The position numbers and the translations under genes are program-made. Below the pieces are notes generated by a model. It saw nothing but the letters and a program-made list of their open reading frames with translations, did not search any database and was not told the origin of the DNA. From contig NZ_MU158698.1 of the NCBI RefSeq assembly GCF_015210005.1, forward strand, positions 248,001 to 312,000: a DNA stretch of 64,000 nucleotides. Direction: 5' to 3'. The DNA is from Sphingobacterium hungaricum. GTDB lineage: Bacteria > Bacteroidota > Bacteroidia > Sphingobacteriales > Sphingobacteriaceae. Shown here in pieces: positions 1 through 64,000 of the stretch. Each line of letters begins with the position of its first letter. Position 1 is the first letter of the stretch.

Positions 1-90
1 TAAGCCTTTTTCTGTAAGCTCTTTAGCTGCCCATCCACCACTGATTCCAGAACCAATGACAATAGCATCATAAACATTATTTTGTACCAT
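1..90 (-). CDS. GMC-type FAD oxidoreductase, N-terminal fragment
   Basis: The reverse strand from an ATG at 90 encodes about 30 residues and runs off the window edge. It begins MVQNNVYDAIVIGSGISGG, a beta strand followed by the GxGxxG dinucleotide-binding loop of FAD enzymes, and then WAAKELTEKG. Glucose-methanol-choline oxidoreductases of Bacteroidota start this way, and the SGGWAA context favours GMC over other flavoproteins. It follows the MFS permease by about 21 bp on the same strand, so it is probably the next gene of the operon. Members of the family oxidise sugars or polyols, often in the periplasm with a small gluconate-dehydrogenase-like partner. Substrate, length and partner cannot be seen here. 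Confidence 0.7.
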   Translation of the reverse strand, partial: MVQNNVYDAIVIGSGISGGWAAKELTEKGL

Positions 91-111
91 TTATAATTGT
101 TTTTTGGTTGA

Positions 112-1362
112 TTATACTGTTTCTATTTTATTTTCTACTTTTTCGTTCTTAAAGAAAATTAAGAACAAAAGAAATACTACAAATGCAATTCCTGCAGGAA
201 CTAACCATACTTGTTGCCAGAAAGCACCAACATCCGTTGCTTTGATATCCGCATACATCGTTCCTATGTAACCTGCTACCCAGAATCCAATTAACTGACC
301 AACTCCATAAGTTGCCAATGTAATCAATCCTTGCGCAGCACTTTTATATTTTATACCTGCTTTCGAATCCGTATAGATTTGACCTGACACGAAAAAGAAA
401 TCATAACAAATACCGTGTAATGCAATACCGATCAACAACATGTACATTCCAGAACCTGCGTCGCCATAAGCGAACAACAAATAACGGATAGACCATGCCA
501 ACATACCGATTAAGATGGTATTCTTAAATCCAAAACGAGTGAAGAAAACCGGAAGCAACAACAAACATAACGCTTCAGAAATCTGTCCGATGGTCATGAA
601 ACCTGTTACGTTCTCCATGCCGACCTCACCTAAGAAGTTGTTGGCATTTTGGTAATAGAACGCTAAAGGAATACAGATAAGAATCGAAGAGATAAAGAAT
701 ACTAAAAAGTTTCTGTCTTTCAACAGCTTAACAGCATCCAGTCCAATAATTGATGCAAATGATGGTTTTTCCGAAGAATCGATTTTTGTCGGAGGAGTTT
801 TAGGTAGCGTAAAACTGAACAATCCTAAAATCAACGAGCCGATAGCCGCCATTAGAAATGTGTTTTTCAGCAAGCCTTCTGCTACGCCTTCGTTTGAATC
901 CCAATGGAATAAAAACGAGATACTCAAACCCGCTACGATCCAACCAATTGTACCCCAAATACGAATATTTGAGAATTGTTTTTCTGGATTAGTCAATTGT
1001 CTGAATGATACCGAGTTTACCAAAGCCAAAGTCGGCATAAATAAAATCATGTAAGCAAATACGTACGGGAAGAAGGTCGTGATATCCGTCGCTTGGTACA
1101 TCAAGTACATTAGCACTGCACCAATCAGGTGCAAGACTCCTAAAATACGTTCTGCATTAAAAAAGCGATCGGCAATCATTCCGATAATAAACGGGGCAAT
1201 AATAGCTCCCCAAGATTGAGTTGAAAATACATTCGCAATTTCAAAATCAGACGCATTTAAATTTACTGGAAGAAATCTTCCTAACGTTACAAACCATGCT
1301 CCCCAAATGAAAAATTCCAGGAACATCATAAGTGAAAGTTTGAACTTTATTGATGATGACAT
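112..1362 (-). CDS. MFS transporter, nucleoside:H+ symporter (NupG-like) family
   Basis: 416 residues, almost entirely hydrophobic, with about 12 predicted membrane helices and no signal peptide. The start (KFKLSLMMFLEFFIWGAWFVTLG) and the later GTIGWIVAG segment are typical of the nucleoside permease branch of the major facilitator superfamily. In Bacteroidota, members of this branch often sit beside Gfo/Idh/MocA dehydrogenases, TIM-barrel isomerases and GMC oxidoreductases, as here, where a sugar or polyol is a more likely cargo than a nucleoside. That substrate is inference. It lies 82 bp after the TIM-barrel gene and 21 bp before the GMC gene on the same strand. Family assignment is fairly safe; substrate is not. 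Confidence 0.8.
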   Translation of the reverse strand: MSSSIKFKLSLMMFLEFFIWGAWFVTLGRFLPVNLNASDFEIANVFSTQSWGAIIAPFIIGMIADRFFNAERILGVLHLIGAVLMYLMYQATDITTFFPYVFAYMILFMPTLALVNSVSFRQLTNPEKQFSNIRIWGTIGWIVAGLSISFLFHWDSNEGVAEGLLKNTFLMAAIGSLILGLFSFTLPKTPPTKIDSSEKPSFASIIGLDAVKLLKDRNFLVFFISSILICIPLAFYYQNANNFLGEVGMENVTGFMTIGQISEALCLLLLPVFFTRFGFKNTILIGMLAWSIRYLLFAYGDAGSGMYMLLIGIALHGICYDFFFVSGQIYTDSKAGIKYKSAAQGLITLATYGVGQLIGFWVAGYIGTMYADIKATDVGAFWQQVWLVPAGIAFVVFLLFLIFFKNEKVENKIETV

Positions 1363-1444
1363 AAGTGAGGTTTATTTATTTTTCTGATGCTAAATATATA
1401 AATAAATTTATGATTTATAAAGAATCGCTAAAAGCTTTTAGTAT

Positions 1445-2353
1445 TTAGAAGTTGTCCACTTCACGGTATGCAGCGACCAAAACATCCTCACCCTCTTTGC
1501 CTTGCTTCGACATTCCGTGTTCCATGCCCACAATTCCCGTATATCCTTTTTCGTGTAACCATTTGAATACATTCTTATAATTGATCTCTCCGGTCGTCGG
1601 TTCCCGTCTTCCAGGGTTGTCGCCAACTTGAATATAAGCAATCTCACTCCAGCATTGATTCATTAAATTAATCAAGTTTCCTTCGTTCTTTTGCTGGTGA
1701 TACGCATCGTATAAAATCTTACATGACGGGCTGTTTACGGCTCTGCAGATTTCGTATCCTTGGTCAGCAAATCTTAAAAACAAATCCGGAGTATCGCTTA
1801 ATGGCTCTAATACCATTGCGATGCCATGCGGTTCGAAAATCTCGGCTCCACGCTTAAGCGCTTCAATAACATTTGCAGTTTGTATGCCGATTGGCAAATT
1901 GCGCTGATAATCGCCAGGAACTACAGTAACCCATTTCGCGTTCGTACGTTTAGCAATCTCTACTGAATCTTTACAGCCTTTTAAAAAGATATCGACGAAT
2001 TCTTGTTTTCCAGCGGCTAAGGTGTTTGCGCCATTTCCTCCTTTCGGAACTACAAAAACGCCCATGCGCATACCAAGTTTAGCTAAGAGCTCTCCTATTT
2101 TTGTCTGCTCGTCAACTGATCGTCCGGGCATTCCATTGTCTTCAATGCTCCTAAAACCTAGATCGTGATAATAGTTGATTTCATCCAAAAAGTTCTTTCC
2201 TGCCGTTGCAGCAAACATTCCTTGGTGCGGTGCATAATCCAATTTGAATGTTTTGTTCTGCTTTTGATCGGCCTGCTTCGCTTCTACTTTACTTCCTAGC
2301 AAACCTCCACCAACAAGCATAGAACTATTTTTTATAAATTCGGATCTTTTCAT
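1445..2353 (-). CDS. sugar phosphate isomerase/epimerase-like TIM barrel (hydroxypyruvate isomerase type), Tat-exported
   Basis: 302 residues. The N-terminus (MKRSEFIKNSSMLVGGGLLG) has a charged stretch followed by a small hydrophobic segment, like the Tat-type leaders of many Bacteroidota secreted oxidoreductases. The rest fits the xylose-isomerase-like TIM barrel: MVLEPLSDTPDL and KILYDAYHQQ supply the metal-binding Glu and Asp/His residues, and GMEHGMSK the final Glu. Enzymes of this family isomerise, epimerise or cleave sugars and keto-sugars. The gene follows apbE by 12 bp. With the dehydrogenase and GMC genes it suggests processing of an oxidised sugar in the periplasm. The exact reaction is unknown. 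Confidence 0.8.
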   Translation of the reverse strand: MKRSEFIKNSSMLVGGGLLGSKVEAKQADQKQNKTFKLDYAPHQGMFAATAGKNFLDEINYYHDLGFRSIEDNGMPGRSVDEQTKIGELLAKLGMRMGVFVVPKGGNGANTLAAGKQEFVDIFLKGCKDSVEIAKRTNAKWVTVVPGDYQRNLPIGIQTANVIEALKRGAEIFEPHGIAMVLEPLSDTPDLFLRFADQGYEICRAVNSPSCKILYDAYHQQKNEGNLINLMNQCWSEIAYIQVGDNPGRREPTTGEINYKNVFKWLHEKGYTGIVGMEHGMSKQGKEGEDVLVAAYREVDNF

Positions 2354-2365
2354 TTTTATAATTGA

Positions 2366-3367
2366 TTAGTTTGGACTGATATATTTTGAAAAACCTTTGG
2401 AAAATCCTTCTTTGAGAATTCCATTTTCTTCATATATCAAGTAAATATCTATTTTTTTTCTTGAATTCGCAAAGCGAATAGCTTCATCTGGATGCATGGC
2501 AATCAGCACATTATCCAAAGCATCTGATTCCATTCCTGTATTTGCTATAACAGTAGCTGAAAGAATCGATGATGTAAATGGATAGCCTGTTTTAGGATTT
2601 ATATGATGTGAGATTTTTTGGCTCTTGTACATCCTGAATTTCTCATAACTTCCAGACGTCGTTATGGCTTTGTTCTTTAATTCAATAATGTAATTTGTTT
2701 CATTATTTTCTTGACCTGGTCGTTGTACAGCAATCCGAAAGTTTTCTTGATTTGGTTTTACTCCTCGAGCAACGACCTCTCCGCCAATCTCAACAATGTA
2801 ATCTTTGATGCCCCGCTTGGATAAATACTTTGCGACAACATCCACACTGTAGCCTTGAGCGATGCCATTCACATCAATAGAAATGCCCTTTGCTTTTTTG
2901 CAAAGTTTATTCTTGCTAAAGACGAGTTTATCCATACCTACGCTATTTAGTGTTTCAGATACTTTCGCGCTATCTGGGTAATTGATTACTTTTTCTGGTC
3001 CAAATCCCCATAAGCTAACTAAGGGTTTTACTGTAATGTCAAATAAGCCGTTTGATTCTTTATATGTTTTAAAAGCAAATCGAAGTACATCTTGCAAATA
3101 GGAATCGACTACTATACAATCAGTTTCAACAGCATTAAAATTAGATATATCGGAATTTCGCTTATAAATGGACATTGATTGGTCAATATCGACTAAAAGA
3201 CTATCAATTTCTTTTTTGATAACGATTTCTTTGGAAGAATAGTATGTGATTGCATACGTTGTTCCCTGCGCGAATCCATTAATCTGAAATTGACTTTGCT
3301 GAGCGAATGCATTTTGTGTAATGAACAAGCATACAATAGCCCAGCTAAACCCTTTCAATCTAATCAT
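2366..3367 (-). CDS. apbE: FAD:protein FMN transferase (ApbE)
   Basis: 333 residues with a cleavable signal peptide (WAIVCLFITQNAFAQQ), so the protein acts outside the cytoplasm. ApbE uses FAD to attach FMN covalently to Thr/Ser of target flavoproteins. Recognisable family segments are DVNGIAQGYSVDVVAKYL, the TTSGSYEKFR loop, HHINPKTGYPF and the late GMESDALDNVL metal/flavin region. Its start lies 2 bp after the stop of the Gfo/Idh/MocA gene, implying translational coupling. Finding ApbE inside a sugar oxidoreductase operon rather than with nqr/rnf genes is unusual and suggests a flavinylated electron-transfer partner. No target with an obvious flavinylation motif is visible in this window. 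Confidence 0.9.
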   Translation of the reverse strand: MIRLKGFSWAIVCLFITQNAFAQQSQFQINGFAQGTTYAITYYSSKEIVIKKEIDSLLVDIDQSMSIYKRNSDISNFNAVETDCIVVDSYLQDVLRFAFKTYKESNGLFDITVKPLVSLWGFGPEKVINYPDSAKVSETLNSVGMDKLVFSKNKLCKKAKGISIDVNGIAQGYSVDVVAKYLSKRGIKDYIVEIGGEVVARGVKPNQENFRIAVQRPGQENNETNYIIELKNKAITTSGSYEKFRMYKSQKISHHINPKTGYPFTSSILSATVIANTGMESDALDNVLIAMHPDEAIRFANSRKKIDIYLIYEENGILKEGFSKGFSKYISPN

Positions 3368-3369
3368 TA

Positions 3370-4692
3370 TTAAATGTAACGGTCCATATTTTGACCCGGA
3401 ATCGGTTCTGGATATAAACCGTCGCCATTCGGAACAATTTTAGGCATCGCATCCCAAGAATACACAGCTGGCATCAAATCCAACGATGTTTCCAATGCTT
3501 TATCCCATTTGATGACTTGGCCGGTATAACAAGCCATACGTCCGATAATACCAGTTAAAGTACTATATGCGCCGTACTCCGCATTCTCAAATTTATATTC
3601 TCCTTTTGCAATCGCTTCAAATAATTCTTTGTGTTCTTGCTGATAAGCATTTGGATTTAAATCTTTGTTTTTATTGTCGTGACGGAAAATTTCTTTTCCG
3701 TTCTTATCCCACAATACGGCTTGGTTCCCTGCAGATAAAAATGCTTTTCCATTCGATGCTTGGAATGTTTCATCCACACGATTTGAAATTCCTTCAAAAT
3801 GACGACATTGGCTATAGACAACTGCTCCATCATCGTAGGTTAATTCGACAGCGAAATTATCAAAGATTTCACCATATTCTTTTCCTCTACGATATGCACG
3901 GCTACCAGTCCCTTGAATCGAAACAGGGTATTTTCCTTTTACCCAATTGGCTACGTCAATGTTGTGCACGTGTTGCTCAACAATATGATCACCACATAAC
4001 CAGTTGAAATAATACCAGTTACGCATTTGATATTCCATTTCTGATTGTTCAGGTTTGCGAGGTCTAACCCATACGCCACCCGAATTCCAATAGACTTGTC
4101 CCGAAACAACATCACCGATCGCCCCATCTTGAATACGTTTGATGGCTTCACGATAATTTGTTTGGTAACGGCGCTGTAAACCCACAACGACATTTAATTT
4201 CTTTTGCTTCGCAATAGCGGCTGACGCTAAAACTTTCTTAATTCCGGGAATATCCACAGCAACCGGCTTTTCCATGAAAACATGTTTGCCAGCGTTTACA
4301 GCTTCTTCAAAATGAATAGGCCTGAATCCCGGAGGCGTTGCCAAAAGAACAACATCCGCATCTTTGATCGCAGCTTTATAGCCATCAAAACCTACGTACT
4401 TGCGGCTATCTGGAACATCGATCTTATCACCAAATTTTTCTTTGAACGAATTGTATGCAGAATCCAAATTATCTTTGAATGCATCGGCCATCGCCACTAA
4501 ACGAATGTTTTGTCCAGAAGCAAAAGCATCGAAAACCGCGCCTGTACCTCGTCCGCCACAACCAACAACAGCGATTTTAATCACATCAGAACCCGCTGCA
4601 AATACACTACTTATTGTTGAAGAACCCACTACAGCCGCACCTGCTATCGTGCTTGTAGTTTTAATGAAATCTCTTCGTTTTAAATTTTCCAT
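3370..4692 (-). CDS. Gfo/Idh/MocA family NAD(P)-dependent oxidoreductase, Tat-exported
   Basis: I chose the ATG at 4692 (440 residues) because MENLKRRDFIKTTSTIAGAA then forms a clean twin-arginine leader; the frame is open up to 4779 but those extra residues look like untranslated DNA. The Rossmann motif VGCGGRGTGAVF follows, then the diagnostic MEKPVAVD (EKP) segment and a C-terminal alpha/beta domain with GDHIVEQHVHNIDVANW. This is the secreted subgroup of the family common in Bacteroidota, where some members are glycosidase-like or oxidise sugars using tightly bound NAD. It lies 25 bp after the SUMF1 gene and 2 bp before apbE, so it belongs to the operon. Substrate unknown. Confidence 0.9.
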   Translation of the reverse strand: MENLKRRDFIKTTSTIAGAAVVGSSTISSVFAAGSDVIKIAVVGCGGRGTGAVFDAFASGQNIRLVAMADAFKDNLDSAYNSFKEKFGDKIDVPDSRKYVGFDGYKAAIKDADVVLLATPPGFRPIHFEEAVNAGKHVFMEKPVAVDIPGIKKVLASAAIAKQKKLNVVVGLQRRYQTNYREAIKRIQDGAIGDVVSGQVYWNSGGVWVRPRKPEQSEMEYQMRNWYYFNWLCGDHIVEQHVHNIDVANWVKGKYPVSIQGTGSRAYRRGKEYGEIFDNFAVELTYDDGAVVYSQCRHFEGISNRVDETFQASNGKAFLSAGNQAVLWDKNGKEIFRHDNKNKDLNPNAYQQEHKELFEAIAKGEYKFENAEYGAYSTLTGIIGRMACYTGQVIKWDKALETSLDLMPAVYSWDAMPKIVPNGDGLYPEPIPGQNMDRYI

Positions 4693-4717
4693 TATGAATT
4701 GGTTTAATTGAGTTAGT

Positions 4718-5731
4718 TTAAAAATCTTTGATTGGCGCTTTGTCGTAATAAGCCATAATTTCTTCTTTCGAAGGAACATTGACCGGTTTAACTAAACGCA
4801 TTCCTACAAATGGAGCTTCTGGAAACCACCAGTTAGATTTAGGAATCTGCGGATCCAGTTGTTTCCAAAATGGATCAGATGCTAATCGAGAAGCCGAACG
4901 CGCATCTTCCGCTGTGCTTAAGAATGAGCCCCCTCGAACACTATGTGGATACAAGGTCGTCGGAACTGCGACTGGATTTTTGACAGATTTGCCTGCTGAT
5001 TGCGCATAGAAATCGGCGATGTATTGGTCATAAGTCCATTCAGCGACATTGCCCAACATATCATATAATCCCCAAGCATTAGGCTTCTTCTGCCCTACTT
5101 TTGCTGTCTTTTCATCACTGTTGCTTTCATACCATGCATAGTCATTCAGCTCCGCTGCATCATTTCCGAAATAATATTCATCCTGGCTTCCTGCGCGGCA
5201 TGCATATTCCCATTCTGCTTCAGTTGGCAATCGATAAAATTCTCCGGTACGGACATATAGCCATTTACAAAACTGGATCGCGTTGTAATGTGTCATTGCC
5301 AAAGCAGGCTGATTTGCTTTACCCATCCCGAAAGTCATATCTAAATAAGGCTTTGTCGGGCGAGTGACTGCATCAACTTCGGCCGGGATAGTTCCTGCTT
5401 CGGTCTTTGTTTTCTCAAAATCTTTGTATAAAAACGGTTCGAACAAATCCCAGGTCACTTCGAACGTACTCATGTAGAAGGGATCCAAAATAACTTTATG
5501 AACTGGCATTTCATCAGCAATACCTGAAGTTGCACTGCCCATTAAGAACTCACCTCCCGGAATAGCTTCCATCGAAAATTCGAGATTGGTTCCTTCAAGT
5601 TTTTGAGTGTATCGGATATGTTTTTCCTGTCCTTTGGCAAAAGACAGCGTGGAACAAGCGGTAAGTAATAATAAGGTATTTTTAACCGTATTAGATATCA
5701 TTAGATTAGGAAGTTTATAAATTAAATTCAA
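4718..5731 (-). CDS. SUMF1/FGE-sulfatase domain protein (formylglycine-generating-enzyme fold)
   Basis: Up to 337 residues. A start at 5701 (MISNTVKNTLLLLTACSTLS) would place the hydrophobic leader at the N-terminus, with a possible lipobox Cys. Family hallmarks are IPGGEFLMGS, YMSTFEVTWDLF, RLPTEAEWEYACRAG, GLYDMLGNVAEW and VRGGSFLST. True formylglycine-generating enzymes carry catalytic cysteines after the RGGS segment. Here that stretch reads RGGSFLSTAEDARSASRLA with no Cys, so sulfatase activation is unlikely. Such proteins often act as substrate-binding or structural modules. It is the first gene of the minus-strand operon, and no sulfatase is present in the window. Confidence 0.85.
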   Translation of the reverse strand: MNLIYKLPNLMISNTVKNTLLLLTACSTLSFAKGQEKHIRYTQKLEGTNLEFSMEAIPGGEFLMGSATSGIADEMPVHKVILDPFYMSTFEVTWDLFEPFLYKDFEKTKTEAGTIPAEVDAVTRPTKPYLDMTFGMGKANQPALAMTHYNAIQFCKWLYVRTGEFYRLPTEAEWEYACRAGSQDEYYFGNDAAELNDYAWYESNSDEKTAKVGQKKPNAWGLYDMLGNVAEWTYDQYIADFYAQSAGKSVKNPVAVPTTLYPHSVRGGSFLSTAEDARSASRLASDPFWKQLDPQIPKSNWWFPEAPFVGMRLVKPVNVPSKEEIMAYYDKAPIKDF

Positions 5732-5850
5732 TAAAATTTTAAAAATCTACGATAAATTTTTAAAACAATATGATAAATATAGTGTTTCAGCGAATTACTT
5801 GCGAAATTAACAGCAATAATAACAATTTAGTTACAGATTCGGTATTTAAA

Positions 5851-6747
5851 TTAGAGGATTAAATACCAGAAATATGTCGTTACCAAGCCAATAAGGATAC
5901 TTAAGCCGATAATGGAATTGCCTAGACCTGTATTTAGTTTGTATTTTTCCAAAACCATGCTTGTAGAAACCAACGAAGGCATTGCCATTTCGAAAATGCT
6001 GATCTGAACCACATCCCCTTTTAATTTAAAAAGCAGGGAAGCCGTCAATGCAATTAGTGGTGCTAGTATTAAAATATACAGGATGGAAATACTGATGTAT
6101 TTAAACTGATAGCCGAGATTTAGATTCAGCTGTAAGCCGATAGAAAATAAAGCCAATGGAGTTATCGTCGACGCCAATTGATGGAAAAATGGCTTTGTTG
6201 GTTCGAGATCCACGAATCTCGAAAGTGCAATCGCCAATAGACAACCGATTAAAGGCGGGAATGAAATAATATTCTTAAAGATTTTCAAGCGGTCGACTTT
6301 CTCATTTTTCTTCGAGCTTGCTTTTATTGCGAACCATACGCCAAAAGAAGACAGCATAAAGAAAGTCATTTGGTCACATAATATTCCGATCTCGATAAAT
6401 TCTGGGTCGTAGTAAGCGGATATTAGAGGGAATCCGACAAAGGATGTGTTGCTTAATCCGGAGATCAAACTCAAGGTGACTCGATTCCGTTTGGAAATTG
6501 TGATGAATTTCGAGAGCACATAGAAAAACAATACAGACCCGAAAAAAACCAAAATCGGCGCAACGAAAGCGAAAAGAAGTTCAGAATGCCATTTCAAATA
6601 AGGTAGATAGGTGAATGACATCGCAGGAAGTGCAATGTAGATAATCCAAGCATTGATTGCTTTATAAGAATTTGCCGGCACAAGATTCTTTCTTTTAAAA
6701 AGATATCCTGCAAGCAAGCAAAAGACAATGATTACAAAATTGACCAC
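5851..6747 (-). CDS. AEC-family (auxin efflux carrier-like) transporter
   Basis: 298 residues with about ten hydrophobic helices. It opens NFVIIVFCLLAGYLFKRKNL, the usual start of AEC permeases, followed by the typical helix AINAWIIYIALPAMSFTYLP. The C-terminal half has the LALFSIGLQL and FEMAMPSLVSTSMVLEKY segments seen in bacterial AEC proteins such as malate permeases. The start codon is GTG at 6747; no ATG upstream is better placed. It stands alone on the minus strand, 119 bp upstream of the oxidoreductase operon and divergent from the PagL-like gene. Cargo unknown; organic anions are the usual guess. Confidence 0.85.
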   Translation of the reverse strand: MVNFVIIVFCLLAGYLFKRKNLVPANSYKAINAWIIYIALPAMSFTYLPYLKWHSELLFAFVAPILVFFGSVLFFYVLSKFITISKRNRVTLSLISGLSNTSFVGFPLISAYYDPEFIEIGILCDQMTFFMLSSFGVWFAIKASSKKNEKVDRLKIFKNIISFPPLIGCLLAIALSRFVDLEPTKPFFHQLASTITPLALFSIGLQLNLNLGYQFKYISISILYILILAPLIALTASLLFKLKGDVVQISIFEMAMPSLVSTSMVLEKYKLNTGLGNSIIGLSILIGLVTTYFWYLIL

Positions 6748-6882
6748 TAAAATTCTTACGCTGATTTTTAACTATTCCTCAAACTTTTGAACCCTTATTT
6801 TTGTTTTTAATTCGTGAGTTACTTCAAGTTCTTTTTTAAATTTGCGGCAATTTACAAATAGTTACACGATTCTATTATCTTG

Positions 6883-8013
6883 ATGTTGCGTTTTTTTAGT
6901 CTTGCTTTATTTATCTTTTCCATCAATGTAGTATCCGCACAGGTGGATTCTACCCAACAAAATTCAAAACGAAATCCATTCATTGTGGAACTGGAAGTCG
7001 AAAATGGTGGAATTCTAGCATCCAAAGATGTTAAGAACACCACCTTTGAACATGCCTATTACAATGGCATCAACTTGCGCTTAGGCTGGAAAATCATCCA
7101 TTCTTCAGATAAACTATTTAAGCTCTATAACAATCCGATTTATGGATTCGGTATTTATTCGAGCACATTCAATACCGATATTATCGGAAGTCCTTACGCC
7201 TTATATGGCTTTATCCAAAGTCCATTCGGAAAGTTAACCAGCCAGAAATGGCATTTCGATTATCGCATCGGATTAGGGATGTCAGGAAATTTCCGTCCTT
7301 ACGATGAAGATACCAATCCATTGAACTTAGTCATCGGGACGAAGAACAATGTATACATTGATTTGGGCATCCGGACTCAATATCAGATAAGTTCGAAGTT
7401 CAGAGCCGGAGCAGGATTATCCTTTCACCATTTTTCAAATGGCGCCATGCGCCTGCCAAACAAAGGCATTAATCTGATTCCAATTGCTTTATCCATTACC
7501 TACAAACCAGCGGGTGAACAACGATTGCAAAAAGAACGTCCGTTGATGGACAGCCTAAAGGGCAAAATCTATTACCATGTCAACTATGGATTAGGGTTTA
7601 AACAGATCAATCGAGATGTGGAGAAACGCTACATGAAAACGACTTTAAGCGCTTATGCCAGCACACATGTATCTCCAAAATGGCGAATGGGTGGAGGTTT
7701 GGATATCTTTTATTCTGCCTCTGGCAATAATGAAGAAATCGCGGGCGATGAACATGGAAAATTGGCGGCAAAGCTTTCGGGAGGCCCATCCTATTACATT
7801 GCACATATCTTAAATAAAAACCTGGTTCTCAACGGAAACATTGGTTACTATATCCACAACCAGGAATTCAATGGAGAAATCCAGAAAATCTTTTTGCGTG
7901 CCGGCGCTCGCTATTATGTATATAAAAACTTAAATGCAGGAGCATCGATCAAGGCGCATATGGGAAAAGCAGATTTTATAGAATGGACCATGGGGTATAC
8001 ATTTAATCGGTAA
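6883..8013 (+). CDS. acyloxyacyl hydrolase / PagL-like outer membrane lipid A 3-O-deacylase family
   Basis: 376 residues from the ATG at 6883 (a TTG one codon upstream is in frame but less likely). A signal peptide (FFSLALFIFSINVVSAQ) is followed by alternating amphipathic strands of an outer membrane barrel. The segment FHHFSNGAMRLPNKGINLI near residue 181 matches the PagL His-x-Ser catalytic motif (His183, Ser185). The third catalytic residue, Glu in PagL, is not obvious; Asn occupies the expected place. The protein is about twice the length of PagL, with a second barrel-like half. The likely role is deacylation of lipid A or other lipids at the outer membrane, tentatively inferred from the motif. 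Confidence 0.7.
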   Translation: MLRFFSLALFIFSINVVSAQVDSTQQNSKRNPFIVELEVENGGILASKDVKNTTFEHAYYNGINLRLGWKIIHSSDKLFKLYNNPIYGFGIYSSTFNTDIIGSPYALYGFIQSPFGKLTSQKWHFDYRIGLGMSGNFRPYDEDTNPLNLVIGTKNNVYIDLGIRTQYQISSKFRAGAGLSFHHFSNGAMRLPNKGINLIPIALSITYKPAGEQRLQKERPLMDSLKGKIYYHVNYGLGFKQINRDVEKRYMKTTLSAYASTHVSPKWRMGGGLDIFYSASGNNEEIAGDEHGKLAAKLSGGPSYYIAHILNKNLVLNGNIGYYIHNQEFNGEIQKIFLRAGARYYVYKNLNAGASIKAHMGKADFIEWTMGYTFNR

Positions 8014-8073
8014 GTAACCACAAAAAAGCCGTTAAAAAAACGTACTTTTATTCATTAATACACAAAATATAAA

Positions 8074-8370
8074 ATGGAAAACTACGACAACCTAGTGGAT
8101 GGAATCAATGGATTAAAGAAAGAAGGATATATCGAAGACTTCAACCTTAAACAGAATTGCATCGAGTGCAGAAATGGCGAATACAAAATCTTTCACGATG
8201 AATTTCAGATTGATAAATTTTTCCGTTTTGATGATGATACCGATCCAGGAAACGAAGCTATTTTGTATGCTGTTTCTTCTGGCAAATATGACCTGAAAGG
8301 TGTTTTAGTTAACGCGTATGGCATTTATTCAGAAGACATCACCAATGAAATGCTTGAGAAATTAAAATAA
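8074..8370 (+). CDS. small conserved Bacteroidota protein (often mislabelled phosphoribosylpyrophosphate synthetase)
   Basis: 98 residues, acidic, no signal peptide or membrane segment. The arrangement GLKKEGYIEDFNLKQNCIEC, a hydrophobic strand, FRFDDDTDPGNEAILYAVSS and GVLVNAYGIYSED is shared by a widespread family of ~100-residue Bacteroidota proteins. As I recall, databases sometimes name these PRPP synthetase, but nothing here resembles that enzyme: there is no PRPP-binding loop and the length is a third of what is needed. The Cys pair in NCIECRNG could bind a metal or be redox active. It is the first of four closely spaced plus-strand genes ending with the LytTR regulator. Function unknown. 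Confidence 0.75.
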   Translation: MENYDNLVDGINGLKKEGYIEDFNLKQNCIECRNGEYKIFHDEFQIDKFFRFDDDTDPGNEAILYAVSSGKYDLKGVLVNAYGIYSEDITNEMLEKLK

Positions 8371-8395
8371 GTTTTACGATTGAAACAACAGCCCG

Positions 8396-8713
8396 ATGAA
8401 AGCGGAATTTGAACCTATACCTTTAGTTAAAAACCTAGAAAACAAGAGATTTGAAATCGAAGTAAATGGCCATTATGCGTTTATTGATTACGGCGAGAAA
8501 TCCAAACAGATCTCATTAATCCATACAGAAGCCGACCCTGAATTAGCAGGAACGGGCGCAGCGAGCGCTGTTGTTGAAAAAGCGCTTCATCACGTCGAAG
8601 AAAGCGGCAAAAAACTCCTACCCTTTTGTCCATACGTTTTTGCTTACATCAAGAAAAACCCAGAATGGAAACGAATTGTGGATCCCGGTTTTTCTGGATA
8701 TGACAATCTGTAA
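8396..8713 (+). CDS. small GNAT-type N-acetyltransferase (YjdJ-like)
   Basis: 105 residues. This is the short acetyltransferase subfamily: a strand pair (RFEIEVNGHYAFIDYG), a central acidic HTEADPELAGTGAASAVVEKAL segment that corresponds to the acetyl-CoA pyrophosphate-binding loop, and the ending LPFCPYVFAYIKKNPEW, which is very characteristic. The loop GTGAAS replaces the usual R/QxxGxG/A. The gene is complete for this subfamily. It starts 25 bp after the previous gene and ends 64 bp before the sensor kinase. The acetylated target is unknown. Confidence 0.85.
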   Translation: MKAEFEPIPLVKNLENKRFEIEVNGHYAFIDYGEKSKQISLIHTEADPELAGTGAASAVVEKALHHVEESGKKLLPFCPYVFAYIKKNPEWKRIVDPGFSGYDNL

Positions 8714-8777
8714 TTATCTATACGGATTGCTAAGCCATAAACAGCAACAAAAGATGAAACTTGCTTAAGTTTACTTA

Positions 8778-9539
8778 ATGCTCAATCTTCAGTACATCAT
8801 CGTCATTCTTCTAAGCTTACTTGTCGTAGGATTAGTTGCGCTGTGCGTGTTATTGTACAGAAAGAACAAGCATTTGAAGAAAGCGAAAGAAGATGCCGAT
8901 AAGATGCATAAGAATTTTGCTTTGCAATTTAAAGACATGCATTTAGATAAAGTTCATGCGCAATTAAATCCTCACCTGCTAAAGAATGTATTCAACTCCA
9001 TTCTTTCCCATGCCTACCAAACTTATTACACAATGGATAAATTGGCTAACGTGCTGGACTATGTGCTGTATGAATCACCGAATAAATTGGTTTCACCGAA
9101 GGAAGAAATCGAATTTGCTTTAAACCTGATTGAAATCAATAAGATTAAAGTAAGTCCGCTTTTCGACATGAAAGTGAAAGTAAAAGTAGATCCGCTGACA
9201 GAAAGCTTGTACGAACAAAAAGTAATCGCTCCTCTGCTGACGATTGATTTGATTGAAAACGCGTTCAAGCATGCAGATATCCAAAACCCGGATGCATTTA
9301 TTTCCGTACTCATTACTTTTGTCGAAGGCGTGCTCTCTGTTAAAGTGTCCAATAAGATTTCAAATAAAACTGCTTTAAAGAAAACGAACAGCGGCATCGG
9401 CACGAGGACTTTGCAAGAACGTCTTGAAGTGCTTTACAAAAACAGATACAGCTTAAATCGATTCGTCGAAAATGACGTTTACATCGCTCACTTAACCCTT
9501 GACTTAAATGCCGAAAACGATACGCTGCATACTTCTTGA
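8778..9539 (+). CDS. LytS-type sensor histidine kinase (His_kinase family)
   Basis: 253 residues: one N-terminal membrane helix (about 5-28), a short coiled linker, then the phosphoacceptor region HAQLNPHLLKNVFNSIL with His66, and an ATPase domain with LIENAFKH and SGIGTRTLQERLEVLY. The usual motif is NPHFLFN; here it is NPHLLKN, a modest departure. There is no extracellular sensor domain, so the signal is either sensed in the membrane or supplied by a partner. The stop overlaps the start of the LytTR regulator by 32 bp, a strong sign of co-expression. Confidence 0.9.
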   Translation: MLNLQYIIVILLSLLVVGLVALCVLLYRKNKHLKKAKEDADKMHKNFALQFKDMHLDKVHAQLNPHLLKNVFNSILSHAYQTYYTMDKLANVLDYVLYESPNKLVSPKEEIEFALNLIEINKIKVSPLFDMKVKVKVDPLTESLYEQKVIAPLLTIDLIENAFKHADIQNPDAFISVLITFVEGVLSVKVSNKISNKTALKKTNSGIGTRTLQERLEVLYKNRYSLNRFVENDVYIAHLTLDLNAENDTLHTS

Positions 9540-10230
9540 CGATGAGTTGCCAAGCCTGACTTACTTAAAAATGCTTTGTGAACAGATCGAAGATTTAGAA
9601 GTCGTGCGTTCGTTTAACAATGCGTTGGTCTTAATAAAAGACTATGAATCTTTGGATTTCGACTTCTATATTTCAGATATCGAAATGCCCGGAATGAATG
9701 GATTGGAATTGGCTTCTGTCCTGAACAATTACCCGGTTATTTTCACAACGGCTTACAAACAATATGCCCTAGAAGCTTTTGACAAGAATGCAATTGATTA
9801 TTTGAGCAAACCTGTGCAGATCAATAGGCTGGAGCAAGCGATCGCTAAAATGCGAAAATACCTAAGCCATGAAGTTGAAAAACCTACCTTTTTTCAAGCA
9901 CAGTCCAATAAAGGCAAGGCCATGCTATTCTTCAAACAGCTAAACTACATTCAAAATTCGGAAGTAGACAGCCGAGATAAATTGGCTTTTCTAACAGATG
10001 GAAGTTCGCTCGTTCTAAAAAACATCACGTTCAAGAAGCTACTGGAAATTCTACCTGATGAGGAATTCGTGAGGATCAACAAAAAAGAAATCCTTGCGCT
10101 GCGCATCATCAAATTCTACAGTTCTGATGAGATTACGACGAAGCTCCAAGACGAATCTGACAAACCTCTTGTATTTTCCCTAAGCGAGACCTACAGAAAA
10201 AGCCTGCTCGACAAGACCAACCAAGATTAA
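9508..10230 (+). CDS. LytTR-family response regulator
   Basis: 240 residues. The receiver domain (about 5-125) has the acidic pair LLDDE, the phosphoacceptor Asp57 in ISDIEMPGMNG, the switch Thr in IFTTAYKQYA and the Lys in LSKPVQ. The C-terminal LytTR DNA-binding domain (about 145-235) includes FVRINKKEILALRIIKFYSSDEI. It overlaps the upstream kinase gene by 32 bp and should be its partner. LytTR regulators bind direct repeats near promoters of surface or transport genes. The antiporter gene 204 bp downstream is a candidate target, by proximity only. Confidence 0.92.
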   Translation: MPKTIRCILLDDELPSLTYLKMLCEQIEDLEVVRSFNNALVLIKDYESLDFDFYISDIEMPGMNGLELASVLNNYPVIFTTAYKQYALEAFDKNAIDYLSKPVQINRLEQAIAKMRKYLSHEVEKPTFFQAQSNKGKAMLFFKQLNYIQNSEVDSRDKLAFLTDGSSLVLKNITFKKLLEILPDEEFVRINKKEILALRIIKFYSSDEITTKLQDESDKPLVFSLSETYRKSLLDKTNQD

Positions 10231-10306
10231 ATTACATCATTTCCCCAACTTATTACATTTTTCCATCAAATCGGCTGCAAGGATTTTCCTGAGCGGCTAA
10301 TACTTT

Positions 10307-10314
10307 TATATTTG
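10307..10314 (+). promoter_or_regulatory. candidate -7 promoter element of the antiporter gene
   Basis: TATATTTG matches the Bacteroidota -7 consensus TAnnTTTG exactly. A weak TTTT/TTTC at 10284-10288 sits about where a -33 TTTG would be expected. Transcription from here would start near 10321 and give a leader of about 115 nt before the ATG at 10435. No known riboswitch fold was recognised in that leader. Confidence 0.4.
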
Positions 10315-10434
10315 TACTGCGCAAGGCAAAAAAGCAGTATCGTCATCGTTTTAATCTCCACATTTTTGCGGATCAATCTATTCTAAAACTGCGCTGCAAT
10401 TCCTATTGCCACTGGCATAATTAATAAATTAAGA

Positions 10435-12744
10435 ATGAAAAATAACGTAAAAAATATATTCTACATCGTATTGATTGCAGTATTTGCATCCATCATGTAT
10501 TGGGTCATTGGCGAAGGCACAAAACTTGAAGATGGAAGGATCATCGAATCGGTGCAATCTGAAGGCACCGCTTGGGAAAACTTCATTGATTCCTTGCTTC
10601 ACAGTTTAAAGCACCCTTTAGCTATTCTTCTCGCACAGATTGTCACCATTATTTTAGTTGCGCGGGTTTTCGGATGGATCTGTATCAAAATCAATCAGCC
10701 CGTAGTGATCGGTGAAATGATTGCCGGAATTGTATTAGGCCCCTCCTTATTAGGAATGTATTTTCCTGAATTTTCTGCTGCATTATTTCCTGTAGAATCG
10801 ATTGGAAACCTTCAGTTCTTAAGCCAGATCGGCTTGATCCTTTTTATGTTTATCGTGGGAATGGAATTGGATTTAAAAATCCTTCGCAATAAAGCGCATG
10901 ATGCTGTGATCATCAGCCATGCAAGTATCATTATTCCATTTACATTAGGTATAGGGCTTTCTTATTTCTTATATGCGGAATATGCACCCTCTGGCGTGGA
11001 ATTTCTGTCCTACAGTTTGTTCATCGGTATTGCGATGAGCATCACGGCCTTTCCTGTTTTAGCGCGCATTGTGCAAGAGCGGGGATTGCAGAAAACACGC
11101 TTGGGAACCATTGTCATTACTTGTGCTGCAGCGGATGATATTACCGCTTGGTGTATCTTGGCCGCCGTCATTGCCATTGTGAAAGCCGGATCTTTTGGCA
11201 GCGCATTCTACACGATTTTATTGGCTCTGGCTTATGTGTTCGTGATGATAAAAATTATCCGTCCATTCTTAAACCGTGTGGGCAATGTAACCGCATCGAG
11301 GGCTGGAATGAGCAAGCCCATTGTTGCGATTTTCTTTCTGACTTTAATACTTTCTGCATACGCAACCGAAGTTATTGGCATTCACGCATTGTTTGGCGCA
11401 TTTATGGCTGGAGCAATTATGCCTGAAAGTGCAAAATTCAGAAGCATTTTTGTCGAAAAAGTAGAAGATGTAGCCATGGTGCTATTGCTTCCTTTGTTCT
11501 TTGTTTTTACAGGATTGCGTACGCAGATCGGATTGCTTGACGATCCAAAACTCTGGCTGATTACGCTGGCAATTATTGCTGTTGCTGTTATCGGCAAGTT
11601 TTTCGGAAGTGCCATCGCAGCTCGCTTCGTGGGCCAAAGCTGGAAAGACAGTTTAAGCATTGGGGCATTGATGAATACCCGAGGACTGATGGAATTGGTT
11701 GTCCTGAATATTGGTTATGATTTAGGTGTATTGAGCACGGAGTTATTCTCGATGATGGTGGTTATGGCTTTGGCGACAACCTTTATGACCGGACCAGCAT
11801 TGGATTTGATCAATTGGGCTTTTAAGCCTAAAGCTACAGAAGGCACCGTCAAAGATTCTAGCAAATTTAAAATACTCTTGTCCTTTGCTAAAAGCGAAAC
11901 AGGGATTGCCTTGTTGCGCTTAGCAGATGCATTGACCGGAAAGAACAAAAGCAACTCAAGCATTACCGCGTTGCATATTGCGCATGCAAATGAATTCCAC
12001 CATTATGAACTGGATGATCAGGAAACGAGCACATTCAAAGAAATTCTAGAAGTTGCTGATAAAATCGAACAGCCTCTTGAAACTGTCTTTAAAATCTCTA
12101 GCGACATCGATCATGAAATCGTGCAAACGGCAAATGATACCGATAATGACCTCCTTCTCTTGGGGGTCAGCGAATCTATTTATGAGGGTAGTTTCTTAGG
12201 GAAATTCTTAAACTTTACGAGCCGCATCATCAATCCCGAAAAGCTATTGTATACCGTCGCGAACCAGACAAACATATTTAGCACTTACGAACGCACGGAT
12301 CAGATTCAGAACAAAGTGGAAGGAGCTGTTGGTATTTTGATTGACAAAGAGCTGCAATCGATCGACCGCGTTTTTGTTCCTATTTTCACTAATGACGACA
12401 AATTCTTGATCAGCTATATCCAAAAGCTAATCCATAACGCAGAAGCGCAAGTAACCATATTGGACGTCGGCGGAACGATCAAGAACAATACGGACATCAA
12501 AGAAAAAATCCGTTTTATCGAACAGCAAGCGCCTAATTACATTAGTCTTGAGCATAGCAAAATCATTGATAAAGAATTTCTGAAAGAGCAGGACTTAATG
12601 CTGATCAGTTTGATGAGCTGGAAAAAGTTAGTTGAGAGCAAAAGCCAATGGCTTAAAGATGCTCCTTCTACCCTAATGTTAGTAAACAGTAAAAATGAAA
12701 TCATTGACAAAGTCAATGTCTATGAAAACAGCACGCAAAATTAG
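10435..12744 (+). CDS. CPA2-type cation:proton antiporter with C-terminal USP-like domain
   Basis: 769 residues. A first helix (NIFYIVLIAVFASIMYWVIG) precedes a KefB/NapA-like exchanger core at about 65-455 with GEMIAGIVLGPSLLG, an early GLILFMFIVGMELD and the CAAADDITAW segment whose Asp pair is the ion-binding site of this superfamily, then MNTRGLMELVVLNIG. The last ~300 residues are soluble and look like two universal-stress-protein-type halves, a common regulatory tail in Bacteroidota CPA2 proteins. It exchanges K+ or Na+ for H+ across the inner membrane. It follows the LytTR pair but has its own promoter candidate and terminator. Confidence 0.92.
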   Translation: MKNNVKNIFYIVLIAVFASIMYWVIGEGTKLEDGRIIESVQSEGTAWENFIDSLLHSLKHPLAILLAQIVTIILVARVFGWICIKINQPVVIGEMIAGIVLGPSLLGMYFPEFSAALFPVESIGNLQFLSQIGLILFMFIVGMELDLKILRNKAHDAVIISHASIIIPFTLGIGLSYFLYAEYAPSGVEFLSYSLFIGIAMSITAFPVLARIVQERGLQKTRLGTIVITCAAADDITAWCILAAVIAIVKAGSFGSAFYTILLALAYVFVMIKIIRPFLNRVGNVTASRAGMSKPIVAIFFLTLILSAYATEVIGIHALFGAFMAGAIMPESAKFRSIFVEKVEDVAMVLLLPLFFVFTGLRTQIGLLDDPKLWLITLAIIAVAVIGKFFGSAIAARFVGQSWKDSLSIGALMNTRGLMELVVLNIGYDLGVLSTELFSMMVVMALATTFMTGPALDLINWAFKPKATEGTVKDSSKFKILLSFAKSETGIALLRLADALTGKNKSNSSITALHIAHANEFHHYELDDQETSTFKEILEVADKIEQPLETVFKISSDIDHEIVQTANDTDNDLLLLGVSESIYEGSFLGKFLNFTSRIINPEKLLYTVANQTNIFSTYERTDQIQNKVEGAVGILIDKELQSIDRVFVPIFTNDDKFLISYIQKLIHNAEAQVTILDVGGTIKNNTDIKEKIRFIEQQAPNYISLEHSKIIDKEFLKEQDLMLISLMSWKKLVESKSQWLKDAPSTLMLVNSKNEIIDKVNVYENSTQN

Positions 12745-12830
12745 CTACATCAAGCATTGAAAGGTATTCCAAGCGAATGGAACAAACATTATTTTCAATC
12801 TATTCTATAAAAACAACCATCCAAATGAGG

Positions 12831-12857
12831 CTGCTTCGAAACGAAGCAGTCTTTTTT
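12831..12857 (+). terminator. rho-independent terminator after the antiporter gene
   Basis: CTGCTTCG (12831-12838), loop AAA, CGAAGCAG (12842-12849) form a perfect 8-bp stem followed by TCTTTTTTATTTTT on the plus strand. It lies 87 bp after the antiporter stop and just before the end of the convergent GNAT gene. Confidence 0.85.
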
Positions 12858-12866
12858 ATTTTTGGC

Positions 12867-13373
12867 TTACACGATTACTTTTTCAAATGCCTTTCTTGCA
12901 GATCCTCTGAAGAAAACTTCTCCGCAATAAACATATCCTAGTTTCTCAAATATCTTTAACATCGCCACGTTGTCATGGTTGGTGTCGACTTTGATGCTGA
13001 AAATCCCATTGTCTTTGGCAAAATCTTCAATAGACAGCAAAATCTGTTTGGACAATCCTTTTCCAGTATGGTTTTCGGCTATCGCAATGCGATGCACAAC
13101 GACAAAATCCGAATCGCTTAACCACTTCCCTTGAATATCTGCGTAAGCCGGTTCGTCATTGATGATAACCGCGCTGTAACCTGCGATTTCATTTCCCGAT
13201 TCCAAGACATAGCCTATTTCCTTCTCAATATCATCCTTCACTACATCGGCATTTGGGTAGCCATCCTGCCATTGATTGCTCCCGTCTTTCTTTCTTCTTA
13301 AAATGCCTTCTTGAAGAATTGACCAGATTGCATCCTGATCTTCTGGATTCGCTTTCCTAAACGTATAGTCCAT
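12867..13373 (-). CDS. GNAT-family N-acetyltransferase
   Basis: 168 residues, complete. It starts YTFRKANPEDQDAIWSILQE, the classic opening of GNAT enzymes, and has the acetyl-CoA-binding loop near residue 105 as HTGKGLSKQIL (R/QxxGxG-like), followed by IKVDTNHDNVAMLKIFEKLGY, the conserved motif B with the substrate-proximal Asn. Substrate cannot be assigned; small amines, peptides or antibiotics are all possible for this group. It stands alone on the minus strand and is divergent from the sensor kinase gene at 13471. Confidence 0.9.
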   Translation of the reverse strand: MDYTFRKANPEDQDAIWSILQEGILRRKKDGSNQWQDGYPNADVVKDDIEKEIGYVLESGNEIAGYSAVIINDEPAYADIQGKWLSDSDFVVVHRIAIAENHTGKGLSKQILLSIEDFAKDNGIFSIKVDTNHDNVAMLKIFEKLGYVYCGEVFFRGSARKAFEKVIV

Positions 13374-13470
13374 TTTTTGATTTCTTTAAATTAGTCATTC
13401 ATTCCCCGAAGGGAAAAAAATCCAAGCCTAACAACACTGGTTTGAATCCTCAAATTTACTATCTTTAACA

Positions 13471-15225
13471 ATGAATTATTGCCTATTGTTCCTTTTTCTT
13501 TTCCCTTTGGCGCTGTTTGCACAGCCGACTCGCTCAGCGGAACTGGATCGGAAGGATCAGGCACTTATTCAGGAAGCATTCAATCATGCGAATGCTTACA
13601 TGGAAGCCAACCAATACGATTCGGCACAGGTTTGGCTGAATAGCATTTACTTGAAACTAAGCTATAGCGAACCTTCCTTATTTTCTTATCTATTAACGTC
13701 AAGGCAGGCCGAGGTTTATTATTACAACAATTTGCATCAGTTAGGGTTGCAAGAAGCCTTAAAGGGCGAAAACATTGCAACGCTCCTCAAGGATAGTTTA
13801 TTGATTGCCGATGCCTGCAATTTCATTGGCTTATTTTATTTGAACAGCAACAGACCCGAAGATGCGTTGCGCTATTTCCGCAAAGGGCTCCGCCATATTC
13901 ATCCGCCACCTTATCCGCCTAAATATGATGATCTGTCTATGCCCCATCACATTTATGGAAACATGGCCGAAGCATTCGAAAAGCTCAACCAGCCCGATAG
14001 CGCGATTGCAAATAGCCGATTGTCTCTATTGAAAGCAAAAGAAGTCAATAAGGATCGTGGAATTGCTATCGCCCATTTAAATCTTGGAATGGCATTTATC
14101 CATAAACCGATCATCGATAGTGCCAGAAAATATTTTCAGCTTGCCAATGTACTGTCGATTCAAGGCGATGATTTCGATGTGGAACTTACCAGTTTCGGAG
14201 GCTTGGCAGAATGTGCGTCATTAGCCGGTAACGAAAACTTAGCATTATCGGTATTGAATCAAGGATTTGAACTGCTCAAAAAATACCCACAGCTTAATGA
14301 TTATTTCAGCATGCTATTTCTTGAAAATGCCTTGCAAATCTATCAGAAGTTTGGAAAGCAGGAAGAGCTAATTCATGCCTTGGGGCTGAAAACCCAAATC
14401 CAAAAAGAAACTTACGAACGAAATAATACGCAGATCCAAAGCATCCTCTCGACGAGCCTTTCCAACGAAAAGTTGATCTTTAATCTCGAGCTGGCAGAAT
14501 CGAAGAACAAACAAAGCCTCGCAAACACACGCCTCTATTTGGTATTGCTTGTCTTTTTGCTCTGCATCATTGGATTTATAGCTTATCGCTATTACAGTTT
14601 GCAACGTTTGCGCCTAGCTAATCTTCGAACGAAAATCAGTCAAGACCTCCACGATGAAGTAGGCGCGACACTAAGTGGAATTGCGATGTACAGTTACATT
14701 ACGAAGGAGCAAATTAAAAAACAGCAACATCAGGATGTCGACGCTTCATTGGATCTAATCAAAGACAATGCTGGAGAAATGGTCGCTAAGCTGAATGACA
14801 TTGTCTGGGCTGTTAACCCTGCGCATGATAGCTTGCATGCCCTGTTGTTCCGCTTAAAAGAATTTGCTTTGCAGCTGACTGCAGCTAAGGAAATAAATCT
14901 GCAATTCGCTATTCCCGAATCGCTAGGTGATTTAAAATTATCGATGCAGGAGCGCAAGAACAGTTACCTGATCTGCAAAGAAGCGATCAACAATGCAGTT
15001 AAATATAGCCAATGCCAACGGTTGGAGATTGAAGTCATTGCTTCGCAAAATGCCATTCAGTTTCTGATAAAAGATGATGGAAAGGGATTTGAAAAGAGTT
15101 CTGCAATTTATGGGAATGGACTGATAAACATGGAACATCGCGCACAAGAAATCGATGCTAAACTTACGATTGACAGCTCGCCAAATCAAGGAACGACCAT
15201 TAAGCTGAATTGCAAAATCACCTAA
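13471..15225 (+). CDS. TPR-containing NarL-partner sensor histidine kinase
   Basis: 584 residues. A signal peptide (LLFLFLFPLALFAQP) leads into a periplasmic region of tetratricopeptide-like helices (about 25-310), one membrane helix (about 354-374), a HisKA_3 dimerisation domain with His394 in QDLHDEVGATLSG, and an ATPase domain with KEAINNAVKYS, DDGKGF and GNGLINMEHRA. This architecture is common in Bacteroidota and pairs with LuxR-type regulators. The gene is followed after 52 bp by such a regulator. The periplasmic TPR region presumably senses a protein or peptide; the signal is unknown. A TATCTTTA at 13460-13467 could be a near-consensus -7 element giving a nearly leaderless mRNA. Confidence 0.92.
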   Translation: MNYCLLFLFLFPLALFAQPTRSAELDRKDQALIQEAFNHANAYMEANQYDSAQVWLNSIYLKLSYSEPSLFSYLLTSRQAEVYYYNNLHQLGLQEALKGENIATLLKDSLLIADACNFIGLFYLNSNRPEDALRYFRKGLRHIHPPPYPPKYDDLSMPHHIYGNMAEAFEKLNQPDSAIANSRLSLLKAKEVNKDRGIAIAHLNLGMAFIHKPIIDSARKYFQLANVLSIQGDDFDVELTSFGGLAECASLAGNENLALSVLNQGFELLKKYPQLNDYFSMLFLENALQIYQKFGKQEELIHALGLKTQIQKETYERNNTQIQSILSTSLSNEKLIFNLELAESKNKQSLANTRLYLVLLVFLLCIIGFIAYRYYSLQRLRLANLRTKISQDLHDEVGATLSGIAMYSYITKEQIKKQQHQDVDASLDLIKDNAGEMVAKLNDIVWAVNPAHDSLHALLFRLKEFALQLTAAKEINLQFAIPESLGDLKLSMQERKNSYLICKEAINNAVKYSQCQRLEIEVIASQNAIQFLIKDDGKGFEKSSAIYGNGLINMEHRAQEIDAKLTIDSSPNQGTTIKLNCKIT

Positions 15226-15277
15226 AGGGGGATGGTTTTTAGCAACAGAAAGGTAGATATTTATAAAAATTTGAACC

Positions 15278-15928
15278 ATGGAAATCAAGGTTGCCATATT
15301 TGAAGACAATAAGCTTATTCGCGATGCGTTGCAAACAATCATCAACAGTCATCCGGATTTTAGCTGTACCGGAACATTTGCCAATGTGAATCAGGTCGAA
15401 GCTGATGTCGCATTCAGCCGTCCTGATGTCGTGATGATGGATATCGAAATGCCTGGACGGAATGGTATTGAGGCTACTAAAATTATCCGCTCTGCGTTTC
15501 CAAACGTAAAAATCCTGATCCAGACAGTCTTTAATGATAACGATAAAATATTCAATGCACTCTGTGCTGGTGCTTCTGGCTACATTTTAAAGTCAGATGC
15601 GCCTGAAAAGCAAATGCAGGCCTTGGAAGAAGTGTACTATGGAGGTGCGTCTATGTCTTCCTCTATTGCACATAAAGTCATGCAGTTTTTTGTTCGCCAA
15701 AACATTATTCTGGTCGAGCCCAATGACGAAGAATACAATCTGAGCGGACGAGAAAAAGAGATTTTACTGCTGATGGTCGATGGCCATAATTATCGAAAAA
15801 TCGCCGATCTAGCCTTTATCAGCTATGAAACTGTACGAACGCACATCAAACATATTTACAAAAAACTGCATGTTGCCAGCCGTGCAGAAGCAATCCTTAA
15901 AGCTAAACAGCAAGGTTTGTCAAATTAG
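15278..15928 (+). CDS. NarL/FixJ-type response regulator with LuxR helix-turn-helix
   Basis: 216 residues. The receiver domain (1-125) has FEDN, phosphoacceptor Asp55 in MMDIEMPGRNG, and the K in ILKSDAPE. The C-terminal LuxR/GerE domain (about 150-212) reads LSGREKEILLLMVDG, then YRKIADLAFISYETVRTHIKHIY, the canonical helix-turn-helix. It follows the TPR kinase by 52 bp and is its expected partner. Directly after the stop a repeat-rich stretch begins, so no target gene is apparent nearby. Confidence 0.94.
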   Translation: MEIKVAIFEDNKLIRDALQTIINSHPDFSCTGTFANVNQVEADVAFSRPDVVMMDIEMPGRNGIEATKIIRSAFPNVKILIQTVFNDNDKIFNALCAGASGYILKSDAPEKQMQALEEVYYGGASMSSSIAHKVMQFFVRQNIILVEPNDEEYNLSGREKEILLLMVDGHNYRKIADLAFISYETVRTHIKHIYKKLHVASRAEAILKAKQQGLSN

Positions 15929-16046
15929 TGGGTGGCACTCCCCCTAACCCCCGAAGGGGGAACACTAAGGATTTCGAAGTAAAAACCTTTCAAAGTAAAA
16001 AGTAAAAATTCAAAAGTAAAAAACCTTTCTGGGTATTAATCATTTC

Positions 16047-16071
16047 GCTAGCGCATGCGTTTCGCGTGTGC
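16047..16071. repeat. palindrome family A copy
   Basis: A 25-bp GC-rich imperfect palindrome running GCTAGCGCATGCG ... CGCGTGTGC. Close inverse-oriented copies occur at 36725-36749 and 36843-36867, and a variant in the same orientation at 36369-36393. Confidence 0.75.
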
Positions 16072-16306
16072 GTATATAAAATGCGAAAATGTTTATGCTA
16101 TTTATGCTATTCTGGATGTTCCGAAGGGTGATCTTGAATACTTGATAAATGCGGATTTGCAATCCGCAAATAGACTAGTCTTTCGGGATTACAAATCCCG
16201 ATTTATCCTAAGTTCGACATCTCCCTTCGGAAGATATCGAACAGCGGTATATACTTTAAAGCCTCGTAGAGGCTAAATATTTGTAGGAATTTTAAGGGAA
16301 TTTAAA

Positions 16307-16375
16307 GCGTGCCGTAGGTACGCAACCCCGAACCGATAGAATTTCTGTACAAACTGTTGCGAACCTACGGATCGC
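16307..16375. repeat. REPIN-like inverted doublet, copy 1
   Basis: GCGTGCCGTAGGTACGCAAC (16307-16326) faces GTTGCGAACCTACGGATCGC (16356-16375) across a 29-bp spacer. The arms are mutually complementary at most positions, so the unit folds into a long hairpin. The reverse complement of the whole unit, spacer included, closely matches 36569-36635. Confidence 0.8.
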
Positions 16376-16443
16376 TAATTGCTGTCCGTATTATTTGCTA
16401 CAAATATGTCGCTCCTACGGAGCAATGCCCTCACTTTCTAATA

Positions 16444-16948
16444 TGCTCCGTACGAGCTACCGCTTTATAGCATCAAAATATTTGTAGAATTGCGTGCCGT
16501 AGGTACGCTCCTTTTGGAAAAGGATTGTTCCTATCATACAAATATTTCGCTAAGATGTTTGCTACAAGTCGGTTATACCTACGGTACATGGAGCGGAAAA
16601 TGTATTGCTTTTTAATTTGCTCCGTAGGAGCAAAATGTTTGTAGGAAAAAAATACGTAATGTTAGTAGCGTGCCGTAGGTACGCAACAATTTATTTTAAA
16701 GCTATATAAATCTTATCGATTGGATTGCGTACCTACGGCACGCATTTAATTCTCCTAATTCTTTCTACAAACATTCAGCCTCTAACGAGGCTTTAAAATA
16801 AAGTATAATCTGAACTTTATTCTTTGTTCCACATACTTTACTATCTGCAGGTCTTACGCAACAAAACATCAATCAGCTAAACATTGTCATCATGTTCCAA
16901 AAGTTTTGTGAACAAAATTTAGCTCCTCAGATTGACAATTTGTGTCTT
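16444..16948 (+). repeat. 505-bp direct repeat, copy 1 (more degenerate)
   Basis: This segment aligns along its whole length with 19174-19680 in the same orientation, near-identical over the last ~340 bp and more diverged at the start. It contains several palindromes, the GCCTCTAACGAGGC unit and a tail reading TACTATCTGCAGGTCTTACG. Several stems that are perfect in the second copy are broken here: GTTCCTATCATAC against GTACCTACGGCAC, and GCTAAAC against GCAAAAC. Confidence 0.85.
16668..16743. repeat. REPIN-like inverted doublet, copy 2
   Basis: GCGTGCCGTAGGTACGCAAC (16668-16687) and ATTGCGTACCTACGGCACGC (16724-16743) form arms that pair at 19 of 20 positions around a 36-bp AT-rich spacer. 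It lies inside the first 505-bp direct repeat; the equivalent in the second copy is 19399-19474. Confidence 0.8.
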
Positions 16949-16956
16949 CATTACAA

Positions 16957-16988
16957 TAGCACATTAATTAGGTAGCACATTAATCAGG
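16957..16988. repeat. 16-bp tandem duplication at the end of a gene
   Basis: TAGCACATTAATTAGG (16957-16972) is followed immediately by TAGCACATTAATCAGG (16973-16988). The second unit contains the stop codon and last codons of the minus-strand gene ending at 16980. It marks the junction between gene and repeat island. Confidence 0.8.
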
Positions 16989-17555
16989 TCTTTTTAACAC
17001 TTGCTCGACTTCCAAAATCAGAATTTCTTTTATTTGCATGCGCAGGTTTTCAATATGCTTGGAACCGCCTGCCCATTTATATTCATAGACAAAGCCATAT
17101 TTTAGCGACGAACTTACTGCGCGGCCATTGTAATTCGCAGCAATCCAGTTGCAACTTAATTTTTTTAATTTCTCAACAAGCAAACTATCGATAGAATTTT
17201 CTGTCTCTTGCGTATTCATGCGTCCGAATCGAGCTTTGGAGTCGACCAAAAAAGAAACCGCAACCGTATTTAGCTTGACATTTGTCTCTTTAAAAGGCTT
17301 CTCATTGAGCAGTGAATTTAAATCCAGCATAAGTTGTTTCCGCCCACTGCGATATGATGCCTTTACCTGCGGTTCGGAAAGCACATAAGTAAGGTATTTA
17401 CCATCTTGGTCCCGTAAGCGATTGTTGATTTTATTCAAGGTAAATACTTGGTAACAATCTGATGGCGGATTTTTCTTGGCGCTTCCTACAGGAAGCTCTT
17501 GCCCAAACAAATAGCTTGCCTGAGCAATTAAAAAAAGGGTCAATATGATTTTCAT
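16980..17555 (-). CDS. secreted protein of unknown function with TonB-C-like segment
   Basis: 191 residues with a signal peptide (IILTLFLIAQASYLFGQ). I do not recognise the family firmly. The stretch VAVSFLVDSKARFG ... SLLVEKLKKLSCNWIAANYNGRAVSS resembles the C-terminal domain of TonB-like proteins (strand, helix, W-x-PA-x-NG-x-PV). There is no anchor helix, so it cannot act as a classical TonB. It is one of two genes between the 505-bp direct repeats, and its 3' end runs into a 16-bp tandem repeat. It begins 132 bp downstream of the stop of the other gene, same strand. Function unknown. Confidence 0.6.
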   Translation of the reverse strand: MKIILTLFLIAQASYLFGQELPVGSAKKNPPSDCYQVFTLNKINNRLRDQDGKYLTYVLSEPQVKASYRSGRKQLMLDLNSLLNEKPFKETNVKLNTVAVSFLVDSKARFGRMNTQETENSIDSLLVEKLKKLSCNWIAANYNGRAVSSSLKYGFVYEYKWAGGSKHIENLRMQIKEILILEVEQVLKRPD

Positions 17556-17630
17556 CTGGGTAAGATTTACTAGCTAAATTTACTCTATATTCTAGAGTAT
17601 GCCATTCCTAAAACCGTTCATTGAATATAT

Positions 17631-17662
17631 AAAAAGCCCTAAAAATCTCTCTTTAAGGCTTT
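17631..17662 (-). terminator. possible terminator after the 211-residue gene
   Basis: On the minus strand an AAAGCC...GGGCTTTTTATAT arrangement forms an imperfect stem followed by a short T-run, 26 bp after the stop of the gene at 17688. Weak stem with internal mismatches. Confidence 0.45.
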
Positions 17663-17687
17663 CATAATTAATCCAACAGAAATCTCT

Positions 17688-18323
17688 TTACATACCAATT
17701 TTAGAAATCGCAAATTCATATACAGTAGATTCAACGATGTCGTTATTGTCGGCAAACAGCACCAGTTTTAAAAAGATGGTTCCTGAAGTCAGGCCTGACT
17801 CAAATAGAAATTTAGATTTGTAATGATCGGAAGTTGACCAGTTCACATTGGTTTGACCAGCAGGATTGATAGGCGTAAAATAAATCGATGCTTTATTCAT
17901 CGAGTGCTGTGCTTTAAATTTAATTTTGAATACGCCCATTCGTGCTGTGTAGCCTACTTCAAATTCAGTGATTGGCACAAGCGGAACTTTTGCTTTTGCG
18001 CCTACTTTGGTAGTAGGCAATCCGCATCCTTTTAAGATAGCTTCATCCCCATGCGCAAGCTTGTTCACTCCTTTTACATTATCTCTTAAAATGTTTTCCG
18101 CTTTCGTTCGCTCATTGTTGCGATTCGAAATCGAATTGCGCTGTTTGTTATTTTCAACTTCATCAACATACATAAAAAAGGCTTCCGAAACGGGCTCAAG
18201 CAAGGTAATATTCGGCCATTCGTCTTTGTAAGTCTGGTTGTTTTTTTGTTTTTTAATGACATCCAGCATCGTTTTTCCAAAATTATCAATGGAATAACTC
18301 AAAAATTCGCACGTACATTGCAT
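17688..18323 (-). CDS. hypothetical protein, two-part, no known family
   Basis: 211 residues, no signal peptide or membrane helix. The first ~100 residues are polar and helical (TKAENILRDNVKGVNKLAHG). The second half is a beta-rich stretch (EVGYTARMGVFKIKFKAQHS ... IYFTPINPAGQTNVNWSTSD) ending FAISKIGM, which resembles a fibronectin-III-like sandwich found at the end of Bacteroidota proteins of unknown role. An internal Met at residue 19 is an alternative start. The gene sits between the two direct repeats and in front of a long AT-rich stretch and the 21-bp array, so it may be accessory DNA. Confidence 0.55.
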   Translation of the reverse strand: MQCTCEFLSYSIDNFGKTMLDVIKKQKNNQTYKDEWPNITLLEPVSEAFFMYVDEVENNKQRNSISNRNNERTKAENILRDNVKGVNKLAHGDEAILKGCGLPTTKVGAKAKVPLVPITEFEVGYTARMGVFKIKFKAQHSMNKASIYFTPINPAGQTNVNWSTSDHYKSKFLFESGLTSGTIFLKLVLFADNNDIVESTVYEFAISKIGM

Positions 18324-18681
18324 AATAATTTAGTATTAAATGTTTTCCAATAGATAGCAGTCCATACACAGGCAAGACTGCATATCGTTAACTAAGAACC
18401 AAATTAAAAATAAATTTTAATATTTCAAAATTATTTTATAATTTCTTAATAATTAATTAAAGATTTGATATGTGGATATATTGCTATGCTCACAGCTGAC
18501 GTATACTGCTTCATAATGAAAAAGTAATTCAATATGCAAGATTTATCTATTTTAAAGGTCATTTAATACCGTAAAGGAAAGTTTTGAAAAGAAAAATATA
18601 GAATATTTTATTTTTATTAAAAATTGCAAACTCAGCAGAAGTAGGTTAGAAGGGCATTAAACAACAATTTCTAAACTATCT
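18324..18681. other. AT-rich gene-free stretch
   Basis: 358 bp, strongly AT-rich (runs such as TAATTTCTTAATAATTAATT near 18440-18460), upstream of the minus-strand gene that starts at 18323. It should contain that gene's promoter but no TAnnTTTG match was convincing. No open frame of note. Confidence 0.6.
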
Positions 18682-18921
18682 AGCGCTTCTAGTATGACTA
18701 TGTGAACTTCTTATATACGCGTTAGAAGTTCTATCGTCACCATCAGAAGTTCTAATGCTTATGTTAGAAGGATTATTGCGAGCATTAGAAGTTATTTCGT
18801 GACCATCAGAAGTTCTAATGAAGCTATTAGAACTTCTTGTGTGAAGATAAGAAGCATCTGTTTGGCCATTAGAAGTTTTAGTCTATAAATCAGAAGTTCT
18901 AATAAGACTATTAGAACTTCA
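18682..18921. repeat. phased 21-bp repeat array, 12 units
   Basis: Units begin at 18682, 18703, 18724, 18745, 18766, 18787, 18808, 18829, 18850, 18871, 18892 and 18913: exactly 21 bp apart with no insertion or deletion. The best units read AGAAGTTCTAAT followed by about 9 variable bases; AGAA is invariant in the last ten units and always has T two bases before it. In two places (18808-18837, 18892-18920) neighbouring units carry opposite orientations and form near-perfect or perfect hairpins with a 6-nt loop. Units are not identical and the variable parts are unrelated, so this is not a simple microsatellite or a CRISPR. No gene covers it convincingly. Confidence 0.85.
18808..18837. repeat. 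perfect 12-bp inverted repeat inside the array
   Basis: AGAAGTTCTAAT (18808-18819), loop GAAGCT, ATTAGAACTTCT (18826-18837). The arms are exact reverse complements. A sister hairpin (11-bp arms) lies exactly 84 bp, four array periods, further on at 18893-18920. Confidence 0.85.
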
Positions 18922-19170
18922 AGGAAAGGCTAGCTAGCTTCCTTAAGACATCAAAAAGGCATTTGTGAGAAGACCATAAGGTTATGTTAAAGAAGAAATT
19001 GATTTATTTATCAAGTTTGAAGGTTATTTGGTGGTGAAAACCTAGCATTTTCAGGTAGTTTTAATGGACTTTTGCAAAAATGAGACTTGAAGGATTTTTG
19101 GATTAATTTAAATAATAGATTCTTCGCTACGCTACCAATGACAGATTTAATACTGGCTAAGCAGTATACA
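18922..19170. other. gene-free stretch between array and second direct repeat
   Basis: About 250 bp with no credible gene and no recognised regulatory signal; it leads into the second copy of the 505-bp repeat. Confidence 0.5.
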
Positions 19171-19224
19171 TATTGCTCCGTAGGAGCTACCGCTTTGTAA
19201 CAGGATTAATTGATAAATATATGC

Positions 19225-19270
19225 GTGCCGTAGGTACGCTCCTTTTGGAAAAGGATTGTACCTACGGCAC
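19225..19270. repeat. short REP hairpin
   Basis: GTGCCGTAGGTAC (19225-19237) and GTACCTACGGCAC (19258-19270) are exact reverse complements around a 20-bp spacer that holds an internal CCTTTTGGAAAAGG palindrome. The equivalent arm in the first direct repeat has decayed. Confidence 0.8.
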
Positions 19271-19398
19271 AAAATATTTCGCTGGTTTTTTACTACAAAG
19301 CGGTTGTGCCTACGGCACATTGAGCGGAAAATGTATTGCTTTTTAACTTGCTCCGTAGGAGCAAAATGTTTGTAGGAAAAAAATACGTAATGATAATA

Positions 19399-19474
19399 GC
19401 GTGCCGTAGATACGCAACAATTTATTTTGAAGCCATATAAATCTTTTCGATTGGATTGCGTACCTACGGCACGC
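19399..19474. repeat. REPIN-like inverted doublet, copy 3
   Basis: GCGTGCCGTAGATACGCAAC (19399-19418) faces ATTGCGTACCTACGGCACGC (19455-19474). It corresponds to 16668-16743 in the other direct repeat, with one further mismatch in the left arm. Confidence 0.8.
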
Positions 19475-19730
19475 ATTTAATTCTTCTAATTATCTCTACA
19501 AACATTCCGCCTCTAACGAGGCTTTAAAATAAAGCATAATCTGAACTTTATTCTTTGTTCCACATACTTTACTATCTGCAGGTCTTACGCAACAAAATAT
19601 CAATCAGCAAAACATTGTCATCATGTTCCAAAAGTTTTGCAAACAAAATTTAGCTCCTCAGAATGACAATTTGTATCCTTGTCGCTCTATATTGTATATG
19701 TCACTCTGAGTGAAACGAAGAGTCTCCAAT

Positions 19731-22700
19731 TTAAATTGCCTTTTCTTTTTTATAAACCCAATAAAACACAATTGGCAATACGGTAAATGAAAGCACCAAA
19801 CAGAATAGTAATCCGCCGACGATCATAATCGCTAAGGGCTTTTGTATTTCCGAACCCATTCCGGTCGACAGAGCCGCCGGAAGCAGACCCATCGAACCCA
19901 TTAAAGCTATCATTATTACGGGACGGACACGGCTTCGGACGCCAATGGAAATCGCTTCCAATAAGGGCATTTTCTGCTTCAGGTTTTCACGCATCACACC
20001 TATTAATACAATCCCATCAATGGTGGCGACACCAAAAAGAATAATAAACCCGATACCTGCCGAAATCCCAAATACCGTTCCGGTCATCCATAGCGAAAGA
20101 AATCCGCCGATAAAGGCAAAAGGCAAGGTCAGCGAGGCAATTCCTGTGTCTTTAAAATTCCCAAAATTGCTGTAAAGCAATACCAAAATCAACAGCAGTG
20201 ATACAGGTACGACCATCATCAACTGCTTGCTGGCGCGCTCTTTACTCTCGAACTCCCCTGCCCATTCCATGTAGTTTTCCTTCGGCAGTTTTACCTCATT
20301 TGCTACGACCTGTTTTGCTTCTGCAATCGTGCTTCCCAAATCGCGCCCTTCAATACTGAATCCAACGCCAATATATCTACTATTTCCTTCTCTGTAAATA
20401 AAGGCAGGCCCAGTTTTATACGAAATCGTTGCAATTTCCTGCAAAGGGACCGAACGCCCATTGGATGTTGGAATGGAAATATTTCCAATCTTCTCTGGCG
20501 TATCGCGGTAGTTTTCTTCAAAGCGTAGCAAAACATCAAACTGCCGATCATCCTCATAGAATGTAGTCGCAGCCTGCCCTCCGATTGTCATCGCAATCAC
20601 GGCCTGAACATCAGCCGTAAACACGCCATATTTCGCCATTTTAGAATCATGCAGCTGAATCCGCAATTCCGGCAGGCCAATGTTTTCGTATACATTCAAA
20701 TCCGTAATGCCATCTACTTTCCGAATCGCTGTCGCGACCTGATTGGCATAATCTTCCAGATCGTATAAATCATTTCCAAAAATCTTAATGACCAACGCGC
20801 TCTTCACACCCGCTACATATTCTTCGACATTATCCTGAATCGGTTGGCTAAAACCAAAATTAATGCCCGGATATGCATCCAACTTCCCACGAATCTCCTG
20901 AATAATATCGTCTTTGCTTACCTTGCGTGCCCAATCGGATTGGTCTTTAAGCTGCACATTCAATTCAATATTGAAAAAGCCTGTTGGATCTGTTCCATCA
21001 TTCGGTCGGCCGGTCTGTGTTAGCACAAAATCGATTTCTTCGAAATCTGCTAAGAGCATGGATTTCATTTCTTTAGTCAGGCGTGTCGATTCTTTCAAGT
21101 TAATGCTATTGGGCAAGGTCGCCCGAATGTAGATCGCACCCTCATTTAATTTAGGCAGGAATTCAGAACCATAATGAGAGAACTTAACCGCACATATAGC
21201 CAGCACACCGACAAATAGCGCAATAGTCGTTTTCTTATAGGTAAAAGCATACTGATACAGCTTGTAGACATTATTGATGAAAAACTTTGAAATAAAGTTT
21301 TCACGCTCTTCCATATCCTTTGTGAACAGCAGTTTACACATGGCTGGCACATAAGTCAAGCTCAAGAGAAGAGAGCCTAACAATGCATAACCAAGTGTAA
21401 ATGCTAAAGGAGTAAACATCTTGCCTTCAACTTTCTGAAAAGAAAATATCGGCAACAGTGCCACAATTAAAATTAGCAATGCGAAGAAAATATAGGATGC
21501 AACACTACCCGCACTCCGCTTGATAATGCCCATTTTGCTCATTTTGGCAAAGCGCGCTGGCCCGACTTTGTGAGAAACGGTAGCAAGAGCGACGAAAACT
21601 GTTTCGACCATGACCAGTGTCCCCTCCAGCAACAGACCAAAATCAAGCGATCCCATCGAAATCAGGTTCGCCGGCAAACCTTGAATTTTGAGCATAATAA
21701 TCGCAAACAAAAAGGCCAAAGGAATAACCGAAGCGACGATAAATGTGGATTTCCAATTGTATAAAAAGATAAAGACAATCAAGGCCACCAAAAGCACACC
21801 TTCAACCAAATTTTTAGATACTGTATGTACGGTATTATCGACTAATTTAGTCCGGTCAACTACCGTTTCGATTTGCACATGTTCAGGCAAGGTACGGGTA
21901 TTCAGTTCCTTGATTTTATCTTTTAAGCGCTCGATCACTTCCGATGGATTTTCGCCACGCAACATCACAACAATCCCTTCCACTAAATCATCTTCTGCAT
22001 TGTAGCCGACCTGACCTAATCGAGGCTTAGCCGAAATCTCGACTTCCGCAATGTTCTTGATCAATACAGGGGTCGATCCATTTAATTGAATGGTGATGTT
22101 TTCGATGTCTTCAATCTTATCCAGCAAGCCGACACCGCGAACAACATAAGCTTGATCGCCCTGCTCGATCACATCTCCACCTACGTTAATATTGGATTTG
22201 GAAACCGCATCGTAAACATCCAATGGCGATAGGTCAAAACTCTTTAATGCAGTCGGATTAATCTTGATCTCAAAGATTTTTTCCTCGCCTCCGAAACTGA
22301 CAACGTCAGCTACACCCGGAACACTTAATAGTTCACGCTCGATTACCCAATCTTGCAATGCCGTAATTTCTTTGATCGGCAGATCGCTCTTGATGACATA
22401 GCGGAAAATTTCTCCGGTTGCACCCGATGGTGGTTCGATGGAAGTTTCTACCCCATCCGGCAAATCCACATCCGATAAACGGCTGGAAACATATTGCTGC
22501 GCATAAAAATCATCCACATCATCTTCAAATAGAACTGTGACAACCGACAGACCGAATAAAGAAATCGAACGCACGTTGGATTTCTTCGGAATGGTATTCA
22601 TGACTTTAGAAACCGGCAAAGTCACTAGCTTCTCAATCTCTTCGGCACTTCTTCCGGGCCATTGCGTAATGATGCGCGCGCGCGTATTCGTCACATCGGG

Positions 22701-22826
22701 ATAGGCTTCAATGGCAGTATGCATTAGGCTGTAAATTCCAGAAGCGAGCAGCGCTACTGTCAGGAAGATAATCAGCAATGCATTTTTTAAGGAAAATGAA
22801 ACAATATTTTGTACAAACTTCTTCAT
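19731..22826 (-). CDS. heavy-metal efflux RND pump (CusA/CzcA family)
   Basis: 1031 residues, the usual length for a heavy-metal RND pump: two sets of membrane helices and two large periplasmic loops. It starts with an N-terminal helix and AYPDVTNTRARIITQWPGRS, typical of CzcA/CusA. It expels metal ions across both membranes with the adaptor and TolC proteins encoded upstream. The helix-4 motif is DFGLLLEGTLVMVE (Asp395, Glu401, Glu408); in CzcA the middle acid is Asp, so a Glu substitution is present. The start lies 4 bp after the adaptor stop. Metal specificity (Cu/Ag or Zn/Co/Cd) cannot be decided from sequence alone. Confidence 0.93.
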   Translation of the reverse strand: MKKFVQNIVSFSLKNALLIIFLTVALLASGIYSLMHTAIEAYPDVTNTRARIITQWPGRSAEEIEKLVTLPVSKVMNTIPKKSNVRSISLFGLSVVTVLFEDDVDDFYAQQYVSSRLSDVDLPDGVETSIEPPSGATGEIFRYVIKSDLPIKEITALQDWVIERELLSVPGVADVVSFGGEEKIFEIKINPTALKSFDLSPLDVYDAVSKSNINVGGDVIEQGDQAYVVRGVGLLDKIEDIENITIQLNGSTPVLIKNIAEVEISAKPRLGQVGYNAEDDLVEGIVVMLRGENPSEVIERLKDKIKELNTRTLPEHVQIETVVDRTKLVDNTVHTVSKNLVEGVLLVALIVFIFLYNWKSTFIVASVIPLAFLFAIIMLKIQGLPANLISMGSLDFGLLLEGTLVMVETVFVALATVSHKVGPARFAKMSKMGIIKRSAGSVASYIFFALLILIVALLPIFSFQKVEGKMFTPLAFTLGYALLGSLLLSLTYVPAMCKLLFTKDMEERENFISKFFINNVYKLYQYAFTYKKTTIALFVGVLAICAVKFSHYGSEFLPKLNEGAIYIRATLPNSINLKESTRLTKEMKSMLLADFEEIDFVLTQTGRPNDGTDPTGFFNIELNVQLKDQSDWARKVSKDDIIQEIRGKLDAYPGINFGFSQPIQDNVEEYVAGVKSALVIKIFGNDLYDLEDYANQVATAIRKVDGITDLNVYENIGLPELRIQLHDSKMAKYGVFTADVQAVIAMTIGGQAATTFYEDDRQFDVLLRFEENYRDTPEKIGNISIPTSNGRSVPLQEIATISYKTGPAFIYREGNSRYIGVGFSIEGRDLGSTIAEAKQVVANEVKLPKENYMEWAGEFESKERASKQLMMVVPVSLLLILVLLYSNFGNFKDTGIASLTLPFAFIGGFLSLWMTGTVFGISAGIGFIILFGVATIDGIVLIGVMRENLKQKMPLLEAISIGVRSRVRPVIMIALMGSMGLLPAALSTGMGSEIQKPLAIMIVGGLLFCLVLSFTVLPIVFYWVYKKEKAI

Positions 22827-22830
22827 CCTC

Positions 22831-23922
22831 TTATTTATTTATTTCTTCAAAAAGCAACAAAGCATTCGCATCCACAATCTGTGTGAAATCAGCCAAACCT
22901 TCTTTTATGTAAACCATTTCTTCATTGGAAGCAAAAGGTTCAATGCGGAAAATCTGCAGATTGCAATCATCTTTGTACCCAACTACATATTCTTTGTTGT
23001 TGTGAAATACGACCGACTTTCGTGGAATGGCGAAACCTTTGCCCGTACTGTTATTTTTATGGATCAAGATATCTGCTGACATGCCCGGCATTAGGTTGAT
23101 GTTTCTGTTTTCCAAGACAACGCGCGCTTTCAGCACATGTTCGTTTTCATCAAAGACCTTGTAAATCTTATCGATCTTTCCATCATACAATTCATCTGGA
23201 TAGGCTAAGGTTCTTACCTTCACCACATCGCCCTCTTTAATGTATTGCAGATTATTTGCATAGATATTGACCATGACCCAAATCTGATTTAGGTTTGAGA
23301 TAGCGAATAAAGGACCTTCATCGCTCGTGACCGATTGCCCGACGCTCATATTTTTTTGCACAACAAAACCGTCTTTGGGCGCGATGATCTGAAATTGTCC
23401 TTTGGTATCCGAAGCCCTATATAAGCTAAGGTTTTGATTGATTTTATCGAGTTCCAATCGGCCATTGGCCAATTCATGTTCTGTCTCTAACACATCAGTC
23501 GATGAAGTCATTCCATCTGCCAATAGCGTCTGCTTATTTTTCAATACTTTTTCTAACAGGTCAATCTGATTTTGGGAATAACTTTTCTGTTGGTAGAGGT
23601 CTTGGATCTGAATGGAATTCACCGTTGCCAAAACTTGTCCCTTATGCACTCGGTCACCGAGTTCAAACTTCACCTGTTCGACAATCCCTTCCAATAAACT
23701 TTTGAAGGCGACTAAATCATTTTCATTGTACGATACTTTTCCAGTCAATGTCAACTGTTCATAAATCGCCTGTTCTTCCAAAGGAATCGGATGCGTATTT
23801 TTCCTTAAGGTTTCGCTGATGCAATAGCTTTTCTCTACGGCAGCAGTAGTTTCTTCGGCTGGTTTTGATTGACAAGAAAATAAGGAGATCGCGCCGAGCG
23901 CGTAAACAAAATGCAATTTCAT
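22831..23922 (-). CDS. RND efflux periplasmic adaptor (HlyD/CusB-like lipoprotein)
   Basis: The frame is open upstream to 23994, but the ATG at 23922 gives a lipoprotein leader (MKLHFVYALGAISLFSCQSK, lipobox Cys17) and a 2-bp gap to the tolC stop, so I start there (363 residues). A barrel-sandwich hybrid domain (GIVEQVKFELGDRVHKGQVL), a helical hairpin, and the return strand FQIIAPKDGFVVQKNMSVGQ are clear. It bridges the inner membrane pump and outer membrane channel. No His- or Met-rich N-terminal metal-binding tail is evident. Confidence 0.9.
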   Translation of the reverse strand: MKLHFVYALGAISLFSCQSKPAEETTAAVEKSYCISETLRKNTHPIPLEEQAIYEQLTLTGKVSYNENDLVAFKSLLEGIVEQVKFELGDRVHKGQVLATVNSIQIQDLYQQKSYSQNQIDLLEKVLKNKQTLLADGMTSSTDVLETEHELANGRLELDKINQNLSLYRASDTKGQFQIIAPKDGFVVQKNMSVGQSVTSDEGPLFAISNLNQIWVMVNIYANNLQYIKEGDVVKVRTLAYPDELYDGKIDKIYKVFDENEHVLKARVVLENRNINLMPGMSADILIHKNNSTGKGFAIPRKSVVFHNNKEYVVGYKDDCNLQIFRIEPFASNEEMVYIKEGLADFTQIVDANALLLFEEINK

Positions 23923-23924
23923 AA

Positions 23925-25199
23925 TTATAAATCTGTGCCTAAGCTGTATTGTAGTTCTTGATAAAGTTTGCGGTAATTCTCTTGCAGGTTCCAAAAGGTT
24001 TGCTGTGCTTCGAGAAAAGAGGTTGAAAAGTCAATAAATTCCAATAAGGTGATCTGCTGATTATTCAAATGCTTTTGGTAATTGTCCATCATCATTTGGT
24101 AAGACTCGATCGCCTCTGGCGGATATTCTTTCAATGCTTGTTCGTAAAATGAAAGCTGCTGGATCTGCCGGTCGATATCATTTTCGATCTCCTGTTTTAA
24201 ATAGGCTGTATTTTTCTGCTCCTGTTGGATAGCTAGCTGTGCAACCTGAATATTTCCCTTGTTGCGGTTGAAGACAGGAAGATCAATACGCAACCCCAAT
24301 CCCACGAAATCTTGCATAATGTTACCGCCGCGATCGTAATTGACCATAAAGTTTAAATCAGGAACCGCTTCTGCTTTCGCTAAGCGGTGCGTGCGCTCTG
24401 CTAACTGCTGTCTGTTCAACGCGCGTTTGATTGCGACTCTATTTTCAGAAATATTTTCTTTGGCTTCTAGGAAAGCTTGTTGCTCAAACGCAATAGGTTG
24501 ATTTGAGTCGATTCGGCTAATCGATCCATGTGGCAATCCCGCAAATAAATTGATCTTGGATAGCAGTTCTGCTTTTTCGCTCCGTAAGTCGACCAACTGT
24601 TCTTTTTGTTGGATAAGTTCAGATTGAATCCGATAATATTCGGCTTTAGAAACAGTTTTGTTCTCAGACTGGCGGCTGTATTGTCCGCTTAACTGTTCGA
24701 AATAACTGACGGCATAATGCACTTGCGTTTCTTGCTTTTGCAAGCGATCCAACTCGATCAGCGAAGTCCGCAGTTCTAATTTCAACGAGCGCAATAATTC
24801 TTCGAAAGCTAATTCAGTATCTACTTTTTCAAGTTCTTTGATCGAAATGCGCTTCTTGCGTTTATTCGAAGTTTCAACAAGCTGTTCCAATTCTAACGCG
24901 AATTGCTGCGTATGTCCATAATCACGCCACAGCCTTGGCAACTGTTCGCTGGTACTGTTAGCCCATAGATTGACTTCAGAAATTTCAAGGCTTGGATTAG
25001 GCCAGACTTTGGCTTGAAGAATTTCAGCTTGCGCCATGTCGACATCGTACTTTGCAGCAAATAGCTGGATATTATTCCTCAGTAACAAACTTTCGATTTC
25101 GACAGGAGAAAAAACCCGATCAGCATCTGCTTGTTGAGCGGAAGAAATTATGGGAATGCAAGTAATAAAAATAAGGAGGTAAGTATAGTTGAATCGCAT
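23925..25199 (-). CDS. TolC-family outer membrane efflux channel
   Basis: Start chosen at 25199 (MRFNYTYLLIFITCIPIISS, then AQ) because the signal peptide begins there; an in-frame ATG exists at 25217. About 424 residues with two long coiled-coil repeats: NPSLEISEVNLW in the first, VPDLNFMVNYDRGGN and GLRIDLPVFNRNKG in the second. This is the CusC/CzcC type of channel. It is the first of three coupled genes (2-bp and 4-bp gaps to adaptor and pump). An exact TAnnTTTG element and a direct-repeat operator precede it, suggesting its own inducible promoter within the larger operon. Confidence 0.92.
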   Translation of the reverse strand: MRFNYTYLLIFITCIPIISSAQQADADRVFSPVEIESLLLRNNIQLFAAKYDVDMAQAEILQAKVWPNPSLEISEVNLWANSTSEQLPRLWRDYGHTQQFALELEQLVETSNKRKKRISIKELEKVDTELAFEELLRSLKLELRTSLIELDRLQKQETQVHYAVSYFEQLSGQYSRQSENKTVSKAEYYRIQSELIQQKEQLVDLRSEKAELLSKINLFAGLPHGSISRIDSNQPIAFEQQAFLEAKENISENRVAIKRALNRQQLAERTHRLAKAEAVPDLNFMVNYDRGGNIMQDFVGLGLRIDLPVFNRNKGNIQVAQLAIQQEQKNTAYLKQEIENDIDRQIQQLSFYEQALKEYPPEAIESYQMMMDNYQKHLNNQQITLLEFIDFSTSFLEAQQTFWNLQENYRKLYQELQYSLGTDL

Positions 25200-25214
25200 A
25201 AAATGTATTTGATT

Positions 25215-25222
25215 CAAAAGTA
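25215..25222 (-). promoter_or_regulatory. candidate -7 element of the efflux genes
   Basis: On the minus strand, TACTTTTG matches TAnnTTTG exactly. It lies about 16 bp before the tolC ATG at 25199. No TTTG is present at the -33 position, which fits a promoter that needs an activator. Confidence 0.55.
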
Positions 25223-25253
25223 CCGTCCTAAAATTAAGGTAACTTTTGGCTTA

Positions 25254-25274
25254 GATTAGAATTCGATTAGAATT
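25254..25274 (-). promoter_or_regulatory. direct-repeat operator upstream of tolC (predicted OmpR-type regulator site)
   Basis: GATTAGAATT at 25254-25263 and again at 25265-25274, 11 bp apart, one helical turn, as expected for OmpR/PhoB-type regulators. It sits 32 bp upstream of the TACTTTTG element and overlaps the last codons of the sensor kinase gene. The same motif pair occurs at 27347-27368 before the regulator gene. Confidence 0.6.
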
Positions 25275-26610
25275 GATTCAATCTTAAGAAGACAACCGTT
25301 CCGATATCCGGAGATAATAGATTTAGATCAATCTGATGGAGGTTAAAAATCGTTGACGCCATTGATAAGCCAATTCCTTTTCCGTTAAATTCTTTTGCAT
25401 TCGCACCGCGGTAAAAATTCTGCAGAATCTGATGCCGGTCGGATTCAAGAATTCCTATTCCCTGATCGATAATCGCGATGGACAGGTGATTATCCTCTTC
25501 GCTCAGCACAATTTTAATGGGCTTATTGTGCGAGTACTTTATGGCATTTTCGAGCAAATTGTTGAATGCCATTTCCAATAGCTTGTCATTGCCCTGCATC
25601 AGAAATAGGTTCGAATTGCTGACCTGAATATCCACATCAATATGGGCATTGTGATACAGAATGGCATTTTCTACCGAATTCCATATGATTTCGTCAATGC
25701 GGATCTGTTTGAACTCAAAGTTCGTTTTCACCCCAGAGAGAAGCATCATCTTATCCAATGTTTCTTCTAGATCTTGGGTGTATTGCTGAAGTTTGATCAA
25801 GACGGATTTATACTCTTCTTCGCTGCGATTCTTTTGATTGGTGACTTCCAAGGTACCAAGAAGCGCGGCCAATGGAGTTCGCAATTCGTGAGAAACATAG
25901 TCCGTGAAATTCTTCTGAACGCTAAATGTTTTTGCAATCTGATCGATAAATCGGTTGTAGGTTTTTACTAAGTCCTCGATTTCAGAATAGGTTCTTTCGA
26001 GCTCGATAGGCTGCGAAAAATTCTGCTGATTGCGGTTCTTGATTTGATCAACAATATTGACCAATGGCGCATATGCCATTCTACCGAAAACGCGAGCAAT
26101 CAGAAAGATCGCAATAATACCAACAAAAAACGCCAGCAATAAAATGTAAAAAAGAACGTCTGTCTGTTGGTTATAATTATCTTTCGATTCTCTAGTAACC
26201 ACCACAAAGTCCCCTTGATTGTCCTCGTAATAAATAGAATGATAGAAGTATGCATCTGTCGTAAAAAAACGCTCTTGTTGCGCGCGGACCTTATCCAGAA
26301 AATCGGCAGAAAGGTATTCGTTTAATTGCATTTCACCGTAGGTGACCTGATTGCGGTCATCGACAACGGATATGTTGCTTCGCGAAATTAATTTCTGCAG
26401 CTCCTTTTGGATATTCTCATGTTCGGAAACGCTTTGTTCGTCCTTTTCTAGGTAATAGATTGCAGCGATGAATGTTTTGTTCTTAAGATTATTGCATTCG
26501 TTTCCTTCGAGCCATTGGCAGAACAACACATAGATAATGCTGGATACCACCAATGAAATCACCGAGTAAGTCAATACAGCTAGGATAGAAAGGCGTTTGC
26601 TTAATTTCAT
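25267..26610 (-). CDS. metal-responsive-type sensor histidine kinase (CusS-like position)
   Basis: 447 residues: membrane helix at about 8-31, a periplasmic sensor loop of ~120 residues, a second helix at about 152-173, a HAMP region, HisKA with His241 in YVSHELRTPLAAL, and an ATPase domain with NLLENAIKYSHN, IIDQGIGI and GKGIGLSMAS. The start follows the regulator stop directly. Its place in front of an efflux operon implies it senses periplasmic metal. That is inference from context; the loop shows no obvious His/Met cluster. Confidence 0.9.
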   Translation of the reverse strand: MKLSKRLSILAVLTYSVISLVVSSIIYVLFCQWLEGNECNNLKNKTFIAAIYYLEKDEQSVSEHENIQKELQKLISRSNISVVDDRNQVTYGEMQLNEYLSADFLDKVRAQQERFFTTDAYFYHSIYYEDNQGDFVVVTRESKDNYNQQTDVLFYILLLAFFVGIIAIFLIARVFGRMAYAPLVNIVDQIKNRNQQNFSQPIELERTYSEIEDLVKTYNRFIDQIAKTFSVQKNFTDYVSHELRTPLAALLGTLEVTNQKNRSEEEYKSVLIKLQQYTQDLEETLDKMMLLSGVKTNFEFKQIRIDEIIWNSVENAILYHNAHIDVDIQVSNSNLFLMQGNDKLLEMAFNNLLENAIKYSHNKPIKIVLSEEDNHLSIAIIDQGIGILESDRHQILQNFYRGANAKEFNGKGIGLSMASTIFNLHQIDLNLLSPDIGTVVFLRLNQF

Positions 26611-27291
26611 TTACTCATCGTTAAATAAGTAACCTACTCCTTTGATGGTATAGATGTACTTGCGTGAAGCGGTTTCAATCTTGTTTCTCAAATAAGAAAT
26701 ATATACATCGACAACGTTTGTCTGGTTGTCAAAATTTATTCCCCATACCGCATTTAGAATCTGCATGCGCGATACAGCTTTATTTTTATTTTCGGCCAAA
26801 TAATACAAGAGCTTAAATTCTCTTGGCGAAAACTCGACGGCTTGGTTATTCACTAACACTTTGTAGGAATCGCTATCTATCTGCAAGCCTTCAAAAGACA
26901 AGACATTCGACGCTTTCACCGAAGATTTATACGAGTTGCGGCGAGTCAGTGCGTTGATTCTGGAAATCAGTTCATCAAAATGAAAAGGTTTGGTCATGTA
27001 ATCGTCCGCGCCCATATCCAATGCCGTTACCTTATCTGTACTTGTATTTAATGCGCTTAACATCAAGATTGGCGTAAAGTTCTTCTTATACCGCATCGTC
27101 TGTACAAACTGAATCCCATCCATACCAGGCAACATCACATCTACAATGCATAAGTCCCAATCCAGGTGCATATAGGATTTCAATGCATCTTCTGCATTGC
27201 TGCATAAAGTCACTAAATAAGCTTGCTCCTCTAATCCTTTGATCAGAAAATCACTTATTCGCTTATCATCCTCAATTACTAGAATTTGCAT
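26611..27291 (-). CDS. OmpR-family response regulator of the efflux operon
   Basis: 226 residues from the ATG at 27291 (MQILVIEDDKRISDFL). The frame is open to 27330, but a promoter element at 27306-27313 lies inside that extension, so the shorter start is favoured. Receiver domain with Asp51 in IVDVMLPGMDG, Thr/Lys in MLSALN and MTKPFHFDEL; winged helix with LQIDSDSYKVLV, EFKLLYYLAENKNKAVSR and VDVYISYLRNKIE. It should bind the direct-repeat operators at 25254-25274 and 27347-27368 and thus control itself and the efflux genes. Confidence 0.93.
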   Translation of the reverse strand: MQILVIEDDKRISDFLIKGLEEQAYLVTLCSNAEDALKSYMHLDWDLCIVDVMLPGMDGIQFVQTMRYKKNFTPILMLSALNTSTDKVTALDMGADDYMTKPFHFDELISRINALTRRNSYKSSVKASNVLSFEGLQIDSDSYKVLVNNQAVEFSPREFKLLYYLAENKNKAVSRMQILNAVWGINFDNQTNVVDVYISYLRNKIETASRKYIYTIKGVGYLFNDE

Positions 27292-27305
27292 ACGGGGTAT
27301 TTTTC

Positions 27306-27313
27306 CAAAAATA
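27306..27313 (-). promoter_or_regulatory. candidate -7 element of the regulator operon
   Basis: TATTTTTG on the minus strand matches TAnnTTTG exactly, 14 bp before the ATG at 27291. As at tolC there is no -33 TTTG. Confidence 0.5.
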
Positions 27314-27346
27314 GGCAAATTATTAGGCATAGATTTCTTTCCATCG

Positions 27347-27368
27347 AATTTCTAATGGAATTCTAATC
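27347..27368. promoter_or_regulatory. direct-repeat operator in the divergent region
   Basis: TTCTAAT at 27350-27356 and 27361-27367 (plus strand), 11 bp apart, within AATTTCTAATGGAATTCTAA. It is about 34 bp from the -7 element of the regulator gene and 25 bp from the ATG of the plus-strand gene at 27393. The orientation relative to the regulator gene is opposite to that of the tolC copy. Confidence 0.55.
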
Positions 27369-27392
27369 GAATAACTGTAATTTCGAAAGCAA

Positions 27393-27923
27393 ATGAAGCC
27401 CACGAAATCAACTCCAAAGACCGTACATGTACAGGATAGTATGCAGAAAAACTATTCGTATACATTAGTAGAACCAATGGGAAAGAACTTTCATGAAGAA
27501 TTCAAACCTGATCTGACACCTCAAGATATGTTAGAACTTGGTGTTTTTGCAGGACGTTATTTAAGGGATTGCCGTGATGAATTTCCTGCCGAATGGTATG
27601 AAAACGCAAAATTATATACCGGTACCGATAAAAAAGGAGATTGTAAATTGAACTTCTTTGAAGTCTGCGCTTCGCAATCGCTTGATGAATGGAAACGTAA
27701 GGGATGGATTCATGATCAAGATCCCCGAGGCTGGTTTCAATGGTATTGTAGATACTTTATGGGCCGCCGAACAGAAGACGATCTGCGTCAGATAAAACGC
27801 TGGAAAAACATGAAACGGCATGTTTCTCAAGTCCGCAACAAATGTAATCCTGGAGATTTTAAATGCAACACGCGCCAGCGTCAGGCCTTGCTGCATTGGG
27901 CATACGACAGTTTAAACATGTAA
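27393..27923 (+). CDS. conserved protein of unknown function (GWFQWYCRYFMGRR family)
   Basis: 176 residues, no signal peptide or membrane helix. Highly distinctive, compositionally rich in Trp, Tyr, Cys and Arg: LELGVFAGRYLRDCRDEFPA, KGWIHDQDPRGWFQWYCRYF, MGRRTEDDLRQIKRW, HVSQVRNKCNPGDFKC and RQRQALLHWAYDS. I recall similar proteins across bacteria and in fungi, annotated only as hypothetical; this is from memory and not checked. Four Cys residues in the second half could bind metal. It is divergent from the efflux regulator and shares a 101-bp intergenic region with a predicted operator, so metal-linked expression is possible but unproven. Confidence 0.75.
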   Translation: MKPTKSTPKTVHVQDSMQKNYSYTLVEPMGKNFHEEFKPDLTPQDMLELGVFAGRYLRDCRDEFPAEWYENAKLYTGTDKKGDCKLNFFEVCASQSLDEWKRKGWIHDQDPRGWFQWYCRYFMGRRTEDDLRQIKRWKNMKRHVSQVRNKCNPGDFKCNTRQRQALLHWAYDSLNM

Positions 27924-28235
27924 TTAGCTCCACGGCCTTTTCATTCTGCGGAAACCCCTATTTTCCTGCTTTTATAATTTTCTTGTTACAAAACAGTGTA
28001 TTCACTACACGATGCAACGAAATATTTAACCGTATTCAACTGTTCTAAAGCGATTTAGTAAAATATTTTTATTTTAATTACATAAATTATTGAATCCATT
28101 AATTTAATTTTTTATATTGAAAATAATTATAAAACTAAACACCTAACTCTTATGGTATCCAAAAACATTCATGCTCCTTAGATGGCTATTATTTTCGTGA
28201 AAAAATAATTTTTATCTAATCTTAAAAACTAAACT
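27924..28235. other. intergenic region before the first SusC gene
   Basis: 312 bp, AT-rich, no gene. It must hold the promoter for the SusC/SusD pair but no confident TTTG/TAnnTTTG pair was found. No anti-sigma or ECF sigma gene is next to it. Confidence 0.5.
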
Positions 28236-31200
28236 ATGAGGAATCTTAATTCATCAAAATTAAGGATTCCAGGGCTGTTTCATGCATCAATGAAAAAGGC
28301 CTACTGGATTCCTTTGGCTACAATTTTACTAACTAACCAAACGTTTGTAGTCCATGCTAAAAATGTAAACCACTCAAAAAGTACAGCTTATGAAGCCAAC
28401 AAGTACCAGCAAAAAATCAGCGGAACAGTCTTAGATGCCGCGACAAACCTGCCTATTGCAGGGGCAACCATCAGAATAGTCGGTAAACTAGATGCAACGT
28501 CAACGGATGTCGATGGAAAATTTCAATTAACTGCTGCGAAAGGCGATGTGTTGGAAGTTTCGTACGTAGGTTATCTTAAAAAAGAATTTCCTGTTGCTGA
28601 TGCGACTACGGTCACAATTAGTTTATCTGAAGATTTAAGTTCACTAGAAGAAGTTGTTGTAACAGGTTATGGAACGCAACGAAAAAAGGATTTAACGGGT
28701 TCGGTTGCTGTCGTTGATGTAGCGCAGTTAAAACAAACCCCTGCTGCGAGTGCTGTAGAATCATTACAGGGTCGTGCAACAGGTGTTCAAGTTGTTGTGG
28801 ATGGTGCGCCAGGTTCAACACCACAGATTAAAATCCGTGGTTTCAGTACAATTAATAATAACGAACCTTTATATGTTATCGACGGTGTGCCTTTCGAAGG
28901 TAAGCTAAGTTGGTTAAACCAGAATGATATCGAAACCATGCAGGTTTTGAAAGATGCGTCTGCGGCTTCTATTTATGGTGCACGCGCAAACAATGGGGTC
29001 GTGATTATCACGACAAAAACCGGTCGCTCAGGTAAACCTCAGATTTCCGTTGACGGATATTATGGATTGCAGGTGCCGCGCAAATCTACATTCCCTCAAA
29101 TGCTAACCCCACAGCAGTCATTGGATTTGGATAATGCAGCTAACGGAACTTCATTGACATTACCAGAATATTTGATTGCTGGAGCAAAAAGAGGAAATGA
29201 TATTACTCCTGCAGATGTGGATATGTCGAAATACAACTACTTAGGAAAAGACAGAAGCACATTCTACCAGATTACGAAAGCCAACCATGAAGGAACAAAA
29301 TGGTTTGACGAACTATCGCAGGTCGCTCCTACCCAATCGTATCAATTAAGTGCGACAGGCGGCGGTGAAAATTCGACTTACGCGTTATCTGGAGGATACC
29401 TAAAACAAAAAGGTACGTTAATCCATACAGGATTCGAACGTTTCAATGTAAGAACCAATACAACAATTTCTGCATTTGACAACAAACTTCGTTTTGGTGA
29501 GAATATGCAATACAGTTTCACACGCGGTTACGGTATTGGTGTGAATCCAAATACAGCAGGCGGTTATCAAGGTGAAGGATCTGTTCTGGGATTTGCATAT
29601 CGTATCCACAATATTATTCCTGTATATGATGAAGGAAATAATTTTGCAGGATCTTTAGGTGGCTGGGGTAATGGAGAAAATCCCGTTGCGATGGCTTACC
29701 GCGCGAAAGACGATGTCAATATGAGCAATTTCTTTTTTGGAAATGCTTTTGCCGAATATGATATCATTGACGGTTTGACACTCAAAACCAATTTCGGTAT
29801 GCGCTATGAAAATTACAATGGAGTCGATATCGCTTATCCGAATCCTGAATTTACAGAAGGTGGTTTCAACAACGGTGTAAGTGAGTATTTTGGCTATACA
29901 ACCGAATGGACTTGGACAAACACGTTGAACTATCGTCCTAATTTAGGAAAAGATCATTCCTTGAATGTTTTGTTAGGTACTGAAGCGATAGCAAACAGAA
30001 ACAGACAGCTTAACGGAAGCCGAAACGGTTATTTCACCATGAGCAGTTTGGATTATTTATATGTAGGCGCCGGTACAACCAATTTAGGTAATAACGGAAC
30101 TGGATCTGTTGGATCGATGTATTCGCTTTTTGGTAAAGCGGATTATAGCTACAAAGATCGTTACATCTTAAGTTTGACTGTTAGACGAGATGGATCATCG
30201 AATTTCGGACCTAATAACCTATATGGTACATTCCCTGGAATCAGCGGTGCATGGCGCGTGTCGGAAGAAGAATTTTTGCAAGACGTATCTTGGTTAAACG
30301 ATTTGAAGTTTAGAGCGGGTTACGGGGTAACAGGTAATCAGCGCATTCCGGGATACCAATTCTTAAACCGTTTTGCTCCGAACATCAACACCTCATCTTA
30401 CCCGATCGGTGGAGCTGTCGAAACTGGAATCTGGCAAACATCGTATGCTAATCCAGATGTGAAATGGGAAGAAGTTAGCTCATTGAACTTAGGTTTGGAT
30501 TTCTCTATTCTTCAAGGTGATATCGATGGTAGTTTCGAATGGTATAACAAATCAACTACGGACATGTTATTCCGTGTACCGATGCCTTCTTCAACGGTTG
30601 GTGGTGCAGACGCTCCTTACCAAAACATTGGCGAGATGAATAACAAAGGTGTTGAATTTAGTCTTGGCTACCACTATGGACGCCGTCAGAACAAAGATTT
30701 CACGTTAGACATCACTGGAAATATTTCACGCAACGTAAATAAAATCGTTTCATTAGCTCCTTCTATTACGCAAGTAAATTACGGTGCATTTAGAAGTATG
30801 GAAACATCTATTCTACGTCCTGGGGATCCATTTGCATCTTTCTTTGGGTATAACGTCATCGGTATTTACCAAGATGCTTCCGATGTGTCAAGCAATGCAT
30901 CCTATGAAGGTGCACGTCCTGGTGCTTTGAAGTATGAAGACATCAATGGAGATGGCATTATCGACGCGAATGACCGTACGATTATCGGAAGTCCACATCC
31001 TGACTTTGTTTATTCGTTAAACATTAGCGGTGCATACAAGAAATTCGATTTCTCGATGTATTTCTACGGTTCTCAAGGAAATGATTTATACGAAGCAACA
31101 CGTTATTTCACCGATTTCGGTGTATTCAACGGACAGAAAAGCGTTCGTTTGTTAGATGCTTGGAGTCCTGAAAATCCAGGAAGCATGACCCCATCGTTTG

Positions 31201-31508
31201 GCGGTAATGATGCATCTGCATACGAATATGCTACGTCAAGCTATTATATTCAAGATGGAAGTTTCTTAAAATTGAAAAACCTGCAGCTTGGTTATAATTT
31301 TGACACCAAAAAGATTTTCAACGAAAACACATCATTTAACAAGTTCAGAGTTTATTTTGCAGTAAGCAATGTATTTACGATTACGAACTACCAAGGATTA
31401 GACCCTGAGATTTCATCGACGCCGTCGGATTACCCGGCATTAGGAGTTGATTTCGGTATCTACCCTCAAGCCCGCCAATACATGGTTGGTTTAAGCCTTG
31501 GATTTTAA
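28236..31508 (+). CDS. SusC/RagA-family TonB-linked outer membrane receptor
   Basis: 1090 residues. An N-terminal leader precedes a carboxypeptidase-D-like regulatory domain (GTVLDAATNLPIAGATIRI ... LEVSYVGYLKKEF), the TonB box region EEVVVTGYGTQ, a plug domain (SLQGRATGVQVV, PLYVIDGVPF, LKDASAASIYGARANNGVV) and a long beta barrel ending in the C-terminal aromatic signature (QYMVGLSLGF). There is no STN domain, so it is not a sigma-signalling receptor. It imports a ligand with the SusD lipoprotein encoded 30 bp downstream. No glycosidase, peptidase or regulator is adjacent, so the ligand cannot be named. Confidence 0.95.
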   Translation: MRNLNSSKLRIPGLFHASMKKAYWIPLATILLTNQTFVVHAKNVNHSKSTAYEANKYQQKISGTVLDAATNLPIAGATIRIVGKLDATSTDVDGKFQLTAAKGDVLEVSYVGYLKKEFPVADATTVTISLSEDLSSLEEVVVTGYGTQRKKDLTGSVAVVDVAQLKQTPAASAVESLQGRATGVQVVVDGAPGSTPQIKIRGFSTINNNEPLYVIDGVPFEGKLSWLNQNDIETMQVLKDASAASIYGARANNGVVIITTKTGRSGKPQISVDGYYGLQVPRKSTFPQMLTPQQSLDLDNAANGTSLTLPEYLIAGAKRGNDITPADVDMSKYNYLGKDRSTFYQITKANHEGTKWFDELSQVAPTQSYQLSATGGGENSTYALSGGYLKQKGTLIHTGFERFNVRTNTTISAFDNKLRFGENMQYSFTRGYGIGVNPNTAGGYQGEGSVLGFAYRIHNIIPVYDEGNNFAGSLGGWGNGENPVAMAYRAKDDVNMSNFFFGNAFAEYDIIDGLTLKTNFGMRYENYNGVDIAYPNPEFTEGGFNNGVSEYFGYTTEWTWTNTLNYRPNLGKDHSLNVLLGTEAIANRNRQLNGSRNGYFTMSSLDYLYVGAGTTNLGNNGTGSVGSMYSLFGKADYSYKDRYILSLTVRRDGSSNFGPNNLYGTFPGISGAWRVSEEEFLQDVSWLNDLKFRAGYGVTGNQRIPGYQFLNRFAPNINTSSYPIGGAVETGIWQTSYANPDVKWEEVSSLNLGLDFSILQGDIDGSFEWYNKSTTDMLFRVPMPSSTVGGADAPYQNIGEMNNKGVEFSLGYHYGRRQNKDFTLDITGNISRNVNKIVSLAPSITQVNYGAFRSMETSILRPGDPFASFFGYNVIGIYQDASDVSSNASYEGARPGALKYEDINGDGIIDANDRTIIGSPHPDFVYSLNISGAYKKFDFSMYFYGSQGNDLYEATRYFTDFGVFNGQKSVRLLDAWSPENPGSMTPSFGGNDASAYEYATSSYYIQDGSFLKLKNLQLGYNFDTKKIFNENTSFNKFRVYFAVSNVFTITNYQGLDPEISSTPSDYPALGVDFGIYPQARQYMVGLSLGF

Positions 31509-31538
31509 TCGATTGTTTATTTAACTAGTAAAAAGATT

Positions 31539-33260
31539 ATGAAAAATATCAAAAAAAATATTGTTTACCTATTGGGATTAGGTCTTTTGACCTTAAACTC
31601 CTGTGGGGATGAATTCTTGACCAAGTTGCCTCAGGGTGAATTATCCCAGCCGCAAATTGAAAATCAAGATGGTGTCGAAGCGAACTTACTGAGTGCATAT
31701 GGAATTATGAACGGGAACATCAACGGAACCTGGGGTAATTACGGAGCAGCGCCGAGCCAATGGGTTTTTGGAGAAATGCCTTCGGACAATGCACACAAAG
31801 GTTCGGAAGCTTCCGATCAGCCTAACATGAATATGATTGAAGGGTTTAATACGAATAGCACGAATGACAACCTAAGCAACATGTGGCGCGTGTATTATGA
31901 GGGCGTGCTGCGCGTGAATAATACGTTGAAATTATTAGCTGCAGAACAAGCCGGAACACAGCAGATTTCAGCTGATCGCGCGCTTGTTATCCAAGCGGAA
32001 GGACGTATGCTGCGTGCCCATTATTATTTTTACTTATGGCGCGTGTTCAAAAACATCCCTTATGTTGATGAAAACACGACTTACGAAGAGTCCATCACCA
32101 AGCCAAATACAGAGGATGTATTGCCTAAAATCATCGATGACTTAGAATTTGCAGTCGCGAATCTGCCAGTTGAAAAAGTAAATGGTCAAGCAGGCAGAAT
32201 GAACAAAGCAATTGCTCAGGCTTATCTAGGAAAAGTTCTTTTATACCAAAAGAAATATCCTGAAGCGTTGGTTCTTTTTAATGCGGTGATGACTGGAAAG
32301 GACATTACGACAATGCCTTACCAGAATAATTTTGACGTGACGAAAGAAGATGGACCTGAAGCAATTTTAGTGGCGAAACATGCCATTAATTCTGACGGTG
32401 GTGGCGATAACGCGAACGTAGGCGACATGTTAAATTCAATCAACGGGTCATTCACCGGATGTTGTGGATTCTTCCAGCCATCCATTGATTTGGTCAATGC
32501 ATTTAAAGTGGATGCAAATGGTTTACCATTCTTAGATAATTCGTATCGTACAAATCCATATTTATCAGATTTAAAAATCACGAATCCTACTGAGTTGGCA
32601 AACTATAAAGTGAATGTTAATCTAGCTATGGATCCACGTTTAGATTATACTGTAGGCCGTAGAGGCGTTCAGTATTTGGATTGGGGCATTATGGCTGGTA
32701 ATACTTGGGTTCGTTCTCAAAACTATGCTGGACCATTTGTCGGTATTAAATCAACAATTCCCCGTTCTGAATTTGGAGCAAATGCTGCAGCCGGAGTTAA
32801 CTATCTGACAGGATTAGATGTGAATATTATTCGTTTGGCAGATGTGTATTTGATGGCAGCGGAGTGTAATGTGGAGATGAATGATTTGCCTGAAGCCTTA
32901 AGACTCGTTAATGCAATTCGTACTCGCGCCGCAAATCTGCCTCATAAAAAGAATGAAGATGGTGTAGACGCAGCGAAGTACAATGTTAAACCTTACCTTT
33001 CTTTTACTGACCAAGATCATGCGCGTAGAGCGGTTCGATTTGAGCGCAGATTGGAATTGGCGATGGAAGGCCATCGTTTCTTCGACTTAGTTCGCTGGGG
33101 CGTTGCGAAGCAAACTATTGAAAGCTATTCTGCATTTGAAGGACAACATCTTTCCTCCTTCTTAGGAATTACATTTCAGCCAAGTCACGAATATTGGCCT
33201 ATCCCACAGGGAGAGATCGATAGAAGTAATGGAAGCTTAACCCAAAATACAGGGTATTAG
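31539..33260 (+). CDS. SusD/RagB-family outer membrane lipoprotein
   Basis: 573 residues with a lipoprotein leader ending in SCGDEFL (lipidated Cys). The SusD fold is seen from QGELSQPQIENQDGVEANLL, the RAHYYFYLWRVFKNIPYVDE helix, AYLGKVLLYQKKYPEALVLF TPR-like helices and the C-terminal ARRAVRFERRLELAMEGHRF, FFDLVRWGVAK and HEYWPIPQGEID segments, which are hallmarks of the family. It binds ligand on the cell surface and caps the SusC barrel encoded upstream. A strong terminator follows 27 bp later, so the pair is a two-gene unit. Confidence 0.95.
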   Translation: MKNIKKNIVYLLGLGLLTLNSCGDEFLTKLPQGELSQPQIENQDGVEANLLSAYGIMNGNINGTWGNYGAAPSQWVFGEMPSDNAHKGSEASDQPNMNMIEGFNTNSTNDNLSNMWRVYYEGVLRVNNTLKLLAAEQAGTQQISADRALVIQAEGRMLRAHYYFYLWRVFKNIPYVDENTTYEESITKPNTEDVLPKIIDDLEFAVANLPVEKVNGQAGRMNKAIAQAYLGKVLLYQKKYPEALVLFNAVMTGKDITTMPYQNNFDVTKEDGPEAILVAKHAINSDGGGDNANVGDMLNSINGSFTGCCGFFQPSIDLVNAFKVDANGLPFLDNSYRTNPYLSDLKITNPTELANYKVNVNLAMDPRLDYTVGRRGVQYLDWGIMAGNTWVRSQNYAGPFVGIKSTIPRSEFGANAAAGVNYLTGLDVNIIRLADVYLMAAECNVEMNDLPEALRLVNAIRTRAANLPHKKNEDGVDAAKYNVKPYLSFTDQDHARRAVRFERRLELAMEGHRFFDLVRWGVAKQTIESYSAFEGQHLSSFLGITFQPSHEYWPIPQGEIDRSNGSLTQNTGY

Positions 33261-33286
33261 TTTTTGACAAAACCTTTAACATAGAT

Positions 33287-33327
33287 AAGCTGCCTCAAAA
33301 ATATAAAGAGGCAGCTTTTTTATTTTT
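33287..33327 (+). terminator. rho-independent terminator after SusC/SusD
   Basis: AAGCTGCCTC (33287-33296), an 11-nt A-rich loop, GAGGCAGCTT (33308-33317), then TTTTATTTTTC. Perfect 10-bp stem. It reaches into the last codons of the convergent aromatic amino acid hydroxylase gene. Confidence 0.9.
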
Positions 33328-35062
33328 CGATTAACGCTATGCCGTCTATGATTAGATGCGCAACATCCTCATTTTTCTTGCTCAAATCCATTAGGTAGGA
33401 TTTAAATGCTTTTTTCGATTCAAAATCAAAAGCGTAAGCCAGTTCATAGATTTCAACAGCCAATAGCCATTCATCCGGATAATCTGTTTTTAAGGCATTG
33501 AAAACTTCAATCAGATTTGACTCTTGCGCTGCGTTTCTTTCGCGCATTGCGCGAACAGTTTGATACATCTCTCTTAGCAATTGCTCCTTAGGAGCGATCG
33601 AAACAATTTTATCCTTTGTCTCCAATACATGGGTTTTGAAATCGAAAGACTGGTAATCAGCAGGGCCTGCATAAGCTGACACAATGGATTTACCAATCGC
33701 CATATCATAAACTCCCCAACTTGGATGAAATAAAATTTCATCGAAATATTTGACGGTACAGTTTTTAAACGAAATGAGCAGGATCTTTCCCTTTCGGTTG
33801 CGCGTTCCGGTAATAACTTCTCCTTCCACCGTAATTCCGCCGACAAATTCTAGTTTAGCCAGCTCACCCTCTCTAATGTTATATGCTTCCAGATCATGAG
33901 GAAACATATTCTCGATAGCTATGTTGATGTTCTTCAATTTGCCAACCGGTGAACCAAATCCTTCAGCATGATAATTTGTCCCATGGCCAATCAATTCGTT
34001 CTCATGATAAGATAAAGCAGTTTTTCCTTTCGTTTGAATATAAATCGGCTGGTCTTGCTCATCCGTGATTACATGTGTAAACAATCCGGAGACCTGAATC
34101 CCTGTATTGTATTCTATTGTGCCTAAATTTTTGGATTCGATTAACTGGCGAATGCAGGAAGCGCCTCCCCTTCGCAGTCCCATATTGTTTGCAAATTGCT
34201 CCAAGACAAAATTCAGATACGCAAAGTCTGGCGTCACATACAATTGAGGCTGGGGCTTCGTAATATCAAAGGAAACTTCCGACGCCTGAAGATCATACGG
34301 CAGTTTCTTGACCTGATCTTGCATGCACCATTTGCTTTCACCAATCGATGATAGCAAGCCAGCACCATATATTTTAGGGTGTTCTAAACTGCCAATTAAA
34401 CCATATTCAACCGTCCACCAATGCAGGTTACGGATTTTTGCCATTTCGGATAAGGAAGTCATTGAATTTTGAATATCCAGCACCCGTTCATTCGCAAGCT
34501 CAACTGTTTTCGGGTCGCTATGTCGATCTTCTTTGACAATCGACAAATGTCGAATGGCTTCATACAATTCATAGTCTAACGAAGATGAAATGGCTTTGCC
34601 ACCAATCTCACCAAAACGGCGGAGGTATTCCGCATATTCTGGATTGGCAATAATTGGGGCATGCCCTGCCGATTCGTGGATAATGTCAGGCGATGGCGTG
34701 TATTCCAAATTTTGTATCTGGCGAATGTCTTGTGCAATAACCAATACATTGTAAGCCTGAAATTCCATAAAAGCAGTTGGCGGAATAAAACCATCCACCG
34801 CAACTGCAGCCCAGCCAATATCTTTGAGGATGCGATTCATCCCATACATATTTGGAATCTGTTCGGTCGAAATGCCTGTTTTATCCAATCCTTCCAAATA
34901 GCTTCCATGCGCAACCTGTTTCAGATAATCTACATTTTTGCGCATCACGTATCGCCAGACAGCTTGGTCAATGGGCGTGTAAGATTCGTAATCTTGATTA
35001 TTTATAAATTGCCGTAAATGTTCCGGTAAACGTTTAAGAACCTCGTTTTGTTCGTATAACAT
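33320..35062 (-). CDS. biopterin-dependent aromatic amino acid hydroxylase (phenylalanine 4-monooxygenase type), long form
   Basis: 580 residues. The N-terminal half is the catalytic domain: PDIIHESAGHAP gives the iron ligands His129 and His134, and LHWWTVEYGLIG gives Glu219; the usual PxFxEFxxY-like region is FIPPTAFMEFQAYNVL. It hydroxylates Phe (less likely Tyr or Trp) using a reduced pterin and O2. The C-terminal ~250 residues are an extra domain seen in Bacteroidota long forms (YHAEGFGSPVGKLKNINIAI, LEFVGGITVEGEVITG) whose role is unknown to me. Proteobacterial PhhA is only ~260-300 residues. The gene stands alone. Confidence 0.9.
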   Translation of the reverse strand: MLYEQNEVLKRLPEHLRQFINNQDYESYTPIDQAVWRYVMRKNVDYLKQVAHGSYLEGLDKTGISTEQIPNMYGMNRILKDIGWAAVAVDGFIPPTAFMEFQAYNVLVIAQDIRQIQNLEYTPSPDIIHESAGHAPIIANPEYAEYLRRFGEIGGKAISSSLDYELYEAIRHLSIVKEDRHSDPKTVELANERVLDIQNSMTSLSEMAKIRNLHWWTVEYGLIGSLEHPKIYGAGLLSSIGESKWCMQDQVKKLPYDLQASEVSFDITKPQPQLYVTPDFAYLNFVLEQFANNMGLRRGGASCIRQLIESKNLGTIEYNTGIQVSGLFTHVITDEQDQPIYIQTKGKTALSYHENELIGHGTNYHAEGFGSPVGKLKNINIAIENMFPHDLEAYNIREGELAKLEFVGGITVEGEVITGTRNRKGKILLISFKNCTVKYFDEILFHPSWGVYDMAIGKSIVSAYAGPADYQSFDFKTHVLETKDKIVSIAPKEQLLREMYQTVRAMRERNAAQESNLIEVFNALKTDYPDEWLLAVEIYELAYAFDFESKKAFKSYLMDLSKKNEDVAHLIIDGIALIEK

Positions 35063-35277
35063 CGTTTAATCCTGTTTATAATGGTCTAGCTAAGTTACAA
35101 AGTTTTCCGAAATTTATTTTATTCAAGGAAGCTTCAAAATCTGAAGATGTTCTTTTTAGACAATCCGTCTTCGTTGTTTTAATTAGCTAAAAATTTGGGG
35201 AATTTTTCATTAGCTGACCATAATAGCTGTAAATATTAAAATCGTTTTCGTACCTTATTCCTTGCTAAAACCCATTC

Positions 35278-35853
35278 ATGAATCTTTCACTTAAAAATCA
35301 TATACAAAAATTCGTAACGGTATCCGATACCGAATTTGAACAGATGGAATCCTATTTCGAAGAAATTACAATCAAAAAGAAAGAAACTTTGTTGGAAGCC
35401 GACCATGTAGCAAGCTATAATTATTTTGTTGTTAAAGGTTGCTTACGCATGTATTTTGTCAATGACAAAGGTGTGGAACAGACCACTGAATTTGCAATCG
35501 AGAATTGGTGGCTGACGGATCTAAAATCTTTTCACGAACAGAAGGCTTCCAACTTTTATATCCAGGCTGTCGAATCTTCGACAGTTCTCCGTATTCAGAA
35601 ATCGAAGCAGGAGATTTTATTGGATAAACAGCCAATTCTTGAAAAGTATTTTAGGAAAGTATATCAGAAAGCTACTGCCGCATCACAGGTTCGGGCTAAA
35701 TTCTTTAAGCAATATTCGAGGGAAGAATTGTATTTTCATTTCAGTTCGAATTATCCTTGGTTTATCCAGCGCGTGCCTCAATATTTAATAGCCTCTTATC
35801 TTGGTTTCACACCTGAATATTTAAGCGAAATCAAAAAGAAAAGCTTTTCTTAA
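35278..35853 (+). CDS. Crp/Fnr-family transcriptional regulator
   Basis: 191 residues. The N-terminal cyclic-nucleotide-binding-like barrel covers about 10-115 (KKKETLLEADHVASYNYFVV, VKGCLRMYF), then a dimerisation helix and a short helix-turn-helix ending RVPQYLIASYLGFTPEYLSE. The arginine-containing phosphate-binding cassette of true Crp is absent, as in many Bacteroidota relatives, so the ligand is unlikely to be cAMP. It precedes an AhpD-like gene by 58 bp, a pairing seen often in this phylum. A CTTAAAC/GTTTAAG inverted repeat (35849-35864) overlaps the stop. Confidence 0.9.
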   Translation: MNLSLKNHIQKFVTVSDTEFEQMESYFEEITIKKKETLLEADHVASYNYFVVKGCLRMYFVNDKGVEQTTEFAIENWWLTDLKSFHEQKASNFYIQAVESSTVLRIQKSKQEILLDKQPILEKYFRKVYQKATAASQVRAKFFKQYSREELYFHFSSNYPWFIQRVPQYLIASYLGFTPEYLSEIKKKSFS

Positions 35854-35911
35854 ACCAGTTTAAGAAGTTTAGGTTCAGATTAGCCGAACTTTGAAAAAAA
35901 GAAATTAACAC

Positions 35912-36346
35912 ATGAAAACAAGATTTAACATTCAGAAATTAGAGCCAAAAGCATACGAAGCAATGTTTGGTTTAGAAAGCTATCTAGCGACTTCCGGTTT
36001 GGACAAAACAATATTGGAATTAATCAAAATCAGAGCTTCTCAAATCAACGGATGTGCATTTTGTATCAACATGCATACAAAAGATGCCTTAAAAAACGGA
36101 GAGACAAACCAGCGCATCTTTCTGTTGAATGCATGGAAGGAAACCAACCTATACAACGAACAAGAACAGGTTGCGTTGGCAATGACTGAAGAAATTACAT
36201 TGGTTAGCCACAAAGGATTGACCGATGAAACATTCGAATTGGCTAAATCTGTCTTTTCCGAAAATGATATTGCGAAAATCATTTTTGCCATCTCCACCAT
36301 CAACGCCTGGAACCGCATCGCGATAAGTTCTAGGACGAGTATCTAG
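35912..36346 (+). CDS. carboxymuconolactone decarboxylase-family (AhpD-like) protein
   Basis: 144 residues. The CMD/AhpD motif is intact: ASQINGCAFCINMHTKDAL with Cys48, Cys51 and His55, preceded by a conserved helix with LELIKIRAS and followed by LLNAWKETNLYNEQEQVALA. Such proteins act as peroxidases or disulfide reductases; AhpD itself reduces an alkyl hydroperoxidase partner, and none is encoded here. It follows the Crp-type regulator on the same strand and is probably its target. A repeat island begins directly after the stop. Confidence 0.9.
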   Translation: MKTRFNIQKLEPKAYEAMFGLESYLATSGLDKTILELIKIRASQINGCAFCINMHTKDALKNGETNQRIFLLNAWKETNLYNEQEQVALAMTEEITLVSHKGLTDETFELAKSVFSENDIAKIIFAISTINAWNRIAISSRTSI

Positions 36347-36568
36347 GTAGATGTGAGATATGAGAATTGCTAGCGCAAGCGTTCCGCGTGTGCTTAAGTT
36401 ATTTGAGACTCAGAGCGACAAACGAGGTGCTGACCAACGATATAGACTGTCATTGCTAGCAAGGCGAAAATCTACTGTGCTCATTAATTTCTGCGGAGAT
36501 TGTTAGAAAGCGATGGCATTGCTTCGTAGGAGCAACATATTTGTAGAAAATAATACGGTCTGCAATCA

Positions 36569-36635
36569 GCGATCCGTAGGTTCGCAACTGTTTAACAGAA
36601 ATTCTATTGGTTTCGGTTGCGTACCTACGGCACGC
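36569..36635. repeat. REPIN-like inverted doublet, copy 4
   Basis: GCGATCCGTAGGTTCGCAAC (36569-36588) faces GTTGCGTACCTACGGCACGC (36616-36635). The unit is the reverse complement of 16307-16375: both arms match exactly and the spacer is similar, indicating a transposed or inverted copy. Confidence 0.85.
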
Positions 36636-36724
36636 TTTACATCTCGCTAAAATTTCTGCGAATATTCAGCCTCTACGAGGCTTTAAAATGTATTTTCTGC
36701 TGGTAATAGGTTCTTATTTATAAA

Positions 36725-36867
36725 GCACACGCGAAACGCGTGCGCTAGCATTGGCTTTAAAGGAGCGGATTACAAATCCGCCTTTATCAGGAATTCAGGA
36801 TGACCCTTCGGAACATCCTGAATAGCGGATTGTTATTTATAAAGCACACGCGAAACGCGTGCGCTAG
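36725..36867. repeat. two palindrome family A copies flanking a small palindrome
   Basis: Identical 25-bp copies (GCACACGCGAAACGCG ... CTAGC) at 36725-36749 and 36843-36867, each preceded by TTATAAA, enclose GCGGATTACAAATCCGC and a CCCTTCGGAACATCC unit. The flanks look like a ~118-bp tandem duplication with different contents. Confidence 0.75.
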
Positions 36868-37010
36868 CCAACTTAACCTTTATAACCCCCGTCACCTTCA
36901 TCACCCCCACCACTTCCATCACAACAAACCCTTCACCGACCGCTTTGCAACGTTTACCGACTTTTTAAGTCTTTCATCTAAATGCAATGAATTATCGGCT
37001 GTCGACGTCC

Positions 37011-37018
37011 TAGTTTTG
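37011..37018 (+). promoter_or_regulatory. candidate -7 element of the NTF2-like gene
   Basis: TAGTTTTG matches TAnnTTTG exactly, 31 bp before the ATG at 37050. No TTTG at -33. Confidence 0.4.
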
Positions 37019-37049
37019 AATCAGAAAATAACAACAAAAATATAAAGAC

Positions 37050-37496
37050 ATGAAAAATTTAATCAAAACAATCGCTTTCCTTTCCTTCTTAGTATTCTCC
37101 ATGAGTTCATTCGCTAAGACCGCTAACCCTTACAAAAATGCATCTGCGCCATCCATTGTTGATAGCTACATTCAGGCTGTTTCGATGGGGAACACAAAAT
37201 ATAGCAAGTATTTATTTACTGAGGATTTCAAATTTATCCAAGCGAATAAAAACAGCAAACAATACAACAAAAAAGAGCTTACGGCCTTTTTGAAAAAACA
37301 AGAAGGTTTTATAATGAATTGTGAAACAAGCTACAAAATCATTGAACAAAATAAAGATTTCAGCGTTGCCAAAGTGACTATGGTCTTCCCTAGTTTCACA
37401 CGTACAGACTACGTTACACTTTCCAATTCTGACAAGACATGGGCAATTACACAAGTGGTGACAACATTCGACAACAGCCGTAGCTTTTTTCAATAG
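37050..37496 (+). CDS. secreted NTF2-like (SnoaL / lumazine-binding-type) protein
   Basis: 148 residues with a signal peptide (IAFLSFLVFSMSSFAKT). The mature part has the cone-shaped NTF2 pattern: helix SIVDSYIQAVSMGN, strand FTEDFKFIQANKN, helix KKELTAFLKKQE, then antiparallel strands SVAKVTMVFPSF, DYVTLSNSDKTWAITQVVTT. This superfamily includes enzymes and binding proteins; no catalytic residues stand out. It is a single gene between a repeat island and a strong terminator. Function unknown. Confidence 0.8.
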   Translation: MKNLIKTIAFLSFLVFSMSSFAKTANPYKNASAPSIVDSYIQAVSMGNTKYSKYLFTEDFKFIQANKNSKQYNKKELTAFLKKQEGFIMNCETSYKIIEQNKDFSVAKVTMVFPSFTRTDYVTLSNSDKTWAITQVVTTFDNSRSFFQ

Positions 37497-37514
37497 CCTG
37501 AGCTTTTGCAAAGC

Positions 37515-37553
37515 AAAACCTTTTCAATCTTCGGATTGAAAAGGTTTTTTTAT
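37515..37553 (+). terminator. strong rho-independent terminator with TTCG loop
   Basis: A perfect 15-bp stem: arm 37515-37529 (AAAACCTTTTCAATC), loop TTCG, arm 37534-37548 (GATTGAAAAGGTTTT), continuing into TTTATG. It ends the NTF2-like gene just before the convergent dinB stop. Confidence 0.92.
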
Positions 37554-37564
37554 GCTTTCGGCAA

Positions 37565-38656
37565 TTAAAATAATTTCAATTGTATGCCTTCCGTTTTCTC
37601 TTCGGTGTAATAGAAATTTGATGAGGTTACGCCCAATAGCCTAACCTTTTTGTCCATTAAATCCACCGCGTTGAATAACTCTTCAATAATTTCATACAAA
37701 GCCTTTGCATGTTGGACAGGATTGGGAACGGTCTTGCTTCTCGTGATGCTTTGGAAATCCGAAAATTTTATTTTTAAAGTCAGCGTTCTTCCAAACTTTT
37801 GCTTCGCATCGAGACGCTTCTCTACTTTTTCACATAATTTGTACAATTCCAACTTCATTTCTTCTGGGTCATTTAAATCCGTCGAAAAAGTATCCTCCGC
37901 ACCAATGGATTTGCTTACCCGATTGGGTTGTACCGTGCGGTCATCAATTCCTCGGACAATCTGAAAGTAGAATTTCCCCGATTTACCAAAATGACGCATA
38001 AGCGAAGATTCCGAAAATGTCTTTAAATCCTTTCCTCTGAAAATCCCCAAACTATTCATCTTCTTTGCGGTCACCTTCCCAACTCCAAAGAATTTTTCAA
38101 TCGGCAATTTCTCTAAGAAATCTACAATCTTCGAAGGGCCAACGAAAGTCAATCCATCGGGCTTGTTCATATCCGAAGCAATTTTGGCCACAAACTTATT
38201 AACGGAAACCCCAGCCGAAGCCGTTAAATTTAACTCTGTTTTTATCGCTTCTTTAATCTGCTTCGCAATATCGATTGCCGAACCAATCTGTAATTTATCC
38301 TCGGTAACGTCCAGATAGGCTTCATCCAACGATAATGGCTCGATAAAATCGGTATAGCGTTTGAAAATACTTCGCACATGTGCAGAAACTTCTTTGTAGA
38401 CATCAAAGCGCGGATAAGTAAACAATAAATCAGGGCATAATTGCAGGGCTTGCCGTGAAGACATTGCTGAACGCACCCCAAACTTGCGCGCTTCGTAACT
38501 CGCCGTAGCGACAACACCTCTCCCATCCGGAGAACCGCCGACAGCCAAAGGCTTGCCACGAAATTCAGGAAAATCACGTTGCTCTACGGATGCATAAAAT
38601 GCATCCATATCAATATGAATAATCTTGCGTTGCACTATTTGCTCTTCTTTCGACAC
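37565..38656 (-). CDS. dinB: DNA polymerase IV (Y-family translesion polymerase)
   Basis: 363 residues, full length. Catalytic acids are seen in HIDMDAFYASVEQ (Asp16, Asp18) and LSLDEAYLDV (Asp111, Glu112). The little-finger domain follows GVGKVTAKKMNSLGI, the helix-hairpin-helix. The protein ends EGIQLKLF, the QLxLF motif that binds the beta sliding clamp. It copies damaged DNA at the cost of fidelity. The neighbours are unrelated: a convergent NTF2-like gene and a divergent DUF421 gene. No SOS box was identified in its upstream region. Confidence 0.97.
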   Translation of the reverse strand: MSKEEQIVQRKIIHIDMDAFYASVEQRDFPEFRGKPLAVGGSPDGRGVVATASYEARKFGVRSAMSSRQALQLCPDLLFTYPRFDVYKEVSAHVRSIFKRYTDFIEPLSLDEAYLDVTEDKLQIGSAIDIAKQIKEAIKTELNLTASAGVSVNKFVAKIASDMNKPDGLTFVGPSKIVDFLEKLPIEKFFGVGKVTAKKMNSLGIFRGKDLKTFSESSLMRHFGKSGKFYFQIVRGIDDRTVQPNRVSKSIGAEDTFSTDLNDPEEMKLELYKLCEKVEKRLDAKQKFGRTLTLKIKFSDFQSITRSKTVPNPVQHAKALYEIIEELFNAVDLMDKKVRLLGVTSSNFYYTEEKTEGIQLKLF

Positions 38657-38830
38657 TAAATAAAGGTAGCAAAAAACCGAGATTTCTTAAAAGCAAATGT
38701 AGTTTAGACATACTATCTTTTGTGATAAAATAGCCTAGGGCTGACAGAAGCAGACCTATTGCAAAATTTTGATAGACAGGACTGAAAAATTCGCAATTAA
38801 TAATACATTTACGTAATAAAAGTACGTTCC

Positions 38831-39343
38831 GTGAATCCAATTTTAGATATAGTTATCCGTTCCCTTTGCGTTTATCTTTTTATGGTAATCGCGATTCGCT
38901 TATTTGGAAAAAATCAGCTCTCGCAATTAAATGCCGGCGATGTCGTGTTGTTGATGCTGATATCAAATGCCGTCCAAAATGCGATGGTTGGCGAAAACAC
39001 CTCGCTTGCAGGCGGAATCGTCGCTGGCTTGGTTTTATTTTTAGCGAACTTTGGACTTAAGAAAATCATGTTCGCGAAGCCGGCATTCAGAAGCATCATG
39101 GAGGCTGACCCTGTGATTTTGGTTAAAGATGGCGTGATTGACTATAAAGCGATGGTCGAAGTTGAAATCACGCTTGACGAATTGCAAGAAGCTATCAGAG
39201 AGCATGGAATTGAGCATGTGGAAGATGTCAAACTTTCCATTTTAGAAGTCGATGGAAATATCAGTGTTATTTCGGAAGACAAATCGAACAAAGGAACGCA
39301 GTACTCCCGCATCAAAAGAAAAAACAAACGCAAATACCATTGA
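38831..39343 (+). CDS. DUF421 membrane protein (YetF-like)
   Basis: 170 residues from a GTG start at 38831 (no upstream ATG in frame). Three hydrophobic helices (IVIRSLCVYLFMVIAIRLFG, DVVLLMLISNAVQNAMVG, IVAGLVLFLANFGLKKIMF) are followed by a soluble domain (DPVILVKDGVIDYKAM ... VKLSILEVDGNISVISED), which is the standard DUF421/YetF layout. The FGKNQLSQLNAGDVVLLML segment is the family signature. Function not established; membrane-associated, possibly in germination or stress in other phyla. It has a basic C-terminal tail (RIKRKNKRKYH). Confidence 0.88.
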   Translation: MNPILDIVIRSLCVYLFMVIAIRLFGKNQLSQLNAGDVVLLMLISNAVQNAMVGENTSLAGGIVAGLVLFLANFGLKKIMFAKPAFRSIMEADPVILVKDGVIDYKAMVEVEITLDELQEAIREHGIEHVEDVKLSILEVDGNISVISEDKSNKGTQYSRIKRKNKRKYH

Positions 39344-39434
39344 TTTTTATTTAATCAAACAGACACAACATCAACTATTTTCGTTAAGTTTAACTTAATA
39401 AACCATCAGCTAATTATTTTGCAAACATTTCATT

Positions 39435-40688
39435 ATGGTAAAGTCATTCATCGTGTTCTGTTTTCTTTTTATTTCATTCCACGCAGTGGCTCAGGATGTA
39501 TTGGAGATTCGTCTCCGCGATAAAGAAACCCAAAACGCGGTCGATGGTGCAAGCATTCGCTATCCACGATTGAAAGAAGGAACCATCAGCAACAAAGATG
39601 GCAAAGCCGAGCTCTCTAAGAAAACTGGGGAATCTATACTAATCACGCATATCGGTTACGACAGTTTGTCTGTTTCGGCTTCGGAAATATCCGGAAAATC
39701 CTCTTTAGTCTTCTATTTAAAACCCAGACCGAATCAGATTGAGGAAGTCAGCATTCAATCCTTTGACCTTCAAAAAGCAATCCTGTATGTCATTGATAAT
39801 TTCCATAAACTTTACCAGAACAGCCCAACCGAACGTATCGGAAATCTAAAAGAAACCGCTTATGTGGATAATGAATTAAAGAGAATCGTATTGACTAAGT
39901 TCGGATGGTGGAGCCGAAATTACATTTTCAGCCGATATGCTGAACCAAAATTTAAATTATTCGAAGTCGAATACAACAAAAGCGTGCCCTTTGATATTTT
40001 TGTAGACCAAACCGCTTACAACAAAGAGTCGTCAGAATTTTTAAACGTGGAATCCATTATCAAGACGTTGTATTTTGATAATTTTCTGAATAAACTGTAC
40101 CAGCATACACCAAGTTTACGGACCAAAAGCATGTCTTCGGATGAAAATAGGATTACGGTTCATTTCGAATCCGACTGGAGTACCGTCAAAACTATGCGGA
40201 CAAAATCGACCGGAACCGTGGTCTTTGACAAAAAAACCAAAGCGATTATTGATTTGGTCAATGAAATTGAGCACATGGATAATATTAAGCAAATGCAATT
40301 TCAAAATTCGAATGTACGCTATACAAATCAAACCTTAAAATCCTATTCAAGACACCAATTTTCTAAAAATCAGGATGATAAATATGCCATACAGTCCTTT
40401 CAAGCAAACAGCGATGCACAGCTGATTTACAATCACAAAACGTTTAATCTCGTCTTTGAAAATTCATTTTACATCTTAAAAGAATCTAGGAAAGGCAATG
40501 CTGGAAAAGGTCCATTTGTAGACCCTAAAATTGCATTATTCAGAAATATTCCACAGACGACTTCCATCGTTTCCGACTTGAGCTCTATCAATCTAACTGA
40601 CGAAGAAATAAAATTTATTGAATCCGGCAGACCGAATTTAGAGCTTACAGATTCTCTGCGTACAAATAATAATGTGCCAGTTGAATAA
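39435..40688 (+). CDS. carboxypeptidase-like regulatory domain protein, secreted
   Basis: 417 residues with a signal peptide (SFIVFCFLFISFHAVAQD). The first ~90 mature residues form a CarboxypepD_reg-like Ig domain (LEIRLRDKETQNAVDGASI ... ILITHIGYDSLSVSA), the same module that starts SusC proteins, then a region IEEVSIQSFDLQKAILYVID typical of Bacteroidota DUF5686-like surface proteins without the barrel. The remainder is strand-rich and unassigned. The 3' end overlaps the convergent LprI gene by 44 bp. Role unknown; an envelope function is likely. Confidence 0.75.
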   Translation: MVKSFIVFCFLFISFHAVAQDVLEIRLRDKETQNAVDGASIRYPRLKEGTISNKDGKAELSKKTGESILITHIGYDSLSVSASEISGKSSLVFYLKPRPNQIEEVSIQSFDLQKAILYVIDNFHKLYQNSPTERIGNLKETAYVDNELKRIVLTKFGWWSRNYIFSRYAEPKFKLFEVEYNKSVPFDIFVDQTAYNKESSEFLNVESIIKTLYFDNFLNKLYQHTPSLRTKSMSSDENRITVHFESDWSTVKTMRTKSTGTVVFDKKTKAIIDLVNEIEHMDNIKQMQFQNSNVRYTNQTLKSYSRHQFSKNQDDKYAIQSFQANSDAQLIYNHKTFNLVFENSFYILKESRKGNAGKGPFVDPKIALFRNIPQTTSIVSDLSSINLTDEEIKFIESGRPNLELTDSLRTNNNVPVE

Positions 40689-41172
40689 CGCGGTCTTTGG
40701 TTAATGTCAAATAGCGATGCGATGAGAACACCCGCTGAATGCTTCCTCCACCAGAATAGGCTTCATCGGACAACGACTGAAACAACAAACGTTCATTATC
40801 CCGAAAAGACAACCAAGACAGTTGGGCTTTTTTCAAAACCGCCTTGTCCTTCTTATTCAGATGGGCGTATAAAATCTTATAATATTTATTCAATAATTTA
40901 TCGTAGCTCTCTTCAGCCTGATAAGTTGCATTCACCATACCTGAAGTCGAATAATCCGATTCCAAGTCCACCTGCAATCTAGTTTCAACTTTCATGGTAT
41001 CAATTATAAAATCAAATTCCTTTTGAGATAATTCTTCGCTGGCTAACTGCTTCTGATACCTCTTTATTTTCGCATTCAGCACCTCATCGAAATTGATTGA
41101 ATCTTGCTGAGCAAAGGAAAATTGGATTACCGAAAAGAAAAGAAAGCTTAGGATGAAGGATTTCAAAGTCAT
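40645..41172 (-). CDS. lysozyme inhibitor LprI-family (DUF1311) protein, secreted
   Basis: 175 residues with a signal peptide (FILSFLFFSVIQFSFAQQ). The DUF1311 pattern is clear: MVNATYQAEESYDKLLNKYY, KAVLKKAQLSWLSFRDNERLL. Family members bind lysozyme or peptidoglycan-related ligands in the periplasm. Canonical family Cys residues are absent here. The gene is convergent with the carboxypeptidase-like-domain gene and the two reading frames overlap by 44 bp at their stops. Its start faces the DUF72 gene over a 145-bp intergenic gap. Confidence 0.85.
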   Translation of the reverse strand: MTLKSFILSFLFFSVIQFSFAQQDSINFDEVLNAKIKRYQKQLASEELSQKEFDFIIDTMKVETRLQVDLESDYSTSGMVNATYQAEESYDKLLNKYYKILYAHLNKKDKAVLKKAQLSWLSFRDNERLLFQSLSDEAYSGGGSIQRVFSSHRYLTLTKDRVIQLAHYYLYAENL

Positions 41173-41317
41173 TTTATGTTGGGCTTATTTGTACTCTACT
41201 AACTTGTAGCAAGCTAAATTGTTTTAAAAATTCGGAAATAGCAAATTTATAAGCTAATTGATATTTTCTTTAATCCTAAATAGATAATCCTTAACTTGCT
41301 TTCTAAAATAAAAAGTC

Positions 41318-42187
41318 ATGCAATTTGGTAAAGTAGATAATCCGTCAGTAGTCGATTTTTCAATTCCTAAAACAGCAAAGGAAACCTTGGAATTGTTGGA
41401 AAAGCAAAAAACAAAAGAGCCTTTTGAAGCTTTTGTTGGCTGTGCCAAATGGAACAAAAAAGACCTTAAAGGGTTCTATCCAAAAGGAACGAAAGACGAA
41501 TTGGCCTATTATGCTACGCAATTCAATTCCATTGAGTTGAATGCTACTTTTTATCATTCTCCGACAAAAAGCCAAGTGGAAACGTGGACAGAAAAAATTC
41601 CGGATGGCTTTAAATTTTTTCCAAAATTGCCCAATACCATTAGCCATTTTGGGCGCTTGTTAAACACGGACGAAAAGGTTAAAGAATTTGTGGATTCGAC
41701 GGTTTTATTTGAAAAGCATTTAGGCATGGCCTTTTTGCAAATGCACGATAACTACAAGCCAAAAGATTTTGACCGATTGAAAACTTTCCTTGAAAATTTT
41801 CCAAAAGGCTATCCTTTAGCATTGGAAGTCCGCAACGAAGAATGGTTTTCTGACGAGAAAGTAAGCGAGTCATTTTATAATTTGCTTGAAAAACAGAACG
41901 TCACCAATATTGTCGTGGATACTGCCGGAAGAAGAGATATGTTGCATATGCGATTGACAACTCCGGTTGCATTTATCCGTTATGTCGGCGCCAATCATCC
42001 TTCGGATTATACACGTTTGGACGATTGGATTGAAATCTTAAAAGAATGGAAGAAGGCAGGATTACAAAAGCTCTATTTCTTCGTGCATCAAAACATTGAA
42101 TTGGAATCTCCGCTTTTATCGGCATATTTTATCGAAAAACTGAATAAAGAATTAGGAACAGATTTGAAAATCCCAAATAAAAATTAG
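41318..42187 (+). CDS. DUF72 domain protein (TIM-barrel, YecE-like)
   Basis: 289 residues. The N-terminus has an unusual ~45-residue extension before the DUF72 core, which starts FVGCAKWNKKDLKGFYP and continues YATQFNSIELNATFYHSPT, FFPKLPNTISHF, LAFLQ-like and LALEVRNEEWF. The conserved NSIE(L/V)N and EVRN motifs are both present. The family is a TIM barrel of uncertain function, possibly a metal-dependent nuclease or isomerase. It is followed after 54 bp by doxX on the same strand; whether they form an operon is not certain. Confidence 0.9.
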   Translation: MQFGKVDNPSVVDFSIPKTAKETLELLEKQKTKEPFEAFVGCAKWNKKDLKGFYPKGTKDELAYYATQFNSIELNATFYHSPTKSQVETWTEKIPDGFKFFPKLPNTISHFGRLLNTDEKVKEFVDSTVLFEKHLGMAFLQMHDNYKPKDFDRLKTFLENFPKGYPLALEVRNEEWFSDEKVSESFYNLLEKQNVTNIVVDTAGRRDMLHMRLTTPVAFIRYVGANHPSDYTRLDDWIEILKEWKKAGLQKLYFFVHQNIELESPLLSAYFIEKLNKELGTDLKIPNKN

Positions 42188-42241
42188 TTAGAAACTAAAA
42201 ACCTTTGAATAGGTTTTTGAATTTTTACTTTTGAATTAAAA

Positions 42242-42637
42242 ATGAACAAAATCAGTTACTTAATCATCCGCTTATCCGTAGCCATCAGTCTTTTTGGACA
42301 TGGATTAGTCCGTCTGCCAAAACTTCAAACCTTTAGTGACGGCATGCTAAAAGAATTTGAAAATTCGATGCTTCCTTCCATATTGGTCATGCCCTTGAGC
42401 TATGCAATTCCAATTGCGGAATTTGTTTTTGGATTACTTTTATTAGTCGGATTATTTACGCGATTTTCAGCATTTGGCTCTGCTTTTTTAATGTTATTGC
42501 TTATGTTCGGCACATGCATGGTCGAGAACTTTGGAGCTTTGCCCTCTCAATTTATTCACGCCGGATTTTGTGCAATACTTATTCATTTTATCCAAAGCAA
42601 TTCATTTGCTTTGGATAAAATGAATAATAAATCTTGA
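42242..42637 (+). CDS. DoxX-family membrane protein
   Basis: 131 residues with four membrane helices: YLIIRLSVAISLFGHGLVRL, LSYAIPIAEFVFGLLLLVGL, SAFGSAFLMLLLMFGTCM and a last helix near FIHAGFCAILIHFI. This is the DoxX fold, associated in other bacteria with quinol oxidation or redox control; function in Bacteroidota is not known. The last ~20 codons coincide with a perfect 22-bp inverted repeat (42579-42627). The stop lies one base from the stop of the convergent SusD gene. Confidence 0.9.
   Translation: MNKISYLIIRLSVAISLFGHGLVRLPKLQTFSDGMLKEFENSMLPSILVMPLSYAIPIAEFVFGLLLLVGLFTRFSAFGSAFLMLLLMFGTCMVENFGALPSQFIHAGFCAILIHFIQSNSFALDKMNNKS
42579..42627. repeat. perfect 22-bp inverted repeat at convergent gene ends
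   Basis: Left arm 42579-42600, right arm 42606-42627, loop TTCAT. The arms are exact reverse complements over 22 bp (core ATCCAAAGCAA / TTGCTTTGGAT). It lies within the doxX coding region, 10 bp before its stop, and 12 bp after the stop of the minus-strand SusD gene. No T-run follows on either strand, so it is not a textbook intrinsic terminator, though it may stop transcription in both directions or protect mRNA ends. Confidence 0.9.
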
Positions 42638-42638
42638 T

Positions 42639-44507
42639 TTAATCGTAGCCTGGATTTTGAATTAACTTCGTATTTCTATTTATTTCATCGCGATGAAATG
42701 AAGTAAAATACATTTTGTCAAGCCATGCTCTATTCTCTATTCCAGGATCTAGGGTATTTACGGTATAAGTGTAAGTATAGTTATCCGTATTATATGCATA
42801 AACGCTTACCTCCTTCCCTGCCTTAAGGGTTCCAAATATACTTATTATGGTAACTTTTCTACCTAGGGTTGTTGCTGCTATCATCCATCTTCTAGCGTCA
42901 AAGAATCGTTGTTCTTCGTAAGCCATCTCCACACGGCGCTCATTTCTATACCGATCTCTTAAAGATTCGCCGGTGTCTTCAACAGCAGGCATTCCCGACC
43001 TGAAGCGGATTTTATTTAACCAAGTTCTCGCCTCAGCCTCTTGACCCAATTCTATACACGCTTCTATATAGTTAAGTACAGCCTCTGTATACCTCAAAAT
43101 TGGGTATGGGATTTGTTGACGGGTATTTTGATCGACAATCGCAGGATCAGGATCAGTAAATTTTCTATAACAATACCCTGTGTATGAACCATTCCAATCT
43201 TCAATTGAACTATTCCTTGTATCTAATCCTGCATGTATAGTTTTCGTACCCGAAGCATTTCCAATTTCATACTGACCGGCTTGGATTTGACTTACGGGAT
43301 CTAAATTGATTACGTCATCTGTTCGCACTTTCCAATTAGATCCATCATACATAATGGTCGCATAAAATCTTGGATCTCTATTTTGGTATGGAGCACTTGC
43401 GTGAACAGGGTTTGACCAATTAAATTTTTCTCCCGTTATCGTTTCATAATCATCGACAAGAAGTTGTGTAGGCGTATTTCCAGACCATTTATGGTATCCA
43501 TTTGGTCCATTATATAAACCTATATATGCACCAGATTCATCCTTTAGGTTATTAAAAAATCTTCCCAAAATAAGATCTATTTTCCCATCCGCACTTACAA
43601 CATTGCTGCCACCACCCATAGCAATAGAGGAGTAGTTTTCTATCGCTTCTGTTACTGTGGCAGGTTGCGTTAGATCTAATTTATAAGCGTGATCTGTTCT
43701 CGCCAAAACTGCAAAGGATGCATCTTTTGCCTTCTGCCACCGATCGGTTCTGCTTCCAGATGTATAACCCAATAGTTCGTAATTGGCATACGAACTAATT
43801 GTACTTGACTTCGCTTTAGCTGTAGCCTCATCATGTAAATCACTTGCTGCATAAGTTAATACTCTTGACTTTAACGCCAATGCTGCCAAATCAGTAGCTC
43901 TACCGTCTAGTTCTTCTACATCTTTAAGCAGAAATGCTGCTGAATCACAATCGTCGATAATAAAGTTAACGCATTCTTCATACGTATTACGAGCTATTGT
44001 ATAATCGTCATCTCCAAGCTCATAGACAAAATCAACGATAGGAACAGCTCCATAAAAGCGCAAAAGCTGGTTATAATAATATGCTCGCAAAAAATAGGCC
44101 TGACCCAACAGAATAGCAACTTGTTCAGGATCATCGAATTGCGGATTTCTAAGATTTAAAATGGCTATATTCGAAGAACGGATTCTTGAATATAAATTGC
44201 TATAATCGTACGTTGCCATAATATATCCTTGGGATGTCGAGCTTGATCTACTTTCAGTAACCACATTAATCCCTCTACCGGGATGTGTGAACAGTGCTTC
44301 ATCCGTCATGGATGCCATTTGTTGTTCATAAAATCCCGCATTCCCAAAACCATTATAAATGTCATAAATAAATGCTTCTGCCAAAGCAGGATCAGTCCAA
44401 ACAGCTTCCTCCGAAACCTCGTCTAAAGGTTCTGTATTCAAGAAATCATCATTACATGAATAACTAATTGATATAGCAATAATTGATATTAGAATTAAAT
44501 TTTTCAT
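42639..44507 (-). CDS. SusD/RagB-family lipoprotein of the alpha-galactoside locus
   Basis: 622 residues with a lipoprotein leader (IAISISYSCNDDFLNTEPLD). Recognisable SusD segments are EEAVWTDPALAEAFIYDIYN, LLGQAYFLRAYYYNQLLRFY, GAVPIVD and the C-terminal RNERRVEMAYEEQRFFDARR. It binds glycan at the surface for import by the SusC protein encoded 11 bp upstream in the operon. It is the last gene of a GH36-SusC-SusD unit. The alpha-galactosidase makes galactose-containing oligosaccharides the best guess for ligand. Confidence 0.94.
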   Translation of the reverse strand: MKNLILISIIAISISYSCNDDFLNTEPLDEVSEEAVWTDPALAEAFIYDIYNGFGNAGFYEQQMASMTDEALFTHPGRGINVVTESRSSSTSQGYIMATYDYSNLYSRIRSSNIAILNLRNPQFDDPEQVAILLGQAYFLRAYYYNQLLRFYGAVPIVDFVYELGDDDYTIARNTYEECVNFIIDDCDSAAFLLKDVEELDGRATDLAALALKSRVLTYAASDLHDEATAKAKSSTISSYANYELLGYTSGSRTDRWQKAKDASFAVLARTDHAYKLDLTQPATVTEAIENYSSIAMGGGSNVVSADGKIDLILGRFFNNLKDESGAYIGLYNGPNGYHKWSGNTPTQLLVDDYETITGEKFNWSNPVHASAPYQNRDPRFYATIMYDGSNWKVRTDDVINLDPVSQIQAGQYEIGNASGTKTIHAGLDTRNSSIEDWNGSYTGYCYRKFTDPDPAIVDQNTRQQIPYPILRYTEAVLNYIEACIELGQEAEARTWLNKIRFRSGMPAVEDTGESLRDRYRNERRVEMAYEEQRFFDARRWMIAATTLGRKVTIISIFGTLKAGKEVSVYAYNTDNYTYTYTVNTLDPGIENRAWLDKMYFTSFHRDEINRNTKLIQNPGYD

Positions 44508-44518
44508 AAGTTCTTAAA

Positions 44519-47500
44519 TTAAAATTTGATAAAAGCTCCCATATTTATCACTCTTGCTTGAGGATAATATTGACCTAAAGAATTTGTAGATTCAGGATCA
44601 TAAATTTTTATCTTACTCCAAGTCGATAAATTCTGACCGCTCACGAATAAGCGTAACTGACTAATCTTTAATTTAGATAGCGATTTTTGCGGTAAATTGT
44701 ATCCTAATTCTAAGTTTTTCAAGCGAATATAATCTGTACTCCGTAACCAATAGGTATTATCGTAAGAATAATATTGGTCACTACGGTCTGTAATTCTTGG
44801 ATGTTCACTGCTAGGATTCTCTATCGTCCAACGATTTTCATAAAATTCTAACAAATAGTTTCCTATCGCTCCAGATTCTTCCGTTCCAACGCGTATTTCA
44901 GCACCAGTCGCGCCTTGGAATAATATTGACAAATCGAAATCTTTGTAAGTTAATCCAATATTTAAGCCTCCTTGAAATGTAGGAACATTGCTTTTATCTC
45001 GCCGCACCATATCATCTCCCGTAATACGACCATCGCCATTATAGTCTAAATATTTCATGTCACCCGGCCTTAATGTTCCAGTCAGAGAACTATAATCTAT
45101 TGTATTATTATCAATTTCTTCTTGAGTTGCAAACACACCATCATAGATGTAATAATTTGAGGTATTAATTGGCTTTCCAGTACTTTGTTGCCATTCTGGA
45201 GCTCCAGGTGCCTCGTCCCAAAAAACAATCTCGTTTTTTGCGTAACCGCCATTTACGGACAACCTCCAACCAAAATCACCAAATTTATCTTTGTATCCTA
45301 CGTTAAATTCATAGCCGGCGTTGTCGACTACACCGATATTTTCTGCTGGCAAGATCATTCCTGTACTTTCTGGAATTGACGCATTTCTTCGCCATAAGAT
45401 GCTGTTTCTTCTATTTTTAAAAATATCAAATTCGGCATTGAATCTTCCTTCAAGAAATTGAAAATCAAAACCCAAATTGTAGTTATTGGCAACCTCCCAA
45501 GTGATGAATTCATTCGGAACGCGAGTTTCGTAAAGGGTATTTACAACCTCATTATCAATTATGTACGAACCGAAAGAATAAGTCGAATAGTATTGATATT
45601 CTTGTAGAGCACTATCATAGTAAATATTATCATTACCCATTTGCCCGTAAGAAGCTCTAATTTTAAAATAATTTATGAAAGGCACGTTCTTCTTCCAAAA
45701 ACCTTCTTCTGACGCTAGCCATCCAACCATTATGCCTGGAAAGAAACCATATCTGCTTTCATCTGGAAACATGTATGAGCCGTCATACCTCCATAAAAAT
45801 TCGATTAGATACTTACTTTTATAATTGTAGTTCACTCTTCCAAAATAATTTAGGCGAGCTCGTTCCCAAGCACTTCCATCATTGTCCTTTTCTTCGTCAC
45901 CGCCAGCGAATAAATAATCAATACCATCGGATAAAAAATATCGCCTGTAGGCACTAAATGAATCATTCCGAATGGTTTCTCTGTTTACACCAGCTAAAAA
46001 GTTAACATAATGGCTATCAAAGGTATTCTCATAGGAAAGCACAGAGCCTAGGAAAATGTTTAATTGATCTTCATCACTTTGTGTTAGATTTGGTTCAGCA
46101 GGTCCTCTTTCACTTCCGACTAACAAAGGTGTCACCCCATCCGCTTCATAATCTCCTTGCCAAGTATATAGAATCCAGGGAATTTCCCATCTTTTCGTTT
46201 TTAGATTATACCTATCCACCGCCGCATTCATGGATAGTTTAAGTCCCTTAACCCATGGATTTGTAATTTCTAGTGAACCGTTGGACTGAAAGTAATACCT
46301 TTTGTCTCTATGATATCCTGTCAGATTAGTTGTAATAACCACTGGATTTTCTCCATATTCAATATCAGGACCAGGTAATCCATTGGGCCAATAGGCCGGC
46401 TGGGTAGGATCTCCACGCATCAGCATTCTAAAGATATCATACGCAGACTTTGTTGGAAAGTCGCGATTTTCCTGGCGTCCAAGTATACCAAATTGTGTCT
46501 TAATATATTTGTTAATTTTAGCATCCAAATTAATCCGCATATCGTATTGTTGGTATCCAGTCGCAGAATTTTTGTAATAACCATCTTGGTTTTGATAACC
46601 TAAAGACATTAAATAAGTAAAATCGTCAGTTCCGCCATTTATCTGAACATTATGTTTTTCCTGAGGAGACCATTCTTTTAATGTTGCATCAAACCAATCG
46701 GTATTTGGATGATGCCAAGGATCCGTTCCATCGATAAACAATTGGATATCTTCAGGACTAAATGGCGCAGTAGAGACTGTTCCGTTTGCAGTGGTGTAGC
46801 TTCCAGATGAATTAAAACTTGATAAAGCAGCAGCCCATTCTTCCACAGGCAGTTTGTAAATTTCTAATTCATTGCTCATTTCCGCATACTGCGCAGCATC
46901 CGCTAGTTCAGGGATAACGGTAGGTTGCGAATATCCTTTGTTGAAGCTGTAGGAGAGATTTGGCTTGCCCAATTTTCCCTTTTTTGTGGTAATGAGAATA
47001 ACGCCATTAGCGGCTCGAGCACCATATATGGCTGCTGAAGCGTCTTTTAAAACCGATATGTTATCGATATCTACGGAATTAAGTCGCTCTAGCCCTCCAG
47101 TTCTAGCGGGAATCCCGTCAATTACTACCAAAGGCCCGCTATCGCCCAAAGTGTTTATCCCTCTGATTCTGATGGAAGATCCATCATATCCGGGCTCACC
47201 ACTGCTATTCGTTGCTACTACACCCGGCAACCTACCTGCTAAAGTATTGGATAGGTTAATTGCTGGTGACTTTTCTAGCTCTGTGCCTTGAACCACGGCG
47301 ACCGAACCAGTTAATGTCTCCCGTTTCTGAACCCCATAACCAACGACGATAACTTCATCTATTGCTGATGACGATGCCGATAACTCAATTAAAAATTGTT
47401 TCTTACCATCGATATTTATTTCAATAGTATTCATTCCCAAAAAGCTGATTACAAGTTTCCCATTACTCGGAACTTTTGTCAAAGTAAATTCTCCATTAAC

Positions 47501-47710
47501 ATCTGAAATAGCAGATATTTTCGATTTTAGTTCAATAACCGTCACACCAGCTAATGGCTGCTTAGTTAATGAATCGATTATTTTGCCTTTTACATTGATT
47601 TCCTCTTGACGATTCCTTACATCAGAAAAACTATTGTTGGAAATTAATAGACATAAAACAAATATAAAAAGGTGAAAAAACGGTGTATGAAATGATTTTA
47701 GATTTTTCAT
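44519..47710 (-). CDS. SusC/RagA-family TonB-linked outer membrane receptor of the alpha-galactoside locus
   Basis: About 1063 residues from the ATG at 47710 (MKNLKSFHTPFF, then a hydrophobic leader ending NNSFS); ATGs at 47728 and 47737 and a GTG at 47767 are in frame. A carboxypeptidase-D-like domain (GKIIDSLTKQPLAGVTVIEL ... LVISFLGMNTIEI), TonB box DEVIVVGYGVQ, plug (TLAGRLPGVVATN, PLVVIDGIPARTGGL, LKDASAAIYGARAANGVIL) and barrel are present. The usual LKDASA-SA-IYG is intact. It transports the glycan bound by the SusD partner. It lies 129 bp downstream of the GH36 gene and 11 bp upstream of susD-like. Confidence 0.94.
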   Translation of the reverse strand: MKNLKSFHTPFFHLFIFVLCLLISNNSFSDVRNRQEEINVKGKIIDSLTKQPLAGVTVIELKSKISAISDVNGEFTLTKVPSNGKLVISFLGMNTIEINIDGKKQFLIELSASSSAIDEVIVVGYGVQKRETLTGSVAVVQGTELEKSPAINLSNTLAGRLPGVVATNSSGEPGYDGSSIRIRGINTLGDSGPLVVIDGIPARTGGLERLNSVDIDNISVLKDASAAIYGARAANGVILITTKKGKLGKPNLSYSFNKGYSQPTVIPELADAAQYAEMSNELEIYKLPVEEWAAALSSFNSSGSYTTANGTVSTAPFSPEDIQLFIDGTDPWHHPNTDWFDATLKEWSPQEKHNVQINGGTDDFTYLMSLGYQNQDGYYKNSATGYQQYDMRINLDAKINKYIKTQFGILGRQENRDFPTKSAYDIFRMLMRGDPTQPAYWPNGLPGPDIEYGENPVVITTNLTGYHRDKRYYFQSNGSLEITNPWVKGLKLSMNAAVDRYNLKTKRWEIPWILYTWQGDYEADGVTPLLVGSERGPAEPNLTQSDEDQLNIFLGSVLSYENTFDSHYVNFLAGVNRETIRNDSFSAYRRYFLSDGIDYLFAGGDEEKDNDGSAWERARLNYFGRVNYNYKSKYLIEFLWRYDGSYMFPDESRYGFFPGIMVGWLASEEGFWKKNVPFINYFKIRASYGQMGNDNIYYDSALQEYQYYSTYSFGSYIIDNEVVNTLYETRVPNEFITWEVANNYNLGFDFQFLEGRFNAEFDIFKNRRNSILWRRNASIPESTGMILPAENIGVVDNAGYEFNVGYKDKFGDFGWRLSVNGGYAKNEIVFWDEAPGAPEWQQSTGKPINTSNYYIYDGVFATQEEIDNNTIDYSSLTGTLRPGDMKYLDYNGDGRITGDDMVRRDKSNVPTFQGGLNIGLTYKDFDLSILFQGATGAEIRVGTEESGAIGNYLLEFYENRWTIENPSSEHPRITDRSDQYYSYDNTYWLRSTDYIRLKNLELGYNLPQKSLSKLKISQLRLFVSGQNLSTWSKIKIYDPESTNSLGQYYPQARVINMGAFIKF

Positions 47711-47839
47711 AATCTTAAAGTTTTTCATAGGGCTCATTTGTAATTGGAAATAGCTTTTTATAAACACGAAAGCATCAGCATTACAGCGACCCTATACGTT
47801 AGCTAATTAATAATAAATCAGATAAGTATTTTGCAAATA

Positions 47840-50068
47840 CTATAGTTCATTAATTTTCAAAATCACGCTCATCCTTCTTGATGAAACATCGGGGTTTATA
47901 CCGACTGACATCAAATATTCTCCAGAATAATTTTTAGAACTATCAAATGTGCTTTTTGTCTCAGGATATAAATTGACTTCTTCAACTTTGTAATTTTTAG
48001 CTGGATTTAAATCCTTCAATCTTACAGGAAATTGACTTCCCTCCTGATAGCGATTATTCACGAGATAATTGAACAAAACACCTTCCTTCCTATTCTTATC
48101 CAAGTATAGGATAGATGAAAAATTTTCGACTTTAGGATCTGCCAATCTGTATAAATCTCCATGCCAAATAACATCCCTTAACCCGTCATATAACTTTACC
48201 GCATTTTGGCAAAACATCAAATCTGTTTCATTTAAACTAGCGACAACAATATCAAACCCCAACTTTCCCATCATTGCTACGTCCGTTCTGTACTTGATGG
48301 GTTGTTTACCCATATCTGTGACATGGCTTGAAATAGTCATTGAAGGATAGAAATAGGAATACTCATACTGCATGAAAATCCTTTCCAGCGGATCTGTATT
48401 ATCCGATGGCCAAAATTCTGTGAAATATCGCATTGCGCTATAGTCGACACGCCCACCGCCGCCTGAGCACAGCATAATGGGAACCTTCGGATATTTCTCA
48501 CGAATTCTCCTAAACACATTATTCAATCCTCTTACATATTCTATGTAAAAATGTTGCTGATTATTTAAGTAGGAAGAATAAGCATTGCTAATCAACGAAT
48601 TGCAATCCCATTTTATATGAGCCAATTCTGGATTTTGAGTAAATAAATCATCAACAACTTTAAATACGTAATCTTGAACCTTAGGATTTGACAAATCCAA
48701 TACAAGCTGGTTTCTAGAATAATGCGGTGCTCTTTGTGGTTGTTTGATAACCCAATCTGGATGATTTTCATACAATTCAGACTTAGGGTTTACCATCTCT
48801 GGTTCTATCCAAATACCAAATTTCACTCCATTCGCTTTCGCTTCCTCAACCAAAGAAGCTATTCCGTTAGGCAATCTAGTTCTATTTGGCTCCCAATCCC
48901 CCAAACCTGCGTTCGCGTTGACTCTTGGATATTTATTCCCAAACCAACCGTCGTCTAACAGAAATAATTCTACGCCCAACTTCTTCGTATCTTTGATAAG
49001 ATCTTTGAGAATAGTTTCATCAAAATCGAAATGAGTGGCTTCCCAGTTATTTAACAAGGTCAACCGTTCACCTTCGCCATCAAGAAGTTGGTATTTTCGC
49101 ATCCAATCATGTAAATTTCTAGAAGCTTTTCCTTTTCCTTCATTTGATAGCGTATACACAAGCTGAGGAGTGGTAAATATTTCCTTTGGCTTTAAAGTAT
49201 ACGTTGATGCGAAATTGTTAATGCCTGCAATTATTCTCAGATTATTGATGTAGTCCAATTCAAATTCCATCTTAAAATTACCCGTGTATGCAAGTGCTCC
49301 AAATAACACTTCACCAGAATCTTCTGTCGATGGTTCTTTTAATGAAATCATGAAGCTAGACGCTATAAGTTGATTGGCTCTAGTCCCCAACTTACTGTCC
49401 AACGTAAAAATACCGTGGGTCAGTTTCGTTTCTTCTGATTGCATTTCCCTATTCCAATCTCCATGATGATGGTATAAATAATAGGACGGGGCTTTCAATA
49501 CCAAATTAGCAGAGGCGAATTTTTGCAATTGGACATTTCCTTTTTCATTGTGCTCTATACTTGACCATTGGACAATAACGTCTTCTTCGTAGAAGCATTT
49601 GTAATAGAGATTGACAGTAAAATCATAAATCGTATCCCTTAAAGTTATCGACAACAATGACACATTTTTGTCGATTTGTTCCGTTTTATGATTTACATAA
49701 CTAAGTACTAAAGAAGCATTTCCATCTGCATGAATTGCAGTAATTGCTGGCTCTAAAATATTCCTAGAGCCTGAGGGCGTGTAAATGGAATTTGAAAGAC
49801 TCGAATAATCCCGTGACAATTTGTAGCCGTTGCGAATTAGTTCATACTCCTTCTGGTTACTTAATTTTTTTCCGAAATAGGCTAATGTTAAATTCTTTCC
49901 GTTATCCTCCTGGATAACCAAAGCATTCGTCTTCGATTCTAAAACAATCAGCTGATTGACCACAATTTGTTGCCCCATTCTAAATGGTTGTGCAATCCCA
50001 TGAATTGAAATTAGAAATACGCTAAAAAATAGAACAATCCTTAGCGTCAGGTGTTTCTGTTTTTCCAT
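47840..50068 (-). CDS. alpha-galactosidase, glycoside hydrolase family 36
   Basis: 742 residues with a signal peptide (RIVLFFSVFLISIHGIAQP), so it works in the periplasm or at the surface. GH36 layout: N-terminal beta-supersandwich (1-300), (beta/alpha)8 barrel with ELFLLDDGWFG, VKFGIWIEPEMV, HIKWDCNS (nucleophile Asp488) and FWPSDNTDP (acid/base Asp556), plus a C-terminal beta domain. It removes terminal alpha-1,6-galactose, as in raffinose, melibiose or galactomannan side chains. It is the first gene of the unit with SusC and SusD; a hydrolase leading the unit is less usual than SusC first. Confidence 0.94.
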   Translation of the reverse strand: MEKQKHLTLRIVLFFSVFLISIHGIAQPFRMGQQIVVNQLIVLESKTNALVIQEDNGKNLTLAYFGKKLSNQKEYELIRNGYKLSRDYSSLSNSIYTPSGSRNILEPAITAIHADGNASLVLSYVNHKTEQIDKNVSLLSITLRDTIYDFTVNLYYKCFYEEDVIVQWSSIEHNEKGNVQLQKFASANLVLKAPSYYLYHHHGDWNREMQSEETKLTHGIFTLDSKLGTRANQLIASSFMISLKEPSTEDSGEVLFGALAYTGNFKMEFELDYINNLRIIAGINNFASTYTLKPKEIFTTPQLVYTLSNEGKGKASRNLHDWMRKYQLLDGEGERLTLLNNWEATHFDFDETILKDLIKDTKKLGVELFLLDDGWFGNKYPRVNANAGLGDWEPNRTRLPNGIASLVEEAKANGVKFGIWIEPEMVNPKSELYENHPDWVIKQPQRAPHYSRNQLVLDLSNPKVQDYVFKVVDDLFTQNPELAHIKWDCNSLISNAYSSYLNNQQHFYIEYVRGLNNVFRRIREKYPKVPIMLCSGGGGRVDYSAMRYFTEFWPSDNTDPLERIFMQYEYSYFYPSMTISSHVTDMGKQPIKYRTDVAMMGKLGFDIVVASLNETDLMFCQNAVKLYDGLRDVIWHGDLYRLADPKVENFSSILYLDKNRKEGVLFNYLVNNRYQEGSQFPVRLKDLNPAKNYKVEEVNLYPETKSTFDSSKNYSGEYLMSVGINPDVSSRRMSVILKINEL

Positions 50069-50417
50069 AGTTAAAATGTTTATAAGGTAGATTTATATAA
50101 AAATGTATTTAATATTTTCACATAATCGTCAACATTTTATAGTAGATCATTACTAACCAAGAGCATGTTTAGCCCCCAAAATGAACTTTATCTAAAAGAA
50201 ATTACAAAAAAATCAGCGAAATACTCCAAGGGTTAATATTACTAATCTACTGCTGTCGCAAGATTAAATATAAATCTATCCTAACAAAAAACAAAATAAA
50301 TTTAAAAAATAAGATTAAAATATACATTTAGTAAATTATTTATCTAAAAAGTATATTTTATTAAACAGAAATTAACGGAGAAATGGGTGTTCTGGGTTTT
50401 AAAAAAAATTCAACATC
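50069..50417. other. AT-rich region upstream of the GH36 unit
   Basis: About 350 bp, extremely AT-rich, no gene. It must carry the promoter of the GH36-SusC-SusD unit. The only exact TAnnTTTG on the minus strand is at 50437-50444, which would give a leader of about 360 nt. No regulator gene is nearby. Confidence 0.5.
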
Positions 50418-50443
50418 AACTTTGGACCTGGATGACCAAAGTT
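50418..50443 (-). terminator. inverted repeat, possible terminator of the PNGase gene
   Basis: AACTTTGG (50418-50425) and CCAAAGTT (50436-50443) with a 10-nt spacer. On the minus strand it follows the PNGase stop by 44 bp and is followed after 9 nt by a T-run (TTTTTTTT). The same sequence contains the TAnnTTTG match mentioned for the GH36 promoter, so it may instead be an operator. Confidence 0.5.
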
Positions 50444-50487
50444 AAAATATAATAGAATATGCCAAAAGTTCAGCTCTGCAAATTAAC

Positions 50488-52152
50488 TTAATCGTAAATC
50501 AACGCTCCCGAGACATTCCAGAAACTAAAACTTGAACCCTCTGGAGCACCTTGCGGAATATGTACACGGATGGTATGTGTTCCAGCCTTTAAATCGCCTA
50601 AGTCGATGTAGTTCGGATACGTAATGGTTCCGGGGCACCAGTTCGACCGGCTTAAATCGGATGATGAAAGCCCATTTCCGAAATTTCCTGAAACGGGATT
50701 ATACAGTCGATATGAACCGCAATCAACTCGCCAAGGCGTAAACTTAAATGCCAGTTCATTGTCTAAGAAAATGCTATTGACTTTTGGAACAAATTCATCT
50801 CCTTCTCCCCAACCGCCATGTCCTGTGGTAATGTATCGCAATTTCGCATTTTTAGCGTCCTGTGGCAATGTAAACGTCACCTCCAAGCCTTTCTCTTGTC
50901 CAAATAAAGTAGCGTAATCCTGACCTCCCATTTCCATCACGTTGGTGGTATTGAATATAGACAGTATATTTTGTGCAATAATCGAATTGGAATTTCCAGG
51001 ATGGATAGTCAATTCTAAACTAACCTTGTGCCCTCCTTTATCATAGTTGCCAATGTACGTCCCGATATACACTTCCTTCCCTGCCATGACAGGGAGAAAC
51101 TCGCTGATGTCTTGGCGGTACGAAACGCTATCTTGCCAAGTCTTCCCTTTTAATGTCAAGTTTTTATTAAAATGGCTAACGCCGAATGGCGTGAAGAAAC
51201 GCATAAGTTCAAAAACTGGCGAATAGCCATCTGTGCGAACCATGCCTTGATACTTTTTACCCGTAGCATCTTCGTAAAACGGCAAAGTGGCCATGCCGTT
51301 CTTCATTCCGTCGAAAAAAGATTGCGCTTGGTCTTCAGCAATCATAAAAACCGAACCTGTGCGGTCATAAGCATCACCATTTGATTTTTCAACCAATTCA
51401 ATAAAACCCTGGCTTTCCTTAGCAAATTCAGGAATTTTCACTTTCTTCAAAATAACTGTTCCGTTCGCAAAGCGCAAAATAGAATCAGATTTGGCTTCGT
51501 CGCTAAAATTGATTTTCTCGTTCTTAAAAATCGGAATTTGAATAAATCTGCTTTTCCATACTTCATCCCGATATGTCAACTCATCCAAAAAAGTCAGATG
51601 TGCAGGCATTTTCACCAACGCTGGAATTTCATTGATTTTTTCGATAGAACTTGCCGTTATGGCTGAATTTCCATTGCGGACATATTCGAGCACCAGACCT
51701 AAACTTTGACCGGTTTCATTTGGACCGCCTTTGATGTCCAATGCATTTGTATACCAGACTTCGATTGTGTTGCTATTGACTAGCGTTTTTGCTTTTTTGA
51801 CTTTATAGCCAAGAATTTCTTTCTCTTCATCTAAAAGTTCGAATGCATACCGGTTTAGACTTAACGAATCTATAGTCGCTATTTCTTTACTTTCAGAAAA
51901 GTTTGTGACTTTATAGAAATTCTTCGCGGATGCAGTCGTCGTAAAAGTACGTTCATAGGGAAACTTAGCTTTTCCGTCAACGATTTTTCCGCTCGTTAAT
52001 GCGGTCTCGCTTTTATTCGCGAATAAGATAATTGGGTCTTGGTTTTCAATTACTTGATCATGGCTACTCCGCAAATAAGTGATTTTATAACTCTGCTGTG
52101 CTAGCGCCGAAAAGCTAAGGAATAAGCTGAAGATTAAAGCAAGTATTTTCAT
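50488..52152 (-). CDS. PNGase F-like peptide-N-glycosidase (N-glycan amidase), long form
   Basis: 554 residues from the ATG at 52152 (MKILALIFSLFLSFSALAQQ, a signal peptide); the frame is open to 52191. The C-terminal ~225 residues match PNGase F: TGHGGWGEGDEF, FTPWRVDCGSYRLYNP, NGLSSSDLSRSNWCPG, HTIRVHIPQGAPEGSSFSFW. PNGase F releases intact N-glycans from Asn of glycoproteins. The ~300-residue N-terminal part is extra compared with classical Elizabethkingia PNGase F (~350 residues in total), resembling the type II enzymes with an added N-terminal domain. It starts 13 bp after the reductase stop, same strand. Confidence 0.9.
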   Translation of the reverse strand: MKILALIFSLFLSFSALAQQSYKITYLRSSHDQVIENQDPIILFANKSETALTSGKIVDGKAKFPYERTFTTTASAKNFYKVTNFSESKEIATIDSLSLNRYAFELLDEEKEILGYKVKKAKTLVNSNTIEVWYTNALDIKGGPNETGQSLGLVLEYVRNGNSAITASSIEKINEIPALVKMPAHLTFLDELTYRDEVWKSRFIQIPIFKNEKINFSDEAKSDSILRFANGTVILKKVKIPEFAKESQGFIELVEKSNGDAYDRTGSVFMIAEDQAQSFFDGMKNGMATLPFYEDATGKKYQGMVRTDGYSPVFELMRFFTPFGVSHFNKNLTLKGKTWQDSVSYRQDISEFLPVMAGKEVYIGTYIGNYDKGGHKVSLELTIHPGNSNSIIAQNILSIFNTTNVMEMGGQDYATLFGQEKGLEVTFTLPQDAKNAKLRYITTGHGGWGEGDEFVPKVNSIFLDNELAFKFTPWRVDCGSYRLYNPVSGNFGNGLSSSDLSRSNWCPGTITYPNYIDLGDLKAGTHTIRVHIPQGAPEGSSFSFWNVSGALIYD

Positions 52153-52165
52153 AAACAAATTGTAG

Positions 52166-53209
52166 TTAATAAACTTCGATAGTTGTACCATTTTCTAAAG
52201 GATGGGATGTGCAAATCAGACATTTGCCATTCTCTACTTCACGGTCAGTTAAGACTTCATTATAATCCATTCGGACAGCTCCTGAAGTCACTTGCGAAAT
52301 GCATGTACTGCACATTCCAGACTTACAAGAATAAGGTAATTTAATCTTATGGTCCAAGCCGATATTTAGGATAGTCTGGTCATAGGGAACTAATAAATTG
52401 TATTCATTCTCTTGAAAAATGAGCTTAACGGAATAGCTTTTTGTATCGACCTCAACCGCATCGTGTTCGTCATCATCTTCTTCTTCCTCCGGAAAATGAA
52501 ATGTCTCTTTCCGAATATGTTCATCAGGAAATCCCATTCCTAATAGGGTAAATCGACACAAATCCATGTAGAAAATCGGCCCGCAAGTATAAAATATGGA
52601 ATTGTCTATGGATTCCGAGTGTTTATTGACGATTTGAATTACATAATCACGATTCAATCGCGCATTGAGCAAGTTTTTGGAATTAGAGAACAGCCAATAA
52701 ATACTAAGCCGTTCAGGATATTTTTCCTGCCAGCTCTGCAATTCTTCATAGAAAATTGTTTGCTCTTTCGAACTATTGCTGTAGACCAAGATTACTTTAG
52801 AATGATTTTCTTTAGTCAAAGCCGTTTTAAGAATCGAAAACAGCGGAGTAATTCCGACACCAGCTCCAAATAAGAACAGCGTATTGTCGCTCTCTTGTTG
52901 AGGTTCATAATAAAATAGTCCCTGAGGGTCTAGCACATCGATTACATCGCCAACTTCTAATTTATGGTGCAATAATCTTGAAATCTCTCCATTGTCTACA
53001 CGTTTTACCGTGATAGCAATGGGTTCATTTACGTCAGGAGAACTGCTAAACGAATACGAACGTCGAACTTCACGCTCGCCAAAAGTAAAACATAAGGTAA
53101 GAAATTGACCCGCTTTATAGATTGGAAAAGTACCTAAGGTATCTTCGAATTGAATAGTGACATTATTATTGGGTTGTCGAATAATCGATTTAACCTGAAA
53201 CTTGTGCAT
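52166..53209 (-). CDS. flavin/2Fe-2S oxidoreductase (PaaE/HCP-reductase-like)
   Basis: 347 residues. FAD-binding domain with RRSYSFSSSP, NAD(P) domain with LFGAGVGITPLFSIL and YTCGPIFYMD, an acidic linker (EEEEDDDEHDAVEVD), and a C-terminal plant-type ferredoxin with Cys295, Cys300, Cys303 and Cys333 in CKSGMCSTC ... KCLIC. It passes electrons from NAD(P)H through FAD to the cluster and on to an oxygenase, desaturase or hybrid-cluster partner. No partner is adjacent; a PNGase gene follows 13 bp later, an unexpected operon partner. Confidence 0.92.
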   Translation of the reverse strand: MHKFQVKSIIRQPNNNVTIQFEDTLGTFPIYKAGQFLTLCFTFGEREVRRSYSFSSSPDVNEPIAITVKRVDNGEISRLLHHKLEVGDVIDVLDPQGLFYYEPQQESDNTLFLFGAGVGITPLFSILKTALTKENHSKVILVYSNSSKEQTIFYEELQSWQEKYPERLSIYWLFSNSKNLLNARLNRDYVIQIVNKHSESIDNSIFYTCGPIFYMDLCRFTLLGMGFPDEHIRKETFHFPEEEEDDDEHDAVEVDTKSYSVKLIFQENEYNLLVPYDQTILNIGLDHKIKLPYSCKSGMCSTCISQVTSGAVRMDYNEVLTDREVENGKCLICTSHPLENGTTIEVY

Positions 53210-53313
53210 GGTATAAAAATAATGGCTTCTGTTATAAATAACAAATTATTGATGGACTAAAAACAGGATGTGGCAATTATTCAATTCCATAAAGGGAATC
53301 AAGCAAAAATCCA

Positions 53314-53350
53314 CAAAAAAATCCCGATAAATCTACATCTATCGGGATTT
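53314..53350 (-). terminator. rho-independent terminator of rimP-nusA-infB
   Basis: AAATCCCGATA / TATCGGGATTT (53319-53329 and 53340-53350) with a 10-nt loop; on the minus strand it is followed by a T-run. It is 18 bp beyond the infB stop. Confidence 0.9.
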
Positions 53351-53368
53351 GTATTTAGTCAGTTAAAC

Positions 53369-56300
53369 TTAGTTTAACTTACGTTTTACTTCTACTTGTT
53401 CGTAAGCTTCTACAATATCACCAACTTGGATATCGTTGTAGCGGTCGATGTTCAAACCACATTCGTAACCGAATGAAACTTCTTTCACATCATCTTTAAA
53501 GCGTTTCAATGAAGCTAATCGTCCTGTATGAACTACGACGCCATCTCTAATGATACGAATATCGTTGTTTCTTGAGATTTTACCATCCAATACCATACAT
53601 CCAGCAATTGTTCCGACTTTAGAGATTTTAAATGTCTCACGTATTTCAACGTTAGCCACAATTTTCTCTTCAAATTTCGGAGCCAACATACCTTCCATCG
53701 CTGATTTCAATTCTTCAATTGCATCATAGATGATTGAGTACATACGGATATCGATTTGCTCTTGTTCAGCCAATTTACGTGCTCCTTGTGAAGGACGAAC
53801 TTGGAAACCAATAATAATTGCATCAGATGCTGACGCTAATAACACATCGGATTCTGAAATCGCACCGACTGATTTGTGGATTACATTCACTTGAATCTCA
53901 TCAGTCGATAATTTCAATAATGAATCGGATAATGCCTCGATAGAACCATCCACATCACCTTTCACGATTACATTCAATTCTTTAAAGTTACCGATTGCCA
54001 AACGACGACCAATTTCTTCCAAAGTAATGTGTTTCGTAGCACGCATACCTTGCTCACGTTGCAATTGCAGACGTTTGCTAGCCATTTGACGTGCTTCAGA
54101 TTCGCTTTCCATCACGTAAATCTTATCACCTGCAGTAGGCGCACCAGACATACCTAGAATCTGAACAGGAACCGAAGGACCGGCTTCTTTCACACGTTCG
54201 CCACGTTCGTTGGTCAAAGCTTTCACCTTACCGCTATGTGAACCTGCTAAGATTGGGTCTCCAACACGCAATGTTCCACCTTGAACCAATACGGTTGTCA
54301 CAATACCTCTACCTTTATCTAATGCCGCTTCGATTACTGAACCTACAGCACGTTTCTTAGGATCCGCTTTAAGATCTAACATTTCGGCTTCTAATAAAAC
54401 TTTCTCTAATAAAAGTTCTACATTTTCACCGGTTTTTGCCGAGATTTCTTGAGCTTGGAATTTTCCGCCCCAATCTTCTACTAAAATATTCATTGCAGAA
54501 AGCTGCTCACGGATACGATCCGCATTTGCACCTGGTTTATCTACTTTCGTGAAAGCAAATACAATAGGCACATTCGCTGCTTGCGCATGGTTAATTGCTT
54601 CTTTTGTTTGAGGCATCACCGCATCATCCGCTGCGATAACGATAATAACGATATCCGTTACTTTCGCACCACGAGCACGCATCGCCGTAAATGCTTCGTG
54701 ACCAGGAGTATCTAAAAATGTAATTTTTCTACCTCCATCTAAAGTCACCGCATACGCTCCAATGTGTTGCGTAATACCACCGGCTTCACCTCCAGTTACG
54801 TTCGCTTTACGAACATAATCCAATAAAGATGTTTTACCGTGATCGACGTGACCCATCACCGTTACGATCGGCGCTCTTGGCACTAAATCAGCTTCAGTAT
54901 CTGGAACTTCCAATTCAGAATCTTCTTCATCTTCTGGTTTGATAAATTCGATTTGGTAACCAAACTCATCAGCAACGATTGACAAAGTTTCTGCATCTAA
55001 ACGTTGATTGATCGACACAAACATTCCCAAACTCATACATGTACCGATAACTTGCGTAACCGAGACGTCCATTAAGTTTGCCAATTCATTCGCAGTAACA
55101 AATTCAGTTACTTTCAGAATTTTGGATTGCATTTCTTGTTCTAATGCAGCTTCTTCCGCAGAAAGAGCAACATCATCACGTTTTTGACGACGTAGTTTTG
55201 CACGTTGTGCGAATTTACCCGACTTACCAGCTCCACTTAAACGAGCAAGTGTTGCTTTGATTTGGTCTTGGATTTCTTTTTCCGAAGGTTCTTCTTTCGG
55301 ATCGTTAGGTCTTCCTTTACCACGGTTATCAGGGCGATTTCCACCTCCGCGATTTGCATTCGGATGGTTACCACCGCCTCCTGGACGATTTTGTCCTGGA
55401 CCACCAGGTCTGTTATTGTTATGGTGCTGACCAGGTCTATTAACTCCCTGGTTTGGATTATTTGTATTTGGCGTATTATTCGAATCGCCAGGAGCTCCTG
55501 GTTTATTCGTACGCTTACGTTTACGTTTGTTATCATTTCCGGCAGCGTTCGATGATGAAGCTACAGGTTTGTTAGAGCGAGCGACTGGCAATTCAATTTT
55601 TCCGATCACTTTAGGACCACTTAAGGTTTCCGAACGTGCACGAATAACTTGATCCACTGGAGGCACAACTTTTGCTTTTGGCTCTTCTTGTTTCACGGGT
55701 TGAATAACTGGTTTTGAATCTCTGTTGATTTGAGGAGCAGCTACAGCAGGTTTTTCTACTTTCTTCTCTTCCACAACGGGTGTTTCTATTTTCTGAACAC
55801 GTTTTTCTACAACAGGTTCAACTTTTGTTTCTTTTTCAACAGGCTTCTCAACCACAGGTTCTTCGATTTTTTCAGGTGCAGGTTTTGCAACTTCCTTCTC
55901 TTGAACAGGAGTTTCAACCGGAGCAGGAGTTTCGACTTTAACAGGCTCTGGAGCTTTTTCAGGTTCAGGAGCTTTCGCTTCTTCTGCTTTAGGTTTTGAC
56001 ACCCCTCTCTTCAAACTGTCTAAATCAATTTTACCGACAACTTTCAACGCGCCCGTATCCTCTTGCTTTTTCTCCTCAGGGACTTCAGCAACAGGTTCAG
56101 CCTTTTTAACCGGAAGCTCTTCCGTAGTAGCGTTCTTAATTAAGATTTCTTTAAAATCAGCTACATCCTCTTTATCTGAATTAGAATCAGTTGGAGTAAC
56201 TGCGTTGCCAGCTGCAGGTGTTTCATCACGACGAATTTTACCAATAACAATTTGTTTAGCTTCGTCTTTTACAATTTTGTCACCTTGAAATTCTTTCAAA

Positions 56301-56449
56301 AGAACAGTATACATATCTGGAGATAATTTAGTGCTAGGTTTTGATTCGACATCAAATCCTTTCTTCACTAAAAAATCCACAGCAGTACCAATACCAATAT
56401 TTAGTTCTTTCGCTGCTTTTAGCAAGTTTACGCTTTTTCCTTCTGTCAT
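53369..56449 (-). CDS. infB: translation initiation factor IF-2
   Basis: 1026 residues. An N-terminal IF2_N-like helix domain ([20 protein letters not shown]), a long low-complexity linker rich in Pro, Glu, Val and Lys then in Asn, Gly, Pro and Arg (about 110-400), and a GTPase core at about 530: [30 protein letters not shown] and SAKTG. C-terminal domains include [10 protein letters not shown] and [10 protein letters not shown]. It positions initiator tRNA on the 30S subunit. The long linker is typical of Bacteroidota IF-2. It is the last gene of the rimP-nusA-infB operon, 80 bp after nusA. Confidence 0.98.
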
Positions 56450-56529
56450 CTAATATTACTCTCTATTTTTTTTATAGTACAAAAATATGTTTTTTTACAC
56501 GGAATTAACAATTTTTTACAAATTGATAA

Positions 56530-57768
56530 TTATTCAAATTCTGCTTGTAGAATACGAACAATCTCGTGAATAGTGTCTTCTTCTAAATCCGTACGTCTCA
56601 TTAACTCTTCTTCTGTCAATGCTAAAACTGATTTCGCACTATCTAATCCAACACGTTTAAATTCATCGATAATCCAGCTATCGATTTCATCTGCAAACTC
56701 TTCGATATCCACATCTTCCTCCACCTCATCATTCTCACGGTAGACATCAATTTCGTATCCTGTCAATTTACCAGCTAATTTGATGTTATGTCCACCACGG
56801 CCGATTGCTAAAGAAACTTGGTCTGGTTTCAAATAAACTGCAGCTGCTTTATCATCATCGTCTAATTTAATAGATGAAATACGAGCAGGGCTCAATGCAC
56901 GTGTGATGTACAATGAATTATTTGTTGTGAAGTTAATTACGTCAATATTTTCATTGCGCAATTCTCTCACGATACCATGAATCCTAGAGCCTTTCATACC
57001 CACACAAGCACCAACTGGATCGATACGGTCATCGTATGATTCAACAGCAACTTTTGCACGCTCTCCGGGTTCGCGAACGATTTTCTTAATGGTAATCAAT
57101 CCATCAAAAATCTCAGGAACTTCTAATTCAAATAAACGCTGTAAAAATTCTGGAGCTGTACGAGAAATAATAATTTTTGGATTATTATTCATCATGTCTA
57201 CTTTGTAAACTACCGCACGAATGCTATCTCCTTTTTTGAAATAATCTGCAGGAATTTGTTCAGTTTTTGGAAGGATTAATTCGTTACCGTCTTCATCCAA
57301 AACCAAAATCTCTTTTTTCCAAATCTGATAAACCTCACCGATTACCAATTCACCTTCACGATCTTTGTATTTTTTGAATACTTCGTCTTTCTCCAATTCT
57401 AAGACTTTAGAAACCAACGTTTGACGAGCAGCTAAAATAGCGCGACGACCGAAACTCTCTAAAGTGATCTGTTCGATGTATTCGTCTCCAACTTCTAAAT
57501 CTGCATCGAATTGTTGCACTTCAGATAATTCAATTTCTAAATCATCATCTTCCGAAAAACCATCTTCCATTACCGTACGTGTTCTCCAGATTTCTAAGTC
57601 ACCATTGTCAGGATTGACAATTACATCGACATTTTCATCTGTACCAAAACGCTTACGAATCATGCTTCTAAACACTTCTTCCAAAACGGTAATGACCGTT
57701 GGACGGTCGATATTCTTGAACTCTTTAAACTCCTGAAAAGAGTCAATCAAATTGATATTGCTGCTCAT
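56530..57768 (-). CDS. nusA: transcription termination/antitermination factor NusA
   Basis: 412 residues: N-terminal RNA polymerase-binding domain (1-~125), an S1 domain, and two KH domains with DPVGACVGMKGSRIHGIVREL and VSLAIGRGGHNIKLAGKLTG. The C-terminal tail is acidic (NDEVEEDVDIEEF) and ends in a helical repeat-like segment; the acidic repeats of E. coli NusA are only partly kept. It binds RNA polymerase during elongation, pausing and termination. The start lies 2 bp after the rimP stop. Confidence 0.98.
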   Translation of the reverse strand: MSSNINLIDSFQEFKEFKNIDRPTVITVLEEVFRSMIRKRFGTDENVDVIVNPDNGDLEIWRTRTVMEDGFSEDDDLEIELSEVQQFDADLEVGDEYIEQITLESFGRRAILAARQTLVSKVLELEKDEVFKKYKDREGELVIGEVYQIWKKEILVLDEDGNELILPKTEQIPADYFKKGDSIRAVVYKVDMMNNNPKIIISRTAPEFLQRLFELEVPEIFDGLITIKKIVREPGERAKVAVESYDDRIDPVGACVGMKGSRIHGIVRELRNENIDVINFTTNNSLYITRALSPARISSIKLDDDDKAAAVYLKPDQVSLAIGRGGHNIKLAGKLTGYEIDVYRENDEVEEDVDIEEFADEIDSWIIDEFKRVGLDSAKSVLALTEEELMRRTDLEEDTIHEIVRILQAEFE

Positions 57769-57770
57769 TT

Positions 57771-58250
57771 TTATTTAAATGAAATTAACACCTTGGTTTC
57801 CTTTATTTCCTTAAACGGGATTTCTGCTGCAACTTGTACAGCCTTCTTCCCTTTTTCTTTTACTTTTTCTTCTATCGTAACCGAATCGTCTGTGATGGAA
57901 ATCAATTTTCCTTCACGTTTGCTTCCATCCTCTGTTTTGATTTTCACTTCTCTGCCGATATTTTTAGCATATTGGCGTTGTAGCACAAGCGGAGAATCAA
58001 TCCCTGGAGAAGAAACCTGCAAGCGATAAGCTTTATCAATCACATTTTCCTCTTCCAAGAAAAAACCAACATGACGGCTTACTTTCGCACAATCTTCAAT
58101 CGCTAATCCTTGGTCGCCATCGATTAAAATCTCTAACAATCCGTTGGCTTGAAACTGGATACTCACGATAAACAAATCATCACGATCCGCGATTTTTTCT
58201 TCTACTAATTCCCTAACTCGTTTTTCAATTTGCATAGCACTGGATTTCAA
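57771..58250 (-). CDS. rimP: ribosome maturation factor RimP
   Basis: 159 residues, standard length. The N-terminal alpha/beta domain has VRELVEEKIADRDDLFIVSI and LEILIDGDQGLAIEDCAKVS, with the family signature YRLQVSSPGIDSPLVLQRQY at the domain boundary, and a C-terminal Sm-like barrel (REVKIKTEDGSKREGKLISI, EIPFKEIKETKVLI). It assists 30S subunit assembly. It is the first gene of the rimP-nusA-infB operon. Confidence 0.97.
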   Translation of the reverse strand: MKSSAMQIEKRVRELVEEKIADRDDLFIVSIQFQANGLLEILIDGDQGLAIEDCAKVSRHVGFFLEEENVIDKAYRLQVSSPGIDSPLVLQRQYAKNIGREVKIKTEDGSKREGKLISITDDSVTIEEKVKEKGKKAVQVAAEIPFKEIKETKVLISFK

Positions 58251-58255
58251 TTAAG

Positions 58256-58290
58256 AATTAAAAAAGGGGGCATATTATGCCCCCTTCCTT
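58256..58290 (-). terminator. rho-independent terminator of the S24 repressor gene
   Basis: GGGGGCATA (58266-58274), one-base loop, TATGCCCCC (58276-58284), flanked by AA/TT pairs; on the minus strand the stem is followed by CTTTTTTAATTC. It separates the repressor gene from rimP. Confidence 0.9.
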
Positions 58291-58349
58291 TCAGATAATA
58301 CAAAGGTATAAAAATATATTCAAAACTTAAAATATAAATCTATCGGTAC

Positions 58350-59126
58350 TTAATTTTTGTTCTCAACGACTGCCGTAATGGTTTTTTGCATTTGTGTCAT
58401 CATGCTGGTCAATGCTTCCAACGTAGGTTCTTGCGTAGGCTCAGGCAAATCCGTGCTGATAAATGCTTTTGCTTTCCAGATTTCAAGCAAATCATCCGAC
58501 TCAACCCAATAAGGTTCATACACCTTATTATCGGATACCAATTTCAATCCTTTTTCTTCTTTAAATTTAAACGCAATACGTTTATAGACTACACCATCAT
58601 TTTTAGAAATAATGACATAAGTTTGTCCAGGTTTTATGTCATGCCAATTCTCAACATACTCTCCGATAATAATACTGCCAGATGTTAGCGGCAACATCGA
58701 ATCACCTTTAATTTCAAACGCTCTAAAAGTTCCTTGATTAAACATCGGCAAGGAGAATTTCGGCAAATCAGCTACATACTCTGGGTCTGCGTAGCCATTT
58801 AAATAGCCTGCACTTGCTTTTACCGGAACCAATTCTATATTTTCTCTATCGTCACTATCCACTGAAATGCTCAACACGCGCAAATTCGAAGCATTGCTTC
58901 TTGCTACTGGCTTCCACTTTTCATCGATTGTATCATTCGCCAATTCATCCATCGACAACTCGTAATATTCAGCTATTTTTTTTAGTAGTTCATATTTGGG
59001 TTCTGCGCGATCTTCTTCATAAGCGCCCACGGAAGCACGCTTTATTTCCATTAAATCCGCAAACTGCTGCTGTGTCAAGCTCTTTTTACGTCTAAGGTAT
59101 TTCAGATTGGAGGCAATATTTGACAT
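58350..59126 (-). CDS. XRE-type repressor with LexA-like S24 autopeptidase domain
   Basis: 258 residues. An HTH_3 domain (LKYLRRKKSLTQQQFADLME, ASVGAYEEDRAEP) is followed by a linker with the cleavage-type dipeptide Ala106-Gly107 (VKASAGYLNGY) and an S24 domain with Ser143 in FEIKGDSMLP and Lys182 in VVYKRIA, the catalytic dyad. This is the plan of LexA/CI-type repressors that self-cleave under stress, though non-cleaving relatives exist. It is divergent from the GIY-YIG-like gene over a 108-bp region containing palindromes, and has its own terminator. I infer autoregulation. Confidence 0.92.
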   Translation of the reverse strand: MSNIASNLKYLRRKKSLTQQQFADLMEIKRASVGAYEEDRAEPKYELLKKIAEYYELSMDELANDTIDEKWKPVARSNASNLRVLSISVDSDDRENIELVPVKASAGYLNGYADPEYVADLPKFSLPMFNQGTFRAFEIKGDSMLPLTSGSIIIGEYVENWHDIKPGQTYVIISKNDGVVYKRIAFKFKEEKGLKLVSDNKVYEPYWVESDDLLEIWKAKAFISTDLPEPTQEPTLEALTSMMTQMQKTITAVVENKN

Positions 59127-59150
59127 ATTTTTTTAAAATAAATTTTTAAA

Positions 59151-59195
59151 TACTAAAATTATTAGTAATATTGTGCCAATAAAATTAGTAATTAC
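59151..59195. promoter_or_regulatory. palindromes in the divergent region, possible repressor operators
   Basis: TACTAAAATTATTAGTA (59151-59167) is an inverted repeat with 6-bp arms and 5-bp spacer. GTAATTAC (59188-59195) is a perfect palindrome in the context AATTAGTAATTACGG, sharing TTAGTAAT with the first site. Both lie between the S24 repressor and the GIY-YIG-like gene. Confidence 0.45.
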
Positions 59196-59234
59196 GGTCC
59201 AAAATACCAAATTTTTTAGTCAAATAATTGTTTT

Positions 59235-59564
59235 ATGAATAATGTAGTCGTTTATATAGTAACAGATTCCAATCGCAAATTTTTAGAAATTGGCACATCC
59301 ACTAATTTATCGCAAACGATTTTTGAATTGCAAAACCACAATAAAACGTTGTTTTCAGCATTTGGGAATTTAAATAGAGTCGTTTTTTCTGAAGAATTTT
59401 CAAATCCATTTCTTGCAGAGAAGAAAGTATCTGAATTAAGGAATTATACACGTATGCAAATTGAGCGCTTAATCCGTAAAACAAATCCGAACTGGTTAAA
59501 TTTATGTGTTACGGCGATGCCTTTGAGAACAAAAAAAGTCGCTGCTTATGCATCCAATACATAA
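59235..59564 (+). CDS. GIY-YIG-like protein with degenerate catalytic site
   Basis: 109 residues. The opening VVYIVTDSNRKFLEIGTSTN parallels the YVYILT ... YIGVTNDL start of small GIY-YIG proteins, and AEKKVSELRNYTRMQIERLI followed by NPNWLNL parallels their Glu-containing helix and NPEWxDL ending. The YIG Tyr is replaced by Glu (LEIG), the catalytic Arg of the following helix is not present (LSQTIFELQ), while Glu62 is kept. Nuclease activity is unlikely; DNA binding or a regulatory role is possible. Divergent from the S24 repressor over 108 bp. Confidence 0.7.
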   Translation: MNNVVVYIVTDSNRKFLEIGTSTNLSQTIFELQNHNKTLFSAFGNLNRVVFSEEFSNPFLAEKKVSELRNYTRMQIERLIRKTNPNWLNLCVTAMPLRTKKVAAYASNT

Positions 59565-59609
59565 ACAACGACCCTTAACAACCTAAATACTCTTAATTAT
59601 AGGATTAGA

Positions 59610-62600
59610 CTACCATCCCGGCGTAAAGTTTAAACCAAAGGTTCCAAACTTCGCTCTAGATTTCTGAAAAGGAATTGCATAGAACGGTTCCAATATCATT
59701 GCCCCAAAAAGATTCACGCGCAAAGAAACGCCTGCACTAAAAACTGGAATTCTATAGGTCGGATCTGGCTCCAAGATTGGATTTCCGCTATCATCCACCA
59801 CAACATTTCCATTGGAATCAGTCGCTTCAATCATCGGTTTGTCATTTACCGAACCGACAATCTTATCACCTCCATTCCATGCCAATCCTCCATCAATAAA
59901 AAAGTTCAAATCTGTAAACAAGAAATTGGATTTAATAGCAGCTAGTTTTTCAGGCCCTGTAAATGGAATACGCACTTCAAAATTTGCGACAGCTGTTCTA
60001 GAACCCATCAAATCAGACAATGTAATCTTTCCAGAAGTATCAAAATCGCCTGATGAATAGCCGCGAACTAAGTGTGGATAGCCAATGTACAAAGGATAAA
60101 TTCCTTCTTCATTCTGTCCTACACGCATGTATGAATAAAATCGTGCAGCTAAAGTTACCGGCTTGTACCGATTGTATTTTCTCAAATCCAGATTTACTGC
60201 AGTAAAATTCAAGTCACCAAAATATTGGTCAGCACCCAAACGATATCGATATCCTTGTAAGGGCGCAGCAATTCCAAAGACAGAATTATCTCCAACAAAA
60301 CCTGCTCCTACTTTCTGAAGAAATTTCGCATTCAAATCCATGTTTATGTTCAACATTTCACTTGCTTCTTCATTTGAAATTTTTTCGCGGGTCGAATAAT
60401 TCGTTGAATATCCTTGCGACCAGCGATCTACACGATAGGAATAGCGCTCTAAAGCAGCGCTGGCTTCGACACGATGGTGGCGATTGAACGGGAAAGCAAC
60501 GAAACCTTCAACCTGTTGCATAAAGGTTCTCATGATGTACGTGTCCAAAACATTTTCCTCAATACCACTTCCGCTGATGTCCCGATAATCATACATGTTA
60601 AATGCGGATAGGTAAGGAATATGGGAAACTGAGAAACCCCAATTAAAGCGGCTTTTTTGATTTATGTACGCCAATTGTGCACCAAAATCATAAACTCCCC
60701 CATTAATATTTACGGCTGCAAAGATTTGATTGTATCCTAAAATATCGGAAAACATTCCTTGAATACCGCTTGCAATTCCAGCGCCATAGCGAGAACCAAC
60801 CGAAACTCCTACCCCACTATTTGCAAGATAATCCAGCTTAAACTTCGGTGTGTATGGAATTTCAGTAATCTGAACATCGTCAATTCGTTCGTACTCATTA
60901 AAATTCTCAAGGTTTGCATTGACTACATTTACGCCTCTAAAACTTGTTGGCGGCAATATCGCGGCGTCAAAATTTGTTGCAATAGGGTCTACATTTATCG
61001 GATTAAATTCTGCAGCATCTGCGCGGTAAACCTGATATTCATTATTCTTGAAATAAGAATACACAATTTCATCATTCAAAGAAATACTCATCGCAGGAGA
61101 GTATTCTGTTATTCCACTAATTCCAGTAAAATAATCTGTCAATTTCTCAACAGATTTGGAATTAATAGCGTAGCGGTACATATTCCTAAATCCATCGCCA
61201 TTCGATAAAAAATAAATCGATTCGTCATTTGATGAGAAATGTGGATTTAAATTATTTGCGCCCGGAAAAATTGAAAGATTTTCGATTGCTTTTGTACTGA
61301 TATCTAGAATAGCCAAATTCATTGGAATATCGACCGATTTGAAATCAGATTGTAAAGCTACTCTATCCGTACTGAAAACAATAAATTTTCCATTTCTGGA
61401 AAAACTAGGCTGAAAATCAGAATACACATCATTCGTCAATTGAGTCAATTCTCCAGCACTTAAATTATAGGTATAGATATCGCTATGCCCATTTTTTAGT
61501 CCAGAAAAAGCAACCAAATTTCCGTCAGGCGACCAAGTTATGTTCGTAAATTCATTGATATCACCCATCGCAGTGACCGATAAAGTTTTGCCGGTTGCCA
61601 CATCGACTGTCATCAATTTATTTTTGCCATCGTTGAAGACCGAAAAAGCAAATTTCTTGCTATCCGGAGAAAACGTTCCAGCGGATTCCAGAAAACTAAA
61701 TTCATCAATATCTTTATTCGTCAACCGACTGCCCAATTTTCGAACGACGGTTCCAGTCTGCGCGTCAGCGAGGTATAAATCAATGCTAAAAAGATCTCTT
61801 TCTGAAAGAAAAGCTACATATTTTCCATCAGGAGAAATGGCCGGAGACACATTCATTCTTCCCGAATTCGCCTTTGTCAAAAGCGCCTTGCCAATAGGCC
61901 TTGAGGTCGTGTCTTTGTTTAAATTTTTATAAGTAGTCTCTAAACTGTTTTTCCAGAGCGTTGAAATTGTCGCAGCGTCGTATCCAAAAACCCTTTTTAC
62001 CGCGATTTCATAACCGTATTTTGCAGTTTCGATAAACAAAGGCATAATCACCGTATCGCCATAAGTTCCACCTATGTAAGACCAAAATGATTGACCGAAT
62101 CGGTAAGGAAAATACTTATAAGACTGTTCGGTCATTTGCTTTAGCGTCGGAATATCTCTATTCGCATAGGCATCACGCATCCACATGGACGTAAATGCAT
62201 CTTTATTGCCGATTGAGAAATATTCTGCCATACCTTCTACCATCCATAAAGGAACATTACCGATATTTTGCAAGCTAGTAGAATCCGTTCCCTCCATCAG
62301 TACGCGATATTGGAAAGCGTGGACCAACTCGTGACCCAAAACATGCCGTGTTTGCTGATTGATTTGCATAAAAGGCATCACCACACGCTGTTTAAATGCT
62401 TCTGTCACACCTCCTGTACCTACACCAATTTCTCCTGAAATAGTCGTTGTTTGCTGAAATTCAGGATGATTGCTATATAGTACGATTGGATTTTTTCTTG
62501 AAAATGTATCCTGGAAAACCTGCTGGTGCATGTCGTACCAGATTTCACTTTCTTTAGCGATCCAGCGAACCATGCTGTCGTTATCCAGATAATAATAAAG

Positions 62601-62768
62601 ATTAAAATGGGGAGTATCGTAAACTTTAAAATTCAATTTCCTATAGCGCATTTTATTTTGTCCAAAATATTGCGCCGAAGAAAATTCTGGAAGGCTCAGA
62701 AACAGCAATCCTAAAAAAAGAAGTTTAGCAAATCGGCTAACACACGCTTTAGTAAACATAGAAATCAT
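59610..62768 (-). CDS. surface protein: zinc metallopeptidase-like domain, beta-propeller, C-terminal outer membrane barrel
   Basis: 1052 residues with a signal peptide (LLFLGLLFLSLPEFSSAQY). Near residue 143 comes LGHELVHAFQ (His146, Glu147, His150) and then PLWMVEGMAEYF (Glu178), a gluzincin-type zinc site. Residues ~290-620 contain repeated SPDGKYVAFLSERDLF, SPDSKKFAFS, SPDGNLVAFSG and FSRNGKFIVFSTD units, WD40/PD40-like propeller blades. The last ~400 residues resemble an outer membrane barrel (YPLYIGYPHLVRGYSSG, FEVRIPFTGPEKLAA), ending FGLNFTPGW. The likely role is a surface peptidase or an envelope assembly factor; substrate unknown. Confidence 0.85.
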   Translation of the reverse strand: MISMFTKACVSRFAKLLFLGLLFLSLPEFSSAQYFGQNKMRYRKLNFKVYDTPHFNLYYYLDNDSMVRWIAKESEIWYDMHQQVFQDTFSRKNPIVLYSNHPEFQQTTTISGEIGVGTGGVTEAFKQRVVMPFMQINQQTRHVLGHELVHAFQYRVLMEGTDSTSLQNIGNVPLWMVEGMAEYFSIGNKDAFTSMWMRDAYANRDIPTLKQMTEQSYKYFPYRFGQSFWSYIGGTYGDTVIMPLFIETAKYGYEIAVKRVFGYDAATISTLWKNSLETTYKNLNKDTTSRPIGKALLTKANSGRMNVSPAISPDGKYVAFLSERDLFSIDLYLADAQTGTVVRKLGSRLTNKDIDEFSFLESAGTFSPDSKKFAFSVFNDGKNKLMTVDVATGKTLSVTAMGDINEFTNITWSPDGNLVAFSGLKNGHSDIYTYNLSAGELTQLTNDVYSDFQPSFSRNGKFIVFSTDRVALQSDFKSVDIPMNLAILDISTKAIENLSIFPGANNLNPHFSSNDESIYFLSNGDGFRNMYRYAINSKSVEKLTDYFTGISGITEYSPAMSISLNDEIVYSYFKNNEYQVYRADAAEFNPINVDPIATNFDAAILPPTSFRGVNVVNANLENFNEYERIDDVQITEIPYTPKFKLDYLANSGVGVSVGSRYGAGIASGIQGMFSDILGYNQIFAAVNINGGVYDFGAQLAYINQKSRFNWGFSVSHIPYLSAFNMYDYRDISGSGIEENVLDTYIMRTFMQQVEGFVAFPFNRHHRVEASAALERYSYRVDRWSQGYSTNYSTREKISNEEASEMLNINMDLNAKFLQKVGAGFVGDNSVFGIAAPLQGYRYRLGADQYFGDLNFTAVNLDLRKYNRYKPVTLAARFYSYMRVGQNEEGIYPLYIGYPHLVRGYSSGDFDTSGKITLSDLMGSRTAVANFEVRIPFTGPEKLAAIKSNFLFTDLNFFIDGGLAWNGGDKIVGSVNDKPMIEATDSNGNVVVDDSGNPILEPDPTYRIPVFSAGVSLRVNLFGAMILEPFYAIPFQKSRAKFGTFGLNFTPGW

Positions 62769-62845
62769 TAAAATATTGGCTTGCTAAAAATAAGAAATAA
62801 ATTCTTCTTACTCTATGCAGTATCGGAAAATAAAAAAAGCTCCAA

Positions 62846-64000
62846 CTATTCCTCAGGAGGGTTAACCGTAGTGCTTTCTTCCTCCAAATTTTCTGTGCTA
62901 TCGTCAAATAAATTTTCGTCAACTTCAAAGTTTGTGGTATCTTGTTGAACCCGAATTCGTGGACTTGGACAATTGTATTTTTTAGTGATTTCTACCGTTG
63001 GCTCTGGAAACTTTCCTAAAGTAACACCCAATTCTGGCCTTTTGTACAATTCTTCCATGAACTTCGCGTAAATAGGCAAGGCAGTTTTAGAGCCTTCGCC
63101 ATTTGAAGAGCTTGTGAAATGTACGCTTTGCTCATCACATCCTACCCAAACGCCTGCCACTAAATCTTTGGTTACCCCCATATACCATCCATCCACATAA
63201 TCAGAAGATGTTCCTGTTTTACCTCCGATTTGGTTCTCATCTTTAAAAAGATCCCATTCCCACAAAGCTTGAGACGTTCCTCCCGGTTCCTCTATAGTTC
63301 CTCGTAACATGTAAGTCATCAACCAAGCATTTTCGGGATCGATTACTTCTTCTTGTTTAGTTTTAAATGTCGCGATTGTTTCGCCATCTGAATTCAGAAT
63401 TTTAGAAACCAAAATAGGATCGGTTTTTTTTCCTTGGTTCATCATTGTTCCATAAGCCCGAACCATTTCAAAAACAGAAACATCATTCGAACCCAATCCT
63501 ACCGATGGAACTGACTCCAAAGGACTTTCAATGCCCACTCGGTGGGCAACTTCGACGACCTTATCCCAACCTACATCTTGCGTTACTTGAGCCGTAATCG
63601 AATTTAAAGACCGAGCCATAGCCCAGCGCAAAGACATATTCTGATGAGAAAAATTCCAGTCAGCATTTTTAGGTTCCCAAATTTCATTCTCACCCTGTTT
63701 ATTGACAAAGGAAATACTAATGGGTTTATCTTCATAGGTATCACAAGGAGACAATCCAGATTCCAGCGCTGCCAAATAAGCGAATGGCTTAAAGGTAGAA
63801 CCAGCTTGCCGTTTCGCTTGATTGACGTGGTCAAATTTGTAATAATCATGGTTTATTCCACCAATCCAAACTTTTACTTCGCCAGAATAGGGATCCATTG
63901 CCATAATTCCCGTATTCAGCATAGTCAGGTAATGGGCTAACGAATCCATAGATGACATGGTTACCTTCTCCATTCCGTCCCAAGTAAAAATTTCCATTTC
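62846..64000 (-). CDS. class A penicillin-binding protein (PBP1A type), C-terminal part
   Basis: The frame is open to the window edge at 64000, so the gene continues beyond. About 385 residues of the transpeptidase domain are visible with the three catalytic motifs: GSTFKPFAY (Ser-x-x-Lys), ARSLNSIT (Ser-x-Asn) and GGKTGTSSDYVDGW (Lys-Thr-Gly-Thr). The leading MDPYSGEVKVWIGGIN is the usual start of the domain in PBP1A. It crosslinks peptidoglycan; the glycosyltransferase domain should lie outside the window. The tail is acidic and Pro/Glu-rich (ENLEEESTTVNPPEE). It is encoded just upstream of the metallopeptidase/barrel gene on the same strand. Confidence 0.93.
   Translation of the reverse strand, partial: EMEIFTWDGMEKVTMSSMDSLAHYLTMLNTGIMAMDPYSGEVKVWIGGINHDYYKFDHVNQAKRQAGSTFKPFAYLAALESGLSPCDTYEDKPISISFVNKQGENEIWEPKNADWNFSHQNMSLRWAMARSLNSITAQVTQDVGWDKVVEVAHRVGIESPLESVPSVGLGSNDVSVFEMVRAYGTMMNQGKKTDPILVSKILNSDGETIATFKTKQEEVIDPENAWLMTYMLRGTIEEPGGTSQALWEWDLFKDENQIGGKTGTSSDYVDGWYMGVTKDLVAGVWVGCDEQSVHFTSSSNGEGSKTALPIYAKFMEELYKRPELGVTLGKFPEPTVEITKKYNCPSPRIRVQQDTTNFEVDENLFDDSTENLEEESTTVNPPEE

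Follow-up and report, generated by a model that had tools for sequence, protein, structure and literature searches.

Layout of the 21-bp Array and Its Surroundings

The window, a stretch of 64,000 nucleotides of the genome of Sphingobacterium hungaricum, contains a tandem array of short phased repeats, which sits 358 bp upstream of the start codon of the minus-strand gene P0004. The locus comprises the following features:

17688–18323, minus strand: gene P0004, product of 211 aa, predicted as a helical bundle followed by a beta-sandwich, distant member of the array-associated family
18324–18681, minus strand: AT-rich interval from array to gene; no inverted repeat or promoter is claimed here
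18682–18921, no strand assigned: array of 12 units with a 21-bp period (layout, autocorrelation, palindrome test)
18722–18734, no strand assigned: near-consensus palindromic site TTAGAAGTTCTAT, one mismatch
18743–18755, no strand assigned: near-consensus palindromic site TCAGAAGTTCTAA, one mismatch
18806–18818, no strand assigned: near-consensus palindromic site TCAGAAGTTCTAA, one mismatch
18890–18902, no strand assigned: near-consensus palindromic site TCAGAAGTTCTAA, one mismatch

A preliminary description of this stretch, made without database searches, had claimed 12 units exactly 21 bp apart without indel, an invariant AGAA in the last ten units and unrelated bases between the cores. All three claims held when the array was laid out at 21 bp over 18682–18933: the period is exact with zero indels, AGAA is constant across the ten units from 18724 onward (the first two units are degenerate, with AGCG and TGAA), and the spacers of approx. 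8–9 bp are mutually unrelated. Column 2 (G) is conserved in 12/12 units and columns 1, 3 and 4 in 11/12 each. Autocorrelation at 21 bp amounts to 0.56 (210-bp window), whereas none of 20 shuffled windows exceeds 0.41, and among periods from 10 to 63 it exceeds 0.45 only at 21, 42 and 63. Every one of the six reading frames of 18682–18933 contains at least one stop.

The AGAAGTTCTAAT “core” belongs to a larger odd palindrome, TTAGAA(G/C)TTCTAA (palindrome p = 0.007). The alternative centre base is present in some units as ATTAGAACTTC (18829, 18913), and the 13-mer palindrome is matched with one mismatch in 4/12 units. This palindromic core had been overlooked in the preliminary description, as had the associated gene family and the locus-private nature of AGAAGTTCTAAT. 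A search of the window core through its own genome found an array at no second place, and when the window DNA was searched against 94 genomes of the genus, only the window itself was returned, because cores are private to each locus. Relatives carry other cores instead of AGAAGTTCTAAT.

Two further elements were observed on the other side of the array. An RND-type metal efflux operon (CzcA/CusA-like protein, membrane fusion protein, outer membrane factor) is located beside it on the minus strand (19731–25217), and between the array and this operon a GTGCCGTAGGTACGC / CTACGGCACGC repeat occurs in several copies and both orientations (19180–19470), resembling an interspersed REP-like repeat.

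P0004 has a 44% identical paralog in its own genome, and there is a third copy, which is interrupted by an in-frame stop; both have their own 21-bp arrays with different cores. P0004 shares 19% identity with the wider family described below, and a profile comparison yielded an E-value of 5e-5, with a probability of only 66% over 160 columns. The VAxGD motif is common to both, and the fold predicted for P0004 follows the family layout of three long helices and a subsequent beta sandwich (model pLDDT of 77 vs. 89.5 for the family model). Based on identity, profile comparison, motif and predicted fold, we assign P0004 to the array-associated family as a distant member.

An Array-Associated Protein Family in Bacteroidia

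A scan of the genus detected further arrays that share this geometry but not the core, which is GCTAGC in genomes G008 and G085 and TTAGCATTTTACCAAACGTCC in G007 and G047; several such arrays are located upstream of related genes of approx. 205 aa. The preliminary description had named a lack of comparable arrays in relatives as grounds for its refutation; such arrays were found, and the phase is retained while spacers, and even cores, change. Using one of these proteins as query, about 100 strong family members were detected in 35 of 94 Sphingobacterium genomes. At 60 of 71 Sphingobacterium family genes, 21 bp is the top upstream period, and an upstream array is present at 61/79 family genes vs. 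1/485 other genes, with controls drawn from the same named loci. Among 395 sampled Bacteroidia genomes, 52 contain the family, often in multiple copies. Outside Sphingobacterium, the array lies upstream of 27/28 testable family genes, and the family gene is its sole constant neighbor. The family search was confined to Bacteroidia, gene-less arrays were not exhaustively counted, and the statistics reported here are without phylogenetic correction.

A fold search with the family model matched its beta-sandwich to FN3 domains, and no named relative was found for the helical domain. Neither Pfam and NCBIfam nor the fold search recognized a DNA-binding domain in the family protein. Conserved neighbors of the arrays are the FN3-like gene, an AraC gene, a helical gene and DUF5675. 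The conserved downstream genes (the helical gene in A, DUF5675 in B) were rejected as parts of the core module, as they are lineage-specific. A known defense system was rejected since the main protein has no PADLOC match, and a viral, phage or plasmid origin was rejected since no homolog was found.

In genome G073, the module is located inside a nusG-rplK gap of 3160 bp, where a dozen relatives have approx. 190–310 bp. Modules are therefore gained at otherwise empty sites. No transposase was seen at this insertion, whose ends are undefined, and a search for 21-bp arrays in 22 other nusG-downstream regions found none. In Sphingobacterium, different inserts often widen the gap between nusG and rplK (L272–L295), e.g., a peptidase-like gene in L272.

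Several loci differ in composition. A DUF5675 gene comes after the subfamily B gene in L238–L248. In L241, two small ORFs follow, which may span the membrane and recall a phage lysis cassette. Four homologous units of approx. 0.5–1 kb in G008 (L054, L055, L056, L058) carry a CTAGCA-core array without a family gene and represent dispersed solo arrays, three of which are near genes for tRNA-Met, SRP RNA and three tRNA-Asp. A tRNA/SRP-RNA neighborhood, an explanation prompted by these arrays, was rejected because it is not general.

Period and Selection on Phase

Upstream of 60 genes, the number of repeated 6-mer pairs is 715 at a distance of 21 bp, 976 at 42, 886 at 63, 1063 at 84, 814 at 105 and 1042 at 126, compared to a background of approx. 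17 pairs for each of the other distances, with 18 pairs at 20 bp and 38 at 22 bp. Eleven members form a subfamily in which steps of 20, 21 and 22 bp add up to a 104-bp super-period; such a super-repeat, observed in L102, L103, L107, L108, L113, L114 and L116, is 5 × 20.8 bp and spans ten helical turns if one turn is taken as 10.4 bp. In the class-wide set, 21/42 is the rule, and a single array each has a period of 20 and of 22 bp. Periods of 20, 20.8 and 22 bp fit two helical turns, not seven codons. In G085, the core of about fifteen units is strictly phased, while the spacers are essentially random.

In 17 ortholog pairs, which are not fully independent, the array accumulated 744 substitutions and 4 indels (2, 21, 21 and 42 bp), whereas the interval beside it accumulated 340 substitutions and 10 indels, mostly of 1 bp. 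Phase-breaking indels amount to 1 per 744 substitutions in the array vs. 10 per 340 beside it (array vs. adjacent-interval indels, Fisher p = 8e-5). Within arrays, the substitution rate is 6% in conserved and 20% in variable columns. The strict phase is under selection, and the arrays are non-coding, consist mostly of palindromic units and are placed upstream of a family gene. Linkage to the family gene, palindromic cores and indel-poor orthologs together are strong arguments for a helically phased protein-binding array at the DNA level and against a coding origin or neutral decay. The protein-binding reading of the preliminary description is strongly supported in this respect, although no binding was measured.

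Palindromic and Private Cores

Palindromic units (p < 0.05) were found in 65/91 arrays of the genus and in 21/28 class-wide arrays, i.e., in 86/119, which suggests, by inference, a symmetric dimer per unit. Core sequences differ from locus to locus, and each remains private even among the arrays of a single genome. The exception is G008, in which one core occurs at several places, partly without the gene. A shared binder that recognizes a single sequence throughout a genome was rejected, as arrays of the same genome share many repeated 6-mers only in G008.

Array similarity is 0.94 above 90% protein identity, 0.74 at 80–90% and 0.28 below 50%. This smooth decay is expected from co-evolution and from simple linkage alike. 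The N-domain predicts array similarity better than the C-domain (partial 0.35 vs. 0.13), and array similarity tracks AraC-domain identity slightly closer than family-protein identity (partial rank correlation 0.40 vs. 0.20).

Upstream Anatomy and the AraC-Type Gene

In family A, a long inverted repeat and a promoter motif, TAnnTTTG, lie between array and start codon. The motif is present in 43/70 loci (4.6 expected) at a median of −47, and the inverted-repeat score reaches ≥12 in 41/70 loci vs. 0.7% of shuffles. An AraC-family gene (HTH_18 above the Pfam cut-off) is located upstream on the same strand at 56/81 named and 49/70 whole-genome family A loci (approx. 70%). The array is present at 54/63 loci with and 10/26 loci without AraC (p = 1.7e-5, not phylogenetically corrected). 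Two family clades lack both AraC gene and array (L104, L105, L110, L118; L117, L120), suggestive of joint loss.

An adjacent AraC-type gene was absent from the window locus, from the paralogs in the same genome and from subfamily B, and 20 class-wide loci gave one weak match and none at the remaining loci. Therefore, an adjacent AraC protein cannot be the universal binder. Further, AraC proteins classically bind non-palindromic direct repeats, and the mostly palindromic units found here count against AraC as binder. The same applies to the large core changes between loci with similar AraC DNA-binding domains: cores are greatly changed in L096 vs. L097/L098, and the domains are 76–85% identical across such loci.

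Proposed Mechanism and Rival Explanations

The reading we favor, if only by a modest margin, is that of a helically phased, operator-like array which serves as a cooperative binding platform of the adjacent gene. Protein binding, cooperativity, transcription control and the identity of the binder are all inferred, as there are no binding or expression data. A dimeric, sequence-specific protein would occupy one palindromic site per two helical turns; 12–20 consecutive sites occupied on the same DNA face would form a cooperative nucleoprotein patch, which, being upstream of the promoter, would control expression of the adjacent helical/FN3-like gene. An own array sequence per locus would imply an own cognate binder per array, but a private binder per locus has not been demonstrated. 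In one Sphingobacterium subfamily, a good candidate would be the AraC-family regulator whose gene lies directly upstream at approx. 70% of the loci; at the window locus, no adjacent regulator gene could supply the binder.

Instead, the gene's own product, with its helical bundle and FN3-like domain, might bind the private array as an autoregulator or structural filament, AraC-like regulators having been added later. This remains a possibility: the gene is the only constant array neighbor outside Sphingobacterium, 27 of the 28 class-wide loci have the array upstream of it, and array similarity falls with protein identity, with the N-domain as better predictor. However, the protein has no DNA-binding domain recognized by the searches above, the gene is kept in both clades without array or AraC, and co-divergence is equally expected from simple linkage. 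It is unlikely that periodicity alone matters, i.e., that any 21-bp repeat sums small in-phase bends to a curved or supercoil-absorbing segment read by its shape. This would account for varying cores at a constant period, and in a dinucleotide wedge model the in-phase bend exceeds that of column-permuted controls, with a mean z of 0.92, 32% of the arrays above 1.64 and none below −1.64. Nevertheless, the bend effect is modest, and by itself it leaves the palindromic conserved cores and the contrast of 6% vs. 20% between columns unexplained.

The remaining explanations are weaker still. A transcribed array acting as repeat RNA in the style of type III toxin-antitoxin systems finds support in the position directly upstream of a small gene and in the folding of the window array, where both RNA strands fold better than shuffles (z approx. 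−4.6). We regard it as very unlikely, since contiguous palindromes (GCTAGC, AGCATGCT) cannot individually fold into hairpins, the period (20–22) is coupled to the DNA helix, the family A promoter motif lies between array and gene, and the protein has an FN3-like fold without RNase-like match. A decayed or overlapping heptapeptide-coding sequence, the main alternative in the preliminary description, is practically ruled out. It is true that 21 is a multiple of three and that one frame is open over 240 bp in 26/71 arrays vs. 6% in periodicity-destroying shuffles, but all six frames are stopped in 45/71 arrays, the cores are palindromic, and the existence of 20-, 20.8- and 22-bp arrays, i.e., of periods which are not multiples of three, largely refutes it. 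Hardly any room is left for a neutral minisatellite produced by slippage either: whole-unit indels (21, 21 and 42 bp) do show that units are gained and lost, but the randomization of spacers involved no phase-breaking indels, the conserved columns are under constraint, and the gene downstream of the arrays comes from one and the same family.

Comparison With Known Systems

AraC/XylS operators of the araI1-araI2 type share with the arrays a position upstream of a promoter and recurring sites at a distance of two helical turns (21 bp). An AraC-type gene is adjacent in approx. 70% of family A loci but is missing at the window locus and in most of the other lineages. The operators have two sites instead of 12–20, and the criterion of asymmetric half-sites failed, with 65/91 arrays palindromic (window p = 0.007). 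Plasmid iterons are arrays of Rep-binding repeats of approx. 17–22 bp, helically phased and with a sequence private to the replicon and its cognate gene. The arrays described here share helical phasing and private sequence but are chromosomal and many per genome, with palindromic units and a helical/FN3-like downstream gene; no Rep-like gene was recognized among the neighbors inspected, not all of which were run through Pfam. ParB/parS-type or ParR-centromere arrays likewise are clusters of cooperatively bound sites (binding being inferred in our case), and parS is palindromic, but the site sequence here differs at every locus and no ParA/ParB/ParM-like neighbor was seen.

Type III toxin-antitoxin systems (ToxIN) also have a small gene immediately preceded by a tandem array, but differ from the diverged spacers, DNA-helix period and FN3-like protein fold found here. 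The downstream gene has no family match to a ToxN/CptN/TenpN-like endoribonuclease, its model being a helical bundle plus FN3, and the type III criterion of near-identical RNA repeats with a terminator failed, as spacers are unrelated and a promoter motif lies between array and gene. CRISPR arrays have identical repeats and unique spacers of approx. 30 bp, unlike the variable repeats and 8–9 bp spacers observed here, and no cas gene was recognized among the conserved neighbors. Limited searching of the literature, directed at 21-bp arrays and at repeats upstream of DUF5675 or FN3 proteins, found no matching description. To this extent, the array class is apparently undescribed.

Significance

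A bolder reading, for which arguments on both sides seem to us evenly balanced, is that of a class-wide chromosomal module of Bacteroidia, in which a helical/FN3-like gene is combined with a private, fast-evolving palindromic array locked to two helical turns; the protein or a dedicated regulator would co-evolve with the DNA of each locus into a self-specific nucleoprotein structure. What is conserved together is the gene family and the DNA geometry, not the DNA sequence: across many families of Bacteroidia, the period persists and the presumed recognition sequence is exchanged. The arrays thus represent natural replicates for the evolution of protein-DNA specificity and of cooperative arrays, and they give a handle on a large uncharacterized protein family.
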